Positions 1-64,000 of a stretch of DNA of 64,000 nucleotides are shown here, piece by piece. The stretch comes from Natronomonas salsuginis (lineage in GTDB: Archaea > Halobacteriota > Halobacteria > Halobacteriales > Haloarculaceae): contig NZ_QKNX01000005.1 in NCBI RefSeq assembly GCF_005239135.1, positions 1 through 64,000 of the forward strand, given 5' to 3'. A program made the position numbers and the translations under genes. Position 1 is the first letter of the stretch; the number at the start of each line of letters is the position of its first letter. Below the pieces are notes generated by a model. It saw nothing but the letters and a program-made list of their open reading frames with translations. It was not told the origin of the DNA and did not search any database.

Positions 1-546
1 CGCCACTCGTCTCGCTTGTAGACGGCCCGAACCTGTTGAATGTCCCACACGGTCAGGTCAACATCCGGGCGAGTCTGGTACTCGCACAGGATGAAGTCTG
101 AACGATGTTCTTTGAGGTTACGGCCTCTCGAGAGGCGAACACGGGTGAACTGTGTATCGTGCTTGAAGCCAGCCGTTTTGAACGACACGGTTGAACGCGG
201 GTGGGCGTCTCCGTTTTTTCGGTAGCCGGGCAGTCGGGCACGGTCGTCGCCGTTCCGACGCTTGCCGAACCAGCCGTTGAACGCTTCAGCGAGTTCTTCG
301 AGAACGCGCTGACTGGATTGAGAATGTAAGTCCGTGTAGCGTTCGTGGCTTTTGAGTTCGGCTTTGAGTTCCCCGTCATCGGGAATCTCGTCCGTTTCGT
401 CCCACTGTTCTTGTGCGTAGTAGCGACCGACGTTCCAGAGTTTTGAGGCGGCCCATCCGAGTTGGTCGAGGTCGTCACGAACCTGTTGCTGGTTCGTAAT
501 CGTGGCCTCGAAGGTTCGGATAGTTCGACTTATTTTTTGGCTTCAT
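1..546 (-). pseudogene. tnpB: IS1341-type TnpB, N-terminal part, frameshifted and cut by the window edge
   Basis: Read on the minus strand, an open frame from about 535 to the window edge encodes the N-terminal part of a haloarchaeal TnpB (IS200/IS605 superfamily, the RNA-guided nuclease family). Recognisable stretches are NQQQVRDDLDQLGWAASKLW, LHSQSSQRVLEELAEAFNGW and FILCEYQTRPDVDL. No start codon lies in this frame. The only plausible ATG (544-546, peptide MKPK...) is one frame off. Removing one base from the A6 run (T533-538 on the plus strand) would join them as MKPKISRTIRTFEATITNQQ. The copy is therefore either a pseudogene or carries a homopolymer sequencing error. The RuvC catalytic residues would lie outside the window. 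A hairpin sits about 100 bp upstream of the start, as in the second TnpB element of this window. Confidence 0.8.
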
Positions 547-643
547 AACTGGTTATGAACGCCGTTTTGTTAATAGTGTCGGTTGGCGTGAAATATCCGA
601 CCTTGCCATCGACGGTGGTTTGTGGAAGAATTGTCGGCTGTAT

Positions 644-662
644 CCCCGCCCTTCAGGCGGGG
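644..662. repeat. Left-end hairpin of the IS1341-type element
   Basis: A 7-bp stem CCCCGCC/GGCGGGG closes a CTTCA loop about 100 bp upstream of the TnpB start on the minus strand. IS200/IS605 elements carry subterminal hairpins of this kind at their ends, and the intact element near 25.5 kb has a hairpin at the same relative distance. The element boundary is therefore near 665-685, where the neighbouring transposase remnant begins. Confidence 0.6.
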
Positions 663-679
663 TTTTAGCCTTGAGACTT

Positions 680-863
680 CGATAAGAGTCACCCGATCAA
701 CGAGTTCGGCGTAGCTGTGGCCTTCTTCCTTGCGAATGCAGTGCGCGACGATATGGGCCTCGCGGGCAAGCCCGACTCGGGCGGGCTTGCCCGCTTGGTT
801 CCCCAACGCTTGTTTAGCTACACGTAGTGCTGTCTCAACGAGGTCGAGTAGAGCGACGCCCAT
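680..863 (-). pseudogene. N-terminal fragment of a DDE transposase, probably IS5-like
   Basis: The minus-strand frame from ATG 863 begins MGVALLDLVETALRVAKQAL and continues to about EEGHSYAELVDRVTLIEV. This resembles the N-terminal helical region of haloarchaeal IS5/IS4-type transposases. After roughly 60 codons the frame runs into the left end of the IS1341-type element and stays open only by chance. The simplest reading is that the TnpB element inserted into, or lies beside a deletion of, this transposase gene. No catalytic domain remains. The family assignment is tentative. Confidence 0.5.
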
Positions 864-994
864 AATCGCCTTCTCAAACTCATTACGGAGTGATCCCCTC
901 GCTGTCCGCCATTTTCAATAGAGCAGTACCTGCCGCCATGGTGCCCGCTTCGGGTCTAAAGGGCCACCGCTGACCATTGACAGGCGGACCACCT

Positions 995-1004
995 ATCTAT
1001 AATG
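995..1004 (+). promoter_or_regulatory. TATA box of cofH
   Basis: The sequence ATCTATAATG lies about 30 nt ahead of the cofH ATG. That spacing fits a leaderless or very short-leader haloarchaeal transcript. Confidence 0.5.
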
Positions 1005-1033
1005 AGTTCCCGTTCATCAGTCATTAATCACGA

Positions 1034-2383
1034 ATGTCGCATGCACTTACTACGAACGTGCCGCGCGATCAGTACAACTTCGAGCACCAACCGGAGACGG
1101 ACCAGTCCTTCGAGAACGCGCTGGCGAAAGCCCGAGCGAGGGACCGCCTGACAGTCGCCGACGGCGTAGAGTTGCTGACGACGGGCACGGATCACTTGGG
1201 AATCGATCCCGAGCGGAAGGAACTGGTACTCGAGGCGGCCGACCAACGGCGGGCCGAGGTGGTCGGCGACGAGGTAACCTTCGTCGCAAATCTCAACAAC
1301 AACGTGACGACGGCCTGTAATACGGGCTGTCTGTTCTGCAACTTCAAGGACCGTTCAGAGAAGTTCCGGGCCGTGAACAACGAGTCACACGGCGGGTTCA
1401 CAAAAACGCCCGCAGAATCAGGCCAGATCGTCGAGGATGCTATCGATCTGGGAATCTACGAGGTAACATCGGTGTCAGGGTTACATCCGGCGTTCGCGCT
1501 CGACGACGAACATCGCGAGGTCCTCGAGGCCAGCGACCGCGAAGACCTGAACTACCACTCGCCCACTGCCTACGAGGTCGATCCAGGAACCTACTGCGAA
1601 CAGATGCGAGCGATGTCTGTCGGCGAGATTCACCTCCATTCGATGACTCCCGAGGAGGCCTACCATGCCCGCCGCGGGGTGGACTGGGACTACGGGGAGG
1701 TGTATGAGCGATTGGCCGACGCCGGACTGGACTCGGTACCAGGGACAGCTGCCGAAATCCTCGTCGACGAGGTTCGGGAGGTGATTTGTCCCGGCAAGAT
1801 CGGCGCTGATGAGTGGCTCGAAGCGATGGAGGCCGCCGCGTCAGTCAGTCTGCCAACGACGGCCACTATCATGTACGGCCACGTAGAAAACGAGATGCAC
1901 CGGGTCAGGCACTTACAGCGGATCCGCGATCTCCAAGACCGGACTGGCAACATCACGGAGTTCGTTCCACTATCGTTTGTCCATTCAGAGACGCCGCTAG
2001 CCGAACGGGGAATGGTCTCGGGTGGTGCCACGACTGCTGAGGACGAGCTCATGATCGCAGTCTCGCGGCTGTTTCTGGACAACATCGCTCATATCCAGTC
2101 CTCGTGGGTGAAGTACGGCGATGAGTTGGGGTTAAAAATGCTCTCATGCGGTGCCGACGACTTCATGGGGACGATCCTCTCCGAGGAGATTACTAAGCGG
2201 GCCGGCGGGGATTTCGGAGAGGCGCGGTCGGTCGCTGAGTACGTCGAGATGATTTCGGCAGTCGGACGGACACCAGTCGAACGCTCAACCGACTACGAGC
2301 AGCGTCGGCGGATTGACCCGACGAACCCGCCGTTCGGTCCCGAGCTTGGTCCCCAAGCCAACGGAACGCCGCTCTTTGAGTAG
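1034..2383 (+). CDS. cofH: CofH, radical SAM subunit of FO synthase (F420 biosynthesis)
   Basis: 449 aa. CofH joins tyrosine-derived 4-hydroxyphenyl to 5-amino-6-ribitylaminouracil. With CofG this makes FO (7,8-didemethyl-8-hydroxy-5-deazariboflavin), the chromophore of F420. The protein carries the radical-SAM cluster motif CNTGCLFC (Cys95, Cys99, Cys102), preceded by the conserved NLNNNVTTA stretch. It also has GLHPAFALD, HLHSMTPEE and the C-terminal ITKRAGGDFGE and GRTPVERSTDY motifs typical of the haloarchaeal protein. Length is normal. The first ATG is preceded by a TATA box at suitable distance. No other F420 synthesis gene is adjacent. An NADPH:F420 reductase lies 8 kb away and an F420-type oxidoreductase at 41 kb. 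CofG is the closest alternative, but the length and sequence fit CofH better. Confidence 0.85.
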   Translation: MSHALTTNVPRDQYNFEHQPETDQSFENALAKARARDRLTVADGVELLTTGTDHLGIDPERKELVLEAADQRRAEVVGDEVTFVANLNNNVTTACNTGCLFCNFKDRSEKFRAVNNESHGGFTKTPAESGQIVEDAIDLGIYEVTSVSGLHPAFALDDEHREVLEASDREDLNYHSPTAYEVDPGTYCEQMRAMSVGEIHLHSMTPEEAYHARRGVDWDYGEVYERLADAGLDSVPGTAAEILVDEVREVICPGKIGADEWLEAMEAAASVSLPTTATIMYGHVENEMHRVRHLQRIRDLQDRTGNITEFVPLSFVHSETPLAERGMVSGGATTAEDELMIAVSRLFLDNIAHIQSSWVKYGDELGLKMLSCGADDFMGTILSEEITKRAGGDFGEARSVAEYVEMISAVGRTPVERSTDYEQRRRIDPTNPPFGPELGPQANGTPLFE

Positions 2384-2697
2384 TTAGTTAGATTCAGAGA
2401 GTTCCCCGGAGATATTGGTTGAATCGTACGGGCGAGCCACGTCGCGGATGATAAGATAACGAGGCCGGCCGACTCGCATCGATGGCGGAGTACCTCTGTA
2501 GCCAAGTGTCGGTGGACGACGGAGTCCTTTAGGTCACGGTAGCGTTGGCTACGTTACGACCCACCCCACAAGGCGGTTCTACCGCGACGCCCAGATAACG
2601 AAAATATACAAAGAGACTAGTGAATTATTCGATAAATTCTAATACCAATAAAGACTGGCGGTGGACTTAAGTGGGTCCCCTCGTCAGGTGCTCTCGT
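2384..2697. other. Intergenic, no gene seen
   Basis: About 310 bp between cofH and the beta-oxidation fusion gene. The second half (2595-2660) is AT-rich and probably holds the downstream promoter. No convincing coding frame, hairpin or repeat was seen. Confidence 0.5.
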
Positions 2698-4650
2698 ATG
2701 AATGTTAGCGACATCGAGCGCGTCACCGTGCTCGGTGCTGGCAGTATGGGACACGGAATCACCGAAGCCGTCGCGCTCGCGGGCTATCACGTCACGATGC
2801 GCGACATCGAACAGGATCTCGTCGAGGAGGGCTACGGCAACATCGAGTGGTCCGTCGAGAAGCTTGCGGAGAAGGGGTTCGTCGACCAGGACCCGGCGGA
2901 AGTCATGGGCCGTATTGACACCGAGGTCGACCTCGAGACGGCGGTCCAAGATGCCGACCTCGTCATCGAGGCCGCCCCGGAGAGAATGAGCCTAAAGAGG
3001 GACATCTTCTCGGACCTCGACGAGTTTGCACCCGAAGAGTCCATCCTCGCGTCGAACACCTCTTCGCTGTCCATCACCGAAATCGCCAGCGCGACCAACC
3101 GACCGGAGCAAGTCATTGGGATGCACTTCTTTAACCCACCGGTGAAGATGGACCTCGTCGAGGTCATCTACGGCGAGGAGACCTCCGACGAGACCGCCCA
3201 GGCCGCGTACACATTCGCCGAAACCATCGAAAAGACGCCCATCTACGTCCGCAAGGACATCAACGGGTTCGTCGTCAACAGCGTTCTCGGGCCGTTCGTC
3301 AACGAAGCCGGCTGGATGGTTTCTGAGGGCGTTGCGACCGTCGAGGAAATCGACGCCGCGATGGTACATCGCCAGGGCTACCCGATGGGTCCGTTCGAGC
3401 TGTCGGACCTGACCGGCATCGATACCGGCTATCACATGCGCAAGGAGGCTGGCAAGGAGGTCCCACCGGTCGTCGAGGAGAAGGTCGAAGCCGAGGACTT
3501 CGGAAAGAAGACCGGTAAAGGCTACTACGACTACGAGGACAGCGAGGGCACCACTTACGAGGCCGGGCAGGGCGAGGATGTCGATACCCTGCGCATCGAG
3601 GCTCGCATAGTCAACGAGGCCGCAAAACTCATAGGGAACGACGTCGCCACGCCCGTCGCTATCGATAAGGGGATGCGCCTCGGCACCGGTTTCCCCAAGG
3701 GACCCTGTCGCCGCGCCGACGAGATGGGGCTCGATACTGTCCTCGACAAATTGAACGAACTGCGCGAAGAGTACGGCAAGGCGCGGTACGATCCCGCTGA
3801 CTACATAGTCGACCTGGTCGAGGCTGGCAACACCGGCGAAGACGCCGGCGCAGGATTCTACGAGTACGGCGACTCGGGCGACCGCCACTACTCGGCGCTC
3901 AACTACAAACTCTCCGAGGATGGGCTGCTCAAAATCGAACTCGACCGCCCCGAGCGGCTCAACGCACTCAGCCAGGACCTGTCAGACGAAATCGTCCACC
4001 TGCTCGACAACACGCCGAAAGACGACGTGCGTTGTGTCATGTTCGAAGGTGCGGGCGACCGAGCGTTCTCGGCGGGGGCGGACATCACCGGCTTCGCCAG
4101 CATTGAACCCTCCGAAGTCGAGGTGGCGCCCGTCTTCCAGACGGTCAACGACTTCCCGCGGCCAACGCTCGCGAAGATCGACGGCTACTGTCTCGGCGGC
4201 GGCCACGAGCTCGCCCTCGCGTGTGATTTCCGCATTGCTACCGTGGGATCCGAGTTTGCCTTCCCGGAGATCGACCTCGGGCTCATTCCGGGTGGCGGCG
4301 GCACACAACGGGTAATTCGCATGTTAACTGACGCCCGCGCGAAGGAGTTGGTGCTCTGCGGTAACCGAATCGACGCCGAAACGGCCGAGGACTGGGGCCT
4401 CATTAATCGTGCCGTCGCCCCCGACGAGTTTGACGAGGTCGTCGAGGAGTTCCTTGACGACCTCGTTTACGGTGCACCTATCGCACTTGAGAAAGCGAAG
4501 AAGGTAATGGATAAGGGACGCGATCAGGACCTCTCTGGGGGGCTTGAACTCGAATCGCAAGCCTTCGGTATCCTCCTCTCCACGGACGACGCGAAGGAAG
4601 GTACCTCAGCGTTCCTTGATAATCGCGATCCCGAGTTCGAGGGCAAATGA
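2698..4650 (+). CDS. Fused 3-hydroxyacyl-CoA dehydrogenase / enoyl-CoA hydratase
   Basis: 650 aa from ATG 2698. An in-frame GTG at 2671 would add nine unconserved residues. The N-terminal half is an NAD-dependent 3-hydroxyacyl-CoA dehydrogenase: Rossmann motif VTVLGAGSMGHG near residue 10 and catalytic dyad His143 (GMHFFNPP) and Glu155. Two copies of the 3HCDH C-terminal domain follow, each ending in a GKGYYDYE- or GAGFYEYG-like motif. Residues about 395-650 form a crotonase domain with both catalytic glutamates, Glu504 in GGGHELALACD and Glu524 in FPEIDLGLIPGGGG. The protein performs steps two and three of beta-oxidation in the cytoplasm. The domain order (dehydrogenase first) matches the usual haloarchaeal fusion and is the reverse of bacterial FadB. 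It stands alone and is not in an operon. Confidence 0.93.
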   Translation: MNVSDIERVTVLGAGSMGHGITEAVALAGYHVTMRDIEQDLVEEGYGNIEWSVEKLAEKGFVDQDPAEVMGRIDTEVDLETAVQDADLVIEAAPERMSLKRDIFSDLDEFAPEESILASNTSSLSITEIASATNRPEQVIGMHFFNPPVKMDLVEVIYGEETSDETAQAAYTFAETIEKTPIYVRKDINGFVVNSVLGPFVNEAGWMVSEGVATVEEIDAAMVHRQGYPMGPFELSDLTGIDTGYHMRKEAGKEVPPVVEEKVEAEDFGKKTGKGYYDYEDSEGTTYEAGQGEDVDTLRIEARIVNEAAKLIGNDVATPVAIDKGMRLGTGFPKGPCRRADEMGLDTVLDKLNELREEYGKARYDPADYIVDLVEAGNTGEDAGAGFYEYGDSGDRHYSALNYKLSEDGLLKIELDRPERLNALSQDLSDEIVHLLDNTPKDDVRCVMFEGAGDRAFSAGADITGFASIEPSEVEVAPVFQTVNDFPRPTLAKIDGYCLGGGHELALACDFRIATVGSEFAFPEIDLGLIPGGGGTQRVIRMLTDARAKELVLCGNRIDAETAEDWGLINRAVAPDEFDEVVEEFLDDLVYGAPIALEKAKKVMDKGRDQDLSGGLELESQAFGILLSTDDAKEGTSAFLDNRDPEFEGK

Positions 4651-5476
4651 GCTCCGGGAAGATATCGAGGAGTTGTCCGACGGTCTCCGCGAGTACGGGC
4701 GGTTCCAATGGTAAACATCGACATCGAGGTCACGGAGCGGGGCGTACCGTGTTTAGCATACCGTTCGATGAGGGCTTCCCGAACATTGGGCCAGGAACTC
4801 CATAGGAGCGCCACCGCAACCACCATTGATACCGCCTGGGGATTCGTCCTGCAGTCGACGTTTGGCGGGCAATAAAGTGCCGTAGTCACGACGACTGAGC
4901 TCAACGTTCGGCAGGTCCGCCCCGCGACGAACGATATCCGCGTCGGGGCCAAGTTGTTCGGGCCGGTTACTCGATGGGCATCACCGAGTGTGAGGTGACG
5001 GGCGTCCACGAAGATGAGACAAAAGGTCGTCGCGACCGGCGGGACGACGTATCGGCTGTTCTGCGACCGTAAGTTCGGTTAAGACACCACCGAGAGTGGG
5101 GAGATCACGTATGTCGTTTAATTTATATGGAGAACGAGTACGCTCGGACCCACTTCGACGGGATCGAAGTGCAGTTCAGTGACACTCCGACTGCCCACGA
5201 GATCGACTTCACTGTGGTCGTTCACGCCCGCGAATTGGCAGCTTCCAAAAGGAGGACTTCAACGACTGAGTGGAGACCTTTTTTCGTATCAAACTGGATC
5301 GTCTCCCAGCCCACCTACACCGCGATAGATTCGGACAAAAGAGACAACTAGAACGACAAAGGCGGTGAATACCCGGTGCGTTTCCGTTCAGTCGGACCTA
5401 ATTGAACGATAGTGATATTGTTACTGGTGACGTGGGATTCGAAGGGGGACGAAAGATCAACTCACGGGCGGTCGTA
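4651..5476. other. Non-coding or decayed stretch with no nameable gene
   Basis: About 825 bp. Just after the fusion gene a short plus-strand frame ending DIEELSDGLREYGRFQW looks like the tail of some protein. On the minus strand at about 4710-5010, protein-like segments such as ELSRRDYGTL are broken by frameshifts. On the plus strand an ATG at 5127 opens 74 codons (MENEYARTHFDGIEVQFSD...) behind a TTTATATGG sequence. I do not recognise the family, and 5127-5351 is at best a weak hypothetical gene. I read the stretch mainly as eroded coding DNA. Confidence 0.35.
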
Positions 5477-6919
5477 CTAACGCGACTCCTTGTACTCGTT
5501 GACGAGTGACTGCATGGATTCCTTGGCGTCACCGAACAGCATACTCGTGTTGTCACGAGCGAACAGTGGGTTCGGAATGTCTGAGAAGCCAGGACTCAGG
5601 CTGCGCTTGTTGACGATGACTGTCTGTGCCTCGGCGACGTCAAGGACGGGCATCCCCGCGATGGGGCTGTCGGTATCCTCGTTGGCGCTGGGGTTGACGA
5701 CGTCGTTGGCCCCCGTGACGATCACCACATCTGTCTGTGAGAACATCGGATTAACATCTTCGAGTTCCCGCATCTTCTCGTAGGAGACATCGGCTTCCGC
5801 CAAGAGCGCGTTCATGTGCCCGGGCATCCGGCCGGCAACCGGATGGATGCCGAACTCTACGTCGACGCCGTCTTCCTCCAGCAGTTCGGCCAGTTCTGCG
5901 ACCGCGTGTTGGGCTTGGCCAACGGCCATCCCGTAGCCAGGGACTATGACGACCCGACCGGCGGTCTCCAGGAGCATCTCGACTTCTTCCGGGGAGGTTT
6001 CTGTGATGTTGCCCTCGTAGATATCCTCCATGTCCTCGACGTTGTCGTCACCGCTGCCGAGCCCACCGAAGAGGACGTTCGTCAGCGAGCGATTCATCGA
6101 CTCGCACATGATGACTGTCAGGATGAGCCCCGACGCACCGACGAGCGTCCCCGCGATGATGAGGACCGTGTTGTTCAGCACGAAGCCGGTTGTCGCCGCC
6201 GCCAGTCCCGAATAGGAGTTCAGCAGCGCGATGACCACCGGCATGTCTGCCCCGCCGATAGGGAGTACGAGGAAGACGCCGAGGATGGAAGCCGTTGCAA
6301 CCAGTACCCAATACGACGGCAAAAACGAAGCCAAGGGCACCGACCCGAACATGTCGGGCTGCACCACGAGGAACAGGCCAGCTGCCACCGACCCGATGAA
6401 AAAGAAGACCTTGATGGCGTGCCCAACGGTGTCGCTGACCGGCGAGTCACCGACGACGCCGTGGAGTTTACCCCCTGCGACGAGACTACCCCAGAACGTG
6501 ACGGCACCGATGATGCCCGCAATCGAGGCTGTCGCTGTCAGTCCGAGTGTGAGTGAGCCGCCGGAGGCCAGTACGTCAACGAGTTCCGCCCCGGCGACGA
6601 CCGCAGAGGCGCCGCCGCCAAAGCCGTTGAACAGGCCGACAAGCTGTGGCATCTCTGTGGTTTCAACGCTCACCGCCAGCCACGCACCAATTCCGCCCCC
6701 AACGAGCATACCAGCACCGACTACAAGCGGCGAGAGCATCTCGAACCAGAGGATTGTGATGACGACCGCCAAGAACATCCCCGCTGAAGAGATCATGTTC
6801 CCGCGAGTCGCTGTCCGGGGATGAGTCATGTCGCGCAGTCCCTGGATGAAAAAGACGCCTGCGACTAAATAGGTCAGTTGTAGGACTGACTGGGTCAGAC
6901 CACCGAGAATACCGGCCAT
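5477..6919 (-). CDS. pntB: NAD(P) transhydrogenase subunit beta (PntB)
   Basis: 480 aa membrane protein, the third gene of pntAa-pntAb-pntB. It couples hydride transfer between NADH and NADP+ to proton movement and so supplies NADPH. About nine hydrophobic segments (residues 1-300) form the proton channel. The cytoplasmic C-terminal third is the NADP(H)-binding domain III, with VVIVPGYGMAVGQAQHAVAE, the VTGANDVVNPSA stretch, the VNKRSLSPGFS motif and a terminal MLFGDAKE. All are canonical for PntB. The start lies 3 nt after the pntAb stop, so translation is probably coupled. Length is that of the family. Confidence 0.95.
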   Translation of the reverse strand: MAGILGGLTQSVLQLTYLVAGVFFIQGLRDMTHPRTATRGNMISSAGMFLAVVITILWFEMLSPLVVGAGMLVGGGIGAWLAVSVETTEMPQLVGLFNGFGGGASAVVAGAELVDVLASGGSLTLGLTATASIAGIIGAVTFWGSLVAGGKLHGVVGDSPVSDTVGHAIKVFFFIGSVAAGLFLVVQPDMFGSVPLASFLPSYWVLVATASILGVFLVLPIGGADMPVVIALLNSYSGLAAATTGFVLNNTVLIIAGTLVGASGLILTVIMCESMNRSLTNVLFGGLGSGDDNVEDMEDIYEGNITETSPEEVEMLLETAGRVVIVPGYGMAVGQAQHAVAELAELLEEDGVDVEFGIHPVAGRMPGHMNALLAEADVSYEKMRELEDVNPMFSQTDVVIVTGANDVVNPSANEDTDSPIAGMPVLDVAEAQTVIVNKRSLSPGFSDIPNPLFARDNTSMLFGDAKESMQSLVNEYKESR

Positions 6920-6922
6920 AGG

Positions 6923-7204
6923 TTACCTGCCCCCCTTGCTGAACTGGTCGAGCATGAAGTGACTTACTAGATAGCCACCGACGACATTGATTGTTGCCAT
7001 AACCACGGCAACGAACCCGAGTACCGTCGCAAGCTGAGTCGATCCCGACCCCGCGACAACGACCGACCCGAGCAGCGTAATGCCCGAGATGGCGTTCGCA
7101 CCCGACATCAGCGGTGTGTGCAGGTTCGTAGGAATCTTCGTGATGATCTCGTAGCCGACAAATGCTGCGAGCACAAAAATAGTCAGGTTCTCGACAAAGG
7201 TCAT
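6923..7204 (-). CDS. pntAb: NAD(P) transhydrogenase subunit alpha, membrane part (PntAb)
   Basis: 93 aa with three predicted membrane segments (FVENLTIFVLAAFVGYEII; GITLLGSVVVAGSG; LGFVAVVMATINVVGGYLV). It contains the conserved THLHTPLMSGANAISGI-like region (here PTNLHTPLMSGANAISG) of transhydrogenase domain II. In many prokaryotes the alpha subunit is split into a soluble NAD-binding part and this membrane piece, and that is the layout here. It lies between pntAa and pntB with 3 and about 45 nt spacing. Confidence 0.93.
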   Translation of the reverse strand: MTFVENLTIFVLAAFVGYEIITKIPTNLHTPLMSGANAISGITLLGSVVVAGSGSTQLATVLGFVAVVMATINVVGGYLVSHFMLDQFSKGGR

Positions 7205-7249
7205 TTCTTAACCTCATTTCGGTGGTCATCCCGTCCCGTTTCAGTTGCG

Positions 7250-8524
7250 TTATTCGGCATCTGTCTCCTCCGCTTCCTTGGTCGCTTGGGTCTTGGGTGT
7301 TGGTTCATCGTCGTCGGTCGCTGCTTCTTCTGCAGGTGTTTCGTTGACTCCGTCTTCGAGATGTGGGTTGCGAACAGTCCCGTCGTGGACTAGTAGCGTC
7401 GAATCGATGATCTCGTCCTCGAAATCGAAGTCGATGTTACCATCTTCGCCTAATAGGTTCTCCAAGAAGTGTTGCAGGTTGTTCGCATACTGTTCGCTGG
7501 CAGTTTTGCTCATCTGTGACGGCAGATTGGTCGGGCCGTGGATGGTGACGCCGGCGTGTTCGACTGTTTCACCGGCCACCGTGGGTTCGCAGTTCCCACC
7601 TGTCGGCGCGGCGATGTCGACGATGACTGACCCAGCGTCCATCTCTTCGATCATTTCCGCAGTGACGATTTCTGGTGCGGGCCGGCCAGGAATGGCTGCG
7701 GTCGTGATGATGACGTCCGACTCCGGTACTACCCGCTGCATCTGCCGTCGCTGCTCTGCGTAAAACTCCTCACCCATCTCGACGGCATAGCCCTCCTCAT
7801 CGCCGGAGCCCTCGGTCTCCAAGTCGAGTTCGACGAAATCTGCACCGAGGCTCTCGACCTCCTGTTTGACCTCCAACCGGACGTCGTGTCCACGGGTATC
7901 CGCACCCAGGCGCTCGGCTGTCGCGATGGCCTTAAGCCCCGCGACACCCGCGCCGATAACGAATACTTCTGCTGGGCGAATCGTCCCCGCGGCAGTCATC
8001 TCCATCGGAAACATCTTCGGTAGTTCTTCTGCAGCCAACAGACAGGCCTGGTAGCCGCCGAGACTCGCCTGCGAGGACAGCGCGTCCATACTCTGTGCGC
8101 GACTGATCCTGGGCATCAGTTCGAGGGCGAATGCGCTGACGCTCTGATCAGAGAGCGTCTCGAGTTGTGTGTCGGTGATATCGTACGGACCAAGCAGTCC
8201 AACGACGACCTGTCCCTCGTCATAGGGGGCAATCCCGTCGGTCGCGGCCCCGAGCGCCTGAACCTGGAGTACAATATCCGCCTGCTCGAACACGGTGTCA
8301 CGGTCATCCAGTACGGTACAGCCGACAGCCTCGTACTGTTCGTCGTGGTAGTTCGCAGGCTCACCAGCTCCGGTTTCGATTGCGACCTCGTGCCCGTCCC
8401 CGACGAGGTCTTCGGCCACCGCCGGAGTAATCGCGACACGCTTCTCGTTTGGGGCCGTTTCGGCCGGAACACCGACTATCACGGCGGATTCACCCGTTCC
8501 CCTCTCGAAGTTCGAAACGCCCAT
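7250..8524 (-). CDS. pntAa: NAD(P) transhydrogenase subunit alpha, soluble NAD-binding part (PntAa)
   Basis: 424 aa, first gene of the operon. It belongs to the alanine dehydrogenase/PNT family: N-terminal GVPAETAPNEKRVAITP, the domain I loop MPRISRAQSMDALSSQAS carrying the conserved Arg, Gln and Asp, and the NAD Rossmann motif VIGAGVAGLKAIATAERLGA. It binds NAD(H) and docks on the membrane subunits. Residues from about 385 on form a very acidic, low-complexity tail (DDDEPTPK...), longer than in bacterial PntAa and probably a haloadaptation or a linker. A TATA-like TTTATATT lies near 8605 on the minus strand, implying a leader of several tens of nucleotides. Confidence 0.93.
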   Translation of the reverse strand: MGVSNFERGTGESAVIVGVPAETAPNEKRVAITPAVAEDLVGDGHEVAIETGAGEPANYHDEQYEAVGCTVLDDRDTVFEQADIVLQVQALGAATDGIAPYDEGQVVVGLLGPYDITDTQLETLSDQSVSAFALELMPRISRAQSMDALSSQASLGGYQACLLAAEELPKMFPMEMTAAGTIRPAEVFVIGAGVAGLKAIATAERLGADTRGHDVRLEVKQEVESLGADFVELDLETEGSGDEEGYAVEMGEEFYAEQRRQMQRVVPESDVIITTAAIPGRPAPEIVTAEMIEEMDAGSVIVDIAAPTGGNCEPTVAGETVEHAGVTIHGPTNLPSQMSKTASEQYANNLQHFLENLLGEDGNIDFDFEDEIIDSTLLVHDGTVRNPHLEDGVNETPAEEAATDDDEPTPKTQATKEAEETDAE

Positions 8525-8649
8525 CGATTCGTCAGACTAGACCGCTCCATGCACTGTTTCATGTGTGTTGCTCACAGACAGTGCGGTGTACTGTATTGCG
8601 AGGTAATATAAAACATGGGGAATAGTAGGACTAACACGCTATTGCTAGT

Positions 8650-9110
8650 ATGGATTGTTGCACGTTCGACCTCGAACAGCGCGAGAGCGGGCTCTTGAAC
8701 GTAGAGGATAGGATCGATCGCACTTGGTCCCGCCTCGACGACCGCGAACGCTCGAGGCTGACCAAGAGGCCGCCAGCAACCGCCTTCAGGAACTTCTCAG
8801 GCGGCCCGACCACATCAGGAAGGGGCTGTCGAGCGCTTCAACAAGTACACGTCGAAGGTCCTCGGCCCCCTCGACTACCAGAACTTAGAGCACATCTGGT
8901 TCGATCGGAAGGCCGGCGGCGAGACCTGCAGATTGTCTGATCCAACGCCGGTGAGACGGTCTACGAGGACTCTGTTGACCACTTCTCCGAGAGCGAACGG
9001 GAAGTTACTGGACTCGTGTTCGCCCTGATCCACTACCTTCCACACGACATCCATGAGACGTCCTAACATGATCTCGACTCCTTCGAGGCCATCGATTCCT
9101 CAAAGACACC
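8650..9110 (+). pseudogene. Decayed C-terminal part of an archaea-specific SMC-related protein
   Basis: No single frame is open, but shifting between plus-strand frames recovers the family's C-terminal end: coiled-coil residues LEADQEAASNRLQELLRR, then FNKYTSKVLGPLDYQNLEHI, then ETVYEDSVDHFSESEREVTG and LVFALIHYLPHDIHE, followed by a stop and DSFEAIDSS. These align with the intact paralogue at 61830-63869 (VLELLGYANIERIW, DLQHLSESERSVTGLVVAL, LDSVEMIDSERIA). At least three frameshifts and a stop make it a pseudogene. It lacks the N-terminal Walker A half. Another fragment of the same family lies at 12.8 kb. Confidence 0.8.
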
Positions 9111-9134
9111 GGTCGCTGCAGCCTCTTGGCACAT

Positions 9135-9164
9135 TCCTAGATGTGTATTTAGAAGACCATCTAG
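9135..9164. repeat. Short inverted repeat CCTAGATG/CATCTAGG
   Basis: Two perfect 8-bp arms (9135-9142 and 9157-9164) flank a 14-nt spacer in the non-coding DNA after the SMC remnant. It could be a protein-binding palindrome or a relic of an element end. No adjacent gene suggests a role. Confidence 0.3.
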
Positions 9165-9326
9165 GCGCATCTATCCGCGTTCAAGCAGTCGGAATTCAAC
9201 GGTTCATTCGATAGCGACGAACGATGCCTCGATCACGATTGTGTAGTATTGGCGTCCCGACGTGCCTCGGCGCCGGCGAGTAACCGACAGGCCTTCTGTA
9301 ACTGTAGAAGCGCGGCGTCTTCGATC

Positions 9327-9692
9327 TTAACCCTGCCCCAACTCTGTTGGACGGTGATCAAATACCGTTTGCGCGTCGCTGATAAGTTGCTCGATTCGCG
9401 CACTGTCACTTAATACCGGGAGGGTCTTGCCTCTTCGGCGAGTGACGAGTTCCCAAGGCTGGTCGGAATCGGGAGTGAACAGGACGTAGGTGAATCGCGT
9501 ACGCTCCGGGAAGAGACTTCCAGAGACTGCAGATTTTAAGTCTCTCACCGCTCTCCGGAAAAAACCAATTATCACCGTCTTATGCGATACAACGCCGAGG
9601 ATGCCTTCAAGGGCAACGTGTGGGACGCCGATATCGCAGTCTGGAGGCCCGTACAAAGGCGTTCTAGCAGCTAAGAGCTTCACGTTCGACAT
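9327..9692 (-). CDS. Hypothetical protein
   Basis: 121 aa from ATG 9692. I do not recognise the family. The chain is mixed alpha/beta with a hydrophobic core segment (LEGILGVVSHKTVIIGFFRR) and a charged C-terminal half (PERTRFTYVLFTPDSDQPWE). It has no signal peptide or metal motif. CTAAATACC about 20-25 nt ahead of the start could serve as a TATA box for a leaderless transcript, and the composition is coherent, so it may be real. It is surrounded by non-coding DNA and remnants and could equally be a chance frame. Confidence 0.4.
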   Translation of the reverse strand: MSNVKLLAARTPLYGPPDCDIGVPHVALEGILGVVSHKTVIIGFFRRAVRDLKSAVSGSLFPERTRFTYVLFTPDSDQPWELVTRRRGKTLPVLSDSARIEQLISDAQTVFDHRPTELGQG

Positions 9693-9831
9693 GAACCCGA
9701 TACGGTATTTAGCTACGTGTCGATAGAATGAATTGGGACGAGACGTTCACTAGTCCTATTTCGAATCCCAGCGTGACCTGCTATCTTGGTAGACCGATTT
9801 GGTGGTGAACATTCTATACTCCTGTAGTGGT

Positions 9832-10503
9832 TCAGGTGAACCTGACGCCAACATCGTGCATATCGTCGTTGTAGCGGGCAATATTGATAACCAGTGGTGT
9901 CACACTTTCAACTTCAGCTGCATTTGCTAGCGGCCCAGCACTCAGGGCCCGTATTCCGGCAAGTTCGTTTACAAGATCGATGACCCGCTGACGCACCTTC
10001 TCGTCGTTTGCCACTACAAGGGTGTCGACGTCAAGGTCAGCATTGAGGTCTGCAAGGCGGTCGGCAGCGAGATTATGAAACGCTCCTGCGATAGCTGTCG
10101 ACGCTGGTGCACACCTGGCCACTAGTTCGGCGAGGCTCCCCGTAGACGGTGGATTGAAATGGAGACCTGACTCGTCTCCGCGCATCCCTACGGCAGGGGT
10201 TATAAGTAACTGATCGGTCAACACTTCTTGATCGACTAGCGCTTCGATAGTATCACCTACATGGTGAGGAGGTACGGCGAGCACTACGATGTCAGCATTG
10301 CTTGTTGCAGCGGTATTATCAGCATGTTCGATAGTTCGTTCGATACCGTGGTTAGCCAGGCGAGATTCGTACGTGCCCGCTCGGTCGGCGGCTTTGGATG
10401 CATCCCTCGAGCCGACGAGAATAGTGTGAGATGTCTCGGAAGCGAATCGAACCGTAAGACCTTCCCCGATATCGCCAGTCCCGCCAAGGATTGCAATACG
10501 CAC
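9832..10503 (-). CDS. npdG: NADPH-dependent F420 reductase
   Basis: 223 aa. It catalyses hydride exchange between NADPH and coenzyme F420 in the cytoplasm. The N-terminus has the glycine-rich nucleotide motif MRIAILGGTGDIGEGL, followed by VGSRD, where the Arg of this loop is expected to bind the 2'-phosphate of NADP. Further family signatures are IVVLAVPPHHV, LITPAVGMRGD (usually linked to F420 binding), GAFHNLAADRL and DTLVVANDE. Length matches the Fno family (about 220 aa). It stands alone between remnants. Together with cofH (1.0 kb) and the luciferase-family oxidoreductase (41.4 kb) it points to active F420 metabolism. Confidence 0.9.
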   Translation of the reverse strand: MRIAILGGTGDIGEGLTVRFASETSHTILVGSRDASKAADRAGTYESRLANHGIERTIEHADNTAATSNADIVVLAVPPHHVGDTIEALVDQEVLTDQLLITPAVGMRGDESGLHFNPPSTGSLAELVARCAPASTAIAGAFHNLAADRLADLNADLDVDTLVVANDEKVRQRVIDLVNELAGIRALSAGPLANAAEVESVTPLVINIARYNDDMHDVGVRFT

Positions 10504-10605
10504 ACGTCGAGTACGAGTGTGTCGATAATAAAGAAACAGGAACTGGTAAATTGTTAGTAATGCCGCCTTGATTCGTCACAACTAGGGCGTTGAAGCGGGG
10601 AACGA

Positions 10606-11425
10606 CAGATGCCTCACCTCCAAAATTTCCCGCTACACGGGGCAGGTCGCGTTGGATAAAAGTGTTACTGGTGGCCAACGCCAAGCCACCCCCCCATAGC
10701 GTGGTGGCGGCTTCGCCGACTACGCCGTTGTTTCGCTCCATTGTCTCCAGATTTACTTGGAGAAGTCCTACCGCGAAGCGCTCAATCTCTTGAGCGAAAT
10801 GCCACAAATACTAGCGAAAATCGATCTTGAAAAGGCCGATCACGCTGATAATTCGACGCTAATAAAGGCATTTGATAGGATCAAGATGGCAGTCTGGCGA
10901 GTGGTACTGCGCGAGCCACCTAGTCGTGAAGCGATGGATACGACGTTTTTCGATCGCGAAAACGCGAGCAAACACTACTACCACCGCACGAATTATCGCG
11001 TTCAGACACTCGAAACAACCATGCTCGTCGATACAGCATCACAGGCTACCTCGCGTTCACTGCACGACAGAACAGCGTCACGACACGTAGATCGGCTTCC
11101 AACTTGCCTGCCATAACGCGGGCGAGTTGCACAGCCTCGCTGCGGACAAAGGTAACAACTCGAAACGATTACCAGGACTCAGGAATGAGAACGTGAGATT
11201 GCTGAGCAAGCATCGTGAGTTCTACCCCGTTGATCATACGCATAACCGCGGGTCGGTGAGACTCTTTATAACGAGAGAACACTGTCTGAGACCGTCTTTT
11301 CGGTGGTCAAGCGCACGCACGGCGTCGCCGAGCGTGCGCAATTCTAGATCGTGAGCTCCGTGAAATCGCCCTGATGTGTATCGTCTACAATACCAAGCGT
11401 GCTATCATGGAGTGAAACCAACCGC
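10606..11425 (+). pseudogene. IS5-family transposase, multiply frameshifted
   Basis: Plus-strand frames spell out most of a haloarchaeal IS5-type transposase: TSKISRYTGQVALDK, GGFADYAVVSLHCLQIYLEK, SYREALNLLSEMPQILAKI, then FFDRENASKHYYHRTNYRVQ with catalytic-region residues, RHDTQ..., and finally the C-terminal SLAADKG and LSETVFSVVKRTHG segments. Frameshifts split these over several frames, so the gene is dead. The longest open piece is 10757-11116. Its start region (10570-10660) is nearly the same as DNA at 44877-44960, and its C-terminal region matches a second remnant at 46.8-47.15 kb. The same element was therefore present at least three times. Confidence 0.75.
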
Positions 11426-11443
11426 AGTATGGTGATTTACCAT

Positions 11444-11752
11444 GGCCTCATCAGAGATGTTTTTGGAGATAGTCCTCATGGACCTCGATCAAGATCGCTA
11501 CGGCTCACCCAAGACGTCGCGTAGGCCTTCACCGCATCGACGATGTAGGGCATGACGTTCTCGTTACCTTTGGCGGCCTCTCCAAGGTCCGTGAGGGCAG
11601 CCTAGACTGCCTCGCTGTCGCGCCCAGCGCGGAGTTACCGGACGCGCTCCCGCTGTCGGCGCTGTTCTTCCTCGCTGACCTCCTTGATGTCCTCGTCGAC
11701 CTGATGCTCGTTGACGCCGACGTTGATACGCTCTCTGTCTCCTCTCGAGTTT
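11444..11752 (-). pseudogene. C-terminal fragment of methylmalonyl-CoA mutase catalytic subunit
   Basis: Reading the minus strand gives INVGVNEHQVDEDIKEVSEE, then EQRRQRERVR-stop-LRAGRDSEAV-stop-AALTDLGEAA and KGNENVMPYIVDAVKAYAT. This is the C-terminal end of the large mutase subunit, which normally finishes with conserved GVNEYQVDED- and ENVMPYIVEAVKAYAT-type segments. Two in-frame stops and loss of everything upstream show it is dead. Upstream it is joined directly to a transposase fragment near 11755, so a recombination or transposition event truncated it. The B12-binding part of a mutase lies decayed at 16.07-16.32 kb. Confidence 0.8.
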
Positions 11753-11754
11753 GT

Positions 11755-12120
11755 TTGCTCTCAGTAAACTCGGCTGCGATCGGGATCTTTTTTCGGTCGA
11801 GACAATCGTGCAGCCGTAGTAGTACTCCTCAACCGTTGGATTGTAGCACATTGACGCGTCTTGATCAGCAGGCATCGGCCATGCATCAGCCGAATGATGT
11901 TGTAAGTCAAGTCGAGCAGGCCACGGCGGGCGGCCTGCCTGACGAGGTGGTCGAACACCTTGTTAACGACGGGGTCGAAAATCGGTAAGAAACCGACCGC
12001 GCCTCTTGACGGCGGTCGGTCGAAGCCGCAACTGAGCCAGACGACAGTATTCTGAAGCTCTCGTTCGACTGGGCGGATGCCGTAGATGTCCTTGTAGTAG
12101 CAATGGAGGAAGCCACGCAT
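11755..12120 (-). pseudogene. N-terminal part of a haloarchaeal DDE transposase
   Basis: The minus-strand frame from ATG 12120 begins MRGFLHCYYKDIYGIRPVER and continues ELQNTVVWLSCGFDRPPSR. After frameshifts it resumes as MPADQDASMCYNPTVEEYYY and KIPIAAEFTESKQ before running into mutase sequence. I recognise this as a haloarchaeal transposase family whose C-terminal half (APYNARSTD..., GVERTNDALKHCGLGHV) occurs fused to another transposase at 40.1 kb. I do not assign the IS family. The catalytic core is missing. Confidence 0.65.
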
Positions 12121-12795
12121 TAGCGCTGTTGGTTCGTGCTCTCGTGTTCGCTCCGTCTCCGCCGGGACGACCAGCCGAACTGAACGAGAAACTCCAAGCG
12201 GAGGTGCTCCTGCTCTTTGATGTGGTAATTCTTCTACAGCACTTTCATATGGATATCATTAGTTGATCCTTTTGCCAAATCAACTGTTAGTATAAAATCT
12301 CATCAACATATCACCACCTGTTGTACACTCTCACGTCCTCTAGAGCCCGGATGGTTTTCACTGATAGTGAATTCATTAGTTACTAGCCACAGTTCGGTTC
12401 GGATTGAGCGGGCAGATCAACGTTACCACCGAAATCTCATTAAAAGGATTATCGAGGGGACGAAAACACACCATCCAAACCCAACCCACTTGAGAGGGGA
12501 ACGGATGATGTCTAGAAGTTCCCCAGGCGAGTGATTACTGTCACTGAAGACAAACTCGAACAACTCCGCGACGGGAATGGATTTACTCTCGACGGGTTTA
12601 GAACAATCGTCGAAATCCAAGTCATCCATGAAGACCGTAACAATCAGTGCGATGTTTCTAATCTCTTTGCATAGGGTGGCTGTGAGTACTCTATACAATA
12701 TCAATAAGCAAATTGGTTTTGATATTTCAATAGTGGCTGCAAAGGATTAATACACCTCTTGAGCTGATAGAGTCAAGAATACAGAAAAAATTGAA
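12121..12795. other. Non-coding stretch, nothing recognised
   Basis: About 670 bp with a relatively AT-rich centre. A plus-strand segment around 12530-12680 (VTEDKLEQLRDGNGFTLDGF) reads like protein but has no start, no length and no family I know. No hairpin or repeat stands out. Confidence 0.4.
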
Positions 12796-12799
12796 TCAA

Positions 12800-13071
12800 A
12801 GGGGCGCTTTCCGTTCGCAGAATCGGTGGAATCGGACGTAAATGAACTGCAGAGCGTCATCAGCTTCAACTAGGAGATACTCGAAAACACTGGGAACGGC
12901 ACCGTCGACGCCATCAAAACACCCACGGAAAACGATGGTGTGAACGACGACCTGCTGCCCGACGATACCGTCACGTGTCGGACCAGCGGGAGCGTAGTTG
13001 AAGCTGAACAGATCGAGACAACCGCCGAAAAACATCAAAAGGTGAGCAAAGACACCGTCAGGGAAATCTGA
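12800..13071 (+). pseudogene. Fragment of an archaea-specific SMC-related protein (zinc-hook region)
   Basis: One plus-strand frame gives ESDVNELQSVISFN-stop-EILENTGNG, DAIKTPTENDGVNDDLLPDD, TVTCRTSGSVVEAEQIETTA and EKHQKVSKDTVREI-stop. This corresponds to the middle of the SMC-related protein, where the coiled coil is interrupted by a CxxC hook. The intact gene at 61.8-63.9 kb has EGEQISCLACGSQVTTDTVD at that point. Here the second cysteine is Ser (CRTSG), and there is an internal stop. It comes from a different copy, or a rearranged one, than the 8.65 kb fragment, because the order along the strand is reversed relative to the gene. Confidence 0.65.
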
Positions 13072-13558
13072 GTCATATTAGAATAACAAAATTAAATTTG
13101 TTATCCTAGGAAATCGGACGTTCAGCAGTTACGAGTTCTTTCCTGTAATAGCCCCACAATACTCCCTGTTTTGCCTTTGTGAAGGTCATTAAAGCGGCAT
13201 GCCAGATATTTGGGCAGTATCAATAATACTATTTACATTTTAATACAGAACCTGCGTCTACTCTTAGAAAACACGATTGACTTCTTCGATAAAATTTAAG
13301 AATATTTATCATAATTGGCGTGGTCGACAGTACCGGTGGGACATGAAAACAGATACAACCAATCCGACTAAGTAAAAACGCAAATTTCTGTTTACCATTG
13401 GTGTACGCATCAGGGAGAGAAACAAGTCGGTGTCTTGGAAGTCACGAGTCAGTTCTTGAACGTCTAAAAGTCGGTCAGCACCCGCTGGATCGATTGATGA
13501 TCAGCCACGCATCGGGAACAGTAATAACAGTCTGGGTCCGATCGACCTGTCGATCCGG
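13072..13558. other. AT-rich non-coding stretch
   Basis: About 490 bp. The part 13180-13400 is strongly AT-rich and contains scattered TATA-like sequences. The 3' part leads into the acyl-CoA dehydrogenase remnant. I see no gene. Confidence 0.4.
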
Positions 13559-13847
13559 ATGAGCATCGAGTGGGCTAACAACCACGAAGTCGGGGGCGAC
13601 TTACTGACCAGCAACAGGCAATCCAGTGGAAAACACGAAATCGACCGTCGACTTCCAGTCGGCGACTCGACGGATGATCCAGATTCACAGCGGGATGGGC
13701 GTCGATGCGGACCTCCCCCTAGAACGGTGCCTCGGATAAGCCCGCGTCCGTCGTATCGGGGAAGGTTCCTCCGAGATCATCCTGAAGACGATGGCTCACA
13801 ACCCACCAAAAGGCTACGAGGACGTGGATACGATCAGTTTGGATTGA
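13559..13847 (+). pseudogene. C-terminal remnant of an acyl-CoA dehydrogenase
   Basis: The segments SIEWANNHEV, RLTDQQQAIQWK, MIQIHSGMGVDADLPLERCL, a stop, then ARVRRIGEGSSEIILKTMA are found in different plus-strand frames. They match the last quarter of acyl-CoA dehydrogenases: the FAD-contact QIHGGMG motif and the catalytic-loop RRIGEGSSEI region. The reading frame from ATG 13674 to the stop at 13845-13847 has one internal TAA. It is a dead, truncated gene, one of several decayed acyl-CoA genes between 11 and 18 kb. Confidence 0.75.
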
Positions 13848-14011
13848 CTAATGAGTGAAGAATTTCATGGTTGGTTTCGTAGTAGAAAATGTTATATTCT
13901 TAACTAAAACCGGCTGTTTTAAAGCTTTTTAAAAATCTCTGACAATAGATATAAATATCGGATACCCCATTGGCAACCATGGTTTGATATACCAGAGCAG
14001 ATGGGTTGTAG

Positions 14012-14881
14012 ATGCCCGTTACAATATCGAACCAACAAAGGGACAAAATGAGCACTCTCAGTCACAAACTGAAGGAATTGGCAGGCACGATAGAGGCATT
14101 AGAAAACAACGGTACCCCGGTGACCGATGTCACTACAAACTCGGCTGAGATTGAGTCGGGTAAGAGCTTGGTAGCAGCACTATCGATTACAGTCCCGCTG
14201 CCACTCCGATATGATGGAAATAGCGAGTCGGCGTTTAGCGCGACCGAAGTAGAAGTGACCGAAGATGATTCGATACTCGTCTCGTTCGAAGGCGAGATCA
14301 CCGATCAAGAACTCGAAGTCATCACCACTGATCATCTTGAGCAACAATCCGAGGAGGCAGATACTGGAACACCCCCACATCGGGATCCAGACGCATTGCG
14401 GGAAGCGTACGAACAGAATGATACGTTCGTCGAGATGCAGCGTGCGCTCGGATCTGATGTCACACCGGAGGCAGTCCGCCAACAGATGATAAAGCACGGG
14501 ATCCACGAGATTACGGAAGAGAAGCCGTCAGAGACAGATGGCGAATCAGAACAGTCAGAGGATTCGTCCACATCCTCGGTTGAGGTGTCCGAAGATACTA
14601 GACAAGCCGGATCGTCACAGACAGCTAAGGTGTTCGTCTCTGATGGTGGTTTCCCGGTTGATCTGACGGTCGACGACCTCAAGGATGTCGTCCAGTCCTC
14701 GCACACGCTATACGAGGCGACTCAGCGACTTGATACCGATTTGGAGGAAGCACGAGAGATGCTAAAACGACTCAATCTCTTGGACTTAGTTACTGGTCGA
14801 CTCAGCGCGTGCGACGAACAGACTGTTACTGGTGCGGAAATTGATCGTCGTATCCGCTCGTCGGGCTTGGTACAGGTGTGA
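14012..14881 (+). CDS. Haloarchaeal protein with two helix-turn-helix-like segments
   Basis: 289 aa, probably a soluble DNA-binding or regulatory protein; its exact role is unknown to me. The N-terminal region (residues 15-110) contains an LPLRYDGNSESAF segment and ends in an acidic strand-rich part. Residues about 125-170 (DALREAYEQNDTFVEMQRAL, then TPEAVRQQMIKHGIHE) look like a homeodomain-like HTH. An acidic Ser/Glu linker follows, and residues about 225-270 (VDDLKDVVQSSHTLYEATQR, then EAREMLKRLNLLDLVTGRL) form a second HTH-like unit. TGATATACC about 25 nt ahead of ATG 14012 could be its TATA box. ATG 14048 is an alternative start. It lies upstream of two small haloarchaeal proteins. Confidence 0.65.
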   Translation: MPVTISNQQRDKMSTLSHKLKELAGTIEALENNGTPVTDVTTNSAEIESGKSLVAALSITVPLPLRYDGNSESAFSATEVEVTEDDSILVSFEGEITDQELEVITTDHLEQQSEEADTGTPPHRDPDALREAYEQNDTFVEMQRALGSDVTPEAVRQQMIKHGIHEITEEKPSETDGESEQSEDSSTSSVEVSEDTRQAGSSQTAKVFVSDGGFPVDLTVDDLKDVVQSSHTLYEATQRLDTDLEEAREMLKRLNLLDLVTGRLSACDEQTVTGAEIDRRIRSSGLVQV

Positions 14882-14992
14882 TTTGCTGCCGGAAATCCAG
14901 GCAATCCACGACTAACGAAGACCAGATAATCGCCCAACTTGCCCGGTATCGGTAGGACGGAACTGCAGTCAAAGATGTGAACCAATCGAAAT

Positions 14993-15253
14993 TTGATTAC
15001 CGTCACGAGCCCGCGCGTGCCAGGGGCTGGCACGGGTTCCACAGATGGCCCCCAGCGAGAGCGAACTATAACAGACCAATACGCGGAACAAGACCGCCGA
15101 ACATCCCACGACGACCATACTCTCCAGCCATACGCCTGTATTCAAACCGGCGGTGGAGAGCGCCTCATTTACGATCTAGAGAACCCCACCGCGTGGATTC
15201 AGTCCGACACAACTAACGCGTTATCGAGAGCACATAACCTACACCATGTTTGA
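14993..15253 (+). CDS. Small haloarchaeal protein, DUF7331-like
   Basis: 86 aa, polar and acidic, without membrane segments. The C-terminal half contains ERLIYDLENPTAWIQSD. I associate this with a family of short haloarchaeal proteins that end in a 'YDxENPxAWI' motif (DUF7331 in my recollection). Function is unknown. Its last codons overlap the start of the next gene by 8 nt (15246-15253), suggesting co-transcription with the HalOD1 gene. A frame starting at 14977 covers the same DNA but lacks the motif and is rejected. Confidence 0.55.
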   Translation: MITVTSPRVPGAGTGSTDGPQRERTITDQYAEQDRRTSHDDHTLQPYACIQTGGGERLIYDLENPTAWIQSDTTNALSRAHNLHHV

Positions 15254-15558
15254 GAACCCCCCAAGAGAAATTGACGAACCGGCAGAAGAGGACGTGAATG
15301 AGGCGGAGACAACGCACACCTATTGCCTCAAGGAGTGCATGCGCACTGGCCGGATGTCTATCGGCGCACTCAGCCAGGTACTGGAGACGAACCCCCCACG
15401 AGTTGCCACCGTTCTACGAGGCTATCGAGTGGGATGCAGTGGAAAAGCTATTTTGCCCGGCTTCTAACAGGTCACGACCCGGTATCTCCCTTACGTTCAT
15501 GTATGACGGGTATACGGTCACCATCATAGCGGGTGACCGCCTCTCCATTCAAACGTAA
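15246..15558 (+). pseudogene. HalOD1 output-domain protein, split by a C-run frameshift
   Basis: The frame from ATG 15246 reads MFENPPREIDEPAEEDVNEA up to SIGALSQVLETNP, then loses similarity. In the next frame the sequence continues HELPPFYEAIEWDAVEKLF, then ISLTFMYDGYTVTIIAGD. Together this is a haloarchaeal output domain (HalOD1), a roughly 80-residue module of signal-transduction proteins. Deleting one C from the C6 run at 15392-15397 restores a single frame of about 103 codons. It is either a recent pseudogene or a homopolymer sequencing error. The preceding gene overlaps its start. Confidence 0.65.
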
Positions 15559-15717
15559 CCGCTCCGCGAATCCCGGACACCGAGAACTCGACCTACCGTG
15601 TTCCTCAGACCGGCCCTGAGCAGTGACCTGTACGAGACATTGTTTAGAGTAGCTGGTTCCAGCAAACTGCAAATGCCTGCAGCCACGCTTGGGCGGGCTC
15701 GGGTTCAGCGTGTCTGA

Positions 15718-15951
15718 GGTGACGTCTACATCGCCATCAGCATCTCCCGGGCCGTCCAGCACGTCGCCGGCATGAAGGACGCCGACACGAGCGTCGTGAT
15801 CAACAAGGACCCGAACGCCCCCGTCTACGATATCGCTGACTACGGTATCGTCGTCGACCTCTTCGAGGTCGTTCCCGAACTCATCGAGCAGTTCGGCGGG
15901 GAAGCGCCCAATATCAGAGGTGGTTGGTACGATAACTTACCGTTCTGCTAA
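15718..15951 (+). pseudogene. C-terminal fragment of electron transfer flavoprotein alpha subunit
   Basis: After a TGA, an open frame reads [20 protein letters not shown], then [20 protein letters not shown] and [17 protein letters not shown]. This is the FAD-binding C-terminal domain of EtfA (family pattern GISGAxQHxAGM, INxDPxAPIFxxADYGIVGD). In the copy here several conserved glycines are changed (SISRAV for GISGAI; VVDLF for VGDLF). The N-terminal three quarters are missing, so it is a dead fragment. EtfA would pass electrons from acyl-CoA dehydrogenases to the quinone pool. Confidence 0.85.
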
Positions 15952-16068
15952 TCGCACCCTCCGGCGGTCCGATCTCGTTAGATGCTATAATTCTGACCCG
16001 GTGAAGGGTGTAACCTTAGTGTGAAAGAGGAGGCGGTCGAGTAGTCTGACAGGTTGCTAGGAGAAAAA

Positions 16069-16320
16069 CTACCGGCCGGGGGCGTTTCCCCGGACGAACT
16101 CTATTGTCTCTTCCATCGACGCGCCGGGACCGAATATCGCATCGACGCCGAGTTCGTAGAGTTCTTGGCGGTCCTCGTCGGGGACGATACCACCGACGAG
16201 TATGAGAGTGTCCTCAAAGGCGTCATACTGCTCAAGGCCGTCGATAATTTTCGGTACGAGTGTGTCGTGAGCACCCGAAAGAATCGAGATACCGAGGACT
16301 TCGACATCGGGTCCGATATC
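16069..16320 (-). pseudogene. Methylmalonyl-CoA mutase B12-binding domain fragment
   Basis: The minus strand reads PDVEVLGISILSGAHDTLVP, KIIDGLEQYDAFEDTLILVG and GIVPDEDRQELYELGVDAIF, then GPGASMEETIEFVRGNAPGR-stop. This is the C-terminal end of a cobalamin-binding domain of the mutase family: the SxLSGAH loop and the terminal GPG...ETIEFV helix. The DxHxxG motif that holds cobalt would be further upstream and is missing, because the fragment is joined at about 16305-16325 to plus-strand MaoC sequence. An antisense reading of this fragment supplies the first ~85 codons of the chimeric frame on the other strand. Confidence 0.8.
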
Positions 16321-17046
16321 CAGTACGAACGCTACGGTGAACAGTACTACAAGTTCGAACGACCGGTCTACGTCGGCGACATCCTCTCGGCGACGACGAC
16401 GCTCGCTGACGCCTTCGAACGGGAGGGCCGCGACGGCAACATCCTGACCTTCGCGGTCCTAGAGACGGAGTGCGTCGACAAGGCGGGTGAACTAGTCGTC
16501 ACCGAACGGGAGACGCTCATCGAGACGGACAGCCCGCTCTCTAGGGACGGCCGACGACCTGAGTCCCTCGACTGGGATGCGACCAGCGGCGCAGTCGTCT
16601 GCCAACCCACAGCCGACAGCTACCCCCTCGAGTCTGCCGCCGAGGCCTCTGTCGGTGACGAAGGGCCGACGACCATCGTCGGGGAGATTACACCCCAGGA
16701 TTTCGTCAGATATGCGGGCGCGAGCGGCGAGTTCAATCCGATTCACTACGATGCGGAGTACACGACTGCCCTCGGGAACGAGAGCGTCTTCGGCCAGGAG
16801 ATGCTGACCGCCGGCTACGCGGGTCGCTTCCTCTCGGATTGGTTCGGCGTCGAGGCGCTTCGTCGGTTCCGGACCCGGTTCACCGCCCGCGTCTGGCCGG
16901 GCGATACCCTGATCATCCGTGGGGAGATAACCGACGTCGACGCTCCCGAAGTCACGGTCGAACTCACCGAGTCCCGACAAACCGGCGAGACCGTCCTGCA
17001 GGGCGATGCGACGGCAACGGTTTCGCCAGCGGGTCCAACGGGATGA
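16320..17046 (+). pseudogene. N-terminally truncated MaoC-type hydratase (two hotdog domains)
   Basis: An open frame of 330 codons starts at 16054, but its first ~85 codons are antisense to a mutase fragment and are not real hydratase. Genuine homology starts near 16320 with YKFERPVYVGDILSATTTL (the FAS1-type N-terminal hotdog). The C-terminal hotdog follows: QDFVRYAGASGEFNPIHYD, TAGYAGRFLSDW, FRTRFTARVWPGDTL. The protein would hydrate enoyl-CoA esters. About 80 N-terminal residues of the normal ~280-residue protein have been replaced, so activity is doubtful, though the fused frame is fully open. Its stop overlaps the next start by ATGA (17043-17046), so the original operon order is preserved. 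Confidence 0.75.
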
Positions 17047-17842
17047 CCGAACGGCGAACTGCGACGGGCGTCTTTCCAGAATATTTCCTTGTTTCGATCG
17101 GCACGAACGCCTACATACTCGCGCCGGCTAGCATCGTTCCCCTGCCTGGCAGTACCTGATGGACCGGTACGACAACCGCTGGCCGATGTTGGGCAGTATA
17201 CTGGTTTTGGTCCTGCCGCGGTACTCGGGACGCTCATCGACACCTACTACGTCTTCGTCGCGGCGCGCGTCGTCGTGGGCGTGGCGGCCGACGGCCTGTT
17301 GATGCTCGGCGCCAACGTCGTTGCCGAGGTGTTCGCCGACCTGCGGCAGGGCTTCGTGACGACGCTGTTTCTCGCCAGCGCTCCGATCGGGTACGCTGTC
17401 AGCCAGATCGCTGGCCCCGCCCTCGGTTCGGCCTTCGACTGGCAAGTGCCCTTCATCGCCTATCCGGCGATCGCGACGGGCGACTACGCGTTGTTCGCAG
17501 CCACACGCCCATCGTCGATCCAAACCGGCGACCCAATCTCTCTCCGTGATTTCCGACTTGCGCTCCGGAACCAGGCGGTCCTGCTGGTGTCGCTCGTCAG
17601 GTTCTGTTCCTACGTGCTCTACATCTTCCTGAACTCGTGGACGCTGACCTATGCCGCGGATCGGCCGCACCTGGCGCTAGAGCAGACCGGCACCATCGCG
17701 GCGCTTCTGCCGGCGGTCGGTATCGTCGCCCGGCCGGCGGATGGCTCATCGTAAGCGTTCGCGTGGGGGCCGACCTTCCTCATTCACATTGGCATCCGCC
17801 TGCTGGTCGCGATGCCGGATTCGAAGCCGATCGGCGTGGAGT
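17043..17842 (+). pseudogene. MFS transporter, frameshifted and truncated
   Basis: ATG 17043 starts MTERRTATGVFPEYFLVSIG, typical of a first membrane helix, but the frame ends after about 38 codons. The rest continues in another frame (open 17089-17754) with MFS features: YYVFVAARVVVGVAADGLLM, a helix-4-like glycine-rich LASAPIGYAVSQIAGPALG, a central loop and helices 7-8 (LLVSLVRFCSYVLYIFLNSW). A final piece near 17770-17840 (GPTFLIHIGIRLLVAMPDS) is again frame-shifted. About half of the expected 400 residues are recoverable. It overlaps the truncated hydratase gene by 4 nt and probably formed its uptake partner. Confidence 0.7.
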
Positions 17843-17856
17843 AGCAGTTCGCGTGG

Positions 17857-19071
17857 CTACTCGCCGAAGGTCGGAATCTCCGAGACATCTTCGGGGTCCA
17901 CGTCGGAGAAGAACTTGCGGGCGAGGGTGCGCTTGTGAACCTCGTCGGCGCCGTCGACGATGCGGAAGGACCGAACCGACTCGTAGAAGTCCGCTATCGG
18001 GAGGTCCTTCGACATGCCGGCGCCGCCACACATCTGGAGTGCGGTGTCGATGGCGTCCTGAGCGACGTTCGCCGTGAACACCTTCGAGGCGGAGACCTCA
18101 TGGCGGGCTTCCTCGCCGCGAGCGATTTTCTCGGCGGCGTCACGGACCATCGTCCCGGCGGCGTGGAGCCGAATCTCCTCGTCGGTGATGTCGAACCGCG
18201 GGCCTTGCTTGTCGGCGAGTGACCCTCCGAAGGCCTCCCGCTCGGAGAGATACGCCTTCGCCACGTCGAGGGCACGTTTGGCCATCCCTGAATAGCGCAT
18301 GCAGTGGGTCAAGCGAGCGGGACCGAGCCGTTGCTGGGCGTGGGTAAAGCCCTCGTTCAGCTCGCCCAGCAGGTGCTCCTCGGGGATTCGGACGCCGTCG
18401 TATTTGACCTCCGTGTGGCTCGAATGGACGATCGAGGGGCCGAGATGTGGGATATCACGGACCATCTCGACGCCGTCGGCACCGGCCGGAACGAGGAACA
18501 GGCTCGTCCCGTTGTACGGGTGGGCGTCCATGTCGGTGCGGGCCATCACGATGAGGACGTTCGCCTCGGTGCCCTGCGTGGTCCACCACTTGTGGCCGTC
18601 GATGACCCACTCGTCGCCGTCCTTCTCGGCTTTCGTCTGCATCATCTTCGGGTCCGACCCGGCACCCGGGGCCGGCTCGGTCATCGAGAAGGCCGAGTGG
18701 ATCTCGCCTGCGACGAGCGGTTCCAGCCACTCTTCTTTCTGTTTCTCGGTCCCGACGAGTTCGATGGTGTGCATGTTCCCCTCGTCGGGGGCGGCGACAC
18801 GCATCGCCCGTTCGGCCAGCAGGCTCCGGCCGGCCTGCTCAAACAGCGGGAGGACGTCCCGGAAGTCGTAGCCGAGGCCGCCGTGTTCCTCGTCGATCTG
18901 CGGACAGTAGACGTCGCGTTCGCGGGCCTCCTCGCGGAGTTCCTCGATGGCCGCATCCGACACCGCCCCCTCGCCCGTATGCTCTCGTTCGACCGGTAAC
19001 ACGATCTCGTCGACGAATTTCCGTGCGCGTTCGCCAAGCTCTCGCCCTGCTTCGGTGTCGTTGTACTCCAT
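17857..19071 (-). CDS. Acyl-CoA dehydrogenase, ACAD10/11-like
   Basis: 404 aa from ATG 19071; the frame can be extended by seven residues upstream. All acyl-CoA dehydrogenase elements are present: the FAD/substrate loop FSMTEPAPGAGSDP, then IDGHKWWTTQGTEANVLIVM, RLTHCMRYSGMAKRALDVA and the FAD-contact QMCGGAGMSKDLPIADFYES. At the catalytic-base position the text is RIVDGADEVHKR, so Asp replaces the Glu of medium-chain enzymes. DGxDEVH is what I recall for the ACAD10/11 branch. It is divergent from an APH-type kinase gene (19215). That pair corresponds to the two halves of mammalian ACAD11, which acts on phosphorylated 4-hydroxyacyl-CoAs. A TATA-like AAATTATG about 27 nt upstream lies inside a palindrome (19091-19110). 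Confidence 0.88.
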   Translation of the reverse strand: MEYNDTEAGRELGERARKFVDEIVLPVEREHTGEGAVSDAAIEELREEARERDVYCPQIDEEHGGLGYDFRDVLPLFEQAGRSLLAERAMRVAAPDEGNMHTIELVGTEKQKEEWLEPLVAGEIHSAFSMTEPAPGAGSDPKMMQTKAEKDGDEWVIDGHKWWTTQGTEANVLIVMARTDMDAHPYNGTSLFLVPAGADGVEMVRDIPHLGPSIVHSSHTEVKYDGVRIPEEHLLGELNEGFTHAQQRLGPARLTHCMRYSGMAKRALDVAKAYLSEREAFGGSLADKQGPRFDITDEEIRLHAAGTMVRDAAEKIARGEEARHEVSASKVFTANVAQDAIDTALQMCGGAGMSKDLPIADFYESVRSFRIVDGADEVHKRTLARKFFSDVDPEDVSEIPTFGE

Positions 19072-19090
19072 ACGACACCTACTCGACGCC

Positions 19091-19110
19091 ACCTACATAA
19101 TTTGGTAGGT
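19091..19110. promoter_or_regulatory. Palindrome over the acyl-CoA dehydrogenase promoter
   Basis: ACCTAC (19091-19096) and GTAGGT (19105-19110) are perfect inverted arms around an 8-nt AT-rich spacer that overlaps the TATA box of the minus-strand acyl-CoA dehydrogenase. The position fits an operator for a repressor such as a TetR- or FadR-like protein. A related arrangement, CTTAGGT-N6-ATCTAAG, occurs at 20333-20352 upstream of the thiolase. Confidence 0.45.
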
Positions 19111-19214
19111 CAAGCCCTCGACATGCCCCTATACTTTAGGTGGTCCAAGATAACTAACGGCTACACAACCGTGAGAACCCGAAGGCAACCAACCGGCATC
19201 AATGGCCGGTATCG

Positions 19215-20291
19215 ATGGAGGACCGCATGACCTCCAAGGAATACACGGATCGACTCGTCGACGAGGGCGCCTTGACCGACTATCTGGAGGCGGAACTCGG
19301 GCCCGCCGACGAGTACTCGGTCGAGCGCTTTTCGGGGGGACACTCCAACGAGACCCTGTTCGTGACGTGGGGCGACTACGACCTCGTCCTCCGGCGGCCG
19401 CCGCCCGGCGAGACCGCCGACAGCGCCCACGACGTGATTCGTGAACACCACGTCATGGACGCCCTACAGGAGACAGATGTGCGCGTCCCGACGACGGTGC
19501 TGGCCTGCGACGACCACGACCTCATTGGCAGCGACTTCTACGTCATGGAACAGGAGAAGGGAGTGGTGCTTCGCGACGAGGAGCCCGACCGGTTCACCGA
19601 TCCCGACACCCGCCGTCGCGTCGGCGCGGAACTCATTGACCGACTTGCGGAGATCCATACTGTCGACTATGAGGCGGTCCGTCTCGAGGGATTCGGCCGC
19701 CCTGAAGGGTATACCGAACGACAGGTCGACCGCTGGCACCAACAGCTCGAGTGGGCCTTCGAGGTAACTGCCAAGGAACGTGCGATCCCGCCTCTCGACG
19801 ACGTCCACTCGTGGCTCGCGGCCAACGTCCCCGATTCGCATCCGCATGCGCTGGTCCACGGCGACTACAAGCTCGACAACGTCATCTTCGGGTCGGAGGA
19901 CCCGCCGGAGATCGCCGGAATCGTCGACTGGGAGATGAGCACGCTCGGCGACCCGCGGTCCGATCTCGCGTGGCTGCTCACCTACTGGCGGGACGCCGAC
20001 GACCCACCGTGTGCTATCCCCGAGCTGGTGCCGACCTTTACCGACCGCGAGGGCTACCCGACGAAGGCTGATATCGTCGACCGGTACGAGGCTGCCACGG
20101 ACGTCACGTTCGAGCACGAGCAGTTCTATCGCGCGCTCGCGGTCTACAAGCTCGCGGCCATCTGCGAGATGTTCTTCCGCCGGCACCTAGAAGGCAACGC
20201 CGACAACCCGATGTACCCGAAGATGCGCGAGCGTGTACCCGCGATGGCCGACTGGGCAGTACGGATCATCGAGGGCGACGAGCCGGTCTGA
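19215..20291 (+). CDS. APH-family phosphotransferase, ACAD10/11-type kinase partner
   Basis: 358 aa. Aminoglycoside-phosphotransferase/choline-kinase fold: ATP-site strand FSGGHSNETLFVTWGDYDLV, then VLRRPPPGE, the Brenner motif LVHGDYKLDNVIF (His215, Asp217, Asn222) and the metal-binding GIVDWEMSTLGDPRSDLAWL. These motifs are typical of the subgroup that accompanies ACAD10/11 dehydrogenases (and LvaA of levulinate catabolism), where the substrate is a 4-hydroxyacyl-CoA rather than an antibiotic. The divergent acyl-CoA dehydrogenase at 17857-19071 is the matching partner. ATG 19215 is the first start. ATG 19227 (MTSKEYTDRL) is also possible. A TATA-like CTATACTTT lies near 19131. Confidence 0.88.
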   Translation: MEDRMTSKEYTDRLVDEGALTDYLEAELGPADEYSVERFSGGHSNETLFVTWGDYDLVLRRPPPGETADSAHDVIREHHVMDALQETDVRVPTTVLACDDHDLIGSDFYVMEQEKGVVLRDEEPDRFTDPDTRRRVGAELIDRLAEIHTVDYEAVRLEGFGRPEGYTERQVDRWHQQLEWAFEVTAKERAIPPLDDVHSWLAANVPDSHPHALVHGDYKLDNVIFGSEDPPEIAGIVDWEMSTLGDPRSDLAWLLTYWRDADDPPCAIPELVPTFTDREGYPTKADIVDRYEAATDVTFEHEQFYRALAVYKLAAICEMFFRRHLEGNADNPMYPKMRERVPAMADWAVRIIEGDEPV

Positions 20292-20332
20292 TGGATTCAC
20301 GAGGAAGTCCAAGCGGGGATGCCGTATATAAC

Positions 20333-20352
20333 CTTAGGTAATTTCATCTAAG
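20333..20352. promoter_or_regulatory. Imperfect palindrome upstream of the thiolase gene
   Basis: CTTAGGT and ATCTAAG (six of seven positions complementary) flank AATTTC, about 180 bp ahead of the thiolase start. The TTAGGT half also appears near 19137, and the palindrome at 19091-19110 has a similar layout. This could be a shared operator of the acyl-CoA genes. Confidence 0.3.
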
Positions 20353-20531
20353 CATACGGTTGTTAATTATCCAATTTTCCTTACTCACAGGGAAGTTGCG
20401 ACGAACGTGGTATCGGCTGCCGACGTATTCACGACCGACAGCAGTTAGTAATTAGCTTACTGTCGCTGGCGGTGTTCAGGTAAGTGAAGATAATCAAAAG
20501 AATGATTATTGTAACGATCCACCGTAGTTGT

Positions 20532-21710
20532 ATGAAGGATACGTACTTAGTTGACGGCGTACGCACGCCATTCGGAAAACGTAACGGCTCGTTCGCAAAC
20601 ACCCATCCACAAGACCTCGCAGCCGCGCCACTTCGCGCACTCGAGGAACGAAACGGATTTTCCGGAGCGGAGACCGTCGAAGACGTCATCTACGGATGCG
20701 TAACGCCCGTCGACGAACAGGGGCTCAACATCGGGCGCCTGGCACCGATGGTCGCGGGCTGGGGCGAGGACGTCCCCGGCGTCCAGCTCAACCGGATGTG
20801 CGGGTCCGGGCAACAGGCCGTGAACTTCGCCGCGGGCCAAATCGAAGCCGGCAGTCACGACGTGATCGTCGGGGGCGGCGTCGAACATATGACGCGAGTG
20901 CCGATGGGCTCCGACGGGCCGGAACCAAATGCCCACACAAGTGATGCGGGCGTCACCGACACATACTTGGAGTACTTTGATGAGTTGACTTCTCAGGGGG
21001 AGGGTGCCGAGCGGATCGCCGAGCAAAACGGATTCACGCGCGAAGACGTCGACTGCATCGCCGTCGACTCCCAGTCCCGGTGTGGCGAGGCTTGGGAGGC
21101 CGGCCACTACGACGATCATGTCGTTCCCGTCGAGACAGAACTCGATGGAGAGACGGTCACCGTCGAGAAGGACGAACACCCCCGTCCCAGCACTGGTATG
21201 GACACCCTCGGAGACCTCCCGCTCGTGTTCCGCGACGAGGGGGACGGCGTCATCCACGCCGGGAACGCCTCTGGGATCGTCGACGGCTCGTCAGCCCTCC
21301 TCCTCGCGTCGGACGAGGCCGTCGACGAGCACGGCTGGGACCCGATGGCGCGCGTCGTCGACACCCACGTCGTCGGCGTCGATCCGATCACCATGCTGAC
21401 CGGGCCCGTTCCGGCGACCAAAGAGATCCTTGCGCAAAACGACATGACCATCGACGACATCGACCGGTTCGAGGTCAACGAGGCCTTTGCTTCGGTGATC
21501 AACCTGTGGCTCGAGGAAACCGGGGCCGACTGGGAGCGGGTAAACACCTGGGGCGGCGCCATCTCCCATGGACACCCCCTCGGAGCTACCGGCGCAGCGC
21601 TCATGACGAAACTCGCCTACCAGCTCGAGGAGTACGGTGAGCAGTACGGCCTCTGTACGATGTGCATCGGCTTCGGCCAGGGCGTCGCCACGATCATCGA
21701 GCGGGTCTGA
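20532..21710 (+). CDS. Thiolase (acetyl-CoA C-acyltransferase)
   Basis: 392 aa from ATG 20532. The frame opens 16 codons earlier, but the family N-terminus is MKDTYLVDGVRTPFGKRNGS. It cleaves 3-ketoacyl-CoA with CoA, the last step of beta-oxidation. The nucleophile Cys90 is in LNRMCGSGQQAVNFAA. The C-terminal VNEAFASV, GGAISHGHPLGATGAAL (catalytic His) and MCIGFGQG (second Cys) motifs are complete. Length equals that of classical thiolases, unlike the Cys-His-variant archaeal thiolases that pair with DUF35 proteins. It lies between the ACAD/kinase pair and two more beta-oxidation genes on the same strand. Confidence 0.93.
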   Translation: MKDTYLVDGVRTPFGKRNGSFANTHPQDLAAAPLRALEERNGFSGAETVEDVIYGCVTPVDEQGLNIGRLAPMVAGWGEDVPGVQLNRMCGSGQQAVNFAAGQIEAGSHDVIVGGGVEHMTRVPMGSDGPEPNAHTSDAGVTDTYLEYFDELTSQGEGAERIAEQNGFTREDVDCIAVDSQSRCGEAWEAGHYDDHVVPVETELDGETVTVEKDEHPRPSTGMDTLGDLPLVFRDEGDGVIHAGNASGIVDGSSALLLASDEAVDEHGWDPMARVVDTHVVGVDPITMLTGPVPATKEILAQNDMTIDDIDRFEVNEAFASVINLWLEETGADWERVNTWGGAISHGHPLGATGAALMTKLAYQLEEYGEQYGLCTMCIGFGQGVATIIERV

Positions 21711-22294
21711 GCGCACGCCACCAGTACTCGCCGTTTTTACGCCCTAAGGCCCAGTTTCAGCCACCAATCGCCCTCACCGTGTTGATTGTGATTACCGCGG
21801 GAGAGGGGACGCTACCGCAGGCACAGGGAAGATACCGCGACGGTTCCGTGCTCGATCAAAAAAGCAACGCCTTCAATCGCGACGTAATGGCCGACCTTCT
21901 CGAGGTGATCGCATGGTCGACGAGGACGTGGTCCAAACAGTCGCACTTTTCCGCGAGGGACCGTCTTCTGTGCGGGGATGAATCTCGAGATAATATATGG
22001 GTAGGATCGCTCCCAGCACGAGGTCATCCACGAAGGTCTTGATCGGTGTTCGACATGGTTAAAGCACTACGGAACCCGTCATCGTCGAGATCAAGTCCAC
22101 AGGTATCACCGGCGGATTCGAACTCACGTTCCCCCACCGACCGAAAGGAAGGTATGAAGGTACGGCTCGAGAAGCAGGAATCGAACTTCGAGGGGTAATA
22201 CGGCGCCCCGCACGGCACTGTCGTTTCGCCGAACAACATTCGTGTCGTCGAACGGCCACAATTAATACCCCGGAGGACAGACTGGAGAGCGAAG
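21711..22294. other. Non-coding stretch with weak traces of coding sequence
   Basis: About 580 bp. Plus-strand frames show protein-like pieces, for example FNRDVMADLLEVIAWSTRTW near 21870-21930 and STGITGGFELTFPHRPKGRY near 22095-22155. None has a start, and I do not recognise them. They may be worn remnants. The last 40 bp hold an AATTAATA promoter-like box and a GGAG sequence before the next start. Confidence 0.35.
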
Positions 22295-23176
22295 ATGCAA
22301 AATATAAACGTCACCGTACTCGGTGCGGGCAGCATGGGGCATGGTATCGCACAGGTCAGCGCGATGGCCGGCAATGAGGTCGTCGTGCGGGACATCGAAC
22401 AGGACATCGTCGACGATGGACTGGCGGCCATCGAGAACAACCTCGACGGCGCTATTGAGCGGGACATGATCGACGACGCGGAGAAGTCCGAGATTATTGA
22501 CCGACTCACCGGGACTACCGACCTCGAGGCAGCAGTTCGGGACGCCGACCTCGTCATCGAGGCGGCGCCGGAGAACATGGAACTGAAAAAAGATATCTTT
22601 ACCGACGTCGACGAGTACGCGCCCGCTGACGCGATCATCGGGACGAACACGTCCTCGCTGTCGGTCACCGAACTCGTCAGCGTCCTTGACGATCCCACGC
22701 GGGCCATCGGGATCCACTTCTTCAATCCAGCCCACATAATGGAGCTCGTCGAAATCATCGTCGCGGAGCAGACCGCCGACCAAACCCTAGAGTTCGCCAA
22801 GGAGTACACTGAGTCGATCAAAAAGGTAGGCGTCGTGGTGAACGACTTCCCAGGATTTTCCTCCTCCCGACTCGGCGCCATCCAAGCCGCGGAGTCCATC
22901 AGAATGGTCCAAGAGGGCGTGGCGACCCCCGAGGGTATCGACACATCGATGGAACTGGGTTACAACCATCCGATGGGGCCACTCACACTTGCTGATCACA
23001 CTGGCCTCGACGTGAACCTCGAGGTCCTCCAGTACCTTCGTGAGGAACTCGGCGAGCGGTTCAAACCCCCGCAGTTGCTCAAGAAGAAGGTCCGTGCGGG
23101 AAAACTCGGCCGGAAGACCGGCGAGGGATTTTATGTCTACGAGGACGGCGAGAAAGTCGGGATGAGCGACGAGTGA
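22295..23176 (+). CDS. 3-hydroxyacyl-CoA dehydrogenase (Hbd-type)
   Basis: 293 aa. NAD-dependent oxidation of 3-hydroxyacyl-CoA (3-hydroxybutyryl-CoA dehydrogenase type). N-terminal Rossmann motif VTVLGAGSMGHGIAQVSAMA, then DADLVIEAAPENMELKKDIF, GTNTSSLSVTEL, catalytic GIHFFNPAHIMELVEIIVA (His and Glu twelve residues apart) and VVNDFPGFSSSRLGAIQAAE. The C-terminal domain closes with KKVRAGKLGRKTGEGFYVYE. It is shorter than the fused enzyme at 2.7 kb and has a single C-terminal domain. The gene sits just upstream of an acyl-CoA dehydrogenase, forming a likely beta-oxidation pair. Confidence 0.93.
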   Translation: MQNINVTVLGAGSMGHGIAQVSAMAGNEVVVRDIEQDIVDDGLAAIENNLDGAIERDMIDDAEKSEIIDRLTGTTDLEAAVRDADLVIEAAPENMELKKDIFTDVDEYAPADAIIGTNTSSLSVTELVSVLDDPTRAIGIHFFNPAHIMELVEIIVAEQTADQTLEFAKEYTESIKKVGVVVNDFPGFSSSRLGAIQAAESIRMVQEGVATPEGIDTSMELGYNHPMGPLTLADHTGLDVNLEVLQYLREELGERFKPPQLLKKKVRAGKLGRKTGEGFYVYEDGEKVGMSDE

Positions 23177-23348
23177 GGCCGGTGGCGGCGCACCGGTGGA
23201 CACAGAGGCGAGGCAAGAGGGGGTGAAATCTGTTAGTCACACGCCGCCCCGAGCCCCGCCTCCCAATCGCGCCAGCTTCTACTCCCTACCCCTAAAAAAT
23301 CCGACTTTCGAAAAGCGTATATGCCTACGCACCGCTTGTACCAGTAGA

Positions 23349-24563
23349 ATGAGTGGAACTAGTGGGACGGGTGTCTCGTTCGCATTAGACGACGAAACGA
23401 AGCTTATTCTCGAGGGGCTCCAAGACTTTATCAAGCAAGAGGTCGAACCCCTTGAGAACGAACTCGGCGAGTTGCTGACCCATCCCCGGAAGGGATACAC
23501 CGAAGAGGGGCGACCGGTCGAGCCGGTCGTCGAGGCAATCGACAAGGTCCGCCGCAAGAGTGCCGAGGCCGGGTACTACGCCATGAATCTCTCCGAGGAA
23601 GTCGGAGGTGGGGGTGTCTCGAACGTCACGTGGTACGCCGCAACGCGTCAGGCATTCTCGAACGGGCGTGGCCTGAACGAGCACGTCGTCGCGGGCGCGG
23701 AGGGGCCGAAACCCCTCCTGACGCTCGCCAACGAGGAGCAGTTCGAGACCTACGTCAAGCCGGTCATCAAGGGGGAGAAGTCCACCGGCTTCGGACAGAC
23801 CGAACCCGGCGTCGGATCTGACTCGCCGAACATGAGCACGACGGCTGAGAAGGACGGCGACGAGTGGATTATCAACGGCAACAAGCAGTGGATTACCAAC
23901 GCGCCCTACGCAGACTTTATCCAAGTATTCGCCCGGACGACACCACAGTCCGACGCCGGTCGCCACGGCGGCATTACCTGCTTTCTCGTCGAGGACGACG
24001 AGTTCGAACTGGGCGGATATAATAACGCTGTCGGCCAAGAGGGACTCCAAGGCGAGGTCATCCTCGATGACGTTCGTGTCCCGGAATCACGGGTCCTCGG
24101 TGAGGTGGACCGCGCGTTCTACGACGCGATGGAGTTTCTCTCGCTGGGTCGCCTCGAGATCGGTGCCCAAGCTGTGGGCCTGTCCGAATACCTGCTTGAG
24201 CAGGCGCGGGAGTACGCCACTGAGCGCGAAGCCTTCGGGTCGAAAATCGGTGACTTTCAGCAGGTCTCCTCGAAGATCGCGACGGCGCGAGCCCGAACCT
24301 ACGCCGCCGATAGCGTCGGACTGCGCTGTGCCTGGAAGATGGACCAGAACATGGACGCCATCGAGGACACCTCGATCCTGAAGTGGTTCGCAACTCAGGC
24401 CTACTGGGAGGTCGCGGACTCGACCGTCCAGATCCACGGCGGTAACGGGGTCTCCGAGGAGAACCCGTTTATGGACCACCTTCACTTCGCCCGCGTTCTC
24501 CGGATAGTCGAGGGAACCGACGAGATTCAGCTCAACACGATTGCCTCTCAGCAGGGCCTCTAA
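23349..24563 (+). CDS. Acyl-CoA dehydrogenase
   Basis: 404 aa. An open frame begins 153 bp earlier at 23196, but the extension is proline- and cysteine-rich and lies upstream of a TATA-like GTATATG at 23318. ATG 23349 (MSGTSGTGVSF...) is therefore chosen. Features: GFGQTEPGVGSDSPNMSTTA loop, INGNKQWITNAPYADFIQVF, then FQQVSSKIATARARTYAAD, VQIHGGNGVSEENPFMDHLH and catalytic IVEGTDEIQLNTIA with Glu in the normal place. It inserts the alpha-beta double bond in acyl-CoA and passes electrons to ETF. It shares no obvious specificity motif with the ACAD10/11-like paralogue. Confidence 0.9.
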   Translation: MSGTSGTGVSFALDDETKLILEGLQDFIKQEVEPLENELGELLTHPRKGYTEEGRPVEPVVEAIDKVRRKSAEAGYYAMNLSEEVGGGGVSNVTWYAATRQAFSNGRGLNEHVVAGAEGPKPLLTLANEEQFETYVKPVIKGEKSTGFGQTEPGVGSDSPNMSTTAEKDGDEWIINGNKQWITNAPYADFIQVFARTTPQSDAGRHGGITCFLVEDDEFELGGYNNAVGQEGLQGEVILDDVRVPESRVLGEVDRAFYDAMEFLSLGRLEIGAQAVGLSEYLLEQAREYATEREAFGSKIGDFQQVSSKIATARARTYAADSVGLRCAWKMDQNMDAIEDTSILKWFATQAYWEVADSTVQIHGGNGVSEENPFMDHLHFARVLRIVEGTDEIQLNTIASQQGL

Positions 24564-24639
24564 TCGGCCTTGGAGGCGATCGAGACATCAAAGTCGACGA
24601 TTTTCGGGGCGGGGTTGCGGGCTAATAGTGGCTAGGACG

Positions 24640-25456
24640 AATCTTTACTGGATAAGTACGTCCAGATGTTCGGTTCGTTGATCGCTTCTTCGAATACGAA
24701 CCACAGGTCGCCGTCATCGGCGACGTCTACACACTCGCTGATGTCCACGACCACGTCGCTGCTGCTCACGAGATTCAGGGCAGCAACCCAGATGCCGAGC
24801 TCATCATCGTCCCGAAGTCCCGAGCAGTGATCGACGCGGTTCCCGAAGATTTCATCCTCGACTATTGGCGCGGGTACGCCTACCGGTTGCCCCACAAGTT
24901 CTCTGACCCCGCGGACTGGCGCGGCCAGCAAGTCCATTTCCTCGGCAGGAGCCCGCCCAAACTCGATGCCATCCGATGGCTGACTCGACCGACGCTCTCG
25001 GACGATCCACCAGCCGTCATCGTGGCGTCGACTGGAATGGGGTCCATCGTAGCGCGCAGTTTGGGGAGTTTTGGACGGCCGACAGCTGGGACGACAGCGG
25101 TCGCGACGCCGATTACATCACCATTCGGAAGACGGTACGCCGTAGTCTCGCCCGAGTCCATGACTTTTCGAAGGTCCGTGGTATCTGGCCCGAGACAACA
25201 CCCCAGGACGAGGGGTTACAGATTGAGTACGGGGGCAAACCCCAGCCGATCTCAAGCAGGCCGCTTACACCGAATTCGGGGCAAAAGTCTGGTAAACGCG
25301 CCGCGGCCCCTACGTCGCCGAATACGATACCGGCCCTGTCTGTGGGTACTGCAGTTACGCGTGTTTCTTTTCACGCAGCCACCGGAACAACCCCGAGGAA
25401 ATTGTACTGCTCCATCCTCGTGAGATATGCCGGAGAATCCGTTTCATAGGAGGAAC
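24640..25456 (+). pseudogene. DUF6610-family gene, frameshifted
   Basis: Three frames together give a haloarchaeal protein typical of mobile DNA: VIGDVYTLADVHDHVAAAHE, SNPDAELIIVPKSRAVIDAV, FSDPADWRGQQVHFLG, then in the next frame GVDWNGVHRSAQFGEFWTAD and ITIRKTVRRSLARVHDFSKV. After an internal stop come YVAEYDTGPVCGYCSYACFF and HPREICRRIRFIGG. I associate the sequence with DUF6610, known to me from haloarchaeal plasmids and proviruses and of unknown function. At least two frameshifts and a stop make it inactive. It ends at the TnpB element, so insertion may have removed its 3' end. Confidence 0.65.
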
Positions 25457-25465
25457 AGCGCGGAA

Positions 25466-26830
<1,365 letters not shown>

Positions 26831-26875
26831 AGCTTACCGACCCCCTCCGGATAGCGCCCGTGATATCGATTTGAG

Positions 26876-28144
26876 TTATGTAATGTTATCTTTTAAACGA
26901 TCCCGATGCTCGGGATGAGCTACTTGAAGTATTTGTTGTGTAGATTCTTTTTCTGTTTGGAATTGAACATCTGCTGTTCCTTGTTCCGTGACGACATAAT
27001 CAATATTATACCGGGGTGTGGTTACAATATTTTTCTTAGATATTCCTGAGACTATTTTACTATATCCACTGTTAGTCTGACTCGGTAAAGCTATTATCGC
27101 TTTACCATTTTTACTTTTCCTTGCTATATTAAAAAATATTGGCTGGCCACCAGGGCCTGCTATTTGTTGTCCGTTAATCCGTTCGCCATTTACTTGTCCG
27201 TTCAAATCCACTTCAACTCCAGAGTTAATAGCCACAAAATCATCGATGGTCGACACGAGCTGGGGATCGTGGGTTTGTTCCATCCCACGTAATTCTATAT
27301 AATTTGTATTCTCCAGCCATTCATAAAACTCTTGACTGTCTCCTAGGGCGGCTATGGTAAGTCCGGGACTGCCTAGGGGGCAATCGTCTACCGAAGGCAA
27401 CACGCCACTACCTTTAGTAATAATATCTCTTTCAATCAAATCTTTTATCACCGGTGTTACTAACCCAGAATGTAGACCAAGGTTCTTCTCGGGAGTTAAG
27501 CATTGACCAATCGCATTTGGTATTTTTCCGAATCCGATTTGAATTGTCCCAGTATCTGGAATGAGGTTGGCGATATTTTCGCCAATTTTCATAAATGAAT
27601 CATCTGGTTCAGGGATGGGCTGTTTTGGAAGAGGAACAGAGCACTCTCTCACATAATCAAATATATCATATTTATATGATAAGCCATTTACTTTCGGTTG
27701 AAGCTCATTCATTTCAGCAACTAGAACGTCCGCAGCTTCTATGATCTCGGGCACTGCTACTGCTGATATTCCCGGATAAACCTTCCCGTCAGATGGCTGG
27801 GTAGTCTCAAGAATACCAACAGTTCGTTCGTTTTTATGTGCAAGCTTTTTGATAACACCAGGGTAATCGTTCAATTTAACCGGCATAAAATCAACAGTGC
27901 CATCATCATATGCCGATTTTGAATCGCCTCGGGGCGAGGTCAAAATAACATCTATATTATTCGACTGTTCAGCGAAATCTTTTATACTGAACCCACCCTC
28001 TCTGTCCAGCGTTGGACCCATTATTAAGGCTGTCGCGTTCGCATTAGAATCCAGTATATCTCTAAATAATTCTCCTGAATAAGGGCCTCTGGTAAGTAAT
28101 AAGTCGTTATCCTTTAATTCAAAATCTTCCAGATTTTTGGCCAT
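26876..28144 (-). CDS. Acetyl-CoA hydrolase/transferase family CoA-transferase (Cat1/4-hydroxybutyrate type)
   Basis: 422 aa from ATG 28144. The frame stays open to 28261, with another ATG at 28207, but the alternatives add a cysteine-rich, unconserved leader. The protein belongs to the Cat1/AcCoA-hydrolase group that moves CoA between acetyl- or succinyl-CoA and a carboxylate. Visible features: AKNLEDFELKDNDLLLTRGP at the N-terminus, TIQIGFGKIPNAIGQCL in the middle (family: GIGxIPxAV), LGLHSGLVTPVIKDLIE, then VDLNGQVNGERINGQQIAGP and YVVTEQGTADV near the end. Conservation with well-studied members is moderate. Codon use and GC are clearly lower than in the first 26 kb. It opens the catabolic island but stands alone, 250 bp from the MFS gene on the same strand. 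Confidence 0.75.
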   Translation of the reverse strand: MAKNLEDFELKDNDLLLTRGPYSGELFRDILDSNANATALIMGPTLDREGGFSIKDFAEQSNNIDVILTSPRGDSKSAYDDGTVDFMPVKLNDYPGVIKKLAHKNERTVGILETTQPSDGKVYPGISAVAVPEIIEAADVLVAEMNELQPKVNGLSYKYDIFDYVRECSVPLPKQPIPEPDDSFMKIGENIANLIPDTGTIQIGFGKIPNAIGQCLTPEKNLGLHSGLVTPVIKDLIERDIITKGSGVLPSVDDCPLGSPGLTIAALGDSQEFYEWLENTNYIELRGMEQTHDPQLVSTIDDFVAINSGVEVDLNGQVNGERINGQQIAGPGGQPIFFNIARKSKNGKAIIALPSQTNSGYSKIVSGISKKNIVTTPRYNIDYVVTEQGTADVQFQTEKESTQQILQVAHPEHRDRLKDNIT

Positions 28145-28393
28145 GTTCAGGAATTTATACTTGCGCGGACAGCATATAACTAACGACAATTCCTTCAGTT
28201 CCGCCATGCAAGAAACGTCGCACTCGGACGACTTCACACCCCCACACGGGTCTTGAGACACAACAGCAGATGACTGCTGTCATCAATATTCTTCAACTGA
28301 CTCTACATATTCCGATCCACACAGCTTATGTTGAAACCCTCAGCAACAGATAATAAGCAGCACTGGCGTCTACCTCTCCCCAACACGATTCCC

Positions 28394-29605
28394 TCAGCGC
28401 CGTAGAAGCACATAAATTATACTTCCCAGACTGATTACGATTACACTGACTACAAACAGAATGACACGATAGCCATTTACCGTCTCCACAAAAAAGAATT
28501 CGGCTACTCCGGTAAAGACGACTGGCCCGATAGTCTGGCCCAAACGGAGCGTGCTGGTACGCAATCCCATCACACCAGCGCGAAGTTCCTCAGAGAAGTC
28601 AGTGATGATAATGGTATCAATCGACGGGAAAAACAAGCCGATGCCTACGCCGAAAGCGAGCAGCCCAACCGAAATCAGCAAAATAGTAGCGGCGACTCCA
28701 ATCATGAGAAGCCCCAGTCCGAAGGCAACAAATCCGAGGCCAGCGAGCTCGGGGCCACTACGAAGTTGAGAAATCCGACCGTACTGAGAAGCTGTCACAG
28801 CGTTCGACAATGAGACGACAGCGAGGACGATCCCGATTAATTCCGGACCCAGACCGAACTCGTCGCTCAACAGTAACGGAAGAGCGATAATCACGGCTCC
28901 GTAGAACACGAATATGGTGGCGAACAACGCTGCAAAAATCGCCAACGCCCGCGGACTTCGGGAGGTGGCGAACAATCGGGTGAGGTACACTCGGACATCA
29001 TCCCTCGACTCGTTTTGAGCGGGCACGTCAACCAAGACGATCGCCAGCATCCCCACAATGATGCCAATACCATAGAGCAAAAACGGAAGGTTCCATCCAA
29101 TACCTCCGAGAACTCCTCCGACCATCGGAAAGAACGCTGCTCCGATCCCGATCATACTGCCATTCACGCCGATTAGCGCGTCTCGTTGCGTTCCTTCGTA
29201 TATATCCCCGATGAGAGTGATGGCTAGCATGGCTAATGCGGTGGCACCGAGTCCTTGGAAGATACGGAGTACTAACACAATGGTGAAGTTCGTGGTAAAC
29301 GCAATCGCCCCACCTGAGACACCGTACGTGAATAGGAGCGGTATCAAGAGCTGTTTTCGGCCGAACCGATCGGCGAGCAACCCGATAACAGGGGTGAGAA
29401 AGATCCCCGGTAACGCATAGGTGGTAATAACAAGTCCGGCCTCTGCATCTGAAATGCCGAATGCGGGTCTAAGTTCGGGGAGAACCGGGCCGATAAGAGA
29501 GACTCCCATTACCCCCATCAACGAACTGGCGATGATGACGTGAAACGTCCCTGAATGCCACGGAATGCGCGATTTGAGACTCGTTTCTTCGGGGTCTGTC
29601 CGCAT
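28394..29605 (-). CDS. MFS transporter (DHA1-like, 12 TM)
   Basis: 403 aa. About twelve hydrophobic helices in two six-helix halves with a short cytoplasmic loop (PAQNESRDDVRVYLTRLF) between helices 6 and 7. The MFS signature between helices 2 and 3 is present (GLLADRFGRKQLLIPLL), as are a glycine-rich helix 4 (RIFQGLGATALAMLA) and a helix 5 region GSMIGIGAAFFPMVGGVLGG. It resembles drug/metabolite antiporters, so export of an intermediate or uptake of the island's substrate are both possible. TATA-like ATTTATAC lies about 36 nt ahead of ATG 29605. Substrate is unknown. Confidence 0.85.
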   Translation of the reverse strand: MRTDPEETSLKSRIPWHSGTFHVIIASSLMGVMGVSLIGPVLPELRPAFGISDAEAGLVITTYALPGIFLTPVIGLLADRFGRKQLLIPLLFTYGVSGGAIAFTTNFTIVLVLRIFQGLGATALAMLAITLIGDIYEGTQRDALIGVNGSMIGIGAAFFPMVGGVLGGIGWNLPFLLYGIGIIVGMLAIVLVDVPAQNESRDDVRVYLTRLFATSRSPRALAIFAALFATIFVFYGAVIIALPLLLSDEFGLGPELIGIVLAVVSLSNAVTASQYGRISQLRSGPELAGLGFVAFGLGLLMIGVAATILLISVGLLAFGVGIGLFFPSIDTIIITDFSEELRAGVMGLRTSTLRLGQTIGPVVFTGVAEFFFVETVNGYRVILFVVSVIVISLGSIIYVLLRR

Positions 29606-29810
29606 AATAAAACGTTGATTGAGAGCGTATAAATGGATGGCTGTTTGAACTCATAGAGGAATTGGCTTATGTGGATCGACTGCTTCCGAAAGACATTCTT
29701 CGCTGACTTGGAGACCGGATTATCAATGCCGATAGCGCAATCACAACCGATGCTGATGTCGGCCATCTGAAAAAAATTTGATATGCCGTCGGATAAAACT
29801 GTTCGAATCG

Positions 29811-30482
29811 ATGAAAGCAGAATACGAGAGAGTCACGTTTGAGCGACCTGGCCACGCAACCGTCCGCATCGAAAATACAGACGGAACTATAATCTACATC
29901 GATCCATGGATGGAGGTAATAAATGGCACACCTAGCGACGCCGATTTTGTGTTTGTGACCCATGATGATCAGGACCATTATGACCCAGAGGCGATCCGGG
30001 CTGTTTCCACCGAGAACACCATTGTAGCTGCATACGAAGAAATCGACACTAGTGAGTTGATTCACGATGTAAAGCCGCTTCCCTACGACGGGGAGATGTC
30101 AGTTGATGGAATCGAGGTACAGACAGTCCCTGCGTATAACCGGCCGGATGGAGAACACATCCAGGAGAACGGAGAACCATACCACGCTAAAGGCGAGGTT
30201 ATCGGGCTTGTACTTCTGATCGATGGTGTTTCAATCTATGTACCTTGTGATACCGACTTTCTTGACGAACATGAGGACATCGACGCAGATGTTATTCTAC
30301 CTCCCATCGGTGGGACGTACACCATGGATCGACATGAGGCGGCTGAGATGGTCGAGAGCATTGGTCCAGATTTAGTTCTTCCAATTCACTACAACACGAA
30401 AGCGATTCCAGGAATTCACACCGATGCAGAGGCGTTCAAGCAGAACGTCGAAGAAGGAGGTCCACGAGTCGTCCTATTCTAA
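29811..30482 (+). CDS. MBL-fold metal-dependent hydrolase, UlaG-like
   Basis: 223 aa from ATG 29811; 11 extra codons are open upstream. Metallo-beta-lactamase fold of the UlaG/YcbI type: IIYIDPWMEV, then VFVTHDDQDHYDPEA, IYVPCDTDF and VLPIHYNTKAIPG near the end. The metal motif HxHxDH here is H51-x-D53-x-D55-H56, so the second His is replaced by Asp. The downstream Asp and His ligands appear kept. The change could alter metal choice, as in other variant MBL groups. Substrate is unknown. The gene is divergent from the MFS transporter and 200 bp from an SDR, and probably belongs to the island's catabolic set. Confidence 0.75.
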   Translation: MKAEYERVTFERPGHATVRIENTDGTIIYIDPWMEVINGTPSDADFVFVTHDDQDHYDPEAIRAVSTENTIVAAYEEIDTSELIHDVKPLPYDGEMSVDGIEVQTVPAYNRPDGEHIQENGEPYHAKGEVIGLVLLIDGVSIYVPCDTDFLDEHEDIDADVILPPIGGTYTMDRHEAAEMVESIGPDLVLPIHYNTKAIPGIHTDAEAFKQNVEEGGPRVVLF

Positions 30483-30659
30483 CCTGACAACCCATCCATA
30501 GGATAAATTCTACACAAAAATTAGCCGATAGAACCAGCCTGCGAACAGTACGTTTAGAACAGGAGTCAAAGTACGAGGACCCCTGTCTAAATAGTCTTAT
30601 TTCTTATTCAGCAGTCAAAATCGTTGTGGTAGGAAAACAGCCCTGCGCGTACCGAAGTT

Positions 30660-30668
30660 CTTTATATC
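30660..30668 (+). promoter_or_regulatory. TATA box of the SDR gene
   Basis: CTTTATATC lies about 26 nt ahead of ATG 30691, the classical spacing of leaderless haloarchaeal transcripts. It supports that start. Confidence 0.6.
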
Positions 30669-30690
30669 TACCGAACTTAATGACAGTCCT

Positions 30691-31458
30691 ATGACCAAAC
30701 AACTGCTCGATAAAAAAGTCGCAGTAGTAACAGGTGCCGCAAGCGGGAACGGTCGTGCGATTGCGGATGCTTACGCTAAAGAAGGAGCAGATATCGTAGT
30801 TGCAGACATTCAAGAGACTCCACGAGAAGGTGGAGAACCAACCCACCAACTTGTTGCAGACAACTATGGTGTTGATGCGAAGTTCGTAGAATGCGATGTC
30901 ACAGACACCGATAGCCTTGTTGAGGCAGTAGACGCGGCAGATGAGTTCGGTGGGATTGATATCATAGTCAACAATGCCGGAATCTTCCGTCAGAAGGACT
31001 TCATAGAGGTGACGGAAGATGAATACGAGCAGATGATGGACATCAACGTCAAAGGTGTGTTCTTCGGAGCGCAAGCTGCAGCAAAGAAAATGCTCGATAA
31101 TGGCGACCGGGGCACCATCATCAACATGTCTAGTGTCGCCGGTATCATTGGTCAGGCAACGTTCTCGGTCTATCACACCACGAAGGGGGCGGTACGCCTG
31201 CTCACGTACTCTCTCGCAGACGAACTCGGGCCAGAGGGTATTCGAGTGAACGCAATTCACCCGGGCGTTATTGAGACTAAGATGACCAAAGACGATGTCC
31301 CTGTCGCAACGCAAGAAAGCGCGGAGAACACATCGATGGAACGGCTCGGTCAGCCCGAGGATGTCGCGGGTGCAGCACTCTATCTCGCCTCAGACGACCT
31401 CGCTGGCTATGTTAACGGCGAGTCGCTCATTGTTGACGGAGGTCGATCGAACACCTAA
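30691..31458 (+). CDS. Short-chain dehydrogenase/reductase (SDR)
   Basis: 255 aa classical SDR. It carries a cofactor motif TGAASGNGRAIADAYAKEGA, where the third Gly-region residue is Asn rather than the usual hydrophobic residue (TGxxxGxG kept). An acidic residue after beta-2 (VVADIQE) favours NAD over NADP. NNAGIF, catalytic Ser in INMSSVAG, Tyr-Lys in VYHTTKGAVRLL and IRVNAIHPGVIET follow, and it closes GESLIVDGGR. It would oxidise a secondary alcohol (for example 3-hydroxyacyl-CoA) or reduce a ketone. It is isolated between the MBL gene and transposase debris. Confidence 0.88.
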   Translation: MTKQLLDKKVAVVTGAASGNGRAIADAYAKEGADIVVADIQETPREGGEPTHQLVADNYGVDAKFVECDVTDTDSLVEAVDAADEFGGIDIIVNNAGIFRQKDFIEVTEDEYEQMMDINVKGVFFGAQAAAKKMLDNGDRGTIINMSSVAGIIGQATFSVYHTTKGAVRLLTYSLADELGPEGIRVNAIHPGVIETKMTKDDVPVATQESAENTSMERLGQPEDVAGAALYLASDDLAGYVNGESLIVDGGRSNT

Positions 31459-31499
31459 ATCGTCACTCGCACTAAGAGCAAAATAGAGCCATTCCCTTC

Positions 31500-32120
31500 G
31501 TCTCCCGTTCTCGCCCGCTGTCACGTAGACTTCGTCAGCTTTCCACACGTCTGAAATGGTACTGATAGATCGAACTCCGTTGTTTGAGTGTTTTGACCTA
31601 CAGTTGACTAGCAAGTGCTTGGTGGCTGCGTTGGTGATTATAGTAGGCGGTGTAGGCAGTCAGCCAGCTCTCGGCGTTGCCTGACTGCAGTTCCAAGCTT
31701 CGTGGAATCATTCGATTCGTATGGTATAGGTCTGGGAGAACTTCTCGACGATTTTCCGTCCGTATAGATGAACTCACCACTAAAATCTGTGCGTGCAAGA
31801 GCGGTTGGATAGCCTCTATTCCATCTACGAGAAACTCCGCGTCTCCGACGCGGTAGATTTCTTTGAGTTCGTCTAAGAATTGCATGATCTTGCCCCCTGT
31901 GCCACGAAAGTCGATTGGGAGCCCGACTTTCGTCTTAATGTCGATTGTTGCCTGACGTCGTTCGACACCGAGCCAGCCATAGAGGTCTCGACACTCCGCT
32001 AACGAGGCGGCACCAACATGGGCAGCGCACGCCAACCTGATCAGATAGGCTAGCGTGCGCGTCCAATCACGAATCCAAAACCCATTAAAGGCGAACCGGT
32101 TACGTCGACTTGGAGTTCTT
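31500..32120 (-). pseudogene. IS6-like transposase remnant plus IS1595-like scrap
   Basis: The open frame 31598-32035 encodes CAAHVGAASLAECRDLYGWL and GVERRQATIDI. It then jumps to FLDELKEIYRVGDAEFLVDG and ends NAESWLTAYTAYYNHQRSHQ-ALASQL. These are the two ends of a haloarchaeal IS6-type DDE transposase with its catalytic centre deleted or scrambled. Immediately downstream (31500-31600) a different fragment, STISDVWKADEVYVTAGENG, resembles the DDE domain of IS1595-like elements. A second copy of the CAAHxGA N-terminus is found at 42.6 kb. Nothing here could be active. Confidence 0.6.
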
Positions 32121-32270
32121 CGAGCAGCATCTTTTCACTTCCCTGGAAGAGATCGGTTCAATACAATCCCCATCTAGCAGTGCCCGAACGGGAAAGTAAC
32201 CCGAGCAGTCGAAACTTAGCGCTAAAGGACTAATCTATTCAACTCCGAAAATTTGTTCGCCAGTTCGGGT

Positions 32271-33251
32271 TTAGACTACCGGCTTACCGTCATAAATAAC
32301 CTCGCCGTCTATTTTAACCGTGGGGTTCTTGGCGATCCCGTCGATGTGAATAGGTGCGGCAATTTCCCCACCAGTATCGTCATTTGACCCTAACGCCATA
32401 TGGGCATATCCTTCTGCCTTTTTATCCTGCCTCATAAGCCCCGTGATATCCGCCCCAGTATTGATTCCGACTGCTATTTCCGCTAAATTATATGAATTAG
32501 GGTCGTTTGTATCTTCCAGAATGCTACGAAGGAGTTCTGCTTCTTGTCCACCAATTATGCTAGTCGCGAATCCATCTTCTATTTTCGCCTCGATAGGTTC
32601 TGTAATAGAACCGATCTGATGCATCGACGTATCCCAGACTATCGTTCCATTTGCGGTGCTTTCGTTAGGGGAGATGCACACTTCGCCGTCGGGGAAAGCG
32701 GCGCCCAACATACTATTATCTCCGGGTTGCTCTTCAATTTTGGCGGCAAAAGAAAACCCGACTCGATCTTTTATGTCTGCTTCTAAGTCAGTGCCGGACG
32801 GAGTGGTGATCGAAATCGTCTCCCCTTCAACAAACTTATCTCTTAATTTTCTACCTGTTTCAGCAAAGGATTCGTAGTTGGCAGATGCGGCACCACCGTT
32901 TAATATTTCAGGGGTTATCTCTTCCATACCAATCACAGGTATACCGTTCTCACGGACTTCTACCGCTGCGTCACTATGTACGATAGCGTTTGACGTCACC
33001 ATTACGCAGATGTCAGAGGCTAACATAGCCTGCTTAACCTGTTCTGTTGGCTCGGCTTGTGGGTGGTCAGTAGCCGGCATCAGCGTGACTGTTGGTTCTA
33101 AATCCAGGGATCTAGCGGCCGTATTCAAGATTGACCAAACACGCGAATCCATGCCCGTATCTGATACGATGAGCACATCCGTATCTTCGCTTTCGACGTT
33201 TAATTCAAAGGGTATCTTCGCACTCTCAATCAGTTCGGCATCTTCTATCAT
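32271..33251 (-). CDS. M29 aminopeptidase / NicX (2,5-dihydroxypyridine dioxygenase) family protein
   Basis: 326 aa. The M29 (AmpS/thermophilic aminopeptidase) fold contains true peptidases and the ring-cleaving 2,5-dihydroxypyridine 5,6-dioxygenase NicX. Seen here: TDVLIVSDTGMDSRVWSILN at the N-terminus, VCISPNESTANGTIVWDTSM in the middle (a metal-ligand region EVxxxPxExxxxG), LAEIAVGINTGADITG and GGEIAAPIHIDGIAKNPTVK with the expected metal-binding His and Asp. The length (about 330 rather than 400) is closer to the NicX-like branch. In a ring- or amide-degrading pathway it could be a dioxygenase. An ordinary peptidase cannot be excluded. TATA ATTTATTC lies about 27 nt upstream. Confidence 0.65.
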   Translation of the reverse strand: MIEDAELIESAKIPFELNVESEDTDVLIVSDTGMDSRVWSILNTAARSLDLEPTVTLMPATDHPQAEPTEQVKQAMLASDICVMVTSNAIVHSDAAVEVRENGIPVIGMEEITPEILNGGAASANYESFAETGRKLRDKFVEGETISITTPSGTDLEADIKDRVGFSFAAKIEEQPGDNSMLGAAFPDGEVCISPNESTANGTIVWDTSMHQIGSITEPIEAKIEDGFATSIIGGQEAELLRSILEDTNDPNSYNLAEIAVGINTGADITGLMRQDKKAEGYAHMALGSNDDTGGEIAAPIHIDGIAKNPTVKIDGEVIYDGKPVV

Positions 33252-33272
33252 ACCAAGTTTGTTTCCACCAGA

Positions 33273-33283
33273 GAATAAATAGT
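33273..33283 (-). promoter_or_regulatory. TATA box of the M29/NicX-like gene
   Basis: Read on the minus strand, CTATTTATTCTC is centred about 27 nt ahead of ATG 33251, consistent with a leaderless transcript and supporting that start. Confidence 0.5.
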
Positions 33284-34049
33284 TACCGGTTAACTAGACT
33301 GTAGATTTTATAACAGAGTGGACTTCACGACGCGCTTCATGCTCTAAGGTTTCAGTAGGATTCTCATGGAATCACCTTCGCCGTCAATCATTTAGGAGCG
33401 TCGGTATCGTCAACTTGCGACAGTATCTCACGAAGGTAGCCTACAAAGATGCCTCCAGATTCGATGTGGGACCGCTACGGACGGCCAGATTGATGAGCGT
33501 TGGTGATAGCTACTCACGAGCTTCCCGCCGACAGTATCTCCAGATACGCCAATCAAAACAGATCGCCACTCGCCTTGGTGCGCGCTTGCTCGATTTGTTT
33601 GGTGAACAACCGTGCCACACCGTGAACGCCAGTTCAACAGCCTCGCGCTCCTCATCCGGGCTGGCACGGCTTCGGCCGGCGCCCACTCCCGATCGAGCGA
33701 CCTAAACCCTTCAGCCGGCCCGGTTAGCCGGTCGCCAGCATCGGCCGTCGCAACACGTGGTATTAATCCGCGAGCAGCGCCCGGCCCACCCGCCACAAGA
33801 TGCTGATCGCGCCACACATATTGATGAACTCGTGTTCGAGATCGAACTCCGATTCCGCGAGGCTACAACCGACGAATGGACCACAATCCTTCATGAGGCT
33901 GAAGTCCCCGCTGGGACTGTCGTTGGGGAAGCGCCCTACAGTGAACAACCCACATTTGTCTGGCGCGATCTGTTGTCATTGAAAACAGAGTTAGGTTCGA
34001 TCGAGGCCGTGGGGGGTCGACCTGCGAGCCCTCAAAATTCGCCGGACCC
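33284..34049. other. Decayed region, no nameable gene
   Basis: About 770 bp with higher GC than its flanks between 33560 and 33800. One minus-strand frame (33420-33700), read through several stops, has protein-like pieces such as SHIESGGIFVGYLREILSQV. A plus-strand stretch at 33820-34010 reads HIDELVFEIELRFREATTDE and WTTILHEAEVPAGTVVGEAP. I recognise neither. They look like remnants of genes unrelated to the low-GC neighbours. Confidence 0.35.
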
Positions 34050-35432
34050 CTATATATAGGTCAGTTCCATTAGTTCAGATACTGAGTCTTGAAGGGAAAA
34101 GCTATCGAGCGCCATTGCTAATTGCTCCGCGTTCTCCTCTCCGAGAACAGGTACAGTTAGATCGTCAATCTTTGCCCGGAACTCCTCCTCTGTTAGTGGG
34201 TTTTCCGCTCTCCCCTTCGAGTGTTCAATGAATTGATGCTCGCTATTATCCCCAAATTCAATCTCCATATCCGCCACCGCTGAACTATTACGAGTATCGA
34301 GTTCATCATCAACGACCATTTCCACCTTGTTCACCGTTTCGAGGAGGTCTTTGTTGTCGATTAGTTCTCCGTCGACGATCCGTCGGTGGGCCTGATAGCC
34401 GTTGCCAAACCCATGAGCAGCCAGAGCGATCTGGAATGGGAGACTGTACTGAACTTCGATAATGTCTGTTGGCTTGTATGCATTCTCGTTTTGTGTCCCA
34501 ACGATACTGTCTGTCTCGGGTTGGAGACGGGCGACGATTTTGTCGATGTTAGCGGGGTCTGGGTCGATCGCCTTGACCGCGTCGATGTATCCGTGCGTAC
34601 CCCCGCAGGTACAGTACGGTTTAATCCAAGCTGTGTCTATTTCAAAGCTAGTTAAATCCCCGACATCAGCAGCACTAAATCCATCTTTATCCACAAATGT
34701 AGAAAAGAATCCTTTGTTCCCGGTCAGGAATTTACGCGGCCCTGTCACGCCATGTTTTGCCAATCGGGCAGCTTCAATCCCACCGCGGCTGCCCATCCCG
34801 GAATGTACACGCTTGACCGAGCCGCCGGTGGAGGAGTATTCTGTGGTGCCGCTTGCATGACTCGCCGCGATTGCAAGAGCATGTGCAGTTTGTTGTTCGT
34901 CGAAGTTCCATAGAGATGCTGTGGCCGCCGCTGCACCAAACGGACCGAGTACGGGATGAGGATGCCATCCAGTAGTCAGGAGTTCTGGCGCCGCCATTGT
35001 TCCGATCCGGGTATATACTTCGTACCCTGTAATCATAGCGGTGAGCACTTCTTCAATAGTTGCCTCTTGAGCCTCCCCAATGGCGATACTCGCTGAAACG
35101 ACGATAGATGCCGGATGACTGTGACTATCCGCATGTGCATCGTCGTACTCGAAACCGTGTCCGTACGATGCGTTCACAAAGGCGGCGGTTGCGGCATCAA
35201 CTTTGCGACCGTCAGCGGCAATGGTGCTTGTTCCTGCTCGCTCTTGCTCAGCACCGTACCTATTGATATTGCGTGACCAGGGAAGATCGGAGGTGCCGAT
35301 TTGAACAGCGATTTGGTCCTTCAGCAGGCGTCGTGCGCGGTCCTTGGTACTGCTAGGAAGGTCTTTATATTCGATTTTAGTTGGTAGCGATACGATCTCA
35401 TTTTCGATCTTACTGGTTATAGTCGCACACAT
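34050..35432 (-). CDS. MmgE/PrpD family protein
   Basis: 460 aa from ATG 35432. The frame opens at 35456, but a TATA box (35457-35464) sits too close for that start and at exactly 25 nt for 35432. The MmgE/PrpD fold includes 2-methylcitrate dehydratase, cis-aconitate decarboxylase (itaconate synthesis) and iminodisuccinate epimerase. Motifs: FVNASYGHGFEYDDAHADSH, SHPASIVVSASIAIGEA, GTTEYSSTGGSVKRVHSGMG and RRIVDGELIDNKDLLETVNK. The HGFEYDDxH region is the putative active site. A second, distant paralogue lies at 47.8-49.3 kb. It probably acts on a di- or tricarboxylate delivered by the TctABC transporter. Confidence 0.85.
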   Translation of the reverse strand: MCATITSKIENEIVSLPTKIEYKDLPSSTKDRARRLLKDQIAVQIGTSDLPWSRNINRYGAEQERAGTSTIAADGRKVDAATAAFVNASYGHGFEYDDAHADSHSHPASIVVSASIAIGEAQEATIEEVLTAMITGYEVYTRIGTMAAPELLTTGWHPHPVLGPFGAAAATASLWNFDEQQTAHALAIAASHASGTTEYSSTGGSVKRVHSGMGSRGGIEAARLAKHGVTGPRKFLTGNKGFFSTFVDKDGFSAADVGDLTSFEIDTAWIKPYCTCGGTHGYIDAVKAIDPDPANIDKIVARLQPETDSIVGTQNENAYKPTDIIEVQYSLPFQIALAAHGFGNGYQAHRRIVDGELIDNKDLLETVNKVEMVVDDELDTRNSSAVADMEIEFGDNSEHQFIEHSKGRAENPLTEEEFRAKIDDLTVPVLGEENAEQLAMALDSFSLQDSVSELMELTYI

Positions 35433-35456
35433 AGCACGACCATATACCTGCACCAT

Positions 35457-35464
35457 TATAAATA
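35457..35464 (-). promoter_or_regulatory. TATA box deciding the start of the MmgE/PrpD gene
   Basis: TATAAATA (plus-strand orientation) ends 25 nt before ATG 35432 on the minus strand and overlaps the region just upstream of the longer start at 35456. It therefore favours the shorter protein. Confidence 0.55.
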
Positions 35465-35520
35465 TGCAACTGTACCTATTTTTAGAGACGAAATATCATA
35501 GCCCTACGCGATGAAAACAC

Positions 35521-36033
35521 ATGACATTACTAGACGTTAACCGACTTTCATCTCGGGCCGACACGAAAGACAGCGGTGTAGAAGCTGTCAACAACGTCGA
35601 TCTCTCTATTAACCATGGAGAAACCGTGAGGCTCGTCGGCGAGTCAGGGGGAGAAAAAAGCGTCACGGCAATTAGTGTCATGGGTCTTGTCAACTCACCT
35701 GAAAAGTTGTGGGGATCAGTTATCTGGAACGACGAAGGCCTCTTGTCTACCTCAAATTCGCGCCTCGAAAATATCCGAGATGATGTGTTGAGCATAATTC
35801 TGCAAGATTCGATGGGGAGCCTACATCTCGTTCACAGGCCGGAGATCAGATTTTGGAAACGTTCTCACGATGTCATCAAAGGAAAGGAGCAGACTACCCC
35901 GAACCTGAAGAGCTACTGCTCCTTTGAGCAGAAGCGCATGGCTTCGAAGGCGATCTCTGGTCTTTCCCTTGCCTTGTCTGGCTTCCTGAGGATGAATTTG
36001 ATGTGGATTTCCTCCCGCACCGCCGGCAATTAA
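35521..36033 (+). pseudogene. Peptide/oligopeptide ABC transporter ATPase, decayed
   Basis: The 170-codon frame begins like a DppD/OppD ATPase: MTLLDVNRLSSRADTKDSGV, then EAVNNVDLSINHGETVRLVG. The Walker A region reads GESGGEKS instead of GESGSGKS, so an Lys-Ser pair remains but the glycine pattern is broken. Traces of the Q-loop follow (SIILQDSMGSLHLVH, normally FQDPMTSLNPV), after which the frame loses similarity. No ABC signature or Walker B is left. With the domain truncated to about 100 recognisable residues it is a pseudogene. No partner permease genes are nearby. Confidence 0.7.
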
Positions 36034-36054
36034 CCCGACAAACTCAACTAGAAC

Positions 36055-36600
36055 AACCAAGGATTCCAACGTGGCGCTGCCAAGCGCGACCCTGACGAAA
36101 TTGACCAGTGGTCGAAGACTGAGACTCTCGTCAAAAATCTCTCCGGCGCAATTAACGATAGTACTCATCGATGAAACAGCGTTTCAACTCATTCCTGCCT
36201 TCTGTTGTACGTGGGTACCCAAGGGTGAGACTCTATTTATTAAAACGGAGTTGAGCACTAATCGCGGCGACGGGATCAGTGCTCTTGCCTACCCACCGGA
36301 AGCTGGTGACTGCGAGCTGGCTTTTAGCTCACACATGATCACTTCGGTGGTGACTCTATCTCCGTGTTTCTCCGAGATATAGCGGAGTTACTCCATTGTG
36401 ACGTGATATTCATTCTCGACAACTTGGGCTCACTATTCAGCAGTTGATCAGTTACGCCATGGATTCATCGAGACAGTGACTGATGTCACTGTAAAGTGGT
36501 TTCGTATATACACTCCGCAGCTCAACCAGACCGAATTCGTTTGAAGAGAGTCGAAATACATGGAATTAGACAATCACGCTCCGAAAAATGTATATTTTTG
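36055..36600 (+). pseudogene. IS630-family transposase remnant
   Basis: Plus-strand frames give LTIVLIDETAFQLIPAFCCT and WVPKGETLFIKTEL (first catalytic Asp-Glu region). After a shift come VFLRDIAELLHCDVIFILDN (second catalytic Asp), then QLNQTEFV-stop-RESKYMEL (the PELNPxExxW region with the third catalytic Glu) and DNHAPKNV. This is the DDE domain of an IS630-type transposase, interrupted by stops and frameshifts. Confidence 0.7.
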
Positions 36601-36689
36601 TTTCTGATCGATTATGTCTCTAAACGCGTCACCTAACAAATCAAACCCGAGAATTGGACCGTGTTTAGATGCCAAAATTCGGCTGGTAG

Positions 36690-36850
36690 TGGCCTTTTGA
36701 CGCGGTCGATAAAGGAGAGCAGCCGTGTACTGACGGTAGTGCGCCTAGTCGCAAATCCGGACACGATTCGAAATGGAGCTACGCTCCCAACCCAGATCAA
36801 AAAATCGAGGTTACTTGTGATTGCTGTCCAGAGTGTGGCAAACAGTTCGT
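36690..36850 (+). pseudogene. IS66-like transposase scrap
   Basis: One plus-strand frame reads SGHDSKWSYAPNPDQKIEVT and CDCCPECGKQFVSAG. This resembles the short zinc-finger segment of haloarchaeal IS66-type transposases (pattern PNPDxxIEVTxDxCPxCG). Only about 45 residues remain. It ends at the perfect inverted repeat at 36851-36896. Confidence 0.5.
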
Positions 36851-36896
36851 CTCAGCCGGCACTATCTGGGCGTCAGCGAGGATAGTGCCGGCTGAG
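36851..36896. repeat. Perfect 16-bp inverted repeat with 14-nt spacer
   Basis: CTCAGCCGGCACTATC (36851-36866) is followed after 14 nt by its exact reverse complement (36881-36896). It lies between an IS66-like scrap and the tctA gene end. It could be the two terminal repeats of an element left after its interior was lost, or a very stable hairpin that could also terminate transcription of the convergent tctA gene. No poly-T follows on the minus strand. Confidence 0.6.
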
Positions 36897-36964
36897 TGAT
36901 CGGGAACGGTCTAAATATTTTAAATGCCGTGCGTATGAACTGAAAGGACTGAAGCCGACGAGCC

Positions 36965-38461
36965 CTAGCGTTTAAATACTGCTGTGTCGCGGAATATAGT
37001 ATAAAATATTGGTGCAGACAGAATAAGAATGATAAGCAAACTTAATGACGTAGTAATATATCCTGTGAAAAATATATCAATAGAACCATCTGATATCTGC
37101 ATACTACGGTATAAATTAGTTTCGGCTATAGGCCCCAAAATTATACCAAGTATAAATGCAACAATTGAATAATCGTGTTGTGCCATATAATAACCAATAA
37201 AACCGAAAGCAAGTACTACCAATACATCGAACCAAGATGCTCCTATTGCATAAGCACCGATAAAAGATAGTGAACAAATTATTGGAATTATGAGATGAGT
37301 ATCAATAGTTGTGACCCTGAAAAGCTGAGTTACAAATAAACTACCAATAAATACGATCATTAAACTTGCAATAATAATACTTGAGAGCAGGGAAAATGTT
37401 ATATCAGCGGACTTTCCGAACATTTCGGGGCCGGGAATTAAACCATGCATGATCAACCCACCTAATAGAATAGCTGTTGAACCGCTTCCAGGAATCCCAA
37501 ACGTCAATGTAGGTATTAATGCACCTGAAATATTTCCGCTGTTCGCCGCCTCAGATGCTATAACACCTCGTGGTTCTCCTTCTCCATAATCATGTTTCGA
37601 ACCATTGGACCGTTTTTCTTCGGCGTATGCAGCAATATTGGCAACGGATGAGCCTGCTCCAGGTATAGCTCCAACCAACTTCCCAATAAGTACAGATTTG
37701 AGGAAAGTAACTGGTGAGTGATATATTCGTTTGATACCACTTAACCGAGCACCTTCAACTTCAATCCCTTTCTTTGCGATTCCTCCGCTTTCTTGAGACA
37801 ATTTTAGCATTTCTCCTATAGCAAATATCCCGATTAAGGCAGGTATGAAATAAATTCCATCATATAAAATCAAGGTCCCAAATGTATATCTTGTCTCTGG
37901 GACCGTTGGAGCCATCCCGACTGTCGCGATCAACAAACCAAACGAACCAGCAACCACACCCTTTATAAATGAACCATCAACAACAACTGCGATCATTAAA
38001 AGGCCTAAAACTGCGACTAAGAAATAATCTGGCGAACCAAACGCCAAGACCATTTGTAATAAATAATTTGTAATTAGAATAAAAATACTAGCTGAAATAA
38101 TACCACCAATACCTGAAGCAACCGCAGATGTAGATAATGCCTCTAACGATTGGCCATTTCGAGCCATAGGATATCCGTCAAATGTAGTAGCAACTGCGCC
38201 AGGGGTACCGGGGATATTTAATAATATTGCAGGAATACAGCCCCCATACATTCCTCCGACATACATACTAACAAGTAATATTAATGCGGCGTGAGGTTCT
38301 AGAACCCCGGTAAATGGTATCGCTATAGCCATACCAATACCAGCCCCTAAACCAGGCAGTGCCCCTAAAATAATACCGATAGATACGCCAATTAATATCA
38401 TCAGAATTACAATTGGGTCGTACAGCAGATAGATCCCTTCGATTAAATTTTGTGGCATCAT
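36965..38461 (-). CDS. tctA: Tripartite tricarboxylate transporter large permease TctA
   Basis: 498 aa from ATG 38461. That ATG forms an ATGA overlap with the tctB stop, so it is preferred to the frame's first ATG at 38476. It has about twelve membrane segments. The two family motifs are visible: GIILGALPGLGAGIGMAIAI near residue 30 with PFTG, and FGIPGSGSTAILLGGLIMHG around residue 325. With TctB and the periplasmic-type binding protein TctC it imports carboxylates such as citrate or related di-/tricarboxylates using an ion gradient. The gene is strikingly AT-rich (Ile codon ATA, many TTA) compared with the first 26 kb, suggesting acquisition from a lower-GC halophile. It is the last gene of tctC-tctB-tctA. 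Confidence 0.93.
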   Translation of the reverse strand: MMPQNLIEGIYLLYDPIVILMILIGVSIGIILGALPGLGAGIGMAIAIPFTGVLEPHAALILLVSMYVGGMYGGCIPAILLNIPGTPGAVATTFDGYPMARNGQSLEALSTSAVASGIGGIISASIFILITNYLLQMVLAFGSPDYFLVAVLGLLMIAVVVDGSFIKGVVAGSFGLLIATVGMAPTVPETRYTFGTLILYDGIYFIPALIGIFAIGEMLKLSQESGGIAKKGIEVEGARLSGIKRIYHSPVTFLKSVLIGKLVGAIPGAGSSVANIAAYAEEKRSNGSKHDYGEGEPRGVIASEAANSGNISGALIPTLTFGIPGSGSTAILLGGLIMHGLIPGPEMFGKSADITFSLLSSIIIASLMIVFIGSLFVTQLFRVTTIDTHLIIPIICSLSFIGAYAIGASWFDVLVVLAFGFIGYYMAQHDYSIVAFILGIILGPIAETNLYRSMQISDGSIDIFFTGYITTSLSLLIILILSAPIFYTIFRDTAVFKR

Positions 38462-38979
38462 ATCAGCACACCCCAAGCTAATCCGGTGGATAAATCAACA
38501 CCTAGAATTAGGTTAAAAACATAAGAAACTATGAAAATCAACCCGGCTTCACCCACCACTATTGGGAGATCATAATCATGCCATAGCAAATATATGGCGA
38601 CATATAGAGGTGAGGACCAGAGAAATCCAATTAGAAAAATCCCAACTAAAAACAGTATTAGCGTCAGCGTCATGAATTGGAAATTATTCATCATCCGTTC
38701 TCCATGAGGGGCATTTTTGCTTTTTTCTGAGTCATCCGAATATTGATCGCCAGAGAATAATTTATCGACCAAGTCAACATTAATATTCGCGCTAATTATG
38801 AAGTATTTGACTAATACAATAAACGCCCCTACTGATAATACTCCTGAAATCACTTGAGGCCAAATTCTTGATAGGCCAGTAAAAGAGCCTGCACCGACGA
38901 ACATCAGTATGCCCAATACTAACCCCAAGAATGGTACTAAGAACTCTGAATCTTTATAATATTTTTTTAACTCAGTCAT
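38458..38979 (-). CDS. tctB: Tripartite tricarboxylate transporter small permease TctB
   Basis: 173 aa with four hydrophobic segments: FLVPFLGLVLGILMFVGAGS, GVLSVGAFIVLVKYFI, TLTLILFLVGIFLIGFLW and VVGEAGLIFIVSYVFNLILG. This is the usual topology and size of TctB. A charged loop with DKLFSGDQYSDDSEKSKN lies between helices 2 and 3. Sequence conservation is low, as usual for TctB, so the call rests on topology and position between tctC and tctA. The stop overlaps the tctA start (ATGA). Confidence 0.85.
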   Translation of the reverse strand: MTELKKYYKDSEFLVPFLGLVLGILMFVGAGSFTGLSRIWPQVISGVLSVGAFIVLVKYFIISANINVDLVDKLFSGDQYSDDSEKSKNAPHGERMMNNFQFMTLTLILFLVGIFLIGFLWSSPLYVAIYLLWHDYDLPIVVGEAGLIFIVSYVFNLILGVDLSTGLAWGVLI

Positions 38980-39010
38980 AGCTGCCTATTATAAATAATC
39001 CATTCGATAA

Positions 39011-40000
39011 TTATTTTAAGTCATCTACGTCAACAATTTCATTGACCGATTCATGGATATCCATCCACATGTCCGTCACTTCATCACCAGATAAAAACTC
39101 GATCCAACCACCAGCGTTATCCATCCAATCTATGAGTTCATCATCATCTATTGCATTTTCCATTGCATTTTCAAGAATAGATATCCGTTCCTCAGGGACT
39201 CCGCTTGGTAATAATGCTACTCCTACAACTCTACCAACATTATCTATATTTTCGTAACCTTCTTCTGTGACCGTAGGTACCTCGGTTAATAGTGTGCCAC
39301 CCTCTGAATAAGTATGAGCAACTGGATCTACCAAACCCTCTTCAACCGAAGCCGCTGCACCAGGCTCACTTGTGAGAGCAGCATCAATTTCACCAGAGGC
39401 TACTGCTTGAACGGCAGGTGCCCCACCATCATATCCTACAAATTGCTCAAAATCCAAACCATGCGCATCCCTCATAAATAGGGGTATAAGATGAGTCACA
39501 TCCAAATCCGCCCCACCAATGGTACTGAATTCACCTGTTTTATACCTGTCAACCAGATCTGAATAGCCTTCAACGTCATCTTCAGGGTTCGTGACGATAA
39601 CTACTGATGTTCCACTATAACCCGCAAGACCCTCAACGTCTGTAATATCAAATGGTGGATCTTCTACCTTGAAAGCAAGAGCAGGGCCAGGGATATTTGA
39701 GTAAGCAAATTTGTAACCATCTGAATCACTAGTGGCTAACTGCCCTAAACCGTTCAACGAAGCGGCTCCCGGGATATTTTCTGCTTCGATTGTGACTCCT
39801 AATTCGTCAGCATAATATTCATTAACCTTTCTTCCGAGTACATCCACACCGCCTCCTGGTTCATACGGAATAATTGACTGTATGGTGGAAGTCGGGAATT
39901 CTTCCCCCTCACTGCCAGTATCACCTGTAACACAACCGGATAAGCCAAACACAGTTGCTCCAACTAATGCACTTTTCTTAATGGCATTTCTGCGTCTCAT
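39011..40000 (-). CDS. tctC: Tripartite tricarboxylate transporter substrate-binding lipoprotein TctC
   Basis: 329 aa from ATG 40000 (MRRRNAIKKSALVGATVFGL). The frame opens five codons earlier. The N-terminus has twin arginines and a lipobox ending LSGC, the usual Tat-exported, membrane-anchored form of haloarchaeal binding proteins. The mature part shows the TctC/Bug fold: SIIPYEPGGGVDVLGRKVNE (substrate loop), VTIEAENIPGAASLNGLGQL, then DVEGLAGYSGTSVVIV and VVGVALLPSGVPEERISILE. It captures an extracellular carboxylate and passes it to TctAB. Bug-type proteins are abundant in beta-proteobacteria, and a haloarchaeal set inside a CoA-catabolic island points to a dedicated substrate. Confidence 0.92.
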   Translation of the reverse strand: MRRRNAIKKSALVGATVFGLSGCVTGDTGSEGEEFPTSTIQSIIPYEPGGGVDVLGRKVNEYYADELGVTIEAENIPGAASLNGLGQLATSDSDGYKFAYSNIPGPALAFKVEDPPFDITDVEGLAGYSGTSVVIVTNPEDDVEGYSDLVDRYKTGEFSTIGGADLDVTHLIPLFMRDAHGLDFEQFVGYDGGAPAVQAVASGEIDAALTSEPGAAASVEEGLVDPVAHTYSEGGTLLTEVPTVTEEGYENIDNVGRVVGVALLPSGVPEERISILENAMENAIDDDELIDWMDNAGGWIEFLSGDEVTDMWMDIHESVNEIVDVDDLK

Positions 40001-40069
40001 CACATGTAATATCATACCACGAGGTCTAATTAAATGTTTCCATTATTTAAGGGTGCTATAGGACTCTTG

Positions 40070-40996
40070 TCACACCGTGATAATCGTGCTTCTCGGATTG
40101 CCTCCTCGTTCGTAGTTGGTGAACGCAATAACAAGACGCAGACACAACGAGTACATGAACACTTGTGCTTATCCATGGACGCGGCCTCGGGCGCTGACAT
40201 GCCCGAGGCCGCAGTGCTTGAGTGCATCGTTAGTTCGTTCGACGCCTGTCCGGCGGTTGTACATCTCATCTAACGTCAATTGCTTCAGCTTCACGTCCTT
40301 GCTGTGCTCGTTGATACGGTCTTCGACCCTGTACTCAATGTACAGTCGATTGTCGGTGCTTCGTGCGTTGTACGGGGCGAGTGGCACGACTAATGTCAAA
40401 CACTTGCTGTCGCAGAATTCGCGATCAAGGTAGGCGGCATTGACCTCGACGTCAAGGCCGTCGAGGAGACCAAGAAATTCAGCGAGGACGCTGCTGGCAG
40501 TGTTGCCGTCTTCGAGACGGCGGACCGACTGGGTGTAACGTCTGTCCTTCACACGCGCGTAGGGTGTCGCGTAGGCGTGGAACGCGATGGTTCCACGCTT
40601 CACTTGGAAGTAATAGAGGCAGCCGGTGTCGTCTTCGTCACCGCAGTAGGGCCGCAGGTGGAGGTCTGCGACGATCTCCACCTGCTCGGATAGCAGTTCG
40701 ACGACATCCCGCCGAAGAAGCGTGTTAGCGACTCGTTCGAGCCGTTCCGGCTCGAACTTCGTCCGTAGATGGTAGAGGATCGCGATCGCCGGTGGCGAGT
40801 CCTCGCTAGAGTTGCATAGCGTCGAGATCGAGGCCCCGTCGGCGGTCGCGCCGATGAGGACCTCGTAAATGCCCTCTACGGCGATTTCAGCGTTGTTGGC
40901 AAGACTGAGAGAAACTTCATCGTCAAGCCGGTTGACGAGGAAGTTAAGCAGCTGGTCTTCATGGATTTCACTGTCTGCTTGCTGGTTGGAGTGCAC
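40070..40996 (-). pseudogene. Chimeric transposase: ISH3-type N-terminus joined to another family's C-terminus
   Basis: The first ~190 residues (LLNFLVNRLDDEVSLSLANN, ADGASISTLCNSSEDSPPAI, VADLHLRPYCGDEDDTGCLY) are ISH3/IS4-like. After CDSKCLTL the frame switches to VVPLAPYNARSTDNRLYIEY and YNRRTGVERTNDALKHCGLG. That is the C-terminal half of the transposase whose N-terminus is decayed at 11.76-12.12 kb. A TAA follows HVSARGRVHG, but homology continues to CLRLVIAFTNYERGGNPRST and a stop at 40070. It is a recombined and interrupted gene, not a functional transposase. Confidence 0.7.
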
Positions 40997-41351
40997 ACTT
41001 TCAGCAAGCAGAGGTCTAACTAACCGGCTTTGTGAGGGTATAGCTTCACTCGCCGTCGATATCGTGGGGGGCCTGTACCAACAGGTCGGCTAAGAGCCAC
41101 AGATCATGTAGCGTCACTCATTACATAATTCGTCACGAACATCACTATCGTATCTTCTATGCGAGTTGATGAAATCCTAACCAGCATCAGGAAGATTGGT
41201 TACTGTCTCACCATCGACAATTTCGTTCATTTCGTGGGTCTGAGTCGCTACGTTGTTAACGGAATCAAAGGATGGGTCGAACGATTTCTTGTTAGGGAGA
41301 TGGTGGTACCGAATGAAAAGATTCAATTGGTTGTGCGTGAACTTCTGATTC
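40997..41351. other. Non-coding stretch ahead of the luciferase-family gene
   Basis: About 350 bp between the transposase remnant and the F420-type oxidoreductase. A frame from ATG 41159 (MRVDEILTSIRKIGYCLTID...) is open but unrecognised and overlaps the next start, so I do not accept it. No clear TATA box sits at 25-30 nt from ATG 41352. Confidence 0.4.
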
Positions 41352-42335
41352 ATGCTGGCAAGTGGCATAACGCTCGGCGTTCCCGGCCAAGAGGAGTTAT
41401 TCGAATATACTGCCCTCGCAGAAGAACAAGGCCTTGAGTCGATTTGGGTTGGCGAGTCATGGGGTCGGGCGTCGGTGCCTGTTCTCACAAAACTTCTAGA
41501 GCGGACCGAAACAATCGATGTCTGCTCGGGTATTTTCAACATCTACGCGAGGACCCCAGGGCTAGTCGCGATGACAGCTAATACCCTAGCTGATTCTGGG
41601 GACGGTCGATTTCGAATCGGGCTAGGTACCAGTGGACCGGCTGTGATTGAAAACTTCCATGGTGTCGAGTTTGACCGCCCCCTGCGGCGTACCCGCGAAT
41701 ATATTGAGATTATTCAGGGGTTGCTCGCGGGTGACCGAATCGATTACGACGGCGAGATTTTCGAGCTATCAGGCTTCGCGCTCGATATGAACGAGTATTA
41801 TGAGTGTCCGATCTACGTCGCAGCCATGGGCGAGACCAACCGCCAACTCGTGGGAGAGTTTGCCGACGGCTGGATGCCACTACTTGTGCCGAATACAGGT
41901 TTGGATGACGCCCTAGGTGCTGTCAAAAGAGGCGCCGATAAAGGAGACCGGTCACTCGACGATATTGATGTCACACCTTGGATCCCGACTTGCATCTCCG
42001 AAGATGATCCTGCTGCCGCTCGTGAACACGCCCGCTCGCTAATCGCGTTCTACGTCGGTACGATGGGCGACTTTTACGCCAATGCTGCGGCATCCTTTGG
42101 TTTTGGTGAAGAAGCTGACGAGATTCGCGCCGGGTGGGAGAAGGATGGTCAGACCGGCGCAGAAGCAGGGGTAACAGACGATATGTTGGCTTCGTTTGGC
42201 GCCTGCGGGACTCCCGCGGAAGCTGCCGAGAGCTTTGAGCAGTTCCAAGAGGCCGGTGCAGACTCGCCTGTAGCATACATTCCCTCTCGATGGGCCGACA
42301 GCGACATTATTCGGGAGACAATTACAAACCTATAA
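41352..42335 (+). CDS. F420-dependent luciferase-family (LLM) oxidoreductase
   Basis: 327 aa. TIM-barrel of the luciferase-like monooxygenase superfamily, in the branch close to 5,10-methylene-tetrahydromethanopterin reductase, which binds F420 rather than FMN. Motifs: ALAEEQGLESIWVGESWGRA (strand 1-2), SGIFNIYARTPGLVAMTANT, ADSGDGRFRIGLGTSGPAVI (the ...GRFxLGLGxSG signature) and FDRPLRRTREYIEIIQGLLA. The C-terminal FGACGTPAEAAESFEQFQEA is typical. It could act as a reductase or dehydrogenase on an island intermediate. cofH and the NADPH:F420 reductase elsewhere in the window show F420 is available. It is one of the few plus-strand genes in the island. Confidence 0.88.
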   Translation: MLASGITLGVPGQEELFEYTALAEEQGLESIWVGESWGRASVPVLTKLLERTETIDVCSGIFNIYARTPGLVAMTANTLADSGDGRFRIGLGTSGPAVIENFHGVEFDRPLRRTREYIEIIQGLLAGDRIDYDGEIFELSGFALDMNEYYECPIYVAAMGETNRQLVGEFADGWMPLLVPNTGLDDALGAVKRGADKGDRSLDDIDVTPWIPTCISEDDPAAAREHARSLIAFYVGTMGDFYANAAASFGFGEEADEIRAGWEKDGQTGAEAGVTDDMLASFGACGTPAEAAESFEQFQEAGADSPVAYIPSRWADSDIIRETITNL

Positions 42336-42539
42336 ACTCACATCTCCAAACTACTCCTCTTCGGTCAAAACCGGCCTCTGAGACTATGTAGGATAACCAG
42401 TAAAATTTCCCCATCGTGTTCCTTACTTAATTATGCAAGATCCGGGGGCCGTCCCAGGTACGGATTTTATGAACAGACAGTATCTAACGACATATTCTAC
42501 ATAGCATAACTCTACTCAGTCTAGCAGTTCCCTATTCGA

Positions 42540-42840
42540 AGAATTCTAGGTCGACGTAACGGGTTCGTTCGACGTGGAGCTTTTGCATCGTGACCGGACA
42601 CGCACGCCAGCCGGTCTACCAATGTGGCATGCGCTGCTCATGCCGGGGCAACATCATTCGCAGAGCGTTGGACTCGCTGTGAGTGGTCGGCGTCGGACGA
42701 TGCCGAATCATCTTCAACACCGGCACCAAGCATCAGTACCTCACAAAGGGTCTTCGGCCAACTACTTCTGACGAGTGAGTTCGCTGCCGAAACAGTAGCT
42801 GGACCGGCGGTTGAGACTCATTCCAAGTCAGTGATGTGAT
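42540..42840 (+). pseudogene. IS6-like transposase N-terminal scrap
   Basis: A plus-strand frame contains MACAAHAGATSFAER, matching the N-terminal CAAHVGAASLAECRD stretch of the remnant at 31.6-32.0 kb. Similarity ends after about 25 residues. The remainder (SASDDAESSSTPAPS...) is low-complexity nonsense. A degraded second copy of the same element type. Confidence 0.45.
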
Positions 42841-42918
42841 GAAGCTGTCGGAGTCAGCGGCGGAAAGCCGACGACACGACAGCGTTACCACTGCTTGAAG
42901 ACCCGTCCCGGTCGGTGA

Positions 42919-42985
42919 TTACCGCTCGAACCGGTCGTCAGGTGGGCAGTTTGCTGGGATCGACCGCCTCAACGGAGGTAGCGAC
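42919..42985 (-). pseudogene. C-terminal tip of an ISH3-type transposase
   Basis: The minus strand ends SLPPLRRSIPANCPPDDRFE-R-stop, which matches the C-terminal end of ISH3-family transposases (…PANRPPDDRFHR). It is fused in frame to the enoyl-CoA hydratase remnant upstream, so an ISH3 insertion or deletion probably removed the hydratase 3' end. Confidence 0.55.
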
Positions 42986-43009
42986 CTCGACACCCGAGCC
43001 AGCGATGAA

Positions 43010-43463
43010 GTTTGGTATTCGACTTCATTTCGCGTGATACTAGGGTTACTCACCAATAGATTAGGGCTCGTTACCTCTAAAAACGCTCCAATGCCTTCTT
43101 CTTTGTTCGCAGTGGTAAACATTTGTGCGAACAGTTCAGATTCGTGTTTGAGACCTTCCCCAAGGCCCATGCGCAATCCGGCGTTAATCGCCTTCTTAGC
43201 TAATTCAAATTCGAGCGGACTCTTATCGGCCATTGAGGCCGCAAGATCGTACAGCCCGCCGTCACGTTCATTCGTCTCCAAAACCCCGTCGACGATCGTA
43301 TAGCTTTTCCTTTTTCAACGTCGGTGATTTCTCCACTAAGGAGGAGTCGCATCGCTTTGCCCTCGCCAACGAGTCGAGCGAAACGCTGGGGTGCACCACC
43401 GCCGGGGACCATCCTCAAACTGGTCTCGGGTGGGCCAGTTTTGAATTGGCCTCCGCAATACAA
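43010..43463 (-). pseudogene. Enoyl-CoA hydratase remnant
   Basis: Two overlapping minus-strand frames give the C-terminal half of a crotonase: FKTGPPETSLRMVPGGGAPQ (normally PEVxLGxxPGGGGTQ, so the second catalytic Glu region survives), RFARLVGEGKAMRLLLSGEI and, after a shift in an A-rich run near 43310, LYDLAASMADKSPLEFELAK, then AGLRMGLGEGLKHESELFAQ. The N-terminal half with the first Glu is missing, and the 3' end is replaced by ISH3 sequence. The gene would have supplied the hydration step of the island's pathway. The MaoC-type protein at 54.2 kb could replace it. Confidence 0.75.
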
Positions 43464-43652
43464 ATGTCACAGGCCGATACTATGCGAATCGGTTGATTCC
43501 ACAAGATCTAAAACGGCATTCAAGCCAGCGCTGGCTTGACTGCCCACACTGCCTACTACCGAAGCTATCAAACAGCACTCAAACAGGAGGGATTAAGCCA
43601 GTAGTGTCTCAAATACACCTTCCGCTTGAACTAGCATTACAATCAGGAGATT

Positions 43653-44810
43653 TCAAATAACGTTATCTTCTTTGAAGCGTTCGATCTCATCGTCATCAAA
43701 ACCCAATTGTTTGAGGACTTCTTTATTATCGCTACCTGGTGGTTTGGGCTTCTTTCGGACCGGAAGCGTATCGTTATTTATAAGAAGTGGATTCCGAATC
43801 ATTTGTAGACCATCTGACTCAACAAGTAATTCGGCAAGGTAATCATCATCCCACATTTCTAATGTGTCATAAACCGGTGCGACAGCTATGTCGTGTTCTC
43901 TCAAGAGTTCCAGCCAATATTCCGACGGTTTCTTTTCGAAAACAGAATCAAGAATATCGTATAAGGCCTCTTCGTTCTCCAACCGTTTATCATTCGATTC
44001 AAATCTTGGGTCATCTTTTAAGTCCTTTCTCCCAATAGCGTCGCAGAATCTGACCCATTGATATCTGGATCCCACCATGAGCATGATCTCGGAATCCTCT
44101 GTCTCAAACAGATCTATTGGTGCCCCTGCTGGATGGCGGTTGCCTTTTCGAGGATACGGTTCACCCGTAACAAAAGTTTCAGCAGCTCTCGGGGCTAGCC
44201 AAGAGACAAAAGCGTCTAACATCGGAATTTCAATGTAATGACCACTTTTGCCGTTCACATCCCTGTCATACAGAGCAAAAAGGATAGACTGGGCAGTATA
44301 CATGCTCGCTGCGAGGTCGCCTATCGGTACTGCTTCCCGAAGCGGTTGGCCATCCGGTTCGCCGGTAACACTCATTGCACCACCCATCGCTTGAATTACT
44401 GGGCCGTAAGCGGGCAAGTCCTCGTACTTACTGCCTTCTCGGAAGCCATGAACAGAACAATAAATTATATCATCGTTAATCTCACTGACATCCTCATACG
44501 AAAGTCCCACTTCATCTAGTGTCCCAGGTTTTAAGTTCTCGACAAGAACGTCAGCATCCTTGAGCAGTTCCTTTATGATTGAAACGCCTCGATCGGTTTT
44601 TATATTTGCCGTAACGCAACATTTATTCCGATTTACAGTCACGTAATGCGATCCCAAACCCTCCATTCTCGGCCCTGTTTCCCGGATAAGTTCTCCCTCA
44701 CCAGGTCGCTCGATTTTTGTTACGCCCGCCCCCATATCACCTAACATTGTCCCAGCAAAAGGAACGGTGATCATTTGTCCAATTTCGACAATCTCTATAT
44801 CGTCAAGCAT
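43653..44810 (-). CDS. CaiB/BaiF family (class III) CoA-transferase
   Basis: 385 aa from ATG 44810 (MLDDIEIVEIGQMITVPFAG). The longer frame to 44942 runs into transposase debris. Class III enzymes transfer CoA between carboxylates such as succinate, malate, itaconate or aromatic acids. Seen: MLGDMGAGVTKIERPGEGEL, VTVNRNKCCVTANIKTDRGV, DVLVENLKPGTLDEVGLSYE, QAMGGAMSVTGEPDGQPLRE with the catalytic Asp in AVPIGDLAASMY, and KSGHYIEIPMLDAFVSWLAP. A TATA-like TTTTATTT lies about 26 nt upstream. It is a single gene, not adjacent to the tandem pair at 49.9-52.1 kb. It could be homodimeric. Confidence 0.9.
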   Translation of the reverse strand: MLDDIEIVEIGQMITVPFAGTMLGDMGAGVTKIERPGEGELIRETGPRMEGLGSHYVTVNRNKCCVTANIKTDRGVSIIKELLKDADVLVENLKPGTLDEVGLSYEDVSEINDDIIYCSVHGFREGSKYEDLPAYGPVIQAMGGAMSVTGEPDGQPLREAVPIGDLAASMYTAQSILFALYDRDVNGKSGHYIEIPMLDAFVSWLAPRAAETFVTGEPYPRKGNRHPAGAPIDLFETEDSEIMLMVGSRYQWVRFCDAIGRKDLKDDPRFESNDKRLENEEALYDILDSVFEKKPSEYWLELLREHDIAVAPVYDTLEMWDDDYLAELLVESDGLQMIRNPLLINNDTLPVRKKPKPPGSDNKEVLKQLGFDDDEIERFKEDNVI

Positions 44811-44876
44811 TACGCGAAAGTCGGGAGAGTAGGAAATAAAACTTTGGTCTCTGGTGAATAGCCAGATAGTGCCGGG

Positions 44877-45130
44877 TTGATCCGTCACAACTAGAGCGTT
44901 GAAGCGGGAAGCGGCGGATGCTTCACGTCCGAAATTTCCCACTTCACGGGGCAGGTCGTATTGGCTTCAGGTGCTGTTGGGGGCCGAGGTCCGTCGGATA
45001 CTCGATCAGCTGGAATTTCACTACACGCCAATTCATGGCAGCTGGCTCAACATGACTGAGATCGAAATCAACCTCTACACTCGCAGTGTCTTGCGCGACG
45101 TATTCCCAATGCAGCGACTCCCCGGTCGGA
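44877..45130 (+). pseudogene. Joined remnants of IS5- and IS630-type transposases
   Basis: The first part (44877-44960) matches the start of the IS5-type remnant at 10.57-10.66 kb, including TSEISHFTGQVVLASG. From about 44970 the frame continues as VRRILDQLEFHYTPIHGSWL and NMTEIEINLYTRSV, the third catalytic region of IS630-type transposases (family pattern HYTPxHGSWLNxAEIE). Two unrelated elements are thus fused within 250 bp. Neither can be active. Confidence 0.65.
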
Positions 45131-45268
45131 GGTCACTGTATGGTTTGCAGATCCCAATAAGAAGAATTCTCAGATTAATGGGCAGTTCGCCACGGGTAAT
45201 GCTCGCATCAATTTATATCACCTCTGTCCCTCGATTGATCGTTGATGGAACAGTAAAAGGATGACAGA

Positions 45269-46072
45269 TTACTCGTGCTCGGCCTTGCCTGGAACCTCCG
45301 GAGGAGCACATTGTAATCCGCCGTCAACGCTAAGGATTTCTCCCGTAGTATACCCATTTGTCGGCGATAACAGATACACAACTGATTCAGCAACATCACT
45401 CGGTTCACCAATTTCGCCGATTGGAACCAAGCTTCGCCGCTTATTAAGCAGATCATCATCCGTATATAGATTGTCCGTTGCCGGCGTCCAGATCATTCCG
45501 GGACAAACTGCATTAACCCGGATGCCGAATTCTGCCCATTCAATCGCCATCTGTTGTGTAAGTTTGATAATAGACGCTTTACTTGGGGTGTATGCCCCAG
45601 CACCAGGTTGAGGTACCAATCCTGCTACAGATGAAAGATTAACTATCGAACCTTCCTCATCATTTTCTGCCAACGATTTAGCGACAGTCCGTGATACGAG
45701 GAAAGTCGATGTTGTATTTACAGCCATAACTTTGTCCCACTCGTCTACGGACAATTCGGTAAGGGGAGAAGCAGAATTCGCGCCGGCATTGTTGACAACA
45801 AGCTGGGGAGTCCCCAATTCCTCCTCCACCTTAGATATCATTTGCTCAACTTCAGCTTCTTGGCTTACGTCACCAAGAAGTTTAATGGCCTCGCTGCCTT
45901 CTTCCTGAACCAATTGGACTGTCTCTTCAGCCCTCTCCTCGTATATGTCATTTACTGCTACATCCGCACCTAGTTCTGCAAGAGTTGTTGCTATTTCTTG
46001 TCCAATACCCTGGCCTGCACCCGTAACGAATGCCGTCTTTCCATCGAAGAGACCGCTCTTGTACATGCTCAT
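45269..46072 (-). CDS. Short-chain dehydrogenase/reductase (SDR)
   Basis: 267 aa from ATG 46072. The frame extends to 46138, but a TATA box at 46092-46102 lies inside that extension and 25 nt from 46072, so the shorter start is chosen. Classical SDR: TGAGQGIGQEIATTLAELGA, acidic VAVNDIYEE after beta-2 (NAD preference), NNAGANSASPL, Ser in VNLSSVAGLVPQPGAG, AYTPSKASIIKLT (Tyr-Lys), VNAVCPGMIWTPATD and GEILSVDGGLQCAPPE. Similar to FabG-like dehydrogenases. Likely oxidises a hydroxyacyl-CoA or sugar-acid intermediate of the island's pathway. Lies just downstream of transposase debris, 460 bp from the CaiB gene. Confidence 0.88.
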   Translation of the reverse strand: MSMYKSGLFDGKTAFVTGAGQGIGQEIATTLAELGADVAVNDIYEERAEETVQLVQEEGSEAIKLLGDVSQEAEVEQMISKVEEELGTPQLVVNNAGANSASPLTELSVDEWDKVMAVNTTSTFLVSRTVAKSLAENDEEGSIVNLSSVAGLVPQPGAGAYTPSKASIIKLTQQMAIEWAEFGIRVNAVCPGMIWTPATDNLYTDDDLLNKRRSLVPIGEIGEPSDVAESVVYLLSPTNGYTTGEILSVDGGLQCAPPEVPGKAEHE

Positions 46073-46091
46073 AGAGTGCTTGCCCATCCAT

Positions 46092-46102
46092 GATATATTA
46101 AT
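46092..46102 (-). promoter_or_regulatory. TATA box deciding the SDR start
   Basis: TTAATATATC on the minus strand, 25 nt ahead of ATG 46072. It indicates a leaderless transcript and excludes the longer frame start at 46138. Confidence 0.5.
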
Positions 46103-46138
46103 GCTTTGATATTCCACCATACGTACAAAGTAATTCAC

Positions 46139-46688
46139 AGTCAGACACAGCTGAATCTCAAGACCATCATCGACTCTAGTGTTTATTTCAAGTCACCGCT
46201 AGAACCCGTTTTATTTCTCCGTCAATCTCCGTGAGGACTCGAGTCAACACATCGTTCCAGTTGTGTGGAGAGGACTTGCTTTCAGCGGGGCCAGCCGCAT
46301 CTCGCAGAAGACAATGGTGGACCTCCACATTATGTTCGTTCGGATGCTAGTCCAATCGACATTTTTGCTCTTCTCCGTGCGCTCGGTGCTCCTGATAGTG
46401 GACGCTGAAATCGTCTTTCTTGTACCAAGTAATCTGCAGGAACCAGTCTTCGATAGATACGTAGATTTTCAGAAATCGCCGAGGACATCCAAGTCAGCCA
46501 GCGCGTAATCCCGTACAGCCACGTAAACGGGATGTAGTCAGAGATGCGGCGGGACTGGCCGAAAAAGTTCCTGGCCAAGTCTCGTAACCACTAATATTCC
46601 GAGCTACCGGGCCGTCACTACCAGACCTTACCGGTTTTAGATACTTAAAACAAGGGCAGACTGTATACTGGTATCACGTCCTAACCGA
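46139..46688. other. Decayed region, unidentified coding traces on the minus strand
   Basis: About 550 bp. On the minus strand (46578 downward) the sequence reads ARNFFGQSRRISDYIPFTWL, YGITRWLTWMSSAISENLRI and, frame-shifted, YKKDDFSVHYQEH-like pieces. These look like genuine but broken protein. I do not know the family. No intact gene is present. Confidence 0.35.
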
Positions 46689-46799
46689 ATGTTCAAGCGC
46701 CAGTGTGTGGGACAGTGTAACAGTACAGAGTCTGATGCAGCTATACTAGTCTTTGGGGCTCTAATGAATCCCTGTAATGAGGCGGGATATGTACTCGAC

Positions 46800-47155
46800 G
46801 ATCAAGAAATGACCGAGAAACGTCATGACACGCAGGTCGTCTGGCAATTCGCCCACCAAACGCGAGCGAGGTTATCAGCCTCGCCGCCGACAAAGGTACC
46901 ACGGATGCGATTACGCTAAAAATCCCACGACAAGGGCGTAAGACTGCTAATTAAACACTGCGAGTTCCGCCGTCGATGCGCCTAAAGCGCGCATTGACAG
47001 GTCTCTGTACGGTCAGAGAGCAATGTCTGAGACCGTCTTCTCGACGATCAAGCCCACGCCTGGGCACGCGATGCGGGCCCGAGGTGGAACCGCAAGTTTA
47101 GTGAGATCGTTCTGATGTATGCAGTCCATAGGATCAAGCGAGCCGTGAAACCATG
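46800..47155 (+). pseudogene. IS5-family transposase, C-terminal remnant
   Basis: Plus-strand frames give MTEKRHDTQVVWQFAHQTRA, LLIKHCEFRRRCA, MSETVFSTIKPTPGHAMRAR-like and FSEIVLMYAVHRIKRAVKPW. This is the C-terminal half of the same transposase family as the remnant at 10.6-11.4 kb, where the corresponding stretches also occur. Several stops interrupt it. Confidence 0.65.
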
Positions 47156-47177
47156 GGACCAAACATTGTATGGCAAT

Positions 47178-47354
47178 TTACCAGAGCCGTCTATGGAATC
47201 GATATTCCCGCATCTCGCTGTGGTCAAATATTTTATCTGCCCCGCACTCTGGACAACGTTCATGTTCAGTTGAAAACCGGTGGTTGCAGTCTACGCATCG
47301 GTAATCAAGGGTGAAAGAATCCCATTGGTTTGAGAGACTATGCCACAGTTTCAT
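47178..47354 (-). CDS. Small zinc-ribbon protein (58 aa)
   Basis: The minus-strand frame from ATG 47354 reads MKLWHSLSNQWDSFTLDYRC and continues VDCNHRFSTEHERCPECGAD to DHSEMREYRFHRRLW-stop. Two CxxC pairs (CVDC and CPEC) 15 residues apart form a likely zinc ribbon of a type common in haloarchaeal small proteins. A good TATA box (TTATATAAT, 47378-47386) sits 27 nt ahead of the start, which supports a real, leaderless gene despite its size. Its 3' end abuts the IS5 remnant on the other strand. Function unknown, perhaps nucleic-acid or protein binding. Confidence 0.6.
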   Translation of the reverse strand: MKLWHSLSNQWDSFTLDYRCVDCNHRFSTEHERCPECGADKIFDHSEMREYRFHRRLW

Positions 47355-47377
47355 GTATTGCTGAACTCTGTGAATCC

Positions 47378-47386
47378 TTATATAAT
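47378..47386 (-). promoter_or_regulatory. TATA box of the small zinc-ribbon gene
   Basis: TTATATAAT, nearly ideal, about 27 nt ahead of ATG 47354. It is the main reason for accepting the short gene. Confidence 0.55.
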
Positions 47387-47389
47387 TTT

Positions 47390-47846
47390 CGTGCAGGGGT
47401 CTAGACGATAGCGGACGAGAGATGATCAGGTAAAGGAGGAACGGACGAATCTGTAGGCCCCGAACGGGGAGGTAATCGGACTATTCGGTAACGCCATACT
47501 TATTGATGCCGTCCGGATGAGGTTCCGATTGTATCAGGTGATGCGACTTCGTCAGTCGCGTCTCTTCGCAGTGTGAAGAGGAGGGCTGCGTTTGACAAGG
47601 CTTTCGAGATTTAACGCCGGAGCGGAGCGACTGTTGCAAGTCGGGCGCGGCACCGGCGCAGCCGTTAGCCCATTGACAGCACTCACTTGGCTGCACGCGC
47701 TGAAATCATCCAGATCAGTCTCGGGGGAGCGACCGCTGAAAGGAGTACTCCCACGAGGCGCCGTCATCGACACCGCTGGTATAGCAATCGCGAACAATAT
47801 GATGTAGGTTTGAGTGCCTATCTTCACTACCGCTTTGTTTATTAAT
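47390..47846. other. Non-coding stretch, nothing recognised
   Basis: About 455 bp. The centre (47500-47780) is GC-rich relative to neighbouring genes and may be foreign debris. Frames of 70-90 codons are open on both strands but show no family features. Confidence 0.4.
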
Positions 47847-49259
47847 TTATATCTTAAGGCTATTGATAATATTATTTATCGAATTTTCCGATTTGAGATT
47901 GAAACAGTTTTCAGCCAGCGTTTCTATTTGTTGCCCGGACAAATATGGATCCATCAAATCTTCAGCTTTTGATCGTAACTCGTCGTTCGTCATGGGACGC
48001 TCTGGATGGCCTTTTGGATAATTGACGCGTTTCCTATGCTTTTCTCCGCTCGCTTCAATGGCTACCTTTGAAGGCATATGACGCGGGTTTTCCATTCGGT
48101 ATTGATCAAGATCTTCGTCAGCTTGGACCGATACCTTCTGCATCATTTGATAGATTTGCTCATCTTGGAGATGCTCTTCATTGTATTGCTCGGGAGTCAC
48201 TTCGTCATCTATGATGGCAACGGATACATTATATGGGAGACTGTGATCGGCGGTTTCACGATTCATATCTCGAGCCCACTTTTCCGGGCCGCTAGCATAA
48301 CCTTCCACAGCCTGTGTAAACGTCTCTACTTCAATTTTCTCGATATCGTTCGGATCAATATTATTCTCACGAACAATATCAAGGGCGGCTGTAACTGATG
48401 GATGAGTATAGAAGCCACACGCAAACGTCTTGAAGCTTGTTTCCATGACTCGATAATCTTCCACGCCGTTTCTACCACCTAAGTCCTCAAGACTGACTGG
48501 CTCTTTTGAAACGACTTCGAAGAAGCCACGATCGCCCTCAAAAACCTGTTTTGGCCCGGTGATTCCATTACGAGCCATCTGACAAGCCTGAATAGCATTA
48601 TGAGTAACATAGGGAACAGCCATTCCTTTATACATAGAGACAGTTCCCAAGCGCGCTATTAAAAGACCGTTATTATTAGAACCAGCTATGCCGAACGCAT
48701 TTATCAGTTGGTCCTTATCCAGGTCCATTAATTTTCCTACAGCTGCAACAGACGAATATGCTGCCCAAGTAGAGTAATCAAAACCCTCCGCTGTAACGAT
48801 ACCAGTATCAACTCCACGGCATTGAATTTCATATGCGATGACAACCGATTCAATCAAATCTGCCCCACTCGCCTGCTCCGCTTCTGCAACTGAAACTAAT
48901 GCCGGGATATGGTCACTTGGGTGGCACGCCGCTGACTGGGTCGTGTAACAATCATTGAAATCAAGATATCTACCCATGATACCATTGATTAAAGCACCAT
49001 ATTCGACATCGACGTTTTTTCCACTTCCAAATATAGTCGATTCGGATCCTCCAGAATCCCGATTATCGTATACTTGGCGGATTTTCTTACTTGGGGGACT
49101 ATTGAATGCGCCGAGCGCACACCCAATTGTGTCAAGAGTAAGTCTTTCGACCTGTTCCTCGACTTCCTCGGGTAGATCGTCGATCGATATTTGCTTCGTG
49201 TACTCGGCCAAGCTTTCGCTGGAAAGTTCCATAGAATTCGTAATTACCTTCTCATACAT
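47847..49259 (-). CDS. MmgE/PrpD family protein, second paralogue
   Basis: 470 aa from ATG 49259 (MYEKVITNSMELSSESLAEY), or 461 aa from ATG 49232. The frame stays open to 49466 only because the upstream tandem repeats lack stops. Family features: LAEYTKQISIDDLPEEVEEQ, VERLTLDTIGCALGAFNSPP, GRYLDFNDCYTTQSAACHPS (putative active-site region: DxND with His), NGITGPKQVFEGDRGFFEVV and NRETADHSLPYNVSVAIIDD. The last, with ADHSLPY, is a signature of the 2-methylcitrate dehydratase branch and is absent from the paralogue at 34.1 kb, so the two probably have different substrates. Confidence 0.87.
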   Translation of the reverse strand: MYEKVITNSMELSSESLAEYTKQISIDDLPEEVEEQVERLTLDTIGCALGAFNSPPSKKIRQVYDNRDSGGSESTIFGSGKNVDVEYGALINGIMGRYLDFNDCYTTQSAACHPSDHIPALVSVAEAEQASGADLIESVVIAYEIQCRGVDTGIVTAEGFDYSTWAAYSSVAAVGKLMDLDKDQLINAFGIAGSNNNGLLIARLGTVSMYKGMAVPYVTHNAIQACQMARNGITGPKQVFEGDRGFFEVVSKEPVSLEDLGGRNGVEDYRVMETSFKTFACGFYTHPSVTAALDIVRENNIDPNDIEKIEVETFTQAVEGYASGPEKWARDMNRETADHSLPYNVSVAIIDDEVTPEQYNEEHLQDEQIYQMMQKVSVQADEDLDQYRMENPRHMPSKVAIEASGEKHRKRVNYPKGHPERPMTNDELRSKAEDLMDPYLSGQQIETLAENCFNLKSENSINNIINSLKI

Positions 49260-49296
49260 AATACCACTTGATTTCGCAGGCCATGTTCGAATCAAG

Positions 49297-49365
49297 CGGA
49301 TTGCCAGATAAAAGAGACCCGGATTGCCAAATAAAAGAGACCCGGATTGCCAAATAAAAGAGACC
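49297..49365. repeat. Three tandem 23-bp repeats upstream of the second MmgE/PrpD gene
   Basis: Units at 49297-49319, 49320-49342 and 49343-49365 are head-to-tail copies. The second and third are identical and the first differs at one base (G for A). Each contains TTGCCAAATAAAAGAGACC. Read toward the gene on the minus strand, every unit carries a TATA-like TTTTATTT. The array lies 38-106 bp ahead of ATG 49259. It may be a multiplied promoter element or binding site, or a slippage product. Confidence 0.85.
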
Positions 49366-49466
49366 ACCCGACCACCGCCGTTACTTACCGACCCGCGTAA
49401 TTGCCAAGGTTGAACCGTCACACTAATTACAGCAGTTTCTGCGACGGTACGATCATCCGTCAGCAC

Positions 49467-49899
49467 GGAAGGTAGCGGCGAAAGTCGTTCCAGTTCGCAA
49501 GAACGGTGATTAAATGCAAGACAAAGTCAACGTCCGCAAGTCTTCCATGATAACGTATCGCGTATACAAGGCTTAAGAGCGAACTGCGGCTCCCGATCGC
49601 GGTCTACGTCTCTTATCAGGTTGGGGACCGGGGCAGGAGCGGTGAAATCGTCCGTGGCTACGTGTCTTATGGCCTCGTCGAGGAAGATCTGAAAAGGGCT
49701 GAGTGACTCTATCGGAAGCGGCCAGCCATGGAAACAGGCTATCGACTACGTCGAGTAGCGAATACACTCCATCGGTGACGATCTCCTGCTGACGGCGGCC
49801 TGTCTGTTAGGTTAGGAACTACAGACACCACTGGCCGTCACTACTGACCCACGCCGGTTTTAAATACTCAGAGCGCATCGGGAAAAATGACGGTTTCGG
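49467..49899. other. Non-coding stretch between two island genes
   Basis: About 430 bp, GC-richer than its neighbours at 49580-49720. A short plus-strand frame LPIAVYVSYQVGDRGRSGEI, then VRGYVSYGLVEEDLKRAE-stop reads like the end of some protein but is unrecognised. No promoter-like sequence was noted for the neighbouring genes, which both point leftward. Confidence 0.35.
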
Positions 49900-51057
49900 C
49901 TAGTTAATAACGTTTTCTGAACGGAGCTGTTCGAGAGTGGCTCGATTGTACCCGAGAATCTCGGAGAGAATCTGGTCGGTGTGTTCGCCTACTTCTGGGG
50001 CTTCCCGAGATTCCGTTTCCGAAGCGGACTGTTTGGCGGATGTATACGGTGACACCGGCAGCCGCATTGATTCGCCCCCATAGTTCACCTTATCAAAGGC
50101 GCCTCGTTGCTCCAAGTGTCTTGATTCCGCGACATCCTCAATTGATTGGACTTTGCTAGCTTTCACTCCGCTTTGTGAGCAAGTCTTGATAACTTCCTGT
50201 GTGGGGCGTTGTACCGCCCACTCTGCAACCACGTTTTCCACAGCGTCGTCAGAATTGCCCCAGTCTATGGCTGGGTCAGTGTTCTGAATATTGGTCTTTA
50301 GACGTTCACAGGACTCTTCATCCTGAACAGAAATAGTAACCCAGTCTGTTTCCGTTTCGAACACCCCAGCCAGCGCTTCAGGGGAACGACTCGGCCCGTG
50401 ATTGGTGGGCTCGTTCGAGAATGGTAGCCGCGACTGCAACATCCAAGCGGCGCAGTCTTGCATTGAGATATCTATATGCTGACCTTCACCCGTCGACTTT
50501 CGTTCATATAATGCTGTTATAATAGCAGTAGCAGAGACGAATCCCGGAAGAACATCCATTACCGACGGACCAAGTTTAACCGGACCATCGCCTTTGAATC
50601 CGGTTAAATTCATTAATCCAGACATTGCCTGAATGGTAGAATCGTAGGCCCTTTGATTTGTTTCGGCGGAATCGTGTCCAAACCCGGAGATCGAACAATA
50701 TATTAACGAATTGTTCTCATTTCGGAGTTCTTCAGGACCCAAACCGAGTTCAGTAAGCGTCTGGGGGCGAAAATTCTCTATGAGGACGTCTGCTTCGTTT
50801 GCAAGTGACTTCACAATCTCCTGTCCCTGTTCACTGTCGATATTAACACCTAAACTTTTTTTATTATAATTGCCACTTTGGAATGCATACGACATCTCAT
50901 CAGAATCTGCAGATGGATTGGGGCGTCCACTTTCTCCGCCATCTGGCCGTTCTATCTTAATGACTTCACTCACTAGTGGATCGAGCAGCCAAGAAGCCAT
51001 GGGACCCGCAGTAATTTGGCCCATATCCAAAACTCGGACTTCAGAAATCGGTTTCAT
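49900..51057 (-). CDS. CaiB/BaiF CoA-transferase, catalytic member of a tandem pair
   Basis: 385 aa. Class III CoA-transferase: VRVLDMGQITAGPMASWLLD, VIKIERPDGGESGRPNPSAD, GNYNKKSLGVNIDSEQGQEI, VLIENFRPQTLTELGLGPEE, then QAMSGLMNLTGFKGDGPVKL and Asp168 in GPSVMDVLPGF. Asp168 is the residue that forms the acyl-anhydride and CoA-ester intermediates (Asp169 in formyl-CoA transferase). Its start overlaps the stop of the upstream paralogue by 4 nt (ATGA, 51054-51057). That upstream protein lacks the Asp, so this one is likely the active chain of a heterodimer. Last gene of the operon ACAD (52139) - CaiB - CaiB. Confidence 0.9.
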   Translation of the reverse strand: MKPISEVRVLDMGQITAGPMASWLLDPLVSEVIKIERPDGGESGRPNPSADSDEMSYAFQSGNYNKKSLGVNIDSEQGQEIVKSLANEADVLIENFRPQTLTELGLGPEELRNENNSLIYCSISGFGHDSAETNQRAYDSTIQAMSGLMNLTGFKGDGPVKLGPSVMDVLPGFVSATAIITALYERKSTGEGQHIDISMQDCAAWMLQSRLPFSNEPTNHGPSRSPEALAGVFETETDWVTISVQDEESCERLKTNIQNTDPAIDWGNSDDAVENVVAEWAVQRPTQEVIKTCSQSGVKASKVQSIEDVAESRHLEQRGAFDKVNYGGESMRLPVSPYTSAKQSASETESREAPEVGEHTDQILSEILGYNRATLEQLRSENVIN

Positions 51058-52127
51058 TCGTTTCCACCTGCCTCGTGGTTTAACGCGGAGGTTTGATATG
51101 CCTCACTGTCAATCGATTGTTCTAATGATAGAGGTGGCCTGACCACCAAATCTCCGTCTAAATCAGTGGTCATCTGCCTATGATCGAGATTTGGATGGGT
51201 AAATGCCTGCTGAACGTCCTTGATTTCTGTTGCGACAACCCCGTGATCATCGGCTAGTTCAAGTATGTCAGACACACTTCTCTTAGATACCCATTGCTCG
51301 ATTATATCGTTAATCTCATCGACGTTAGCTTTTCGCTTGGCCATTGAGGAGAATCGAGGATCGCCGTCTAAGTCCTGGCGGCCCAAGAGGTCTAGTAACC
51401 GTTTCCAGTCACGGTTTGTATACGCAATAAGAAATACCCACCCGTCTTCCGCTTCAAACGCGTTCCAAGGCGCTACTAGCGGATGTTGATTCCCAGATCG
51501 GTCTATTTGTTGGCCAGTACCGAAATATTTGCCAAGGAATGTTCTGTTGAGGGGTAACAAAGCGTCTTGAACTGATATATCAATACTATCTTCCCCATCC
51601 TCGTCTGAAAGAGAATAGATTATTGATCCAAGTCCAACTAACGAGGCGAACGTTGCTCCGATATGAGCGGCGGTCAACGCTGGTTTACCCCCTTCGAACC
51701 CGGTCGTATGGCTTATACCAGACATAGCCTGGGTTGTCATGTTATCACCGTCTTTTTCTGCAAGCGGCCCGGTCCGACCATATGGTGTGATCGAACAGTA
51801 CGTAATGTCGGGATTAATATCTCTAAGGGTTGACTCCGAATACTTGTCTTGCGGGTTTGGTGTGTCAATTATAAACACGTCCGCAGTCTTTATGAGATCC
51901 TCGAATTTGCTATATTGACCATCGGTATGGACACCAGATTTGTTAACACAATACATCTTGAAGATGTGCTCATCGGTTTCAGCATCACCAGTCAAAGACC
52001 GTAGCGGGTGTCCATCAGGTTCCTCGACGAGATGCACTGACGCGCCAAAATCCGATAAAAGACGTCCGCACATTGCCCCTCTGGGCGATTGACTGCGTTC
52101 GACGACTGTAATATCTTTAAGAGCCAT
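51054..52127 (-). CDS. CaiB/BaiF family protein lacking the catalytic Asp
   Basis: 357 aa. The same fold as its downstream neighbour: KDITVVERSQSPRGAMCGRL, VHLVEEPDGHPLRSLTGDAE, DVFIIDTPNPQDKYSESTLR, QAMSGISHTTGFEGGKPALT, DSIDISVQDALLPLNRTFLG. Aligning from the shared AMSG without gaps, the catalytic Asp168 of the neighbour falls on Ala158 here (AAHIGATFASLV). The protein therefore cannot run the usual anhydride chemistry and probably serves as the structural partner in a heterodimer, as known for BbsEF-type class III transferases. It also shows an atypical N-terminal catalytic-loop region. Start ATG 52127, 11 nt after the acyl-CoA dehydrogenase stop. Confidence 0.85.
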   Translation of the reverse strand: MALKDITVVERSQSPRGAMCGRLLSDFGASVHLVEEPDGHPLRSLTGDAETDEHIFKMYCVNKSGVHTDGQYSKFEDLIKTADVFIIDTPNPQDKYSESTLRDINPDITYCSITPYGRTGPLAEKDGDNMTTQAMSGISHTTGFEGGKPALTAAHIGATFASLVGLGSIIYSLSDEDGEDSIDISVQDALLPLNRTFLGKYFGTGQQIDRSGNQHPLVAPWNAFEAEDGWVFLIAYTNRDWKRLLDLLGRQDLDGDPRFSSMAKRKANVDEINDIIEQWVSKRSVSDILELADDHGVVATEIKDVQQAFTHPNLDHRQMTTDLDGDLVVRPPLSLEQSIDSEAYQTSALNHEAGGNE

Positions 52128-52138
52128 TTGTAATTATC

Positions 52139-53299
52139 TCATTTGTAGCCTAATTCGTGATCCGCTATCATGACTGTGTGTATATCATTGGTTCCGTCAT
52201 AGAGCTTGCTCACTTTCGAGTTCCGGAAGTGTCTCCCAACGCTGTAGCTACTTTCTGCGATCCCGTTCGCACCGTGAAGTTGAACAGCGTCTTCAGCAGC
52301 CTGGTGCGCCGCGTTCGTAGTAAACCGTTTTGCCATGGACGCGCTTTGCTGGGCATGATCTACTCCACGGTCTTTCATATCCGCCAATTTAAACGTGAGT
52401 AGTTTTGCCGCTTCATAATTTTCACGCATATTGGCGATTTTCTGTTTTACCAACTGGTACTCCCCGATATTTTGATCAAACACTTCACGCTGATTGGCGT
52501 ACTCGATGGATTCCTTTAGGCATTGTTGGAGGACACCAAGACCACGTGATGCACAAGCAAGTCGACCGATTTCTGTACCGGTCATTAATACTTTGTACCC
52601 TTTCCCTTCTTCACCAATACGGTTCTCAACAGGGACGCGAACGTCATTCAATTTTACTGCGCCTGAAGAAAGGGTTCGTGATCCAGTAATTGGCTTTTCA
52701 ACCCTTGTTTCTATACCATCCCAGTCTCTTTCGATTATAACAGCAATCGTTCCCTGATATGCCGGTTCCGCATCCGGATCGAGTTGAGCAAAGGTCAAGA
52801 ACCATTCAGCGAGATCCAGATTACTTATCCACATCTTCTCTCCGTTGATGACATATTCATCACCGTCACGCTCAGCCGTTGTATGTAAATTTCGAACGAC
52901 ATCAGTTCCAGAATGAGGCTCTGTAACTGCTGTGGCACCAGTCGCTTTGCCTTCGGCCATAGGCTTCAGATACTTTTTCTTCAACTCCTCGCTCCCATAT
53001 TCCAGCGTTCCACGGCCGAGTGAGCAACTGACCGCACCCGCAAGGGTGGCAGCACGCTCTGAGAACCTTGCAAACTCTTCTATGATAAGTACCAACGACA
53101 CATAATCGAGTTCGGACCCGCCGTATTCCTCCGGCAATGTACCGCCCATAAAGCCTAATTCGGCAAGCTGTTCCGGGAGTTCAGGAGGAATCTCACCGGT
53201 TTGATCCCATTCCGCTACGTTGGGTTTCAATTCGTTCTCGGCGAATTCCTTGGCGAGCTGTCGGATCTGTCTTTGCTCCTCTGTGAGTTCGAAATTCAT
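52139..53299 (-). CDS. Acyl-CoA dehydrogenase, first gene of the CoA-transferase operon
   Basis: 386 aa, normal length. N-terminal MNFELTEEQRQIRQLAKEFA, then LPEEYGGSELDYVSLVLIIE, TAVTEPHSGTDVVRNLHTTA (FAD/substrate loop), INGEKMWISNLDLAEWFLTF, LGVLQQCLKESIEYANQREV, FGQ-like FDQNIGEYQLVKQKIANMRE, and VQLHGANGIAESSYSVGRHF. The catalytic base loop reads KLYDGTNDIHTVMIADH, so the usual YEGT is YDGT. Asp for Glu would shorten the side chain and merits checking. Followed by two CaiB genes with 11-nt and overlapping spacing. Acyl-CoA dehydrogenase with a paired CoA-transferase is the layout of benzylsuccinate-type pathways (BbsEFG). TATA at 53331-53339. Confidence 0.9.
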   Translation of the reverse strand: MNFELTEEQRQIRQLAKEFAENELKPNVAEWDQTGEIPPELPEQLAELGFMGGTLPEEYGGSELDYVSLVLIIEEFARFSERAATLAGAVSCSLGRGTLEYGSEELKKKYLKPMAEGKATGATAVTEPHSGTDVVRNLHTTAERDGDEYVINGEKMWISNLDLAEWFLTFAQLDPDAEPAYQGTIAVIIERDWDGIETRVEKPITGSRTLSSGAVKLNDVRVPVENRIGEEGKGYKVLMTGTEIGRLACASRGLGVLQQCLKESIEYANQREVFDQNIGEYQLVKQKIANMRENYEAAKLLTFKLADMKDRGVDHAQQSASMAKRFTTNAAHQAAEDAVQLHGANGIAESSYSVGRHFRNSKVSKLYDGTNDIHTVMIADHELGYK

Positions 53300-53330
53300 C
53301 TTTGTTCCTCTGTTAAGTTGGTTTCCCTAG

Positions 53331-53339
53331 TTATATATT
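53331..53339 (-). promoter_or_regulatory. TATA box of the acyl-CoA dehydrogenase - CaiB operon
   Basis: AATATATAA on the minus strand about 33 nt ahead of ATG 53299. Only a very short leader is possible. Confidence 0.5.
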
Positions 53340-53499
53340 TGATGGTTCACTAGCGGGGCGGTAGCCGACGGATTTCAGGTGTCCGATACTTGTCATCCCC
53401 ACGGACAGAGCGGACTATAGTACGGTGCTTTCTCAAGTTCAAGCACGGCAAATACACCCGGAATCTCGTTGAGGTAGTCTTAGTACCTCACAAAGCATC

Positions 53500-53935
53500 G
53501 TCAGTTAACTCGGTCTGAGCCCCCAATTTGTTGCTGAAGGGGTGCTGTGAACAGTCGAGATCTGACGAGGCAATCCTTACCGAGTACGTCGAGGGGCGGG
53601 TTGCGGTGTTGAAAGACTCCAAGCGTGTGCCGGTCTTTTTTAATCGACCCAACCGCGTCAAGGCGTGGGGCACGTGCTCTTACTGGCACTGCTCGTGTAC
53701 TCGATGATTGAGCGAGGGGACACGGAAAGCGCTTGCCGACACAGACGAACCGATGGAATTGGCTTGTGGGCCGACGAGTTATCGGCCCACTGGCTGGGTT
53801 GTCCTCGTACGGTTCAAGACTGCGTGTAGTCGAAGAACCACGATTAAGCGTCGCTCGGCCACGTCGTAGGTGCCGAGTGTGGTATCGTGAATACCGCGAA
53901 GTCGTCCCGATGTTCGATTTGCAATATCGAACGTG
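53500..53935 (+). pseudogene. Transposase remnants (IS1634-like and IS5-like pieces)
   Basis: Plus-strand frames give EGRVAVLKDSKRVPVFFNRP, then GHVLLLALLVYSMIER and KALADTDEPMELACGPTSYR. I read these as the C-terminal region of an IS1634-like haloarchaeal transposase. From about 53850 a different piece, WYREYREVVPMFDLQY, resembles an IS5-type C-terminus (WYREFREIVLM). Stops and frameshifts throughout. Family names are tentative. Confidence 0.5.
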
Positions 53936-54194
53936 CCGTCACCCATCAAAACTAGCTCACGTGCGGGGTTTCACCAGGTCCTCTCTTTTCGATAAGATCT
54001 CACTGGACCATTCTTATTTGGCAGAATTAGCTCGCTACTCGAAAAGGGTGATAAATATCCAGTGTGGAGTTCCCCAACAATTGAGGACAAAGGTAATCGA
54101 TCTAGATCGTTACGGACGTGTTCCCTGCATCTCCCTTGGGATTTTGCTGAATGAACGGGTCTCTTGTCGGTCAGCACAAGGTTGTTAAGTCGAC

Positions 54195-55373
54195 TTATTT
54201 ACTTGAGGTAGGGAGTTGTACGGTGGCAGATCCTTCTCCTATCTGTTCGCCGTCCTTCATGTGCGTTTGTTGTAAGTCGATTTCCACGAGATGTTCTTGA
54301 GTGTCTTCATTGATATATTTATCAGTAACTTTTCCAGTACAAACAGTTGCCTCACCTATATAATTCATTCCGCTAATTTTCGTATCTAATTCGGTTATCA
54401 TCGCGTCGTCACCCATCCAATCGGTTACGGGATGGTGCATCCACGTGATTCTCTGTCCAGCCACGTCGTATGCTCGTGGTACACCAATACCAGCAGAAAC
54501 CTCTGGGTCGATATGGCCCATAGCGGGGTGCTCTATAAACCCTAGATCTTCTCTCCGATAAGCGTCCGCTGGATGGCGTTTCCGTTCTTTAACACCAAGT
54601 TCATGTGCATGATACAACGGTGTGCCACATCCCGCATACCAACAAATGACATCAGTTATACCAAGCGGTCCTTTTACACGTCGCTCTAGCTCATCTCCAA
54701 CACTAACGTTTTCCCAGAATCTTGGTTCCGCCCCTCGTCTTGTTTCGTTCAACAGTTCGTTTTCTATCGATTTTAATTCGTCTTTCGTCCAATAAACGGA
54801 CTCTCTATCCTGAGATACACTTGATTCGCCATGAGATTTCGGGCGGGGGATACGAAGAACAGTCCCCCATGCTGTACAGATCAATTCGTCTTCCTTTCCA
54901 CTTTTATCAAAGAACTCAACCTTACCCTCTTGGAGAACAAACTCACCTGCTCTCCCTCCCTCCTTTTTCTCGACTTTGGTTGGTACAGCTCTAACTTTGA
55001 ACTGATCTCCTTCGAGAAGTGGTCTCTCAAATTCCCATCTTGTTCCCCCATATATCCCTTGGACACCAGGTAGCTTTGGGCCAATTGCTATTCTATCAAC
55101 ACTGAAAAGGAATCCTGGAGGTGCTTTGAGCCCACCCCACTTCGTGCCTTTTGCATACTCCCTATCTGTATATAGCGGATTATCATCCCCGTATCCCCAC
55201 GCAAACTGTCGTATATTATCCAGATTTAATTCTGTATTCCAAAAGCACCTCCGTCGAAGTTCTTCCTCGTTGGTCCTCATTTCCGTCCCAATCAGATCTC
55301 TGGCTTCCTCAATCATCTCGTCGGTGATTTCAGGAGCGAGATCTTCCTCCAGTGTGTCAGTAGATTCGTCCAT
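54195..55373 (-). CDS. MaoC-type acyl-CoA hydratase with FAS1-like N-terminal domain
   Basis: 392 aa from ATG 55373. The frame opens 12 codons earlier, but a TATA-like ATATTACA at 55393-55400 fits the shorter start. Two hotdog domains: residues about 45-180 (RRCFWNTELNLDNIRQFAWG, then YGDDNPLYTDREYAKGTKWG and LKAPPGFLFSV with the hydratase-type D-x-NPLYTD) and residues about 215-390 (ENVSVGDELERRVKGPLGIT, YAGCGTPLYHAHELG, AMGHIDPEVSAGIGVPRAYD). The protein would hydrate an unsaturated acyl-CoA, the step after the acyl-CoA dehydrogenase next to it. At about 390 aa it is longer than simple MaoC hydratases and resembles FAS1-type double hotdog enzymes. Confidence 0.85.
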   Translation of the reverse strand: MDESTDTLEEDLAPEITDEMIEEARDLIGTEMRTNEEELRRRCFWNTELNLDNIRQFAWGYGDDNPLYTDREYAKGTKWGGLKAPPGFLFSVDRIAIGPKLPGVQGIYGGTRWEFERPLLEGDQFKVRAVPTKVEKKEGGRAGEFVLQEGKVEFFDKSGKEDELICTAWGTVLRIPRPKSHGESSVSQDRESVYWTKDELKSIENELLNETRRGAEPRFWENVSVGDELERRVKGPLGITDVICWYAGCGTPLYHAHELGVKERKRHPADAYRREDLGFIEHPAMGHIDPEVSAGIGVPRAYDVAGQRITWMHHPVTDWMGDDAMITELDTKISGMNYIGEATVCTGKVTDKYINEDTQEHLVEIDLQQTHMKDGEQIGEGSATVQLPTSSK

Positions 55374-55586
55374 CAGGTTACCAACGACTATCATATTACA
55401 AAAACGCATCGGTTCCTAGTTAACGGCTTTTCAAACGATAAATGCTCCACGAAAACGTTCGGCCGCCGAGAGATACCAACGGTACCGACTGATTAATCAG
55501 GAATGACCAATGGCTACAGACCTACACTTGCCAACGGAATCAGAATGACACTCGGATATCCAGCCAGAAGATTGATGCCGCGATCT

Positions 55587-57122
55587 TTACGACTCAGACT
55601 CGTGCAATTCGCGCAACTTTATTCGCTGGGTTTTTTGATTGTTAGTTTGGGGGACCTTATCTATGAACTCGATCTCTCTAGGATATTCATGCTTTCCTAG
55701 TTCCTCACGCACGAAATTTTTCAATTCGTCCTTAAGCTCCTCGGTTCCAGCCTCATCAGTTTCTATGTAAGCTTTTACCCTGTTGCCAAGTTCTTCATCC
55801 GGGACGCCTATGACACCCGATACGGCAACTTTTGGGTGTTTTTCCAACGATTCTTCAACTTCTTTAGGACCGATTGTATAGCCCGATGACAAGATAACGT
55901 CGTCGGCACGTCCTTTGCTCCAGAAGTATCCATCTTCATCTGTCAACCCCGCGTCTTCCGATAATTTCAGTCCATCTGATTCTCTTACGGCTATCCTTCC
56001 AACTTCTCCGTTGGGCAATTCGTTCCCATCATCGTCGACAATGAGTACATCGTTCCCTGGGAGTGGCTTGCCCAGACTACCATGTCTGGATTCGAAATCC
56101 GGAAATGCTTGATCAGCCAGCACGACCTTCCCCGTCATCTCTGATGCGCCATACGAACTTCTAGGCAATGCTCCAAATAGTTCCTCAACCTTTCGTGATA
56201 GTTCAGCCGGCATCGGTTCACCGGTATAGTTCGCTTTTTCGATTTGTGGGGGCTGATCCATTTCCTCAGCCGCATCCACCATCTTCCGAAGAGCCGTTGG
56301 AACCACACTAATTAGTAAATTAACATCATTGTCATCTATGAATTCCAGGGCTTTTTTTGCATCAAATGGGCCGGAAAGGAACCCTGCTGGAATCCCAAAT
56401 ACTAATGGAGCTAATAGTCCCCCCCAAAGTCCAGCTCCCCAACCTGTTGAAGAGGTGGTGAATGCTTTATCTTCAGAAGAAAAGTCTAACATCAAATCTT
56501 TCATTCCAGCATAATATATAAGACTCTTCTGCCTGTAAGCGTGAGGGGTGGGGGTACCCGTGGTGCCACTTGTATAGTTCACCACAGCTGTGTCTTCAGC
56601 GTCCGTCTGGGACGTGTAGGTTTGAGACAGTCCCTCCAATTGAGTTGAAAGTTCCTGTGTTGTAATTACTTCCACGGTTTCGTCAAATTGGTCACTATCA
56701 ACATCCTCAGGAGCTATAGCTATAGTTGGCTCAGAATCTTGCACTCGGTAAGCCATGGCATCAGGACCGAAAACCTCTGGGCAGGGTACCGCAACCGCAC
56801 CTTGCTTTATCGTCCCGAAGAAAGATACTAAGAATTCAAAAGACATATCCAGATTAACGACCACCCGTTCCCCTTTTTCCACACCTTTCTTATCAAGTAA
56901 ATTCGCAAATTGGTTTGCTGCCTCTGTAATTTCCGCAAATTGGTATTCCGACAGCGTGTCTTCTTTAGTATTTAGTACGTGCGCACACACACCATCATGT
57001 CTATCAAGACACTCAACGCCGATGTTTAAGCTTTCTTTGTCGCCCTCCACTATGTCCCATGTCTCATCCCAGCTAAAGTTCTCATATGCCTCATCATACG
57101 AGTCATATCGTTTTGGCAGCAT
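55587..57122 (-). CDS. Acyl-CoA synthetase (AMP-forming)
   Basis: 511 aa ANL-superfamily ligase, near the ACSM/benzoate-CoA ligase branch. It activates a carboxylate to CoA thioester with ATP. Motifs: P-loop VVNYTSGTTGTPTPHAYRQK (usual YTSGTTGxPKG, here without the Lys-Gly), TSSTGWGAGLWGGLLAPLVF, EELFGALPRSSYGASEMTGK, GYFWSKGRADDVILSSGYTI (hinge Asp-Asp and Arg), and C-terminal VPQTNNQKTQRIKLREL. In that last motif the usual GK is QK; the catalytic Lys is kept. A strong TATA (57146-57153) 27 nt upstream confirms ATG 57122. It probably begins the pathway or activates an alternative substrate. Confidence 0.9.
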   Translation of the reverse strand: MLPKRYDSYDEAYENFSWDETWDIVEGDKESLNIGVECLDRHDGVCAHVLNTKEDTLSEYQFAEITEAANQFANLLDKKGVEKGERVVVNLDMSFEFLVSFFGTIKQGAVAVPCPEVFGPDAMAYRVQDSEPTIAIAPEDVDSDQFDETVEVITTQELSTQLEGLSQTYTSQTDAEDTAVVNYTSGTTGTPTPHAYRQKSLIYYAGMKDLMLDFSSEDKAFTTSSTGWGAGLWGGLLAPLVFGIPAGFLSGPFDAKKALEFIDDNDVNLLISVVPTALRKMVDAAEEMDQPPQIEKANYTGEPMPAELSRKVEELFGALPRSSYGASEMTGKVVLADQAFPDFESRHGSLGKPLPGNDVLIVDDDGNELPNGEVGRIAVRESDGLKLSEDAGLTDEDGYFWSKGRADDVILSSGYTIGPKEVEESLEKHPKVAVSGVIGVPDEELGNRVKAYIETDEAGTEELKDELKNFVREELGKHEYPREIEFIDKVPQTNNQKTQRIKLRELHESES

Positions 57123-57144
57123 GGTATATGAGTATTATTATGTC

Positions 57145-57153
57145 CTATATAAA
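57145..57153 (-). promoter_or_regulatory. TATA box of the acyl-CoA synthetase gene
   Basis: TTTATATAG on the minus strand, centred 27 nt ahead of ATG 57122. Textbook spacing for a leaderless haloarchaeal transcript. Confidence 0.65.
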
Positions 57154-57289
57154 GATTTTGAACCACATCTGCAATCCACTCACCCCACATTAAGCATCAT
57201 CCGGTTCGGATAAACAACAAAATCGAATGACTACGCAGTGATTATTGGGACTATCACACTAATATAAGATGAGAGGTGATTGGAATCAA

Positions 57290-57960
57290 ACTCCCCCCAA
57301 ACGGACACCAACATCAGAACGCCCGTGTGAACGCTTACCGCAGCCGGCGGCGAAACCCTCCCCATCGTCGTCTCCAGCTTCTATGACCGCTTTACCGGCA
57401 CTCCATGGCTTTCTCTCCGAACTTCTCGAACACGTATTTGACGAAATCGCTGTTCCTCACCGCGTCTCACTTGAGCTCGACCAATTCAAAAAGATTGTTG
57501 CTGCTGATGCCACCCCATCTTGCGGTTGCAACAGCTCCTCTCTAAGTTCAAAGCTACCCACAACGACGCGTTCGATGTAATTCTATGCCTCGTTCAAAAC
57601 GCAAACAGTCGATGATCTCCGACGGAATCACTCACGGAGTGCCCTCTTCGAAACCGGGTCGTAGCTGCATTGCCGCCTCTTTCTGCTGGGCCTGAGCTCT
57701 TTCAAATGCCGTCGTTTTGTACTCATCTATAAAAACGACGGTTTCTTTCCAAATTAGGTGAAGCAGATTTCAAACCCGCTTACTATGAGTAGTTCACAAA
57801 CTCTTCGTGCCAATTCTAACGATATCCAAGGCAAGCAGGTCTTCGACGTTGTCGGAGATTTGCAGGGCTAGTATATCATGTCGTCGTGGGGGTTAGCTTG
57901 AAACGCCGTGAAATGCTTCGTTCCCGACTGAACGCTGGGCGACGACCTTCTGGTCTTATA
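57290..57960 (+). pseudogene. IS4-family (ISH8-like) transposase remnant
   Basis: Plus-strand pieces in shifting frames: FLSELLEHVFDEIAVPHRVS, DATILRLQQLLSKFKATHND, FQMPSFCTHL, KRRFLSKLGEADFKPAYYE and VSLKRREMLRSRLNAGRR. They follow the order of ISH8-type transposases (RLQxxLSxFKATHxD; FKYRRFALI...FFVSRLKExANP; VSFKRREY). Many stops. The DDE residues are not all identifiable. It separates the synthetase from the IclR gene. Confidence 0.6.
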
Positions 57961-58234
57961 TCCAGGTGATTCTCCTATACCTAGCTCTCTCTAGGGGTTT
58001 CAATCACAAGACACTCCCCCTCGCCAAGCCGAGATTCGCTGTTAGAGGAGGTGCGTAGCGATCCCATCGCTGCGGAAGCCCAAAGTTAAGGCAACTGTAT
58101 TTAGTACCCTTTCCGAATAGCGAGTGAAATTTTACGCCTCTGTGCGATTGAAAAACCGAGAATCGTTTCCAGTACAGTTGTCTGTATTTACTGGATAACT
58201 GAGCTAAAGCGATAACGAGTGATGAGAGCCCGAA
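57961..58234. other. Non-coding stretch downstream of the IclR gene
   Basis: About 270 bp of worn DNA between the ISH8-like remnant and the end of the IclR gene. No gene, hairpin or terminator-like poly-T tract recognised. Confidence 0.35.
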
Positions 58235-59008
58235 TTAAGCGTTAATTTGGAGCCTGAGTTGGATCTTCTCTATTGTTGCACGAAGTTCGTTAGCATATTC
58301 TTGATGGAGTTCGTCGCTTGCGAAACGACTTTTTGGACCCCCGATACTGATCGCAGCGTGGATGTCTTCCCCTGGCGAATATAAGTCTGAGCCGATGGCC
58401 CAGATGCCTTCTACTCGCTCTCCTCTGTTAATGGCATATCCTCTCTCACGGATTTCATCAAGCTCTTCTAGTAACTCATCAATATCAGAAATCGTGTTTT
58501 CTTGTTTGGCGTCTAAACCTTGTTTTTTTGCTATTTGTCGTACTTCATCATTTTCCAACTGGGCCAATATACTTTTACCTGACGCGGTTGTATGAAGTTC
58601 AAACCGGTTGTAACCCGGTCTTGTTTGAGTTTCGGAGCCAAGATCGTATTTATCATTGCAAGAATGGAGATATACTCCAGTAGAATAGTCTTTTGCTGTG
58701 AGTACAACGACTTTATCGATACTATCGGCTAAATCTTGGAGATAGGGCCTGGCGGTCGAAACCAGTGTTGACTGGTCGTGGACAAATTTCCCGTGGTCCA
58801 GGAATTTAAAACCTAAGTGGTACTTCTGATTCCGAACTCTCACATACTCTTGTTCCAGGAGCGTTTTCAGATGCTTATAGACAGTACTCTTTTTCATATC
58901 TACGTGTTCTGCAAGTTCTGTCACGCCGGCCCCGTTGAGGTCCTGTAGACCATTGACTATTTTTAATAGACGAATATCGGATTGCACCAAGTTTGATTTT
59001 GAGGCCAT
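58235..59008 (-). CDS. IclR-family transcriptional regulator
   Basis: 257 aa from ATG 59008 (MASKSNLVQSDIRLLKIVNG). A GTG at 59044 would add 12 residues, but an ATATTAAG box in that extension sits about 27 nt ahead of 59008. The N-terminal winged helix reads GAGVTELAEHVDMKKSTVYK-HLKTL. The C-terminal effector domain includes RPYLQDLADSIDKVVVLTAK, FELHTTASGKSILAQL, RERGYAINRGERVEGIWAIG and HAAISIGGPKSRF, the normal IclR layout. Haloarchaeal IclR proteins often control adjacent catabolic genes and bind a pathway acid. It lies at the end of the catabolic island and transcribes in the same direction as most of it, so it is the best local candidate for regulating it. Confidence 0.9.
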   Translation of the reverse strand: MASKSNLVQSDIRLLKIVNGLQDLNGAGVTELAEHVDMKKSTVYKHLKTLLEQEYVRVRNQKYHLGFKFLDHGKFVHDQSTLVSTARPYLQDLADSIDKVVVLTAKDYSTGVYLHSCNDKYDLGSETQTRPGYNRFELHTTASGKSILAQLENDEVRQIAKKQGLDAKQENTISDIDELLEELDEIRERGYAINRGERVEGIWAIGSDLYSPGEDIHAAISIGGPKSRFASDELHQEYANELRATIEKIQLRLQINA

Positions 59009-59044
59009 GTCAGTATTTAATATCTCCAGCCACTTAATATTCAC

Positions 59045-60189
59045 TCACAGTGGAATAGTCGGGTTGATCAATTTTGCGTGAAGAGAGCTGTCGAGAAGGA
59101 CCCCACAGAATAGTTTACATGGTTCATGAGACTATCTGGTAACATCATGCACCGGATAAACGGAATTCGCCGGCGTATGAGAATATTTCTGTAGTACCCT
59201 CGGTTGAGCTACAGTGAGTTGGTAACTTGAGGTGGTGAGCTTGCTCGAGAAGACACGCCAACCACAAGTATTTTCATGTACGCTCATCCCGATAGATCGT
59301 AGTACAGCAGGTTTTGTAACCATTCTCTGAGAGAGTTGAACGGTAGAGAAGGCTTGCTCCGCGATACTGGTCAGCTCGCCAGCCCTACGATAAAATATTT
59401 ACATCCGGCGGTATTTTCAACCAGACTCGGCGGATCAGGCGTATCACCGGCTGCTACGAGAGGGGTGTGACAGCAATGACGGTACAGAGTCACAAGAATC
59501 CGTGTCATTGGGCAAAAAACCCTATTAGCATAGTTGTCTACCTACAGTAGACAATGAGTGAATTGATGACGATGATGGTTGTAGTCTCTCACCCGTGATG
59601 CCGGAACCCTTAGGCCATTGATTCATCCAACTCCTGGCCGACAGCAGTCGTGCTAGTCAGTGTGGCACAGGCCACTGTTTCCAACCATCCATATCAGTGT
59701 TGCGACGTCGGGGGCGTCGAACGTGACCACCTTTGTCTCCTCTGTCGCTTGAATGGAATACAATTGTTTTGTTTCTGGACGACGGAGATATTGGTCGGGT
59801 ATCCCAAACTCTGCATTTCAGAACGTCCCTAATCTCCGGTGAGTGACCTTGTAACGTATTCTATACCACCCTAACGCTTTATTTACTTATAGTAGACGGA
59901 GTTGTGATACGGATCTTCGAGTAAATAATATGTACGCATCGAACTAATCGATATCACGGAATATAGGCGCTTTACCCTAAAGATTATTTCTGGAATGCAT
60001 CGAAAAGTATGATTACACTATTCCATTGTGCACTGTAAGTACACACTACGGAGTCGTGCGGGAAAATCATATGCCTTCATAGCAATCAGGGACCGTGTTT
60101 AGTTAAGGATGAAGAGTGATGCGAGGCAATATTCGGCTGGTTCATGACTAAAGTCATCGGTCCAAGCGGTGACAGTGACTGGATTGGTT
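59045..60189. other. Long non-coding stretch
   Basis: About 1.1 kb with many short open frames but none convincing. It contains a hairpin at 59534-59554 followed by a 14-codon frame (MSELMTMMVVVSHP), which may be the stump of a lost gene. Another TAGTAGAC motif lies near 59890. The segment GACCGTGTTTAG...ATTCGGCTGG near 60090-60145 resembles one near 36657-36692, probably a shared piece of a transposable element. Confidence 0.4.
59534..59554. repeat. Small perfect hairpin TTGTCTAC/GTAGACAA
   Basis: Two 8-bp arms around CTACA, directly ahead of an ATG at 59554. It could be an operator for a lost gene. No gene now uses it. Confidence 0.35.
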
Positions 60190-60780
60190 TGAGTTTTACA
60201 GAGCGAGTACGGACACCGAGCAATCTGATGGCGCTTGGTATTCAGCCCCACCTAGCTGACATATATTTTATAAATACAATTCTAAAATCGTAGATGTTTG
60301 GTTAAACACAGTCACAGAAAGCCGTTCACGATTAGGTACCGAAAGTCGATCTACAGCCGGCCGACGATGCGAGGCCAGATCACGTCGTACTCAACGGGAC
60401 CGAGATCCAATTCAACGGCCAGCAATTTTAGCTGTACGTTGCCGTCGATCCAGAAATGAATAAATTCCTTTCAAATCCGAGTTTTTACCACAACTGCGGT
60501 GGTATTAACATAACAGTTTCTGCAGAAATATCGTGAGAAATATGATGCCTCTGACGCCGTGTTTCTCGCTGACTGCGCTAAGCATCTAGCGACGACACTT
60601 CGCCGACCAGTGCTCCGATTTCAAATAGTTTGGCTGGGAGATTGGTGTGCTGTCAAACATATATTTTTATAGATAAGATCATAAATCTGTTTTTTTAGTA
60701 ATATTTCCAACCACGTGCGGCCAGCGGTCGAAGAAACGTGGCCGCAAGCCTTCCTTGTCTAGTGGAATTCGCTTAACTAA
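60190..60780 (+). pseudogene. IS6-family transposase remnant
   Basis: A sequence of plus-strand pieces in the correct order spells an ISH-type IS6 transposase: TERVRTPSNLMALGIQPHLA, then VDLQPADDARPDHVVLNGTE, QFNGQQF-stop-LYVAVDPEMN (first catalytic Asp region), KYDASDAVFLADCAKHLATT (second Asp region) and ETWPQAFLV-stop-WNSLN at the end. Deletions and stops throughout. Different type from the CAAHVGAA remnants at 31.6 and 42.6 kb. Confidence 0.7.
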
Positions 60781-61109
60781 TCACGGTGGATCAAGCAAGC
60801 TAAAATTCATGCGCCGCCATAGTGTAACTCCTTCAGGTGAAAGATGATCTATGCACAATATACGCCCAAAGTTGAATCTGTCAATAAGGACCACCCATAG
60901 TAACAAAATCATGATGATAAGACGTTGCATACCCGATATATTAATATTTCTGCTATACAGGTTACAAGATACAGCGGTACGATTTGTTGGGTGGCTACAA
61001 CGTACTAAACTGACAGCCAGCACAGACCAAATGCCCACACATTCTCTTCCACGGTGTATTCGAGGTTCGACCAGCATCGTTTTGTAACACGGAACTTCTC
61101 TCCTAGAAC
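60781..61109. other. Non-coding stretch upstream of rdfA
   Basis: About 330 bp, partly AT-rich. An open plus-strand frame (60851-61087) has no family features. No clear TATA box lies at 25-30 nt from the rdfA start. Confidence 0.35.
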
Positions 61110-61763
61110 ATGGCCAAAGGACAAAAAATACAACAGGTAATCAAAAAATACGATCTTGAATCTCTCGGGGACGAACTCGTCGAACAATGGACCGACCCGG
61201 AAAGCAGCGAATCGCTCCACGATCTCGAAAAGTACGTCAACCAACGCATCGTCACGAGCGTCATCAACGAGCAACTCAAAGGCTTAGTCCCACAGGCGCA
61301 TCCACCAGACCGAATCGCACACCTACTCCGGGCAGATGGTTCAAACGCCGAACGGTTCGAAGACATCTCCCGGGTCGAAATCACCGAAGTGAAAAACTGG
61401 ATCGAAAAGAATGACATCGACGCCGACGCCCTTGCCGACGACCTCGTCTCATACAATACAGTATATAAATATTTAACAAATATAAGAAATGTCAGTGCAT
61501 CCGACGGACAAAAACAAGCACGGACACCGAAAGAACGTCAAGAGAAAGTCCATACCCGATTGTCAAATCTACAACAGCGCGTCGAAGCAGTCACCAAACA
61601 GGGGCTTGAATCACTCGTAAACGCCGATGTTATCCCTGATTCTTACGATATACGGCTCCAATTCCGTATCGAATGCACAGAGTGCGATCGACGCCAAGAC
61701 CTCCTCAAGTATATCGGTAACCGCGGCTGTACCGCCTGCAGAGCAAATAAGCGACAAGACTAG
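61110..61763 (+). CDS. rdfA: RdfA, rod-determining factor A
   Basis: 217 aa. RdfA is a haloarchaeal protein needed for rod-shaped cells in Haloferax volcanii. Its mechanism is not settled. This protein has the expected size and layout: N-terminal KIQQVIKKYDLESLGDELVE, EQWTDPESSESLHDLEKYVN, a conserved QRIVTSVINEQLKGLVPQAH helix, VEITEVKNWIEKNDIDADAL, TVYKYLTNIRNVSASDGQKQ, a coiled stretch LSNLQQRVEAVTKQGLESLV and a C-terminal zinc ribbon CTECDRRQ...RGCTACRANK. Soluble. The neighbouring, convergent gene is the archaea-specific SMC-related protein, its usual genomic partner; the stops are about 65 nt apart. Start ATG 61110 is the first in the frame. Confidence 0.85.
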   Translation: MAKGQKIQQVIKKYDLESLGDELVEQWTDPESSESLHDLEKYVNQRIVTSVINEQLKGLVPQAHPPDRIAHLLRADGSNAERFEDISRVEITEVKNWIEKNDIDADALADDLVSYNTVYKYLTNIRNVSASDGQKQARTPKERQEKVHTRLSNLQQRVEAVTKQGLESLVNADVIPDSYDIRLQFRIECTECDRRQDLLKYIGNRGCTACRANKRQD

Positions 61764-61829
61764 TACTTAGTCACGAAATCGTGTTCGTCCAGGTAAAGAT
61801 GAAGGGAACAGTGTTGCTCAGGAGTAATA

Positions 61830-63869
61830 CTATTTGACTTTGGTATCGATTTTCATGAGCGTCGCTTCTAGCAGCGAGTCGTTGACCTCGGCTGAATCCT
61901 CTGGCAGCAACGCTGCGACGAGATACTCAGTTTCATCCGCAAAATAGTCAATAAGCTGAGCAATCCGTTCGCTATCAATCATTTCGACACTATCAAGCAA
62001 CATAATCGGACACAGATCGGCAACATCGTGAACAATATAGCCAGTAAGGGCAACAACGAGCCCAGTGACGGAGCGTTCACTTTCGGAGAGATGCTGGAGG
62101 TCATCGGCGTAAACACCATTACCGCCCTCACGGACAATATTCAACTCGAACACCGTCTGCTCTTCAGTGCGACGACCGACTTTCACGTCCTTACGCTTGC
62201 GCTCGATCCAGATGCGTTCGATGTTTGCATACCCGAGTAATTCAAGCACCGTGTCAATCGTCTGGTTGAATTCTTCGACCAGTTTCCGTTCTGTGTCCTC
62301 GACATGGGAGTGAAGCCTTTCGATTTCGTCGACGAGTTCATCACGTTGGTCGGAAAGCCTATCTTCAGCTTCAAGCTCCGTCTCGAGGTCCGCTATGGTT
62401 GACTCGATATCATCCAACTTTGTCTCGGCCTGTCGGATGGCGACCTCCGTATCAATAAGATCGTCTTCGACAGCTGCGTGTTCGGCGCGGAGCGCTTCGT
62501 CAGGCTCCGTCGCTGCGTCCTCGCGGGCGGCTTCCAGTCCGTCTTCAAGATCCGCCACTGTCTCTTTGGCTTCTTCGAGACGCTCTTCGTACGTTTCAAT
62601 TCGAGTCTCTGTCTGCTCTTTCTGCCGTTCGGCTTCCGCCAGCCGCTTTTCTGCACGCTCCCACTGGTCGAGTTGGGATTCAACCTCCTTGAGTTGGCTC
62701 CGGACCTCCTGTTGGTCCGATTCGAGCGCATTGATCTGCTCGCGGAACGCTGTATTGATCTCTCGATACTGGTCGATCACGGCATCGACTGTATCGGTCG
62801 TGACCTGACTGCCGCAGGCCAGACAGCTGATCTGTTCACCCTCGACGAGTGTGTCAGTGAGATCGCCCGACTCCCCAGAGTGGGTCGCGGTCAGCGGGCC
62901 CTCCGGGAGGTCAATATCGACATCGAGTTGCCCAACCGCCTCCTCGATCGAGGTCATAGAGTCCTGAAGTGTGCGCGCAGCCTCCATACCAGAGGTGATC
63001 TCCTGACGTTGGGAACGAATGGTGTCGATCTGGTCGGCGAGCCGTTCGCGTTCGGCTTCGAGCCGATCACGCTCGGCGCGCAACTCGGCTTCCTCGGCGT
63101 CGGGTTTATCGATCGCCTCGAGATCGTCGATAGCCGCTTTCTGGAGATTTCGCTGTTGGTCGAGTTTCCGCTTGAGAGTGTTCACCTCGGTTCGCTGGGA
63201 GGTGAGCTCTTCCTCGAGTTCCTGTACTCGCTCTGGTTTTTCATCTGACGCCGTCTCGTCGAACTGTGCTTCGAGCGTTTCTTTCCGCTCTTGGATCTCT
63301 GCTTCCGTCGTTCGAAGGTCATCGAGCTCAGTTTCGAGTTGCGTCCGCTGTTCTTCGAGTTTTGGAATGCGCTGTTTGTATTCATCGAGCTGTTCGAGTT
63401 CGGCTTCGATATTCTCTTTTTCCGCGCGCAGTTGTTGCAATTCTGCCTCGATTTCGTCTGTATCGATCGGCCGCATCAACACCTCGTGAAGATCGCCATT
63501 GCGTTCGATCGTCTGCCGAACCGGATTGTCTTTCAGCAGAAACGCATACAAATCGAGTAATTCGGACTCGTCTGTAAACGGCTCGCCGTTCATCATAGTC
63601 GTGCCGCCTGCCCGCTCAATCGTCCGCGTGTACGTTTCATCACCGAGCCGAAGGGTTGCTTGACCCTCGTCGGTATCGCTTTTGAGTGAGATTTGATTGG
63701 AGCTGCTCCCCACTGTAGCCATGATTCCTTGCAAAAACGAGGTCCGGTTCGTCGCGTTTCGCCCACTGAGAACCGTCACACCCGGTGGTAAGTCAGCTTC
63801 CGCATGCTCAATTCCGCCAATATTTTCGAGCTCAACACAGAGAGGTCCCTCGGAAAGCGCTTGTGACAT
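61830..63869 (-). CDS. Archaea-specific SMC-related protein (coiled-coil ATPase)
   Basis: 679 aa from ATG 63869. The frame extends to 63986, but a TTTTTTATT box about 30 nt before 63869 and the conserved N-terminus favour the shorter form. ABC-ATPase head halves flank a long coiled coil (residues ~145-560) interrupted by a hook with CLACGSQ, as in Rad50. N-terminal nucleotide loop is VTVLSGRNATNRTSFLQGIM: where Walker A has GKS/T there is NRTS, so Arg stands in for the invariant Lys. This variant recurs in the family as I know it. C-terminal signature-like LQHLSESERSVTGLVVALTG and Walker-B-like CPIMLLDSVEMIDSERIAQL follow. It is next to rdfA and likely part of the same cell-shape system. Two decayed paralogous fragments occur at 8.65 and 12.8 kb. 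Confidence 0.88.
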   Translation of the reverse strand: MSQALSEGPLCVELENIGGIEHAEADLPPGVTVLSGRNATNRTSFLQGIMATVGSSSNQISLKSDTDEGQATLRLGDETYTRTIERAGGTTMMNGEPFTDESELLDLYAFLLKDNPVRQTIERNGDLHEVLMRPIDTDEIEAELQQLRAEKENIEAELEQLDEYKQRIPKLEEQRTQLETELDDLRTTEAEIQERKETLEAQFDETASDEKPERVQELEEELTSQRTEVNTLKRKLDQQRNLQKAAIDDLEAIDKPDAEEAELRAERDRLEAERERLADQIDTIRSQRQEITSGMEAARTLQDSMTSIEEAVGQLDVDIDLPEGPLTATHSGESGDLTDTLVEGEQISCLACGSQVTTDTVDAVIDQYREINTAFREQINALESDQQEVRSQLKEVESQLDQWERAEKRLAEAERQKEQTETRIETYEERLEEAKETVADLEDGLEAAREDAATEPDEALRAEHAAVEDDLIDTEVAIRQAETKLDDIESTIADLETELEAEDRLSDQRDELVDEIERLHSHVEDTERKLVEEFNQTIDTVLELLGYANIERIWIERKRKDVKVGRRTEEQTVFELNIVREGGNGVYADDLQHLSESERSVTGLVVALTGYIVHDVADLCPIMLLDSVEMIDSERIAQLIDYFADETEYLVAALLPEDSAEVNDSLLEATLMKIDTKVK

Positions 63870-64000
63870 TAGTACCTTGTTTGGCAAAAACAATAAAAAA
63901 GTTCGGTTTCGAATCGGCTTTGTCACAAAAAAATCGAAGGTTACCAGACAAGGATTCCCGTCACGGTCATGATTAGACGATAGCACGCTCAGGCATGCTT

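Follow-up and report, generated by a model that had tools for sequence, protein, structure and literature searches.

A few bacterial pathways are known to use heteromeric class III CoA-transferases. One of them is BbsEF, which is made of two different CaiB subunits and has BbsG as its acyl-CoA dehydrogenase (ACAD) partner; its structure has been solved, and the title of PDB entry 9fol describes a BbsEF D178-CoA adduct with succinate. Another case is DddD, the DMSP CoA-transferase/lyase, whose catalytic Asp lies in the C-terminal domain. In the DddD of Endozoicomonas two CaiB domains (residues 1-416 and 439-821) are found in one chain and act as one protein (PMC7174347), so that both heteromeric and fused enzymes of this class are already known. 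The acetyl-CoA:oxalate CoA-transferase YfdE (PDB 4hl6) is a homodimer with two complete sites, each of which takes Asp173 from one subunit and His233, in the GNxH loop opposite the Asp, from the other (PMC3720670). Finally, among the haloarchaea, the succinyl-CoA:mesaconate CoA-transferase (Mct) of Haloarcula is a class III enzyme with a GNxH loop (PMC5592240); it consists of only one kind of polypeptide, which has its own Asp.

We analysed a stretch of 64,000 nucleotides of Natronomonas salsuginis (contig NZ_QKNX01000005.1, positions 1 to 64,000; hereafter the window), taken from a 2.9-Mb assembly in which five CaiB genes are present. The window contains an operon in which an ACAD gene (P0003) is followed by two CaiB genes, P0002 and P0001 (Table 1). 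Coordinates and strand were confirmed exactly, as were the overlap of the two CaiB genes at ATGA and the gap of 11 nt between the stop of P0003 and the start of P0002. The TATA-like element is a possible promoter of the operon. The Pfam family PF02515 covers the full length of both CaiB proteins, which places them in the class III CoA-transferase superfamily. Their AlphaFold models (pLDDT 89.5 and pTM 0.86 for P0002, 88.5 and 0.88 for P0001) have the CaiB fold, with best PDB fold matches at TM 0.84-0.91. The two proteins share only 24% identity; they had been said to align without gaps from the AMSG motif onward, which holds up to the catalytic position (24 residues in each protein), but gaps occur elsewhere.

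Table 1. Features of the CoA-transferase locus, in positions of the window.
Feature	Position	Strand	Basis or remark
P0003, acyl-CoA dehydrogenase (ACAD) family, 386 aa	52139..53299	-	Pfam Acyl-CoA_dh N/M/C; first gene of the operon
P0002, class III CoA-transferase (CaiB) subunit without catalytic Asp, 357 aa	51054..52127	-	PF02515, E=1e-63
P0001, class III CoA-transferase (CaiB), predicted catalytic subunit, 385 aa	49900..51057	-	PF02515, E=1e-84
ATGA overlap, P0002 stop/P0001 start	51054..51057	-	Sequence
TATA-like element AAATATATAA	53332..53340	-	Upstream of the ACAD gene, about 37 nt from its start; read from the sequence
Codon of P0001 catalytic Asp168	50554..50556	-	All 114 single CaiB proteins have Asp in this alignment column
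Codon of P0002 Ala158 at the catalytic position	51654..51656	-	Alignment
GNQH loop of P0002 (G212-H215)	51483..51494	-	Alignment; would complete the active site of P0001 in trans
Degenerate loop of P0001 (residues 210-230) in place of GNxH	50368..50430	-	Alignment; pLDDT about 55
MmgE/PrpD family gene, downstream of the pair	47847..49466	-	Pfam MmgE_PrpD; start probably inside the listed ORF
SDR dehydrogenase	45269..46138	-	NCBIfam
P0004, internal control: a single CaiB of the ordinary kind, in which both Asp and GNRH are present	43653..44942	-	

Regarding the catalytic Asp, when the two proteins were aligned by MAFFT with 30 other CaiB sequences, mostly from the same order, Asp168 of P0001 fell on the Asp of the family and Ala158 of P0002 opposite to it, as had been proposed, and no other Asp of P0002 falls in the catalytic column. 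In a larger alignment all the 114 single-domain CaiB sequences have Asp in this column, and therefore the Ala of P0002 is more than a chance substitution. The AlphaFold models agree with the alignments, since Asp168 and Ala158 are each the third residue of the equivalent helix (residues 166-189 in P0001 and 156-174 in P0002); thus, in P0001 but not in P0002, the helix that follows the Rossmann part has the Asp at its N-terminus.

The GNxH loop shows the opposite pattern. P0002 has GNQH, with His215, whereas in P0001 the motif is lost and reads GPSR, with Arg in the His column; this region is modelled with high confidence in P0002 and with low confidence in P0001. The loss of the loop from P0001, together with its retention in P0002, is a point absent from the original prediction. 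The His is present in 88 of the 114 single-domain sequences and missing in the other 26, which means that its loss alone does not abolish activity. The decay also extends beyond these two residues and follows the domains. P0002 keeps 43% of the conserved positions of the large domain, below all the 114 single-domain sequences, and 68% of those of the small domain, within the range of the active ones. P0001, on the other hand, keeps 70% of the conserved large-domain positions and only 24% of the small-domain ones, again below all 114. This reciprocal retention and loss indicates that one composite site has been maintained and its mirror image has not.

On these grounds, we consider it very probable that P0002 and P0001 pair as a heterodimer to form a class III CoA-transferase, and that each dimer has a single functional active site. 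The working site would combine the large domain of P0001, with the CoA site and the nucleophile Asp168, and the small domain of P0002, with the GNQH loop and His215. The mirror site, made of the large domain of P0002 with Ala158 and the loopless small domain of P0001, has decayed and is predicted to be dead. According to the mechanism of the family, Asp168 would attack the donor acyl-CoA, giving a mixed anhydride, and CoA would then pass to the acceptor acid. This arrangement gives mutational predictions for Asp168 of one chain and His215 of the other. It is quite improbable that P0002 is instead a decaying or regulatory pseudoenzyme beside a P0001 that works as a homodimer: P0002 does evolve fast and has lost its C-terminal helices, but it retains the small-domain positions mentioned above, its ORF is intact with a stop overlapping the start of P0001, and P0001 itself is without the half-site of the small domain. 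Furthermore, the P0002/P0001 pairing is exactly what is kept in the fused homologues described below.

When about 85,000 species genomes were scanned, with P0002 leading, proteins in which two CaiB domains are fused came up in a Roseovarius MAG and a Bradyrhizobium, and more copies were then taken from plasmids and from the families of these genomes. The fused family is sparse: in one class it was found in 1 genome out of 337, and in two families in 2 of 218 and 9 of 219 genomes; examples are those of loci L175 and L162, WP_172977915.1 of Pseudorhizobium flavum and WP_082670593.1 of Paraburkholderia caribensis. We assigned the halves of the fused proteins by position only, so that the counts of Asp and His are not circular. 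Among 25 fused copies, some of which are near orthologues and thus not all independent, the catalytic column of the N-half has Glu in 22, Asp in 2 and Ala in 1, and the loop His is present in all the 25 N-halves. In the C-halves we found Asp in 25/25 and the loop His in 0/25. The conserved positions follow the same trend, with 43% of the large domain and 55% of the small domain kept in the N-halves and 70% and 18% in the C-halves.

Therefore, the pair of the window has the pattern of the fused family, that is, an N-part without Asp but with GNxH, placed before a C-part with Asp but without GNxH, and it shares the ACAD and MmgE/PrpD neighbours of these proteins of Pseudomonadota. The differences are that the window has two overlapping genes and not a single polypeptide, whereas the bacterial proteins are single chains of around 690-750 aa in which the small domain of the C-half is mostly gone, and that the catalytic position of the N-half is mostly Glu in the fused proteins and Ala in P0002. 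We accordingly regard the pair as the probable unfused counterpart of the fused family. What is new with respect to the known heteromeric and fused enzymes is the reciprocal decay of the half-sites, which follows the domains, is divided between two separate genes and recurs in the fused bacterial homologues. Our literature searches, whose coverage mostly left subscription journals outside, found no paper describing the fused CaiB-CaiB family. As a separate observation, the change from Asp to Glu is almost uniform (22/25) in the fused N-halves of L162-L176, and this Glu may have a retained structural or acid-base role instead of reflecting a simple loss.

The trees agree with this relationship. 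When the large domain was analysed with the catalytic column removed, P0001 was sister to all the C-halves (support 96/92), and the C clade and the N clade were each well supported. P0002 fell beside the N clade, apart from the single CaiB proteins, with support of 92/92 for the full length and 84/37 for the large domain alone; because of its very long branch (2.2-2.5 changes per column), it is placed with less certainty than P0001. For the full-length tree the column taken out was the neighbour of the catalytic one. Only P0002 has Ala at the catalytic column there, which therefore cannot draw it to the Glu-bearing N-halves. Reciprocal half-site loss, fused homologues with the same order and the position in the trees thus give strong support to an obligate heterodimer, and the original prediction was right in proposing a heterodimer with one catalytic subunit.

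The simplest reading of these trees would be that the pair of the window is an unfused outgroup of the fused family, although it may also have arisen by fission of a fused gene. Regarding other relatives, no close relative of P0001 or P0002 was found in the sampled order, none of P0001 or P0003 in the 392-393 genomes of the order and the phylum, and none at all of P0002 when genome contigs were scanned with it alone; an orthologue of the split P0002-P0001 pair was found nowhere else in the genomes searched. More tentatively, and with the balance somewhat against it, the archaeal pair could be a surviving pre-fusion form, so that the pair and the fused proteins together would show how a symmetric homodimer became a one-site enzyme by reciprocal half-site decay, in an uncharacterised MmgE/PrpD-ACAD pathway.

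The gene context was compared within 6 kb of 19 fused and 72 single-CaiB loci; these loci share ancestry, which makes the P values of the comparison too small. MmgE/PrpD genes occur at 12/19 fused loci and at 2/72 single-CaiB loci, ACAD at 13/19 and 16/72, another CaiB at 10/19 and 6/72, SDR at 9/19 and 9/72, and IclR at 7/19 and 3/72; Tct genes were not enriched at the fused loci in this comparison. The ACAD gene is directly before the fused gene at L132, L137, L166, L174 and L175 and flanks it at other loci. The same set is found in the window, where the CaiB pair and the ACAD are accompanied by two MmgE/PrpD genes, one single CaiB, an SDR, an IclR and a TctABC transporter. It is therefore likely that the MmgE/PrpD gene listed in Table 1 belongs to the same pathway as the pair, and the SDR dehydrogenase is a possible member. 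The pair would probably supply the ACAD P0003 with an activated carboxylic acid, and an MmgE/PrpD enzyme would act in the same pathway. Judging from the MmgE/PrpD and Tct neighbours, we infer that the substrate is perhaps a polycarboxylate and, as a guess, a di- or tricarboxylate. All this points to an acid-degradation pathway, still uncharacterised, that is common to a haloarchaeon and Pseudomonadota.

The same data bear on the analogy with BbsEF and BbsG, from which a succinate with a 2-substituent had been proposed as substrate. An ACAD beside a CaiB pair with one Asp-less subunit, and the fact that BbsEF itself is a solved heteromer with an adduct at D178, speak for a succinyl-CoA:2-substituted-succinate CoA-transferase of the BbsEF type with a BbsG-like dehydrogenase. 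But an ACAD beside an ordinary CaiB is common, as the 16 of 72 single-CaiB loci show; the relatives with the nearest architecture adjoin MmgE/PrpD genes and not bss/bbs genes; and no PFL-like glycyl-radical enzyme (PF02901) was matched in the genome, whereas the control genomes were positive. Moreover, judged by PDB sequence and fold matches, P0001 and P0002 are not closest to BbsE and BbsF. They are nearer to homodimeric enzymes, namely human SUGCT, YfdE (TM 0.88 against the fold of P0002) and a Brucella CoA-transferase whose structure was solved with succinate, although for the fold of P0001 this margin over BbsEF is small. Consequently, this alternative has very little probability. It is fair to say that the pair works like BbsEF, with one catalytic subunit per pair, but there is no support for calling it a BbsEF, and it is unlikely to carry out benzylsuccinate-type chemistry. 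For the haloarchaeal Mct, P0001 reaches 190 bits and P0002 134 bits, where the cut-off is 700 bits.

The ACAD has a peculiarity of its own. The usual catalytic base of these enzymes is Glu. P0003 has Asp368, in a YDGT motif, and all its 11 best relatives of the same phylum have Glu. Its identity to the best relatives in the phylum is 37-41%, and no orthologue was found in 393 genomes of the phylum. Most of the ACADs adjoining bacterial fused CaiB genes have Asp too (RMLPIPDGTN). As Asp replaces Glu as the presumed base of P0003, the pathway may be unusual, and DddD shows that two CaiB domains can act as a CoA-transferase/lyase (PMC7174347). Both points would suit a heterodimer of CaiB fold with another chemistry (a CoA-thioester isomerase, lyase or racemase), in the manner of DddD or the mesaconyl-CoA C1-C4 transferase. 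We consider this unlikely. DddD, by its description, is longer and acts in a different pathway, whereas the fused family is shorter and the small domain of its C-half is mostly gone. The one-site CoA-transferase remains our preferred reading, and the annotation 'CaiB/BaiF CoA-transferase' can hide non-catalytic subunits.

Other tandem CaiB genes were also considered. CaiB pairs of Roseobacter plasmids were rejected as split counterparts of the fused family, because both subunits keep the Asp. These pairs of Roseobacter/Roseibium plasmids (L130:11977-14322, L131, L134 and L135) are of a different kind, with the loop His in only one of the subunits, and they adjoin OB-fold and thiolase genes and an ACAD. 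A wider search of plasmids beyond the fused family gave matches that look like single CaiB genes aligned twice.

Finally, the GC content of the window between 36000 and 60000 is 0.42-0.52, versus 0.63-0.65 in stretches of three other contigs. This region is probably an acquired island that carries the CoA-transferase pair, an MmgE/PrpD gene and the TctABC transporter. A TnpB-like gene (OrfB_IS605 / Cas12f1-like TNB; 25577-26788) and a DDE transposase ORF (40169-40996) adjoin the low-GC region, and a short ORF at 35521-36033, which weakly matches the ATPase of ABC transporters, is apparently a relic. Just upstream of the likely start of the MmgE/PrpD gene, at 49297-49365, a 23-bp unit, CGGATTGCCAAATAAAAGAGACC, is repeated in tandem in three nearly perfect copies.
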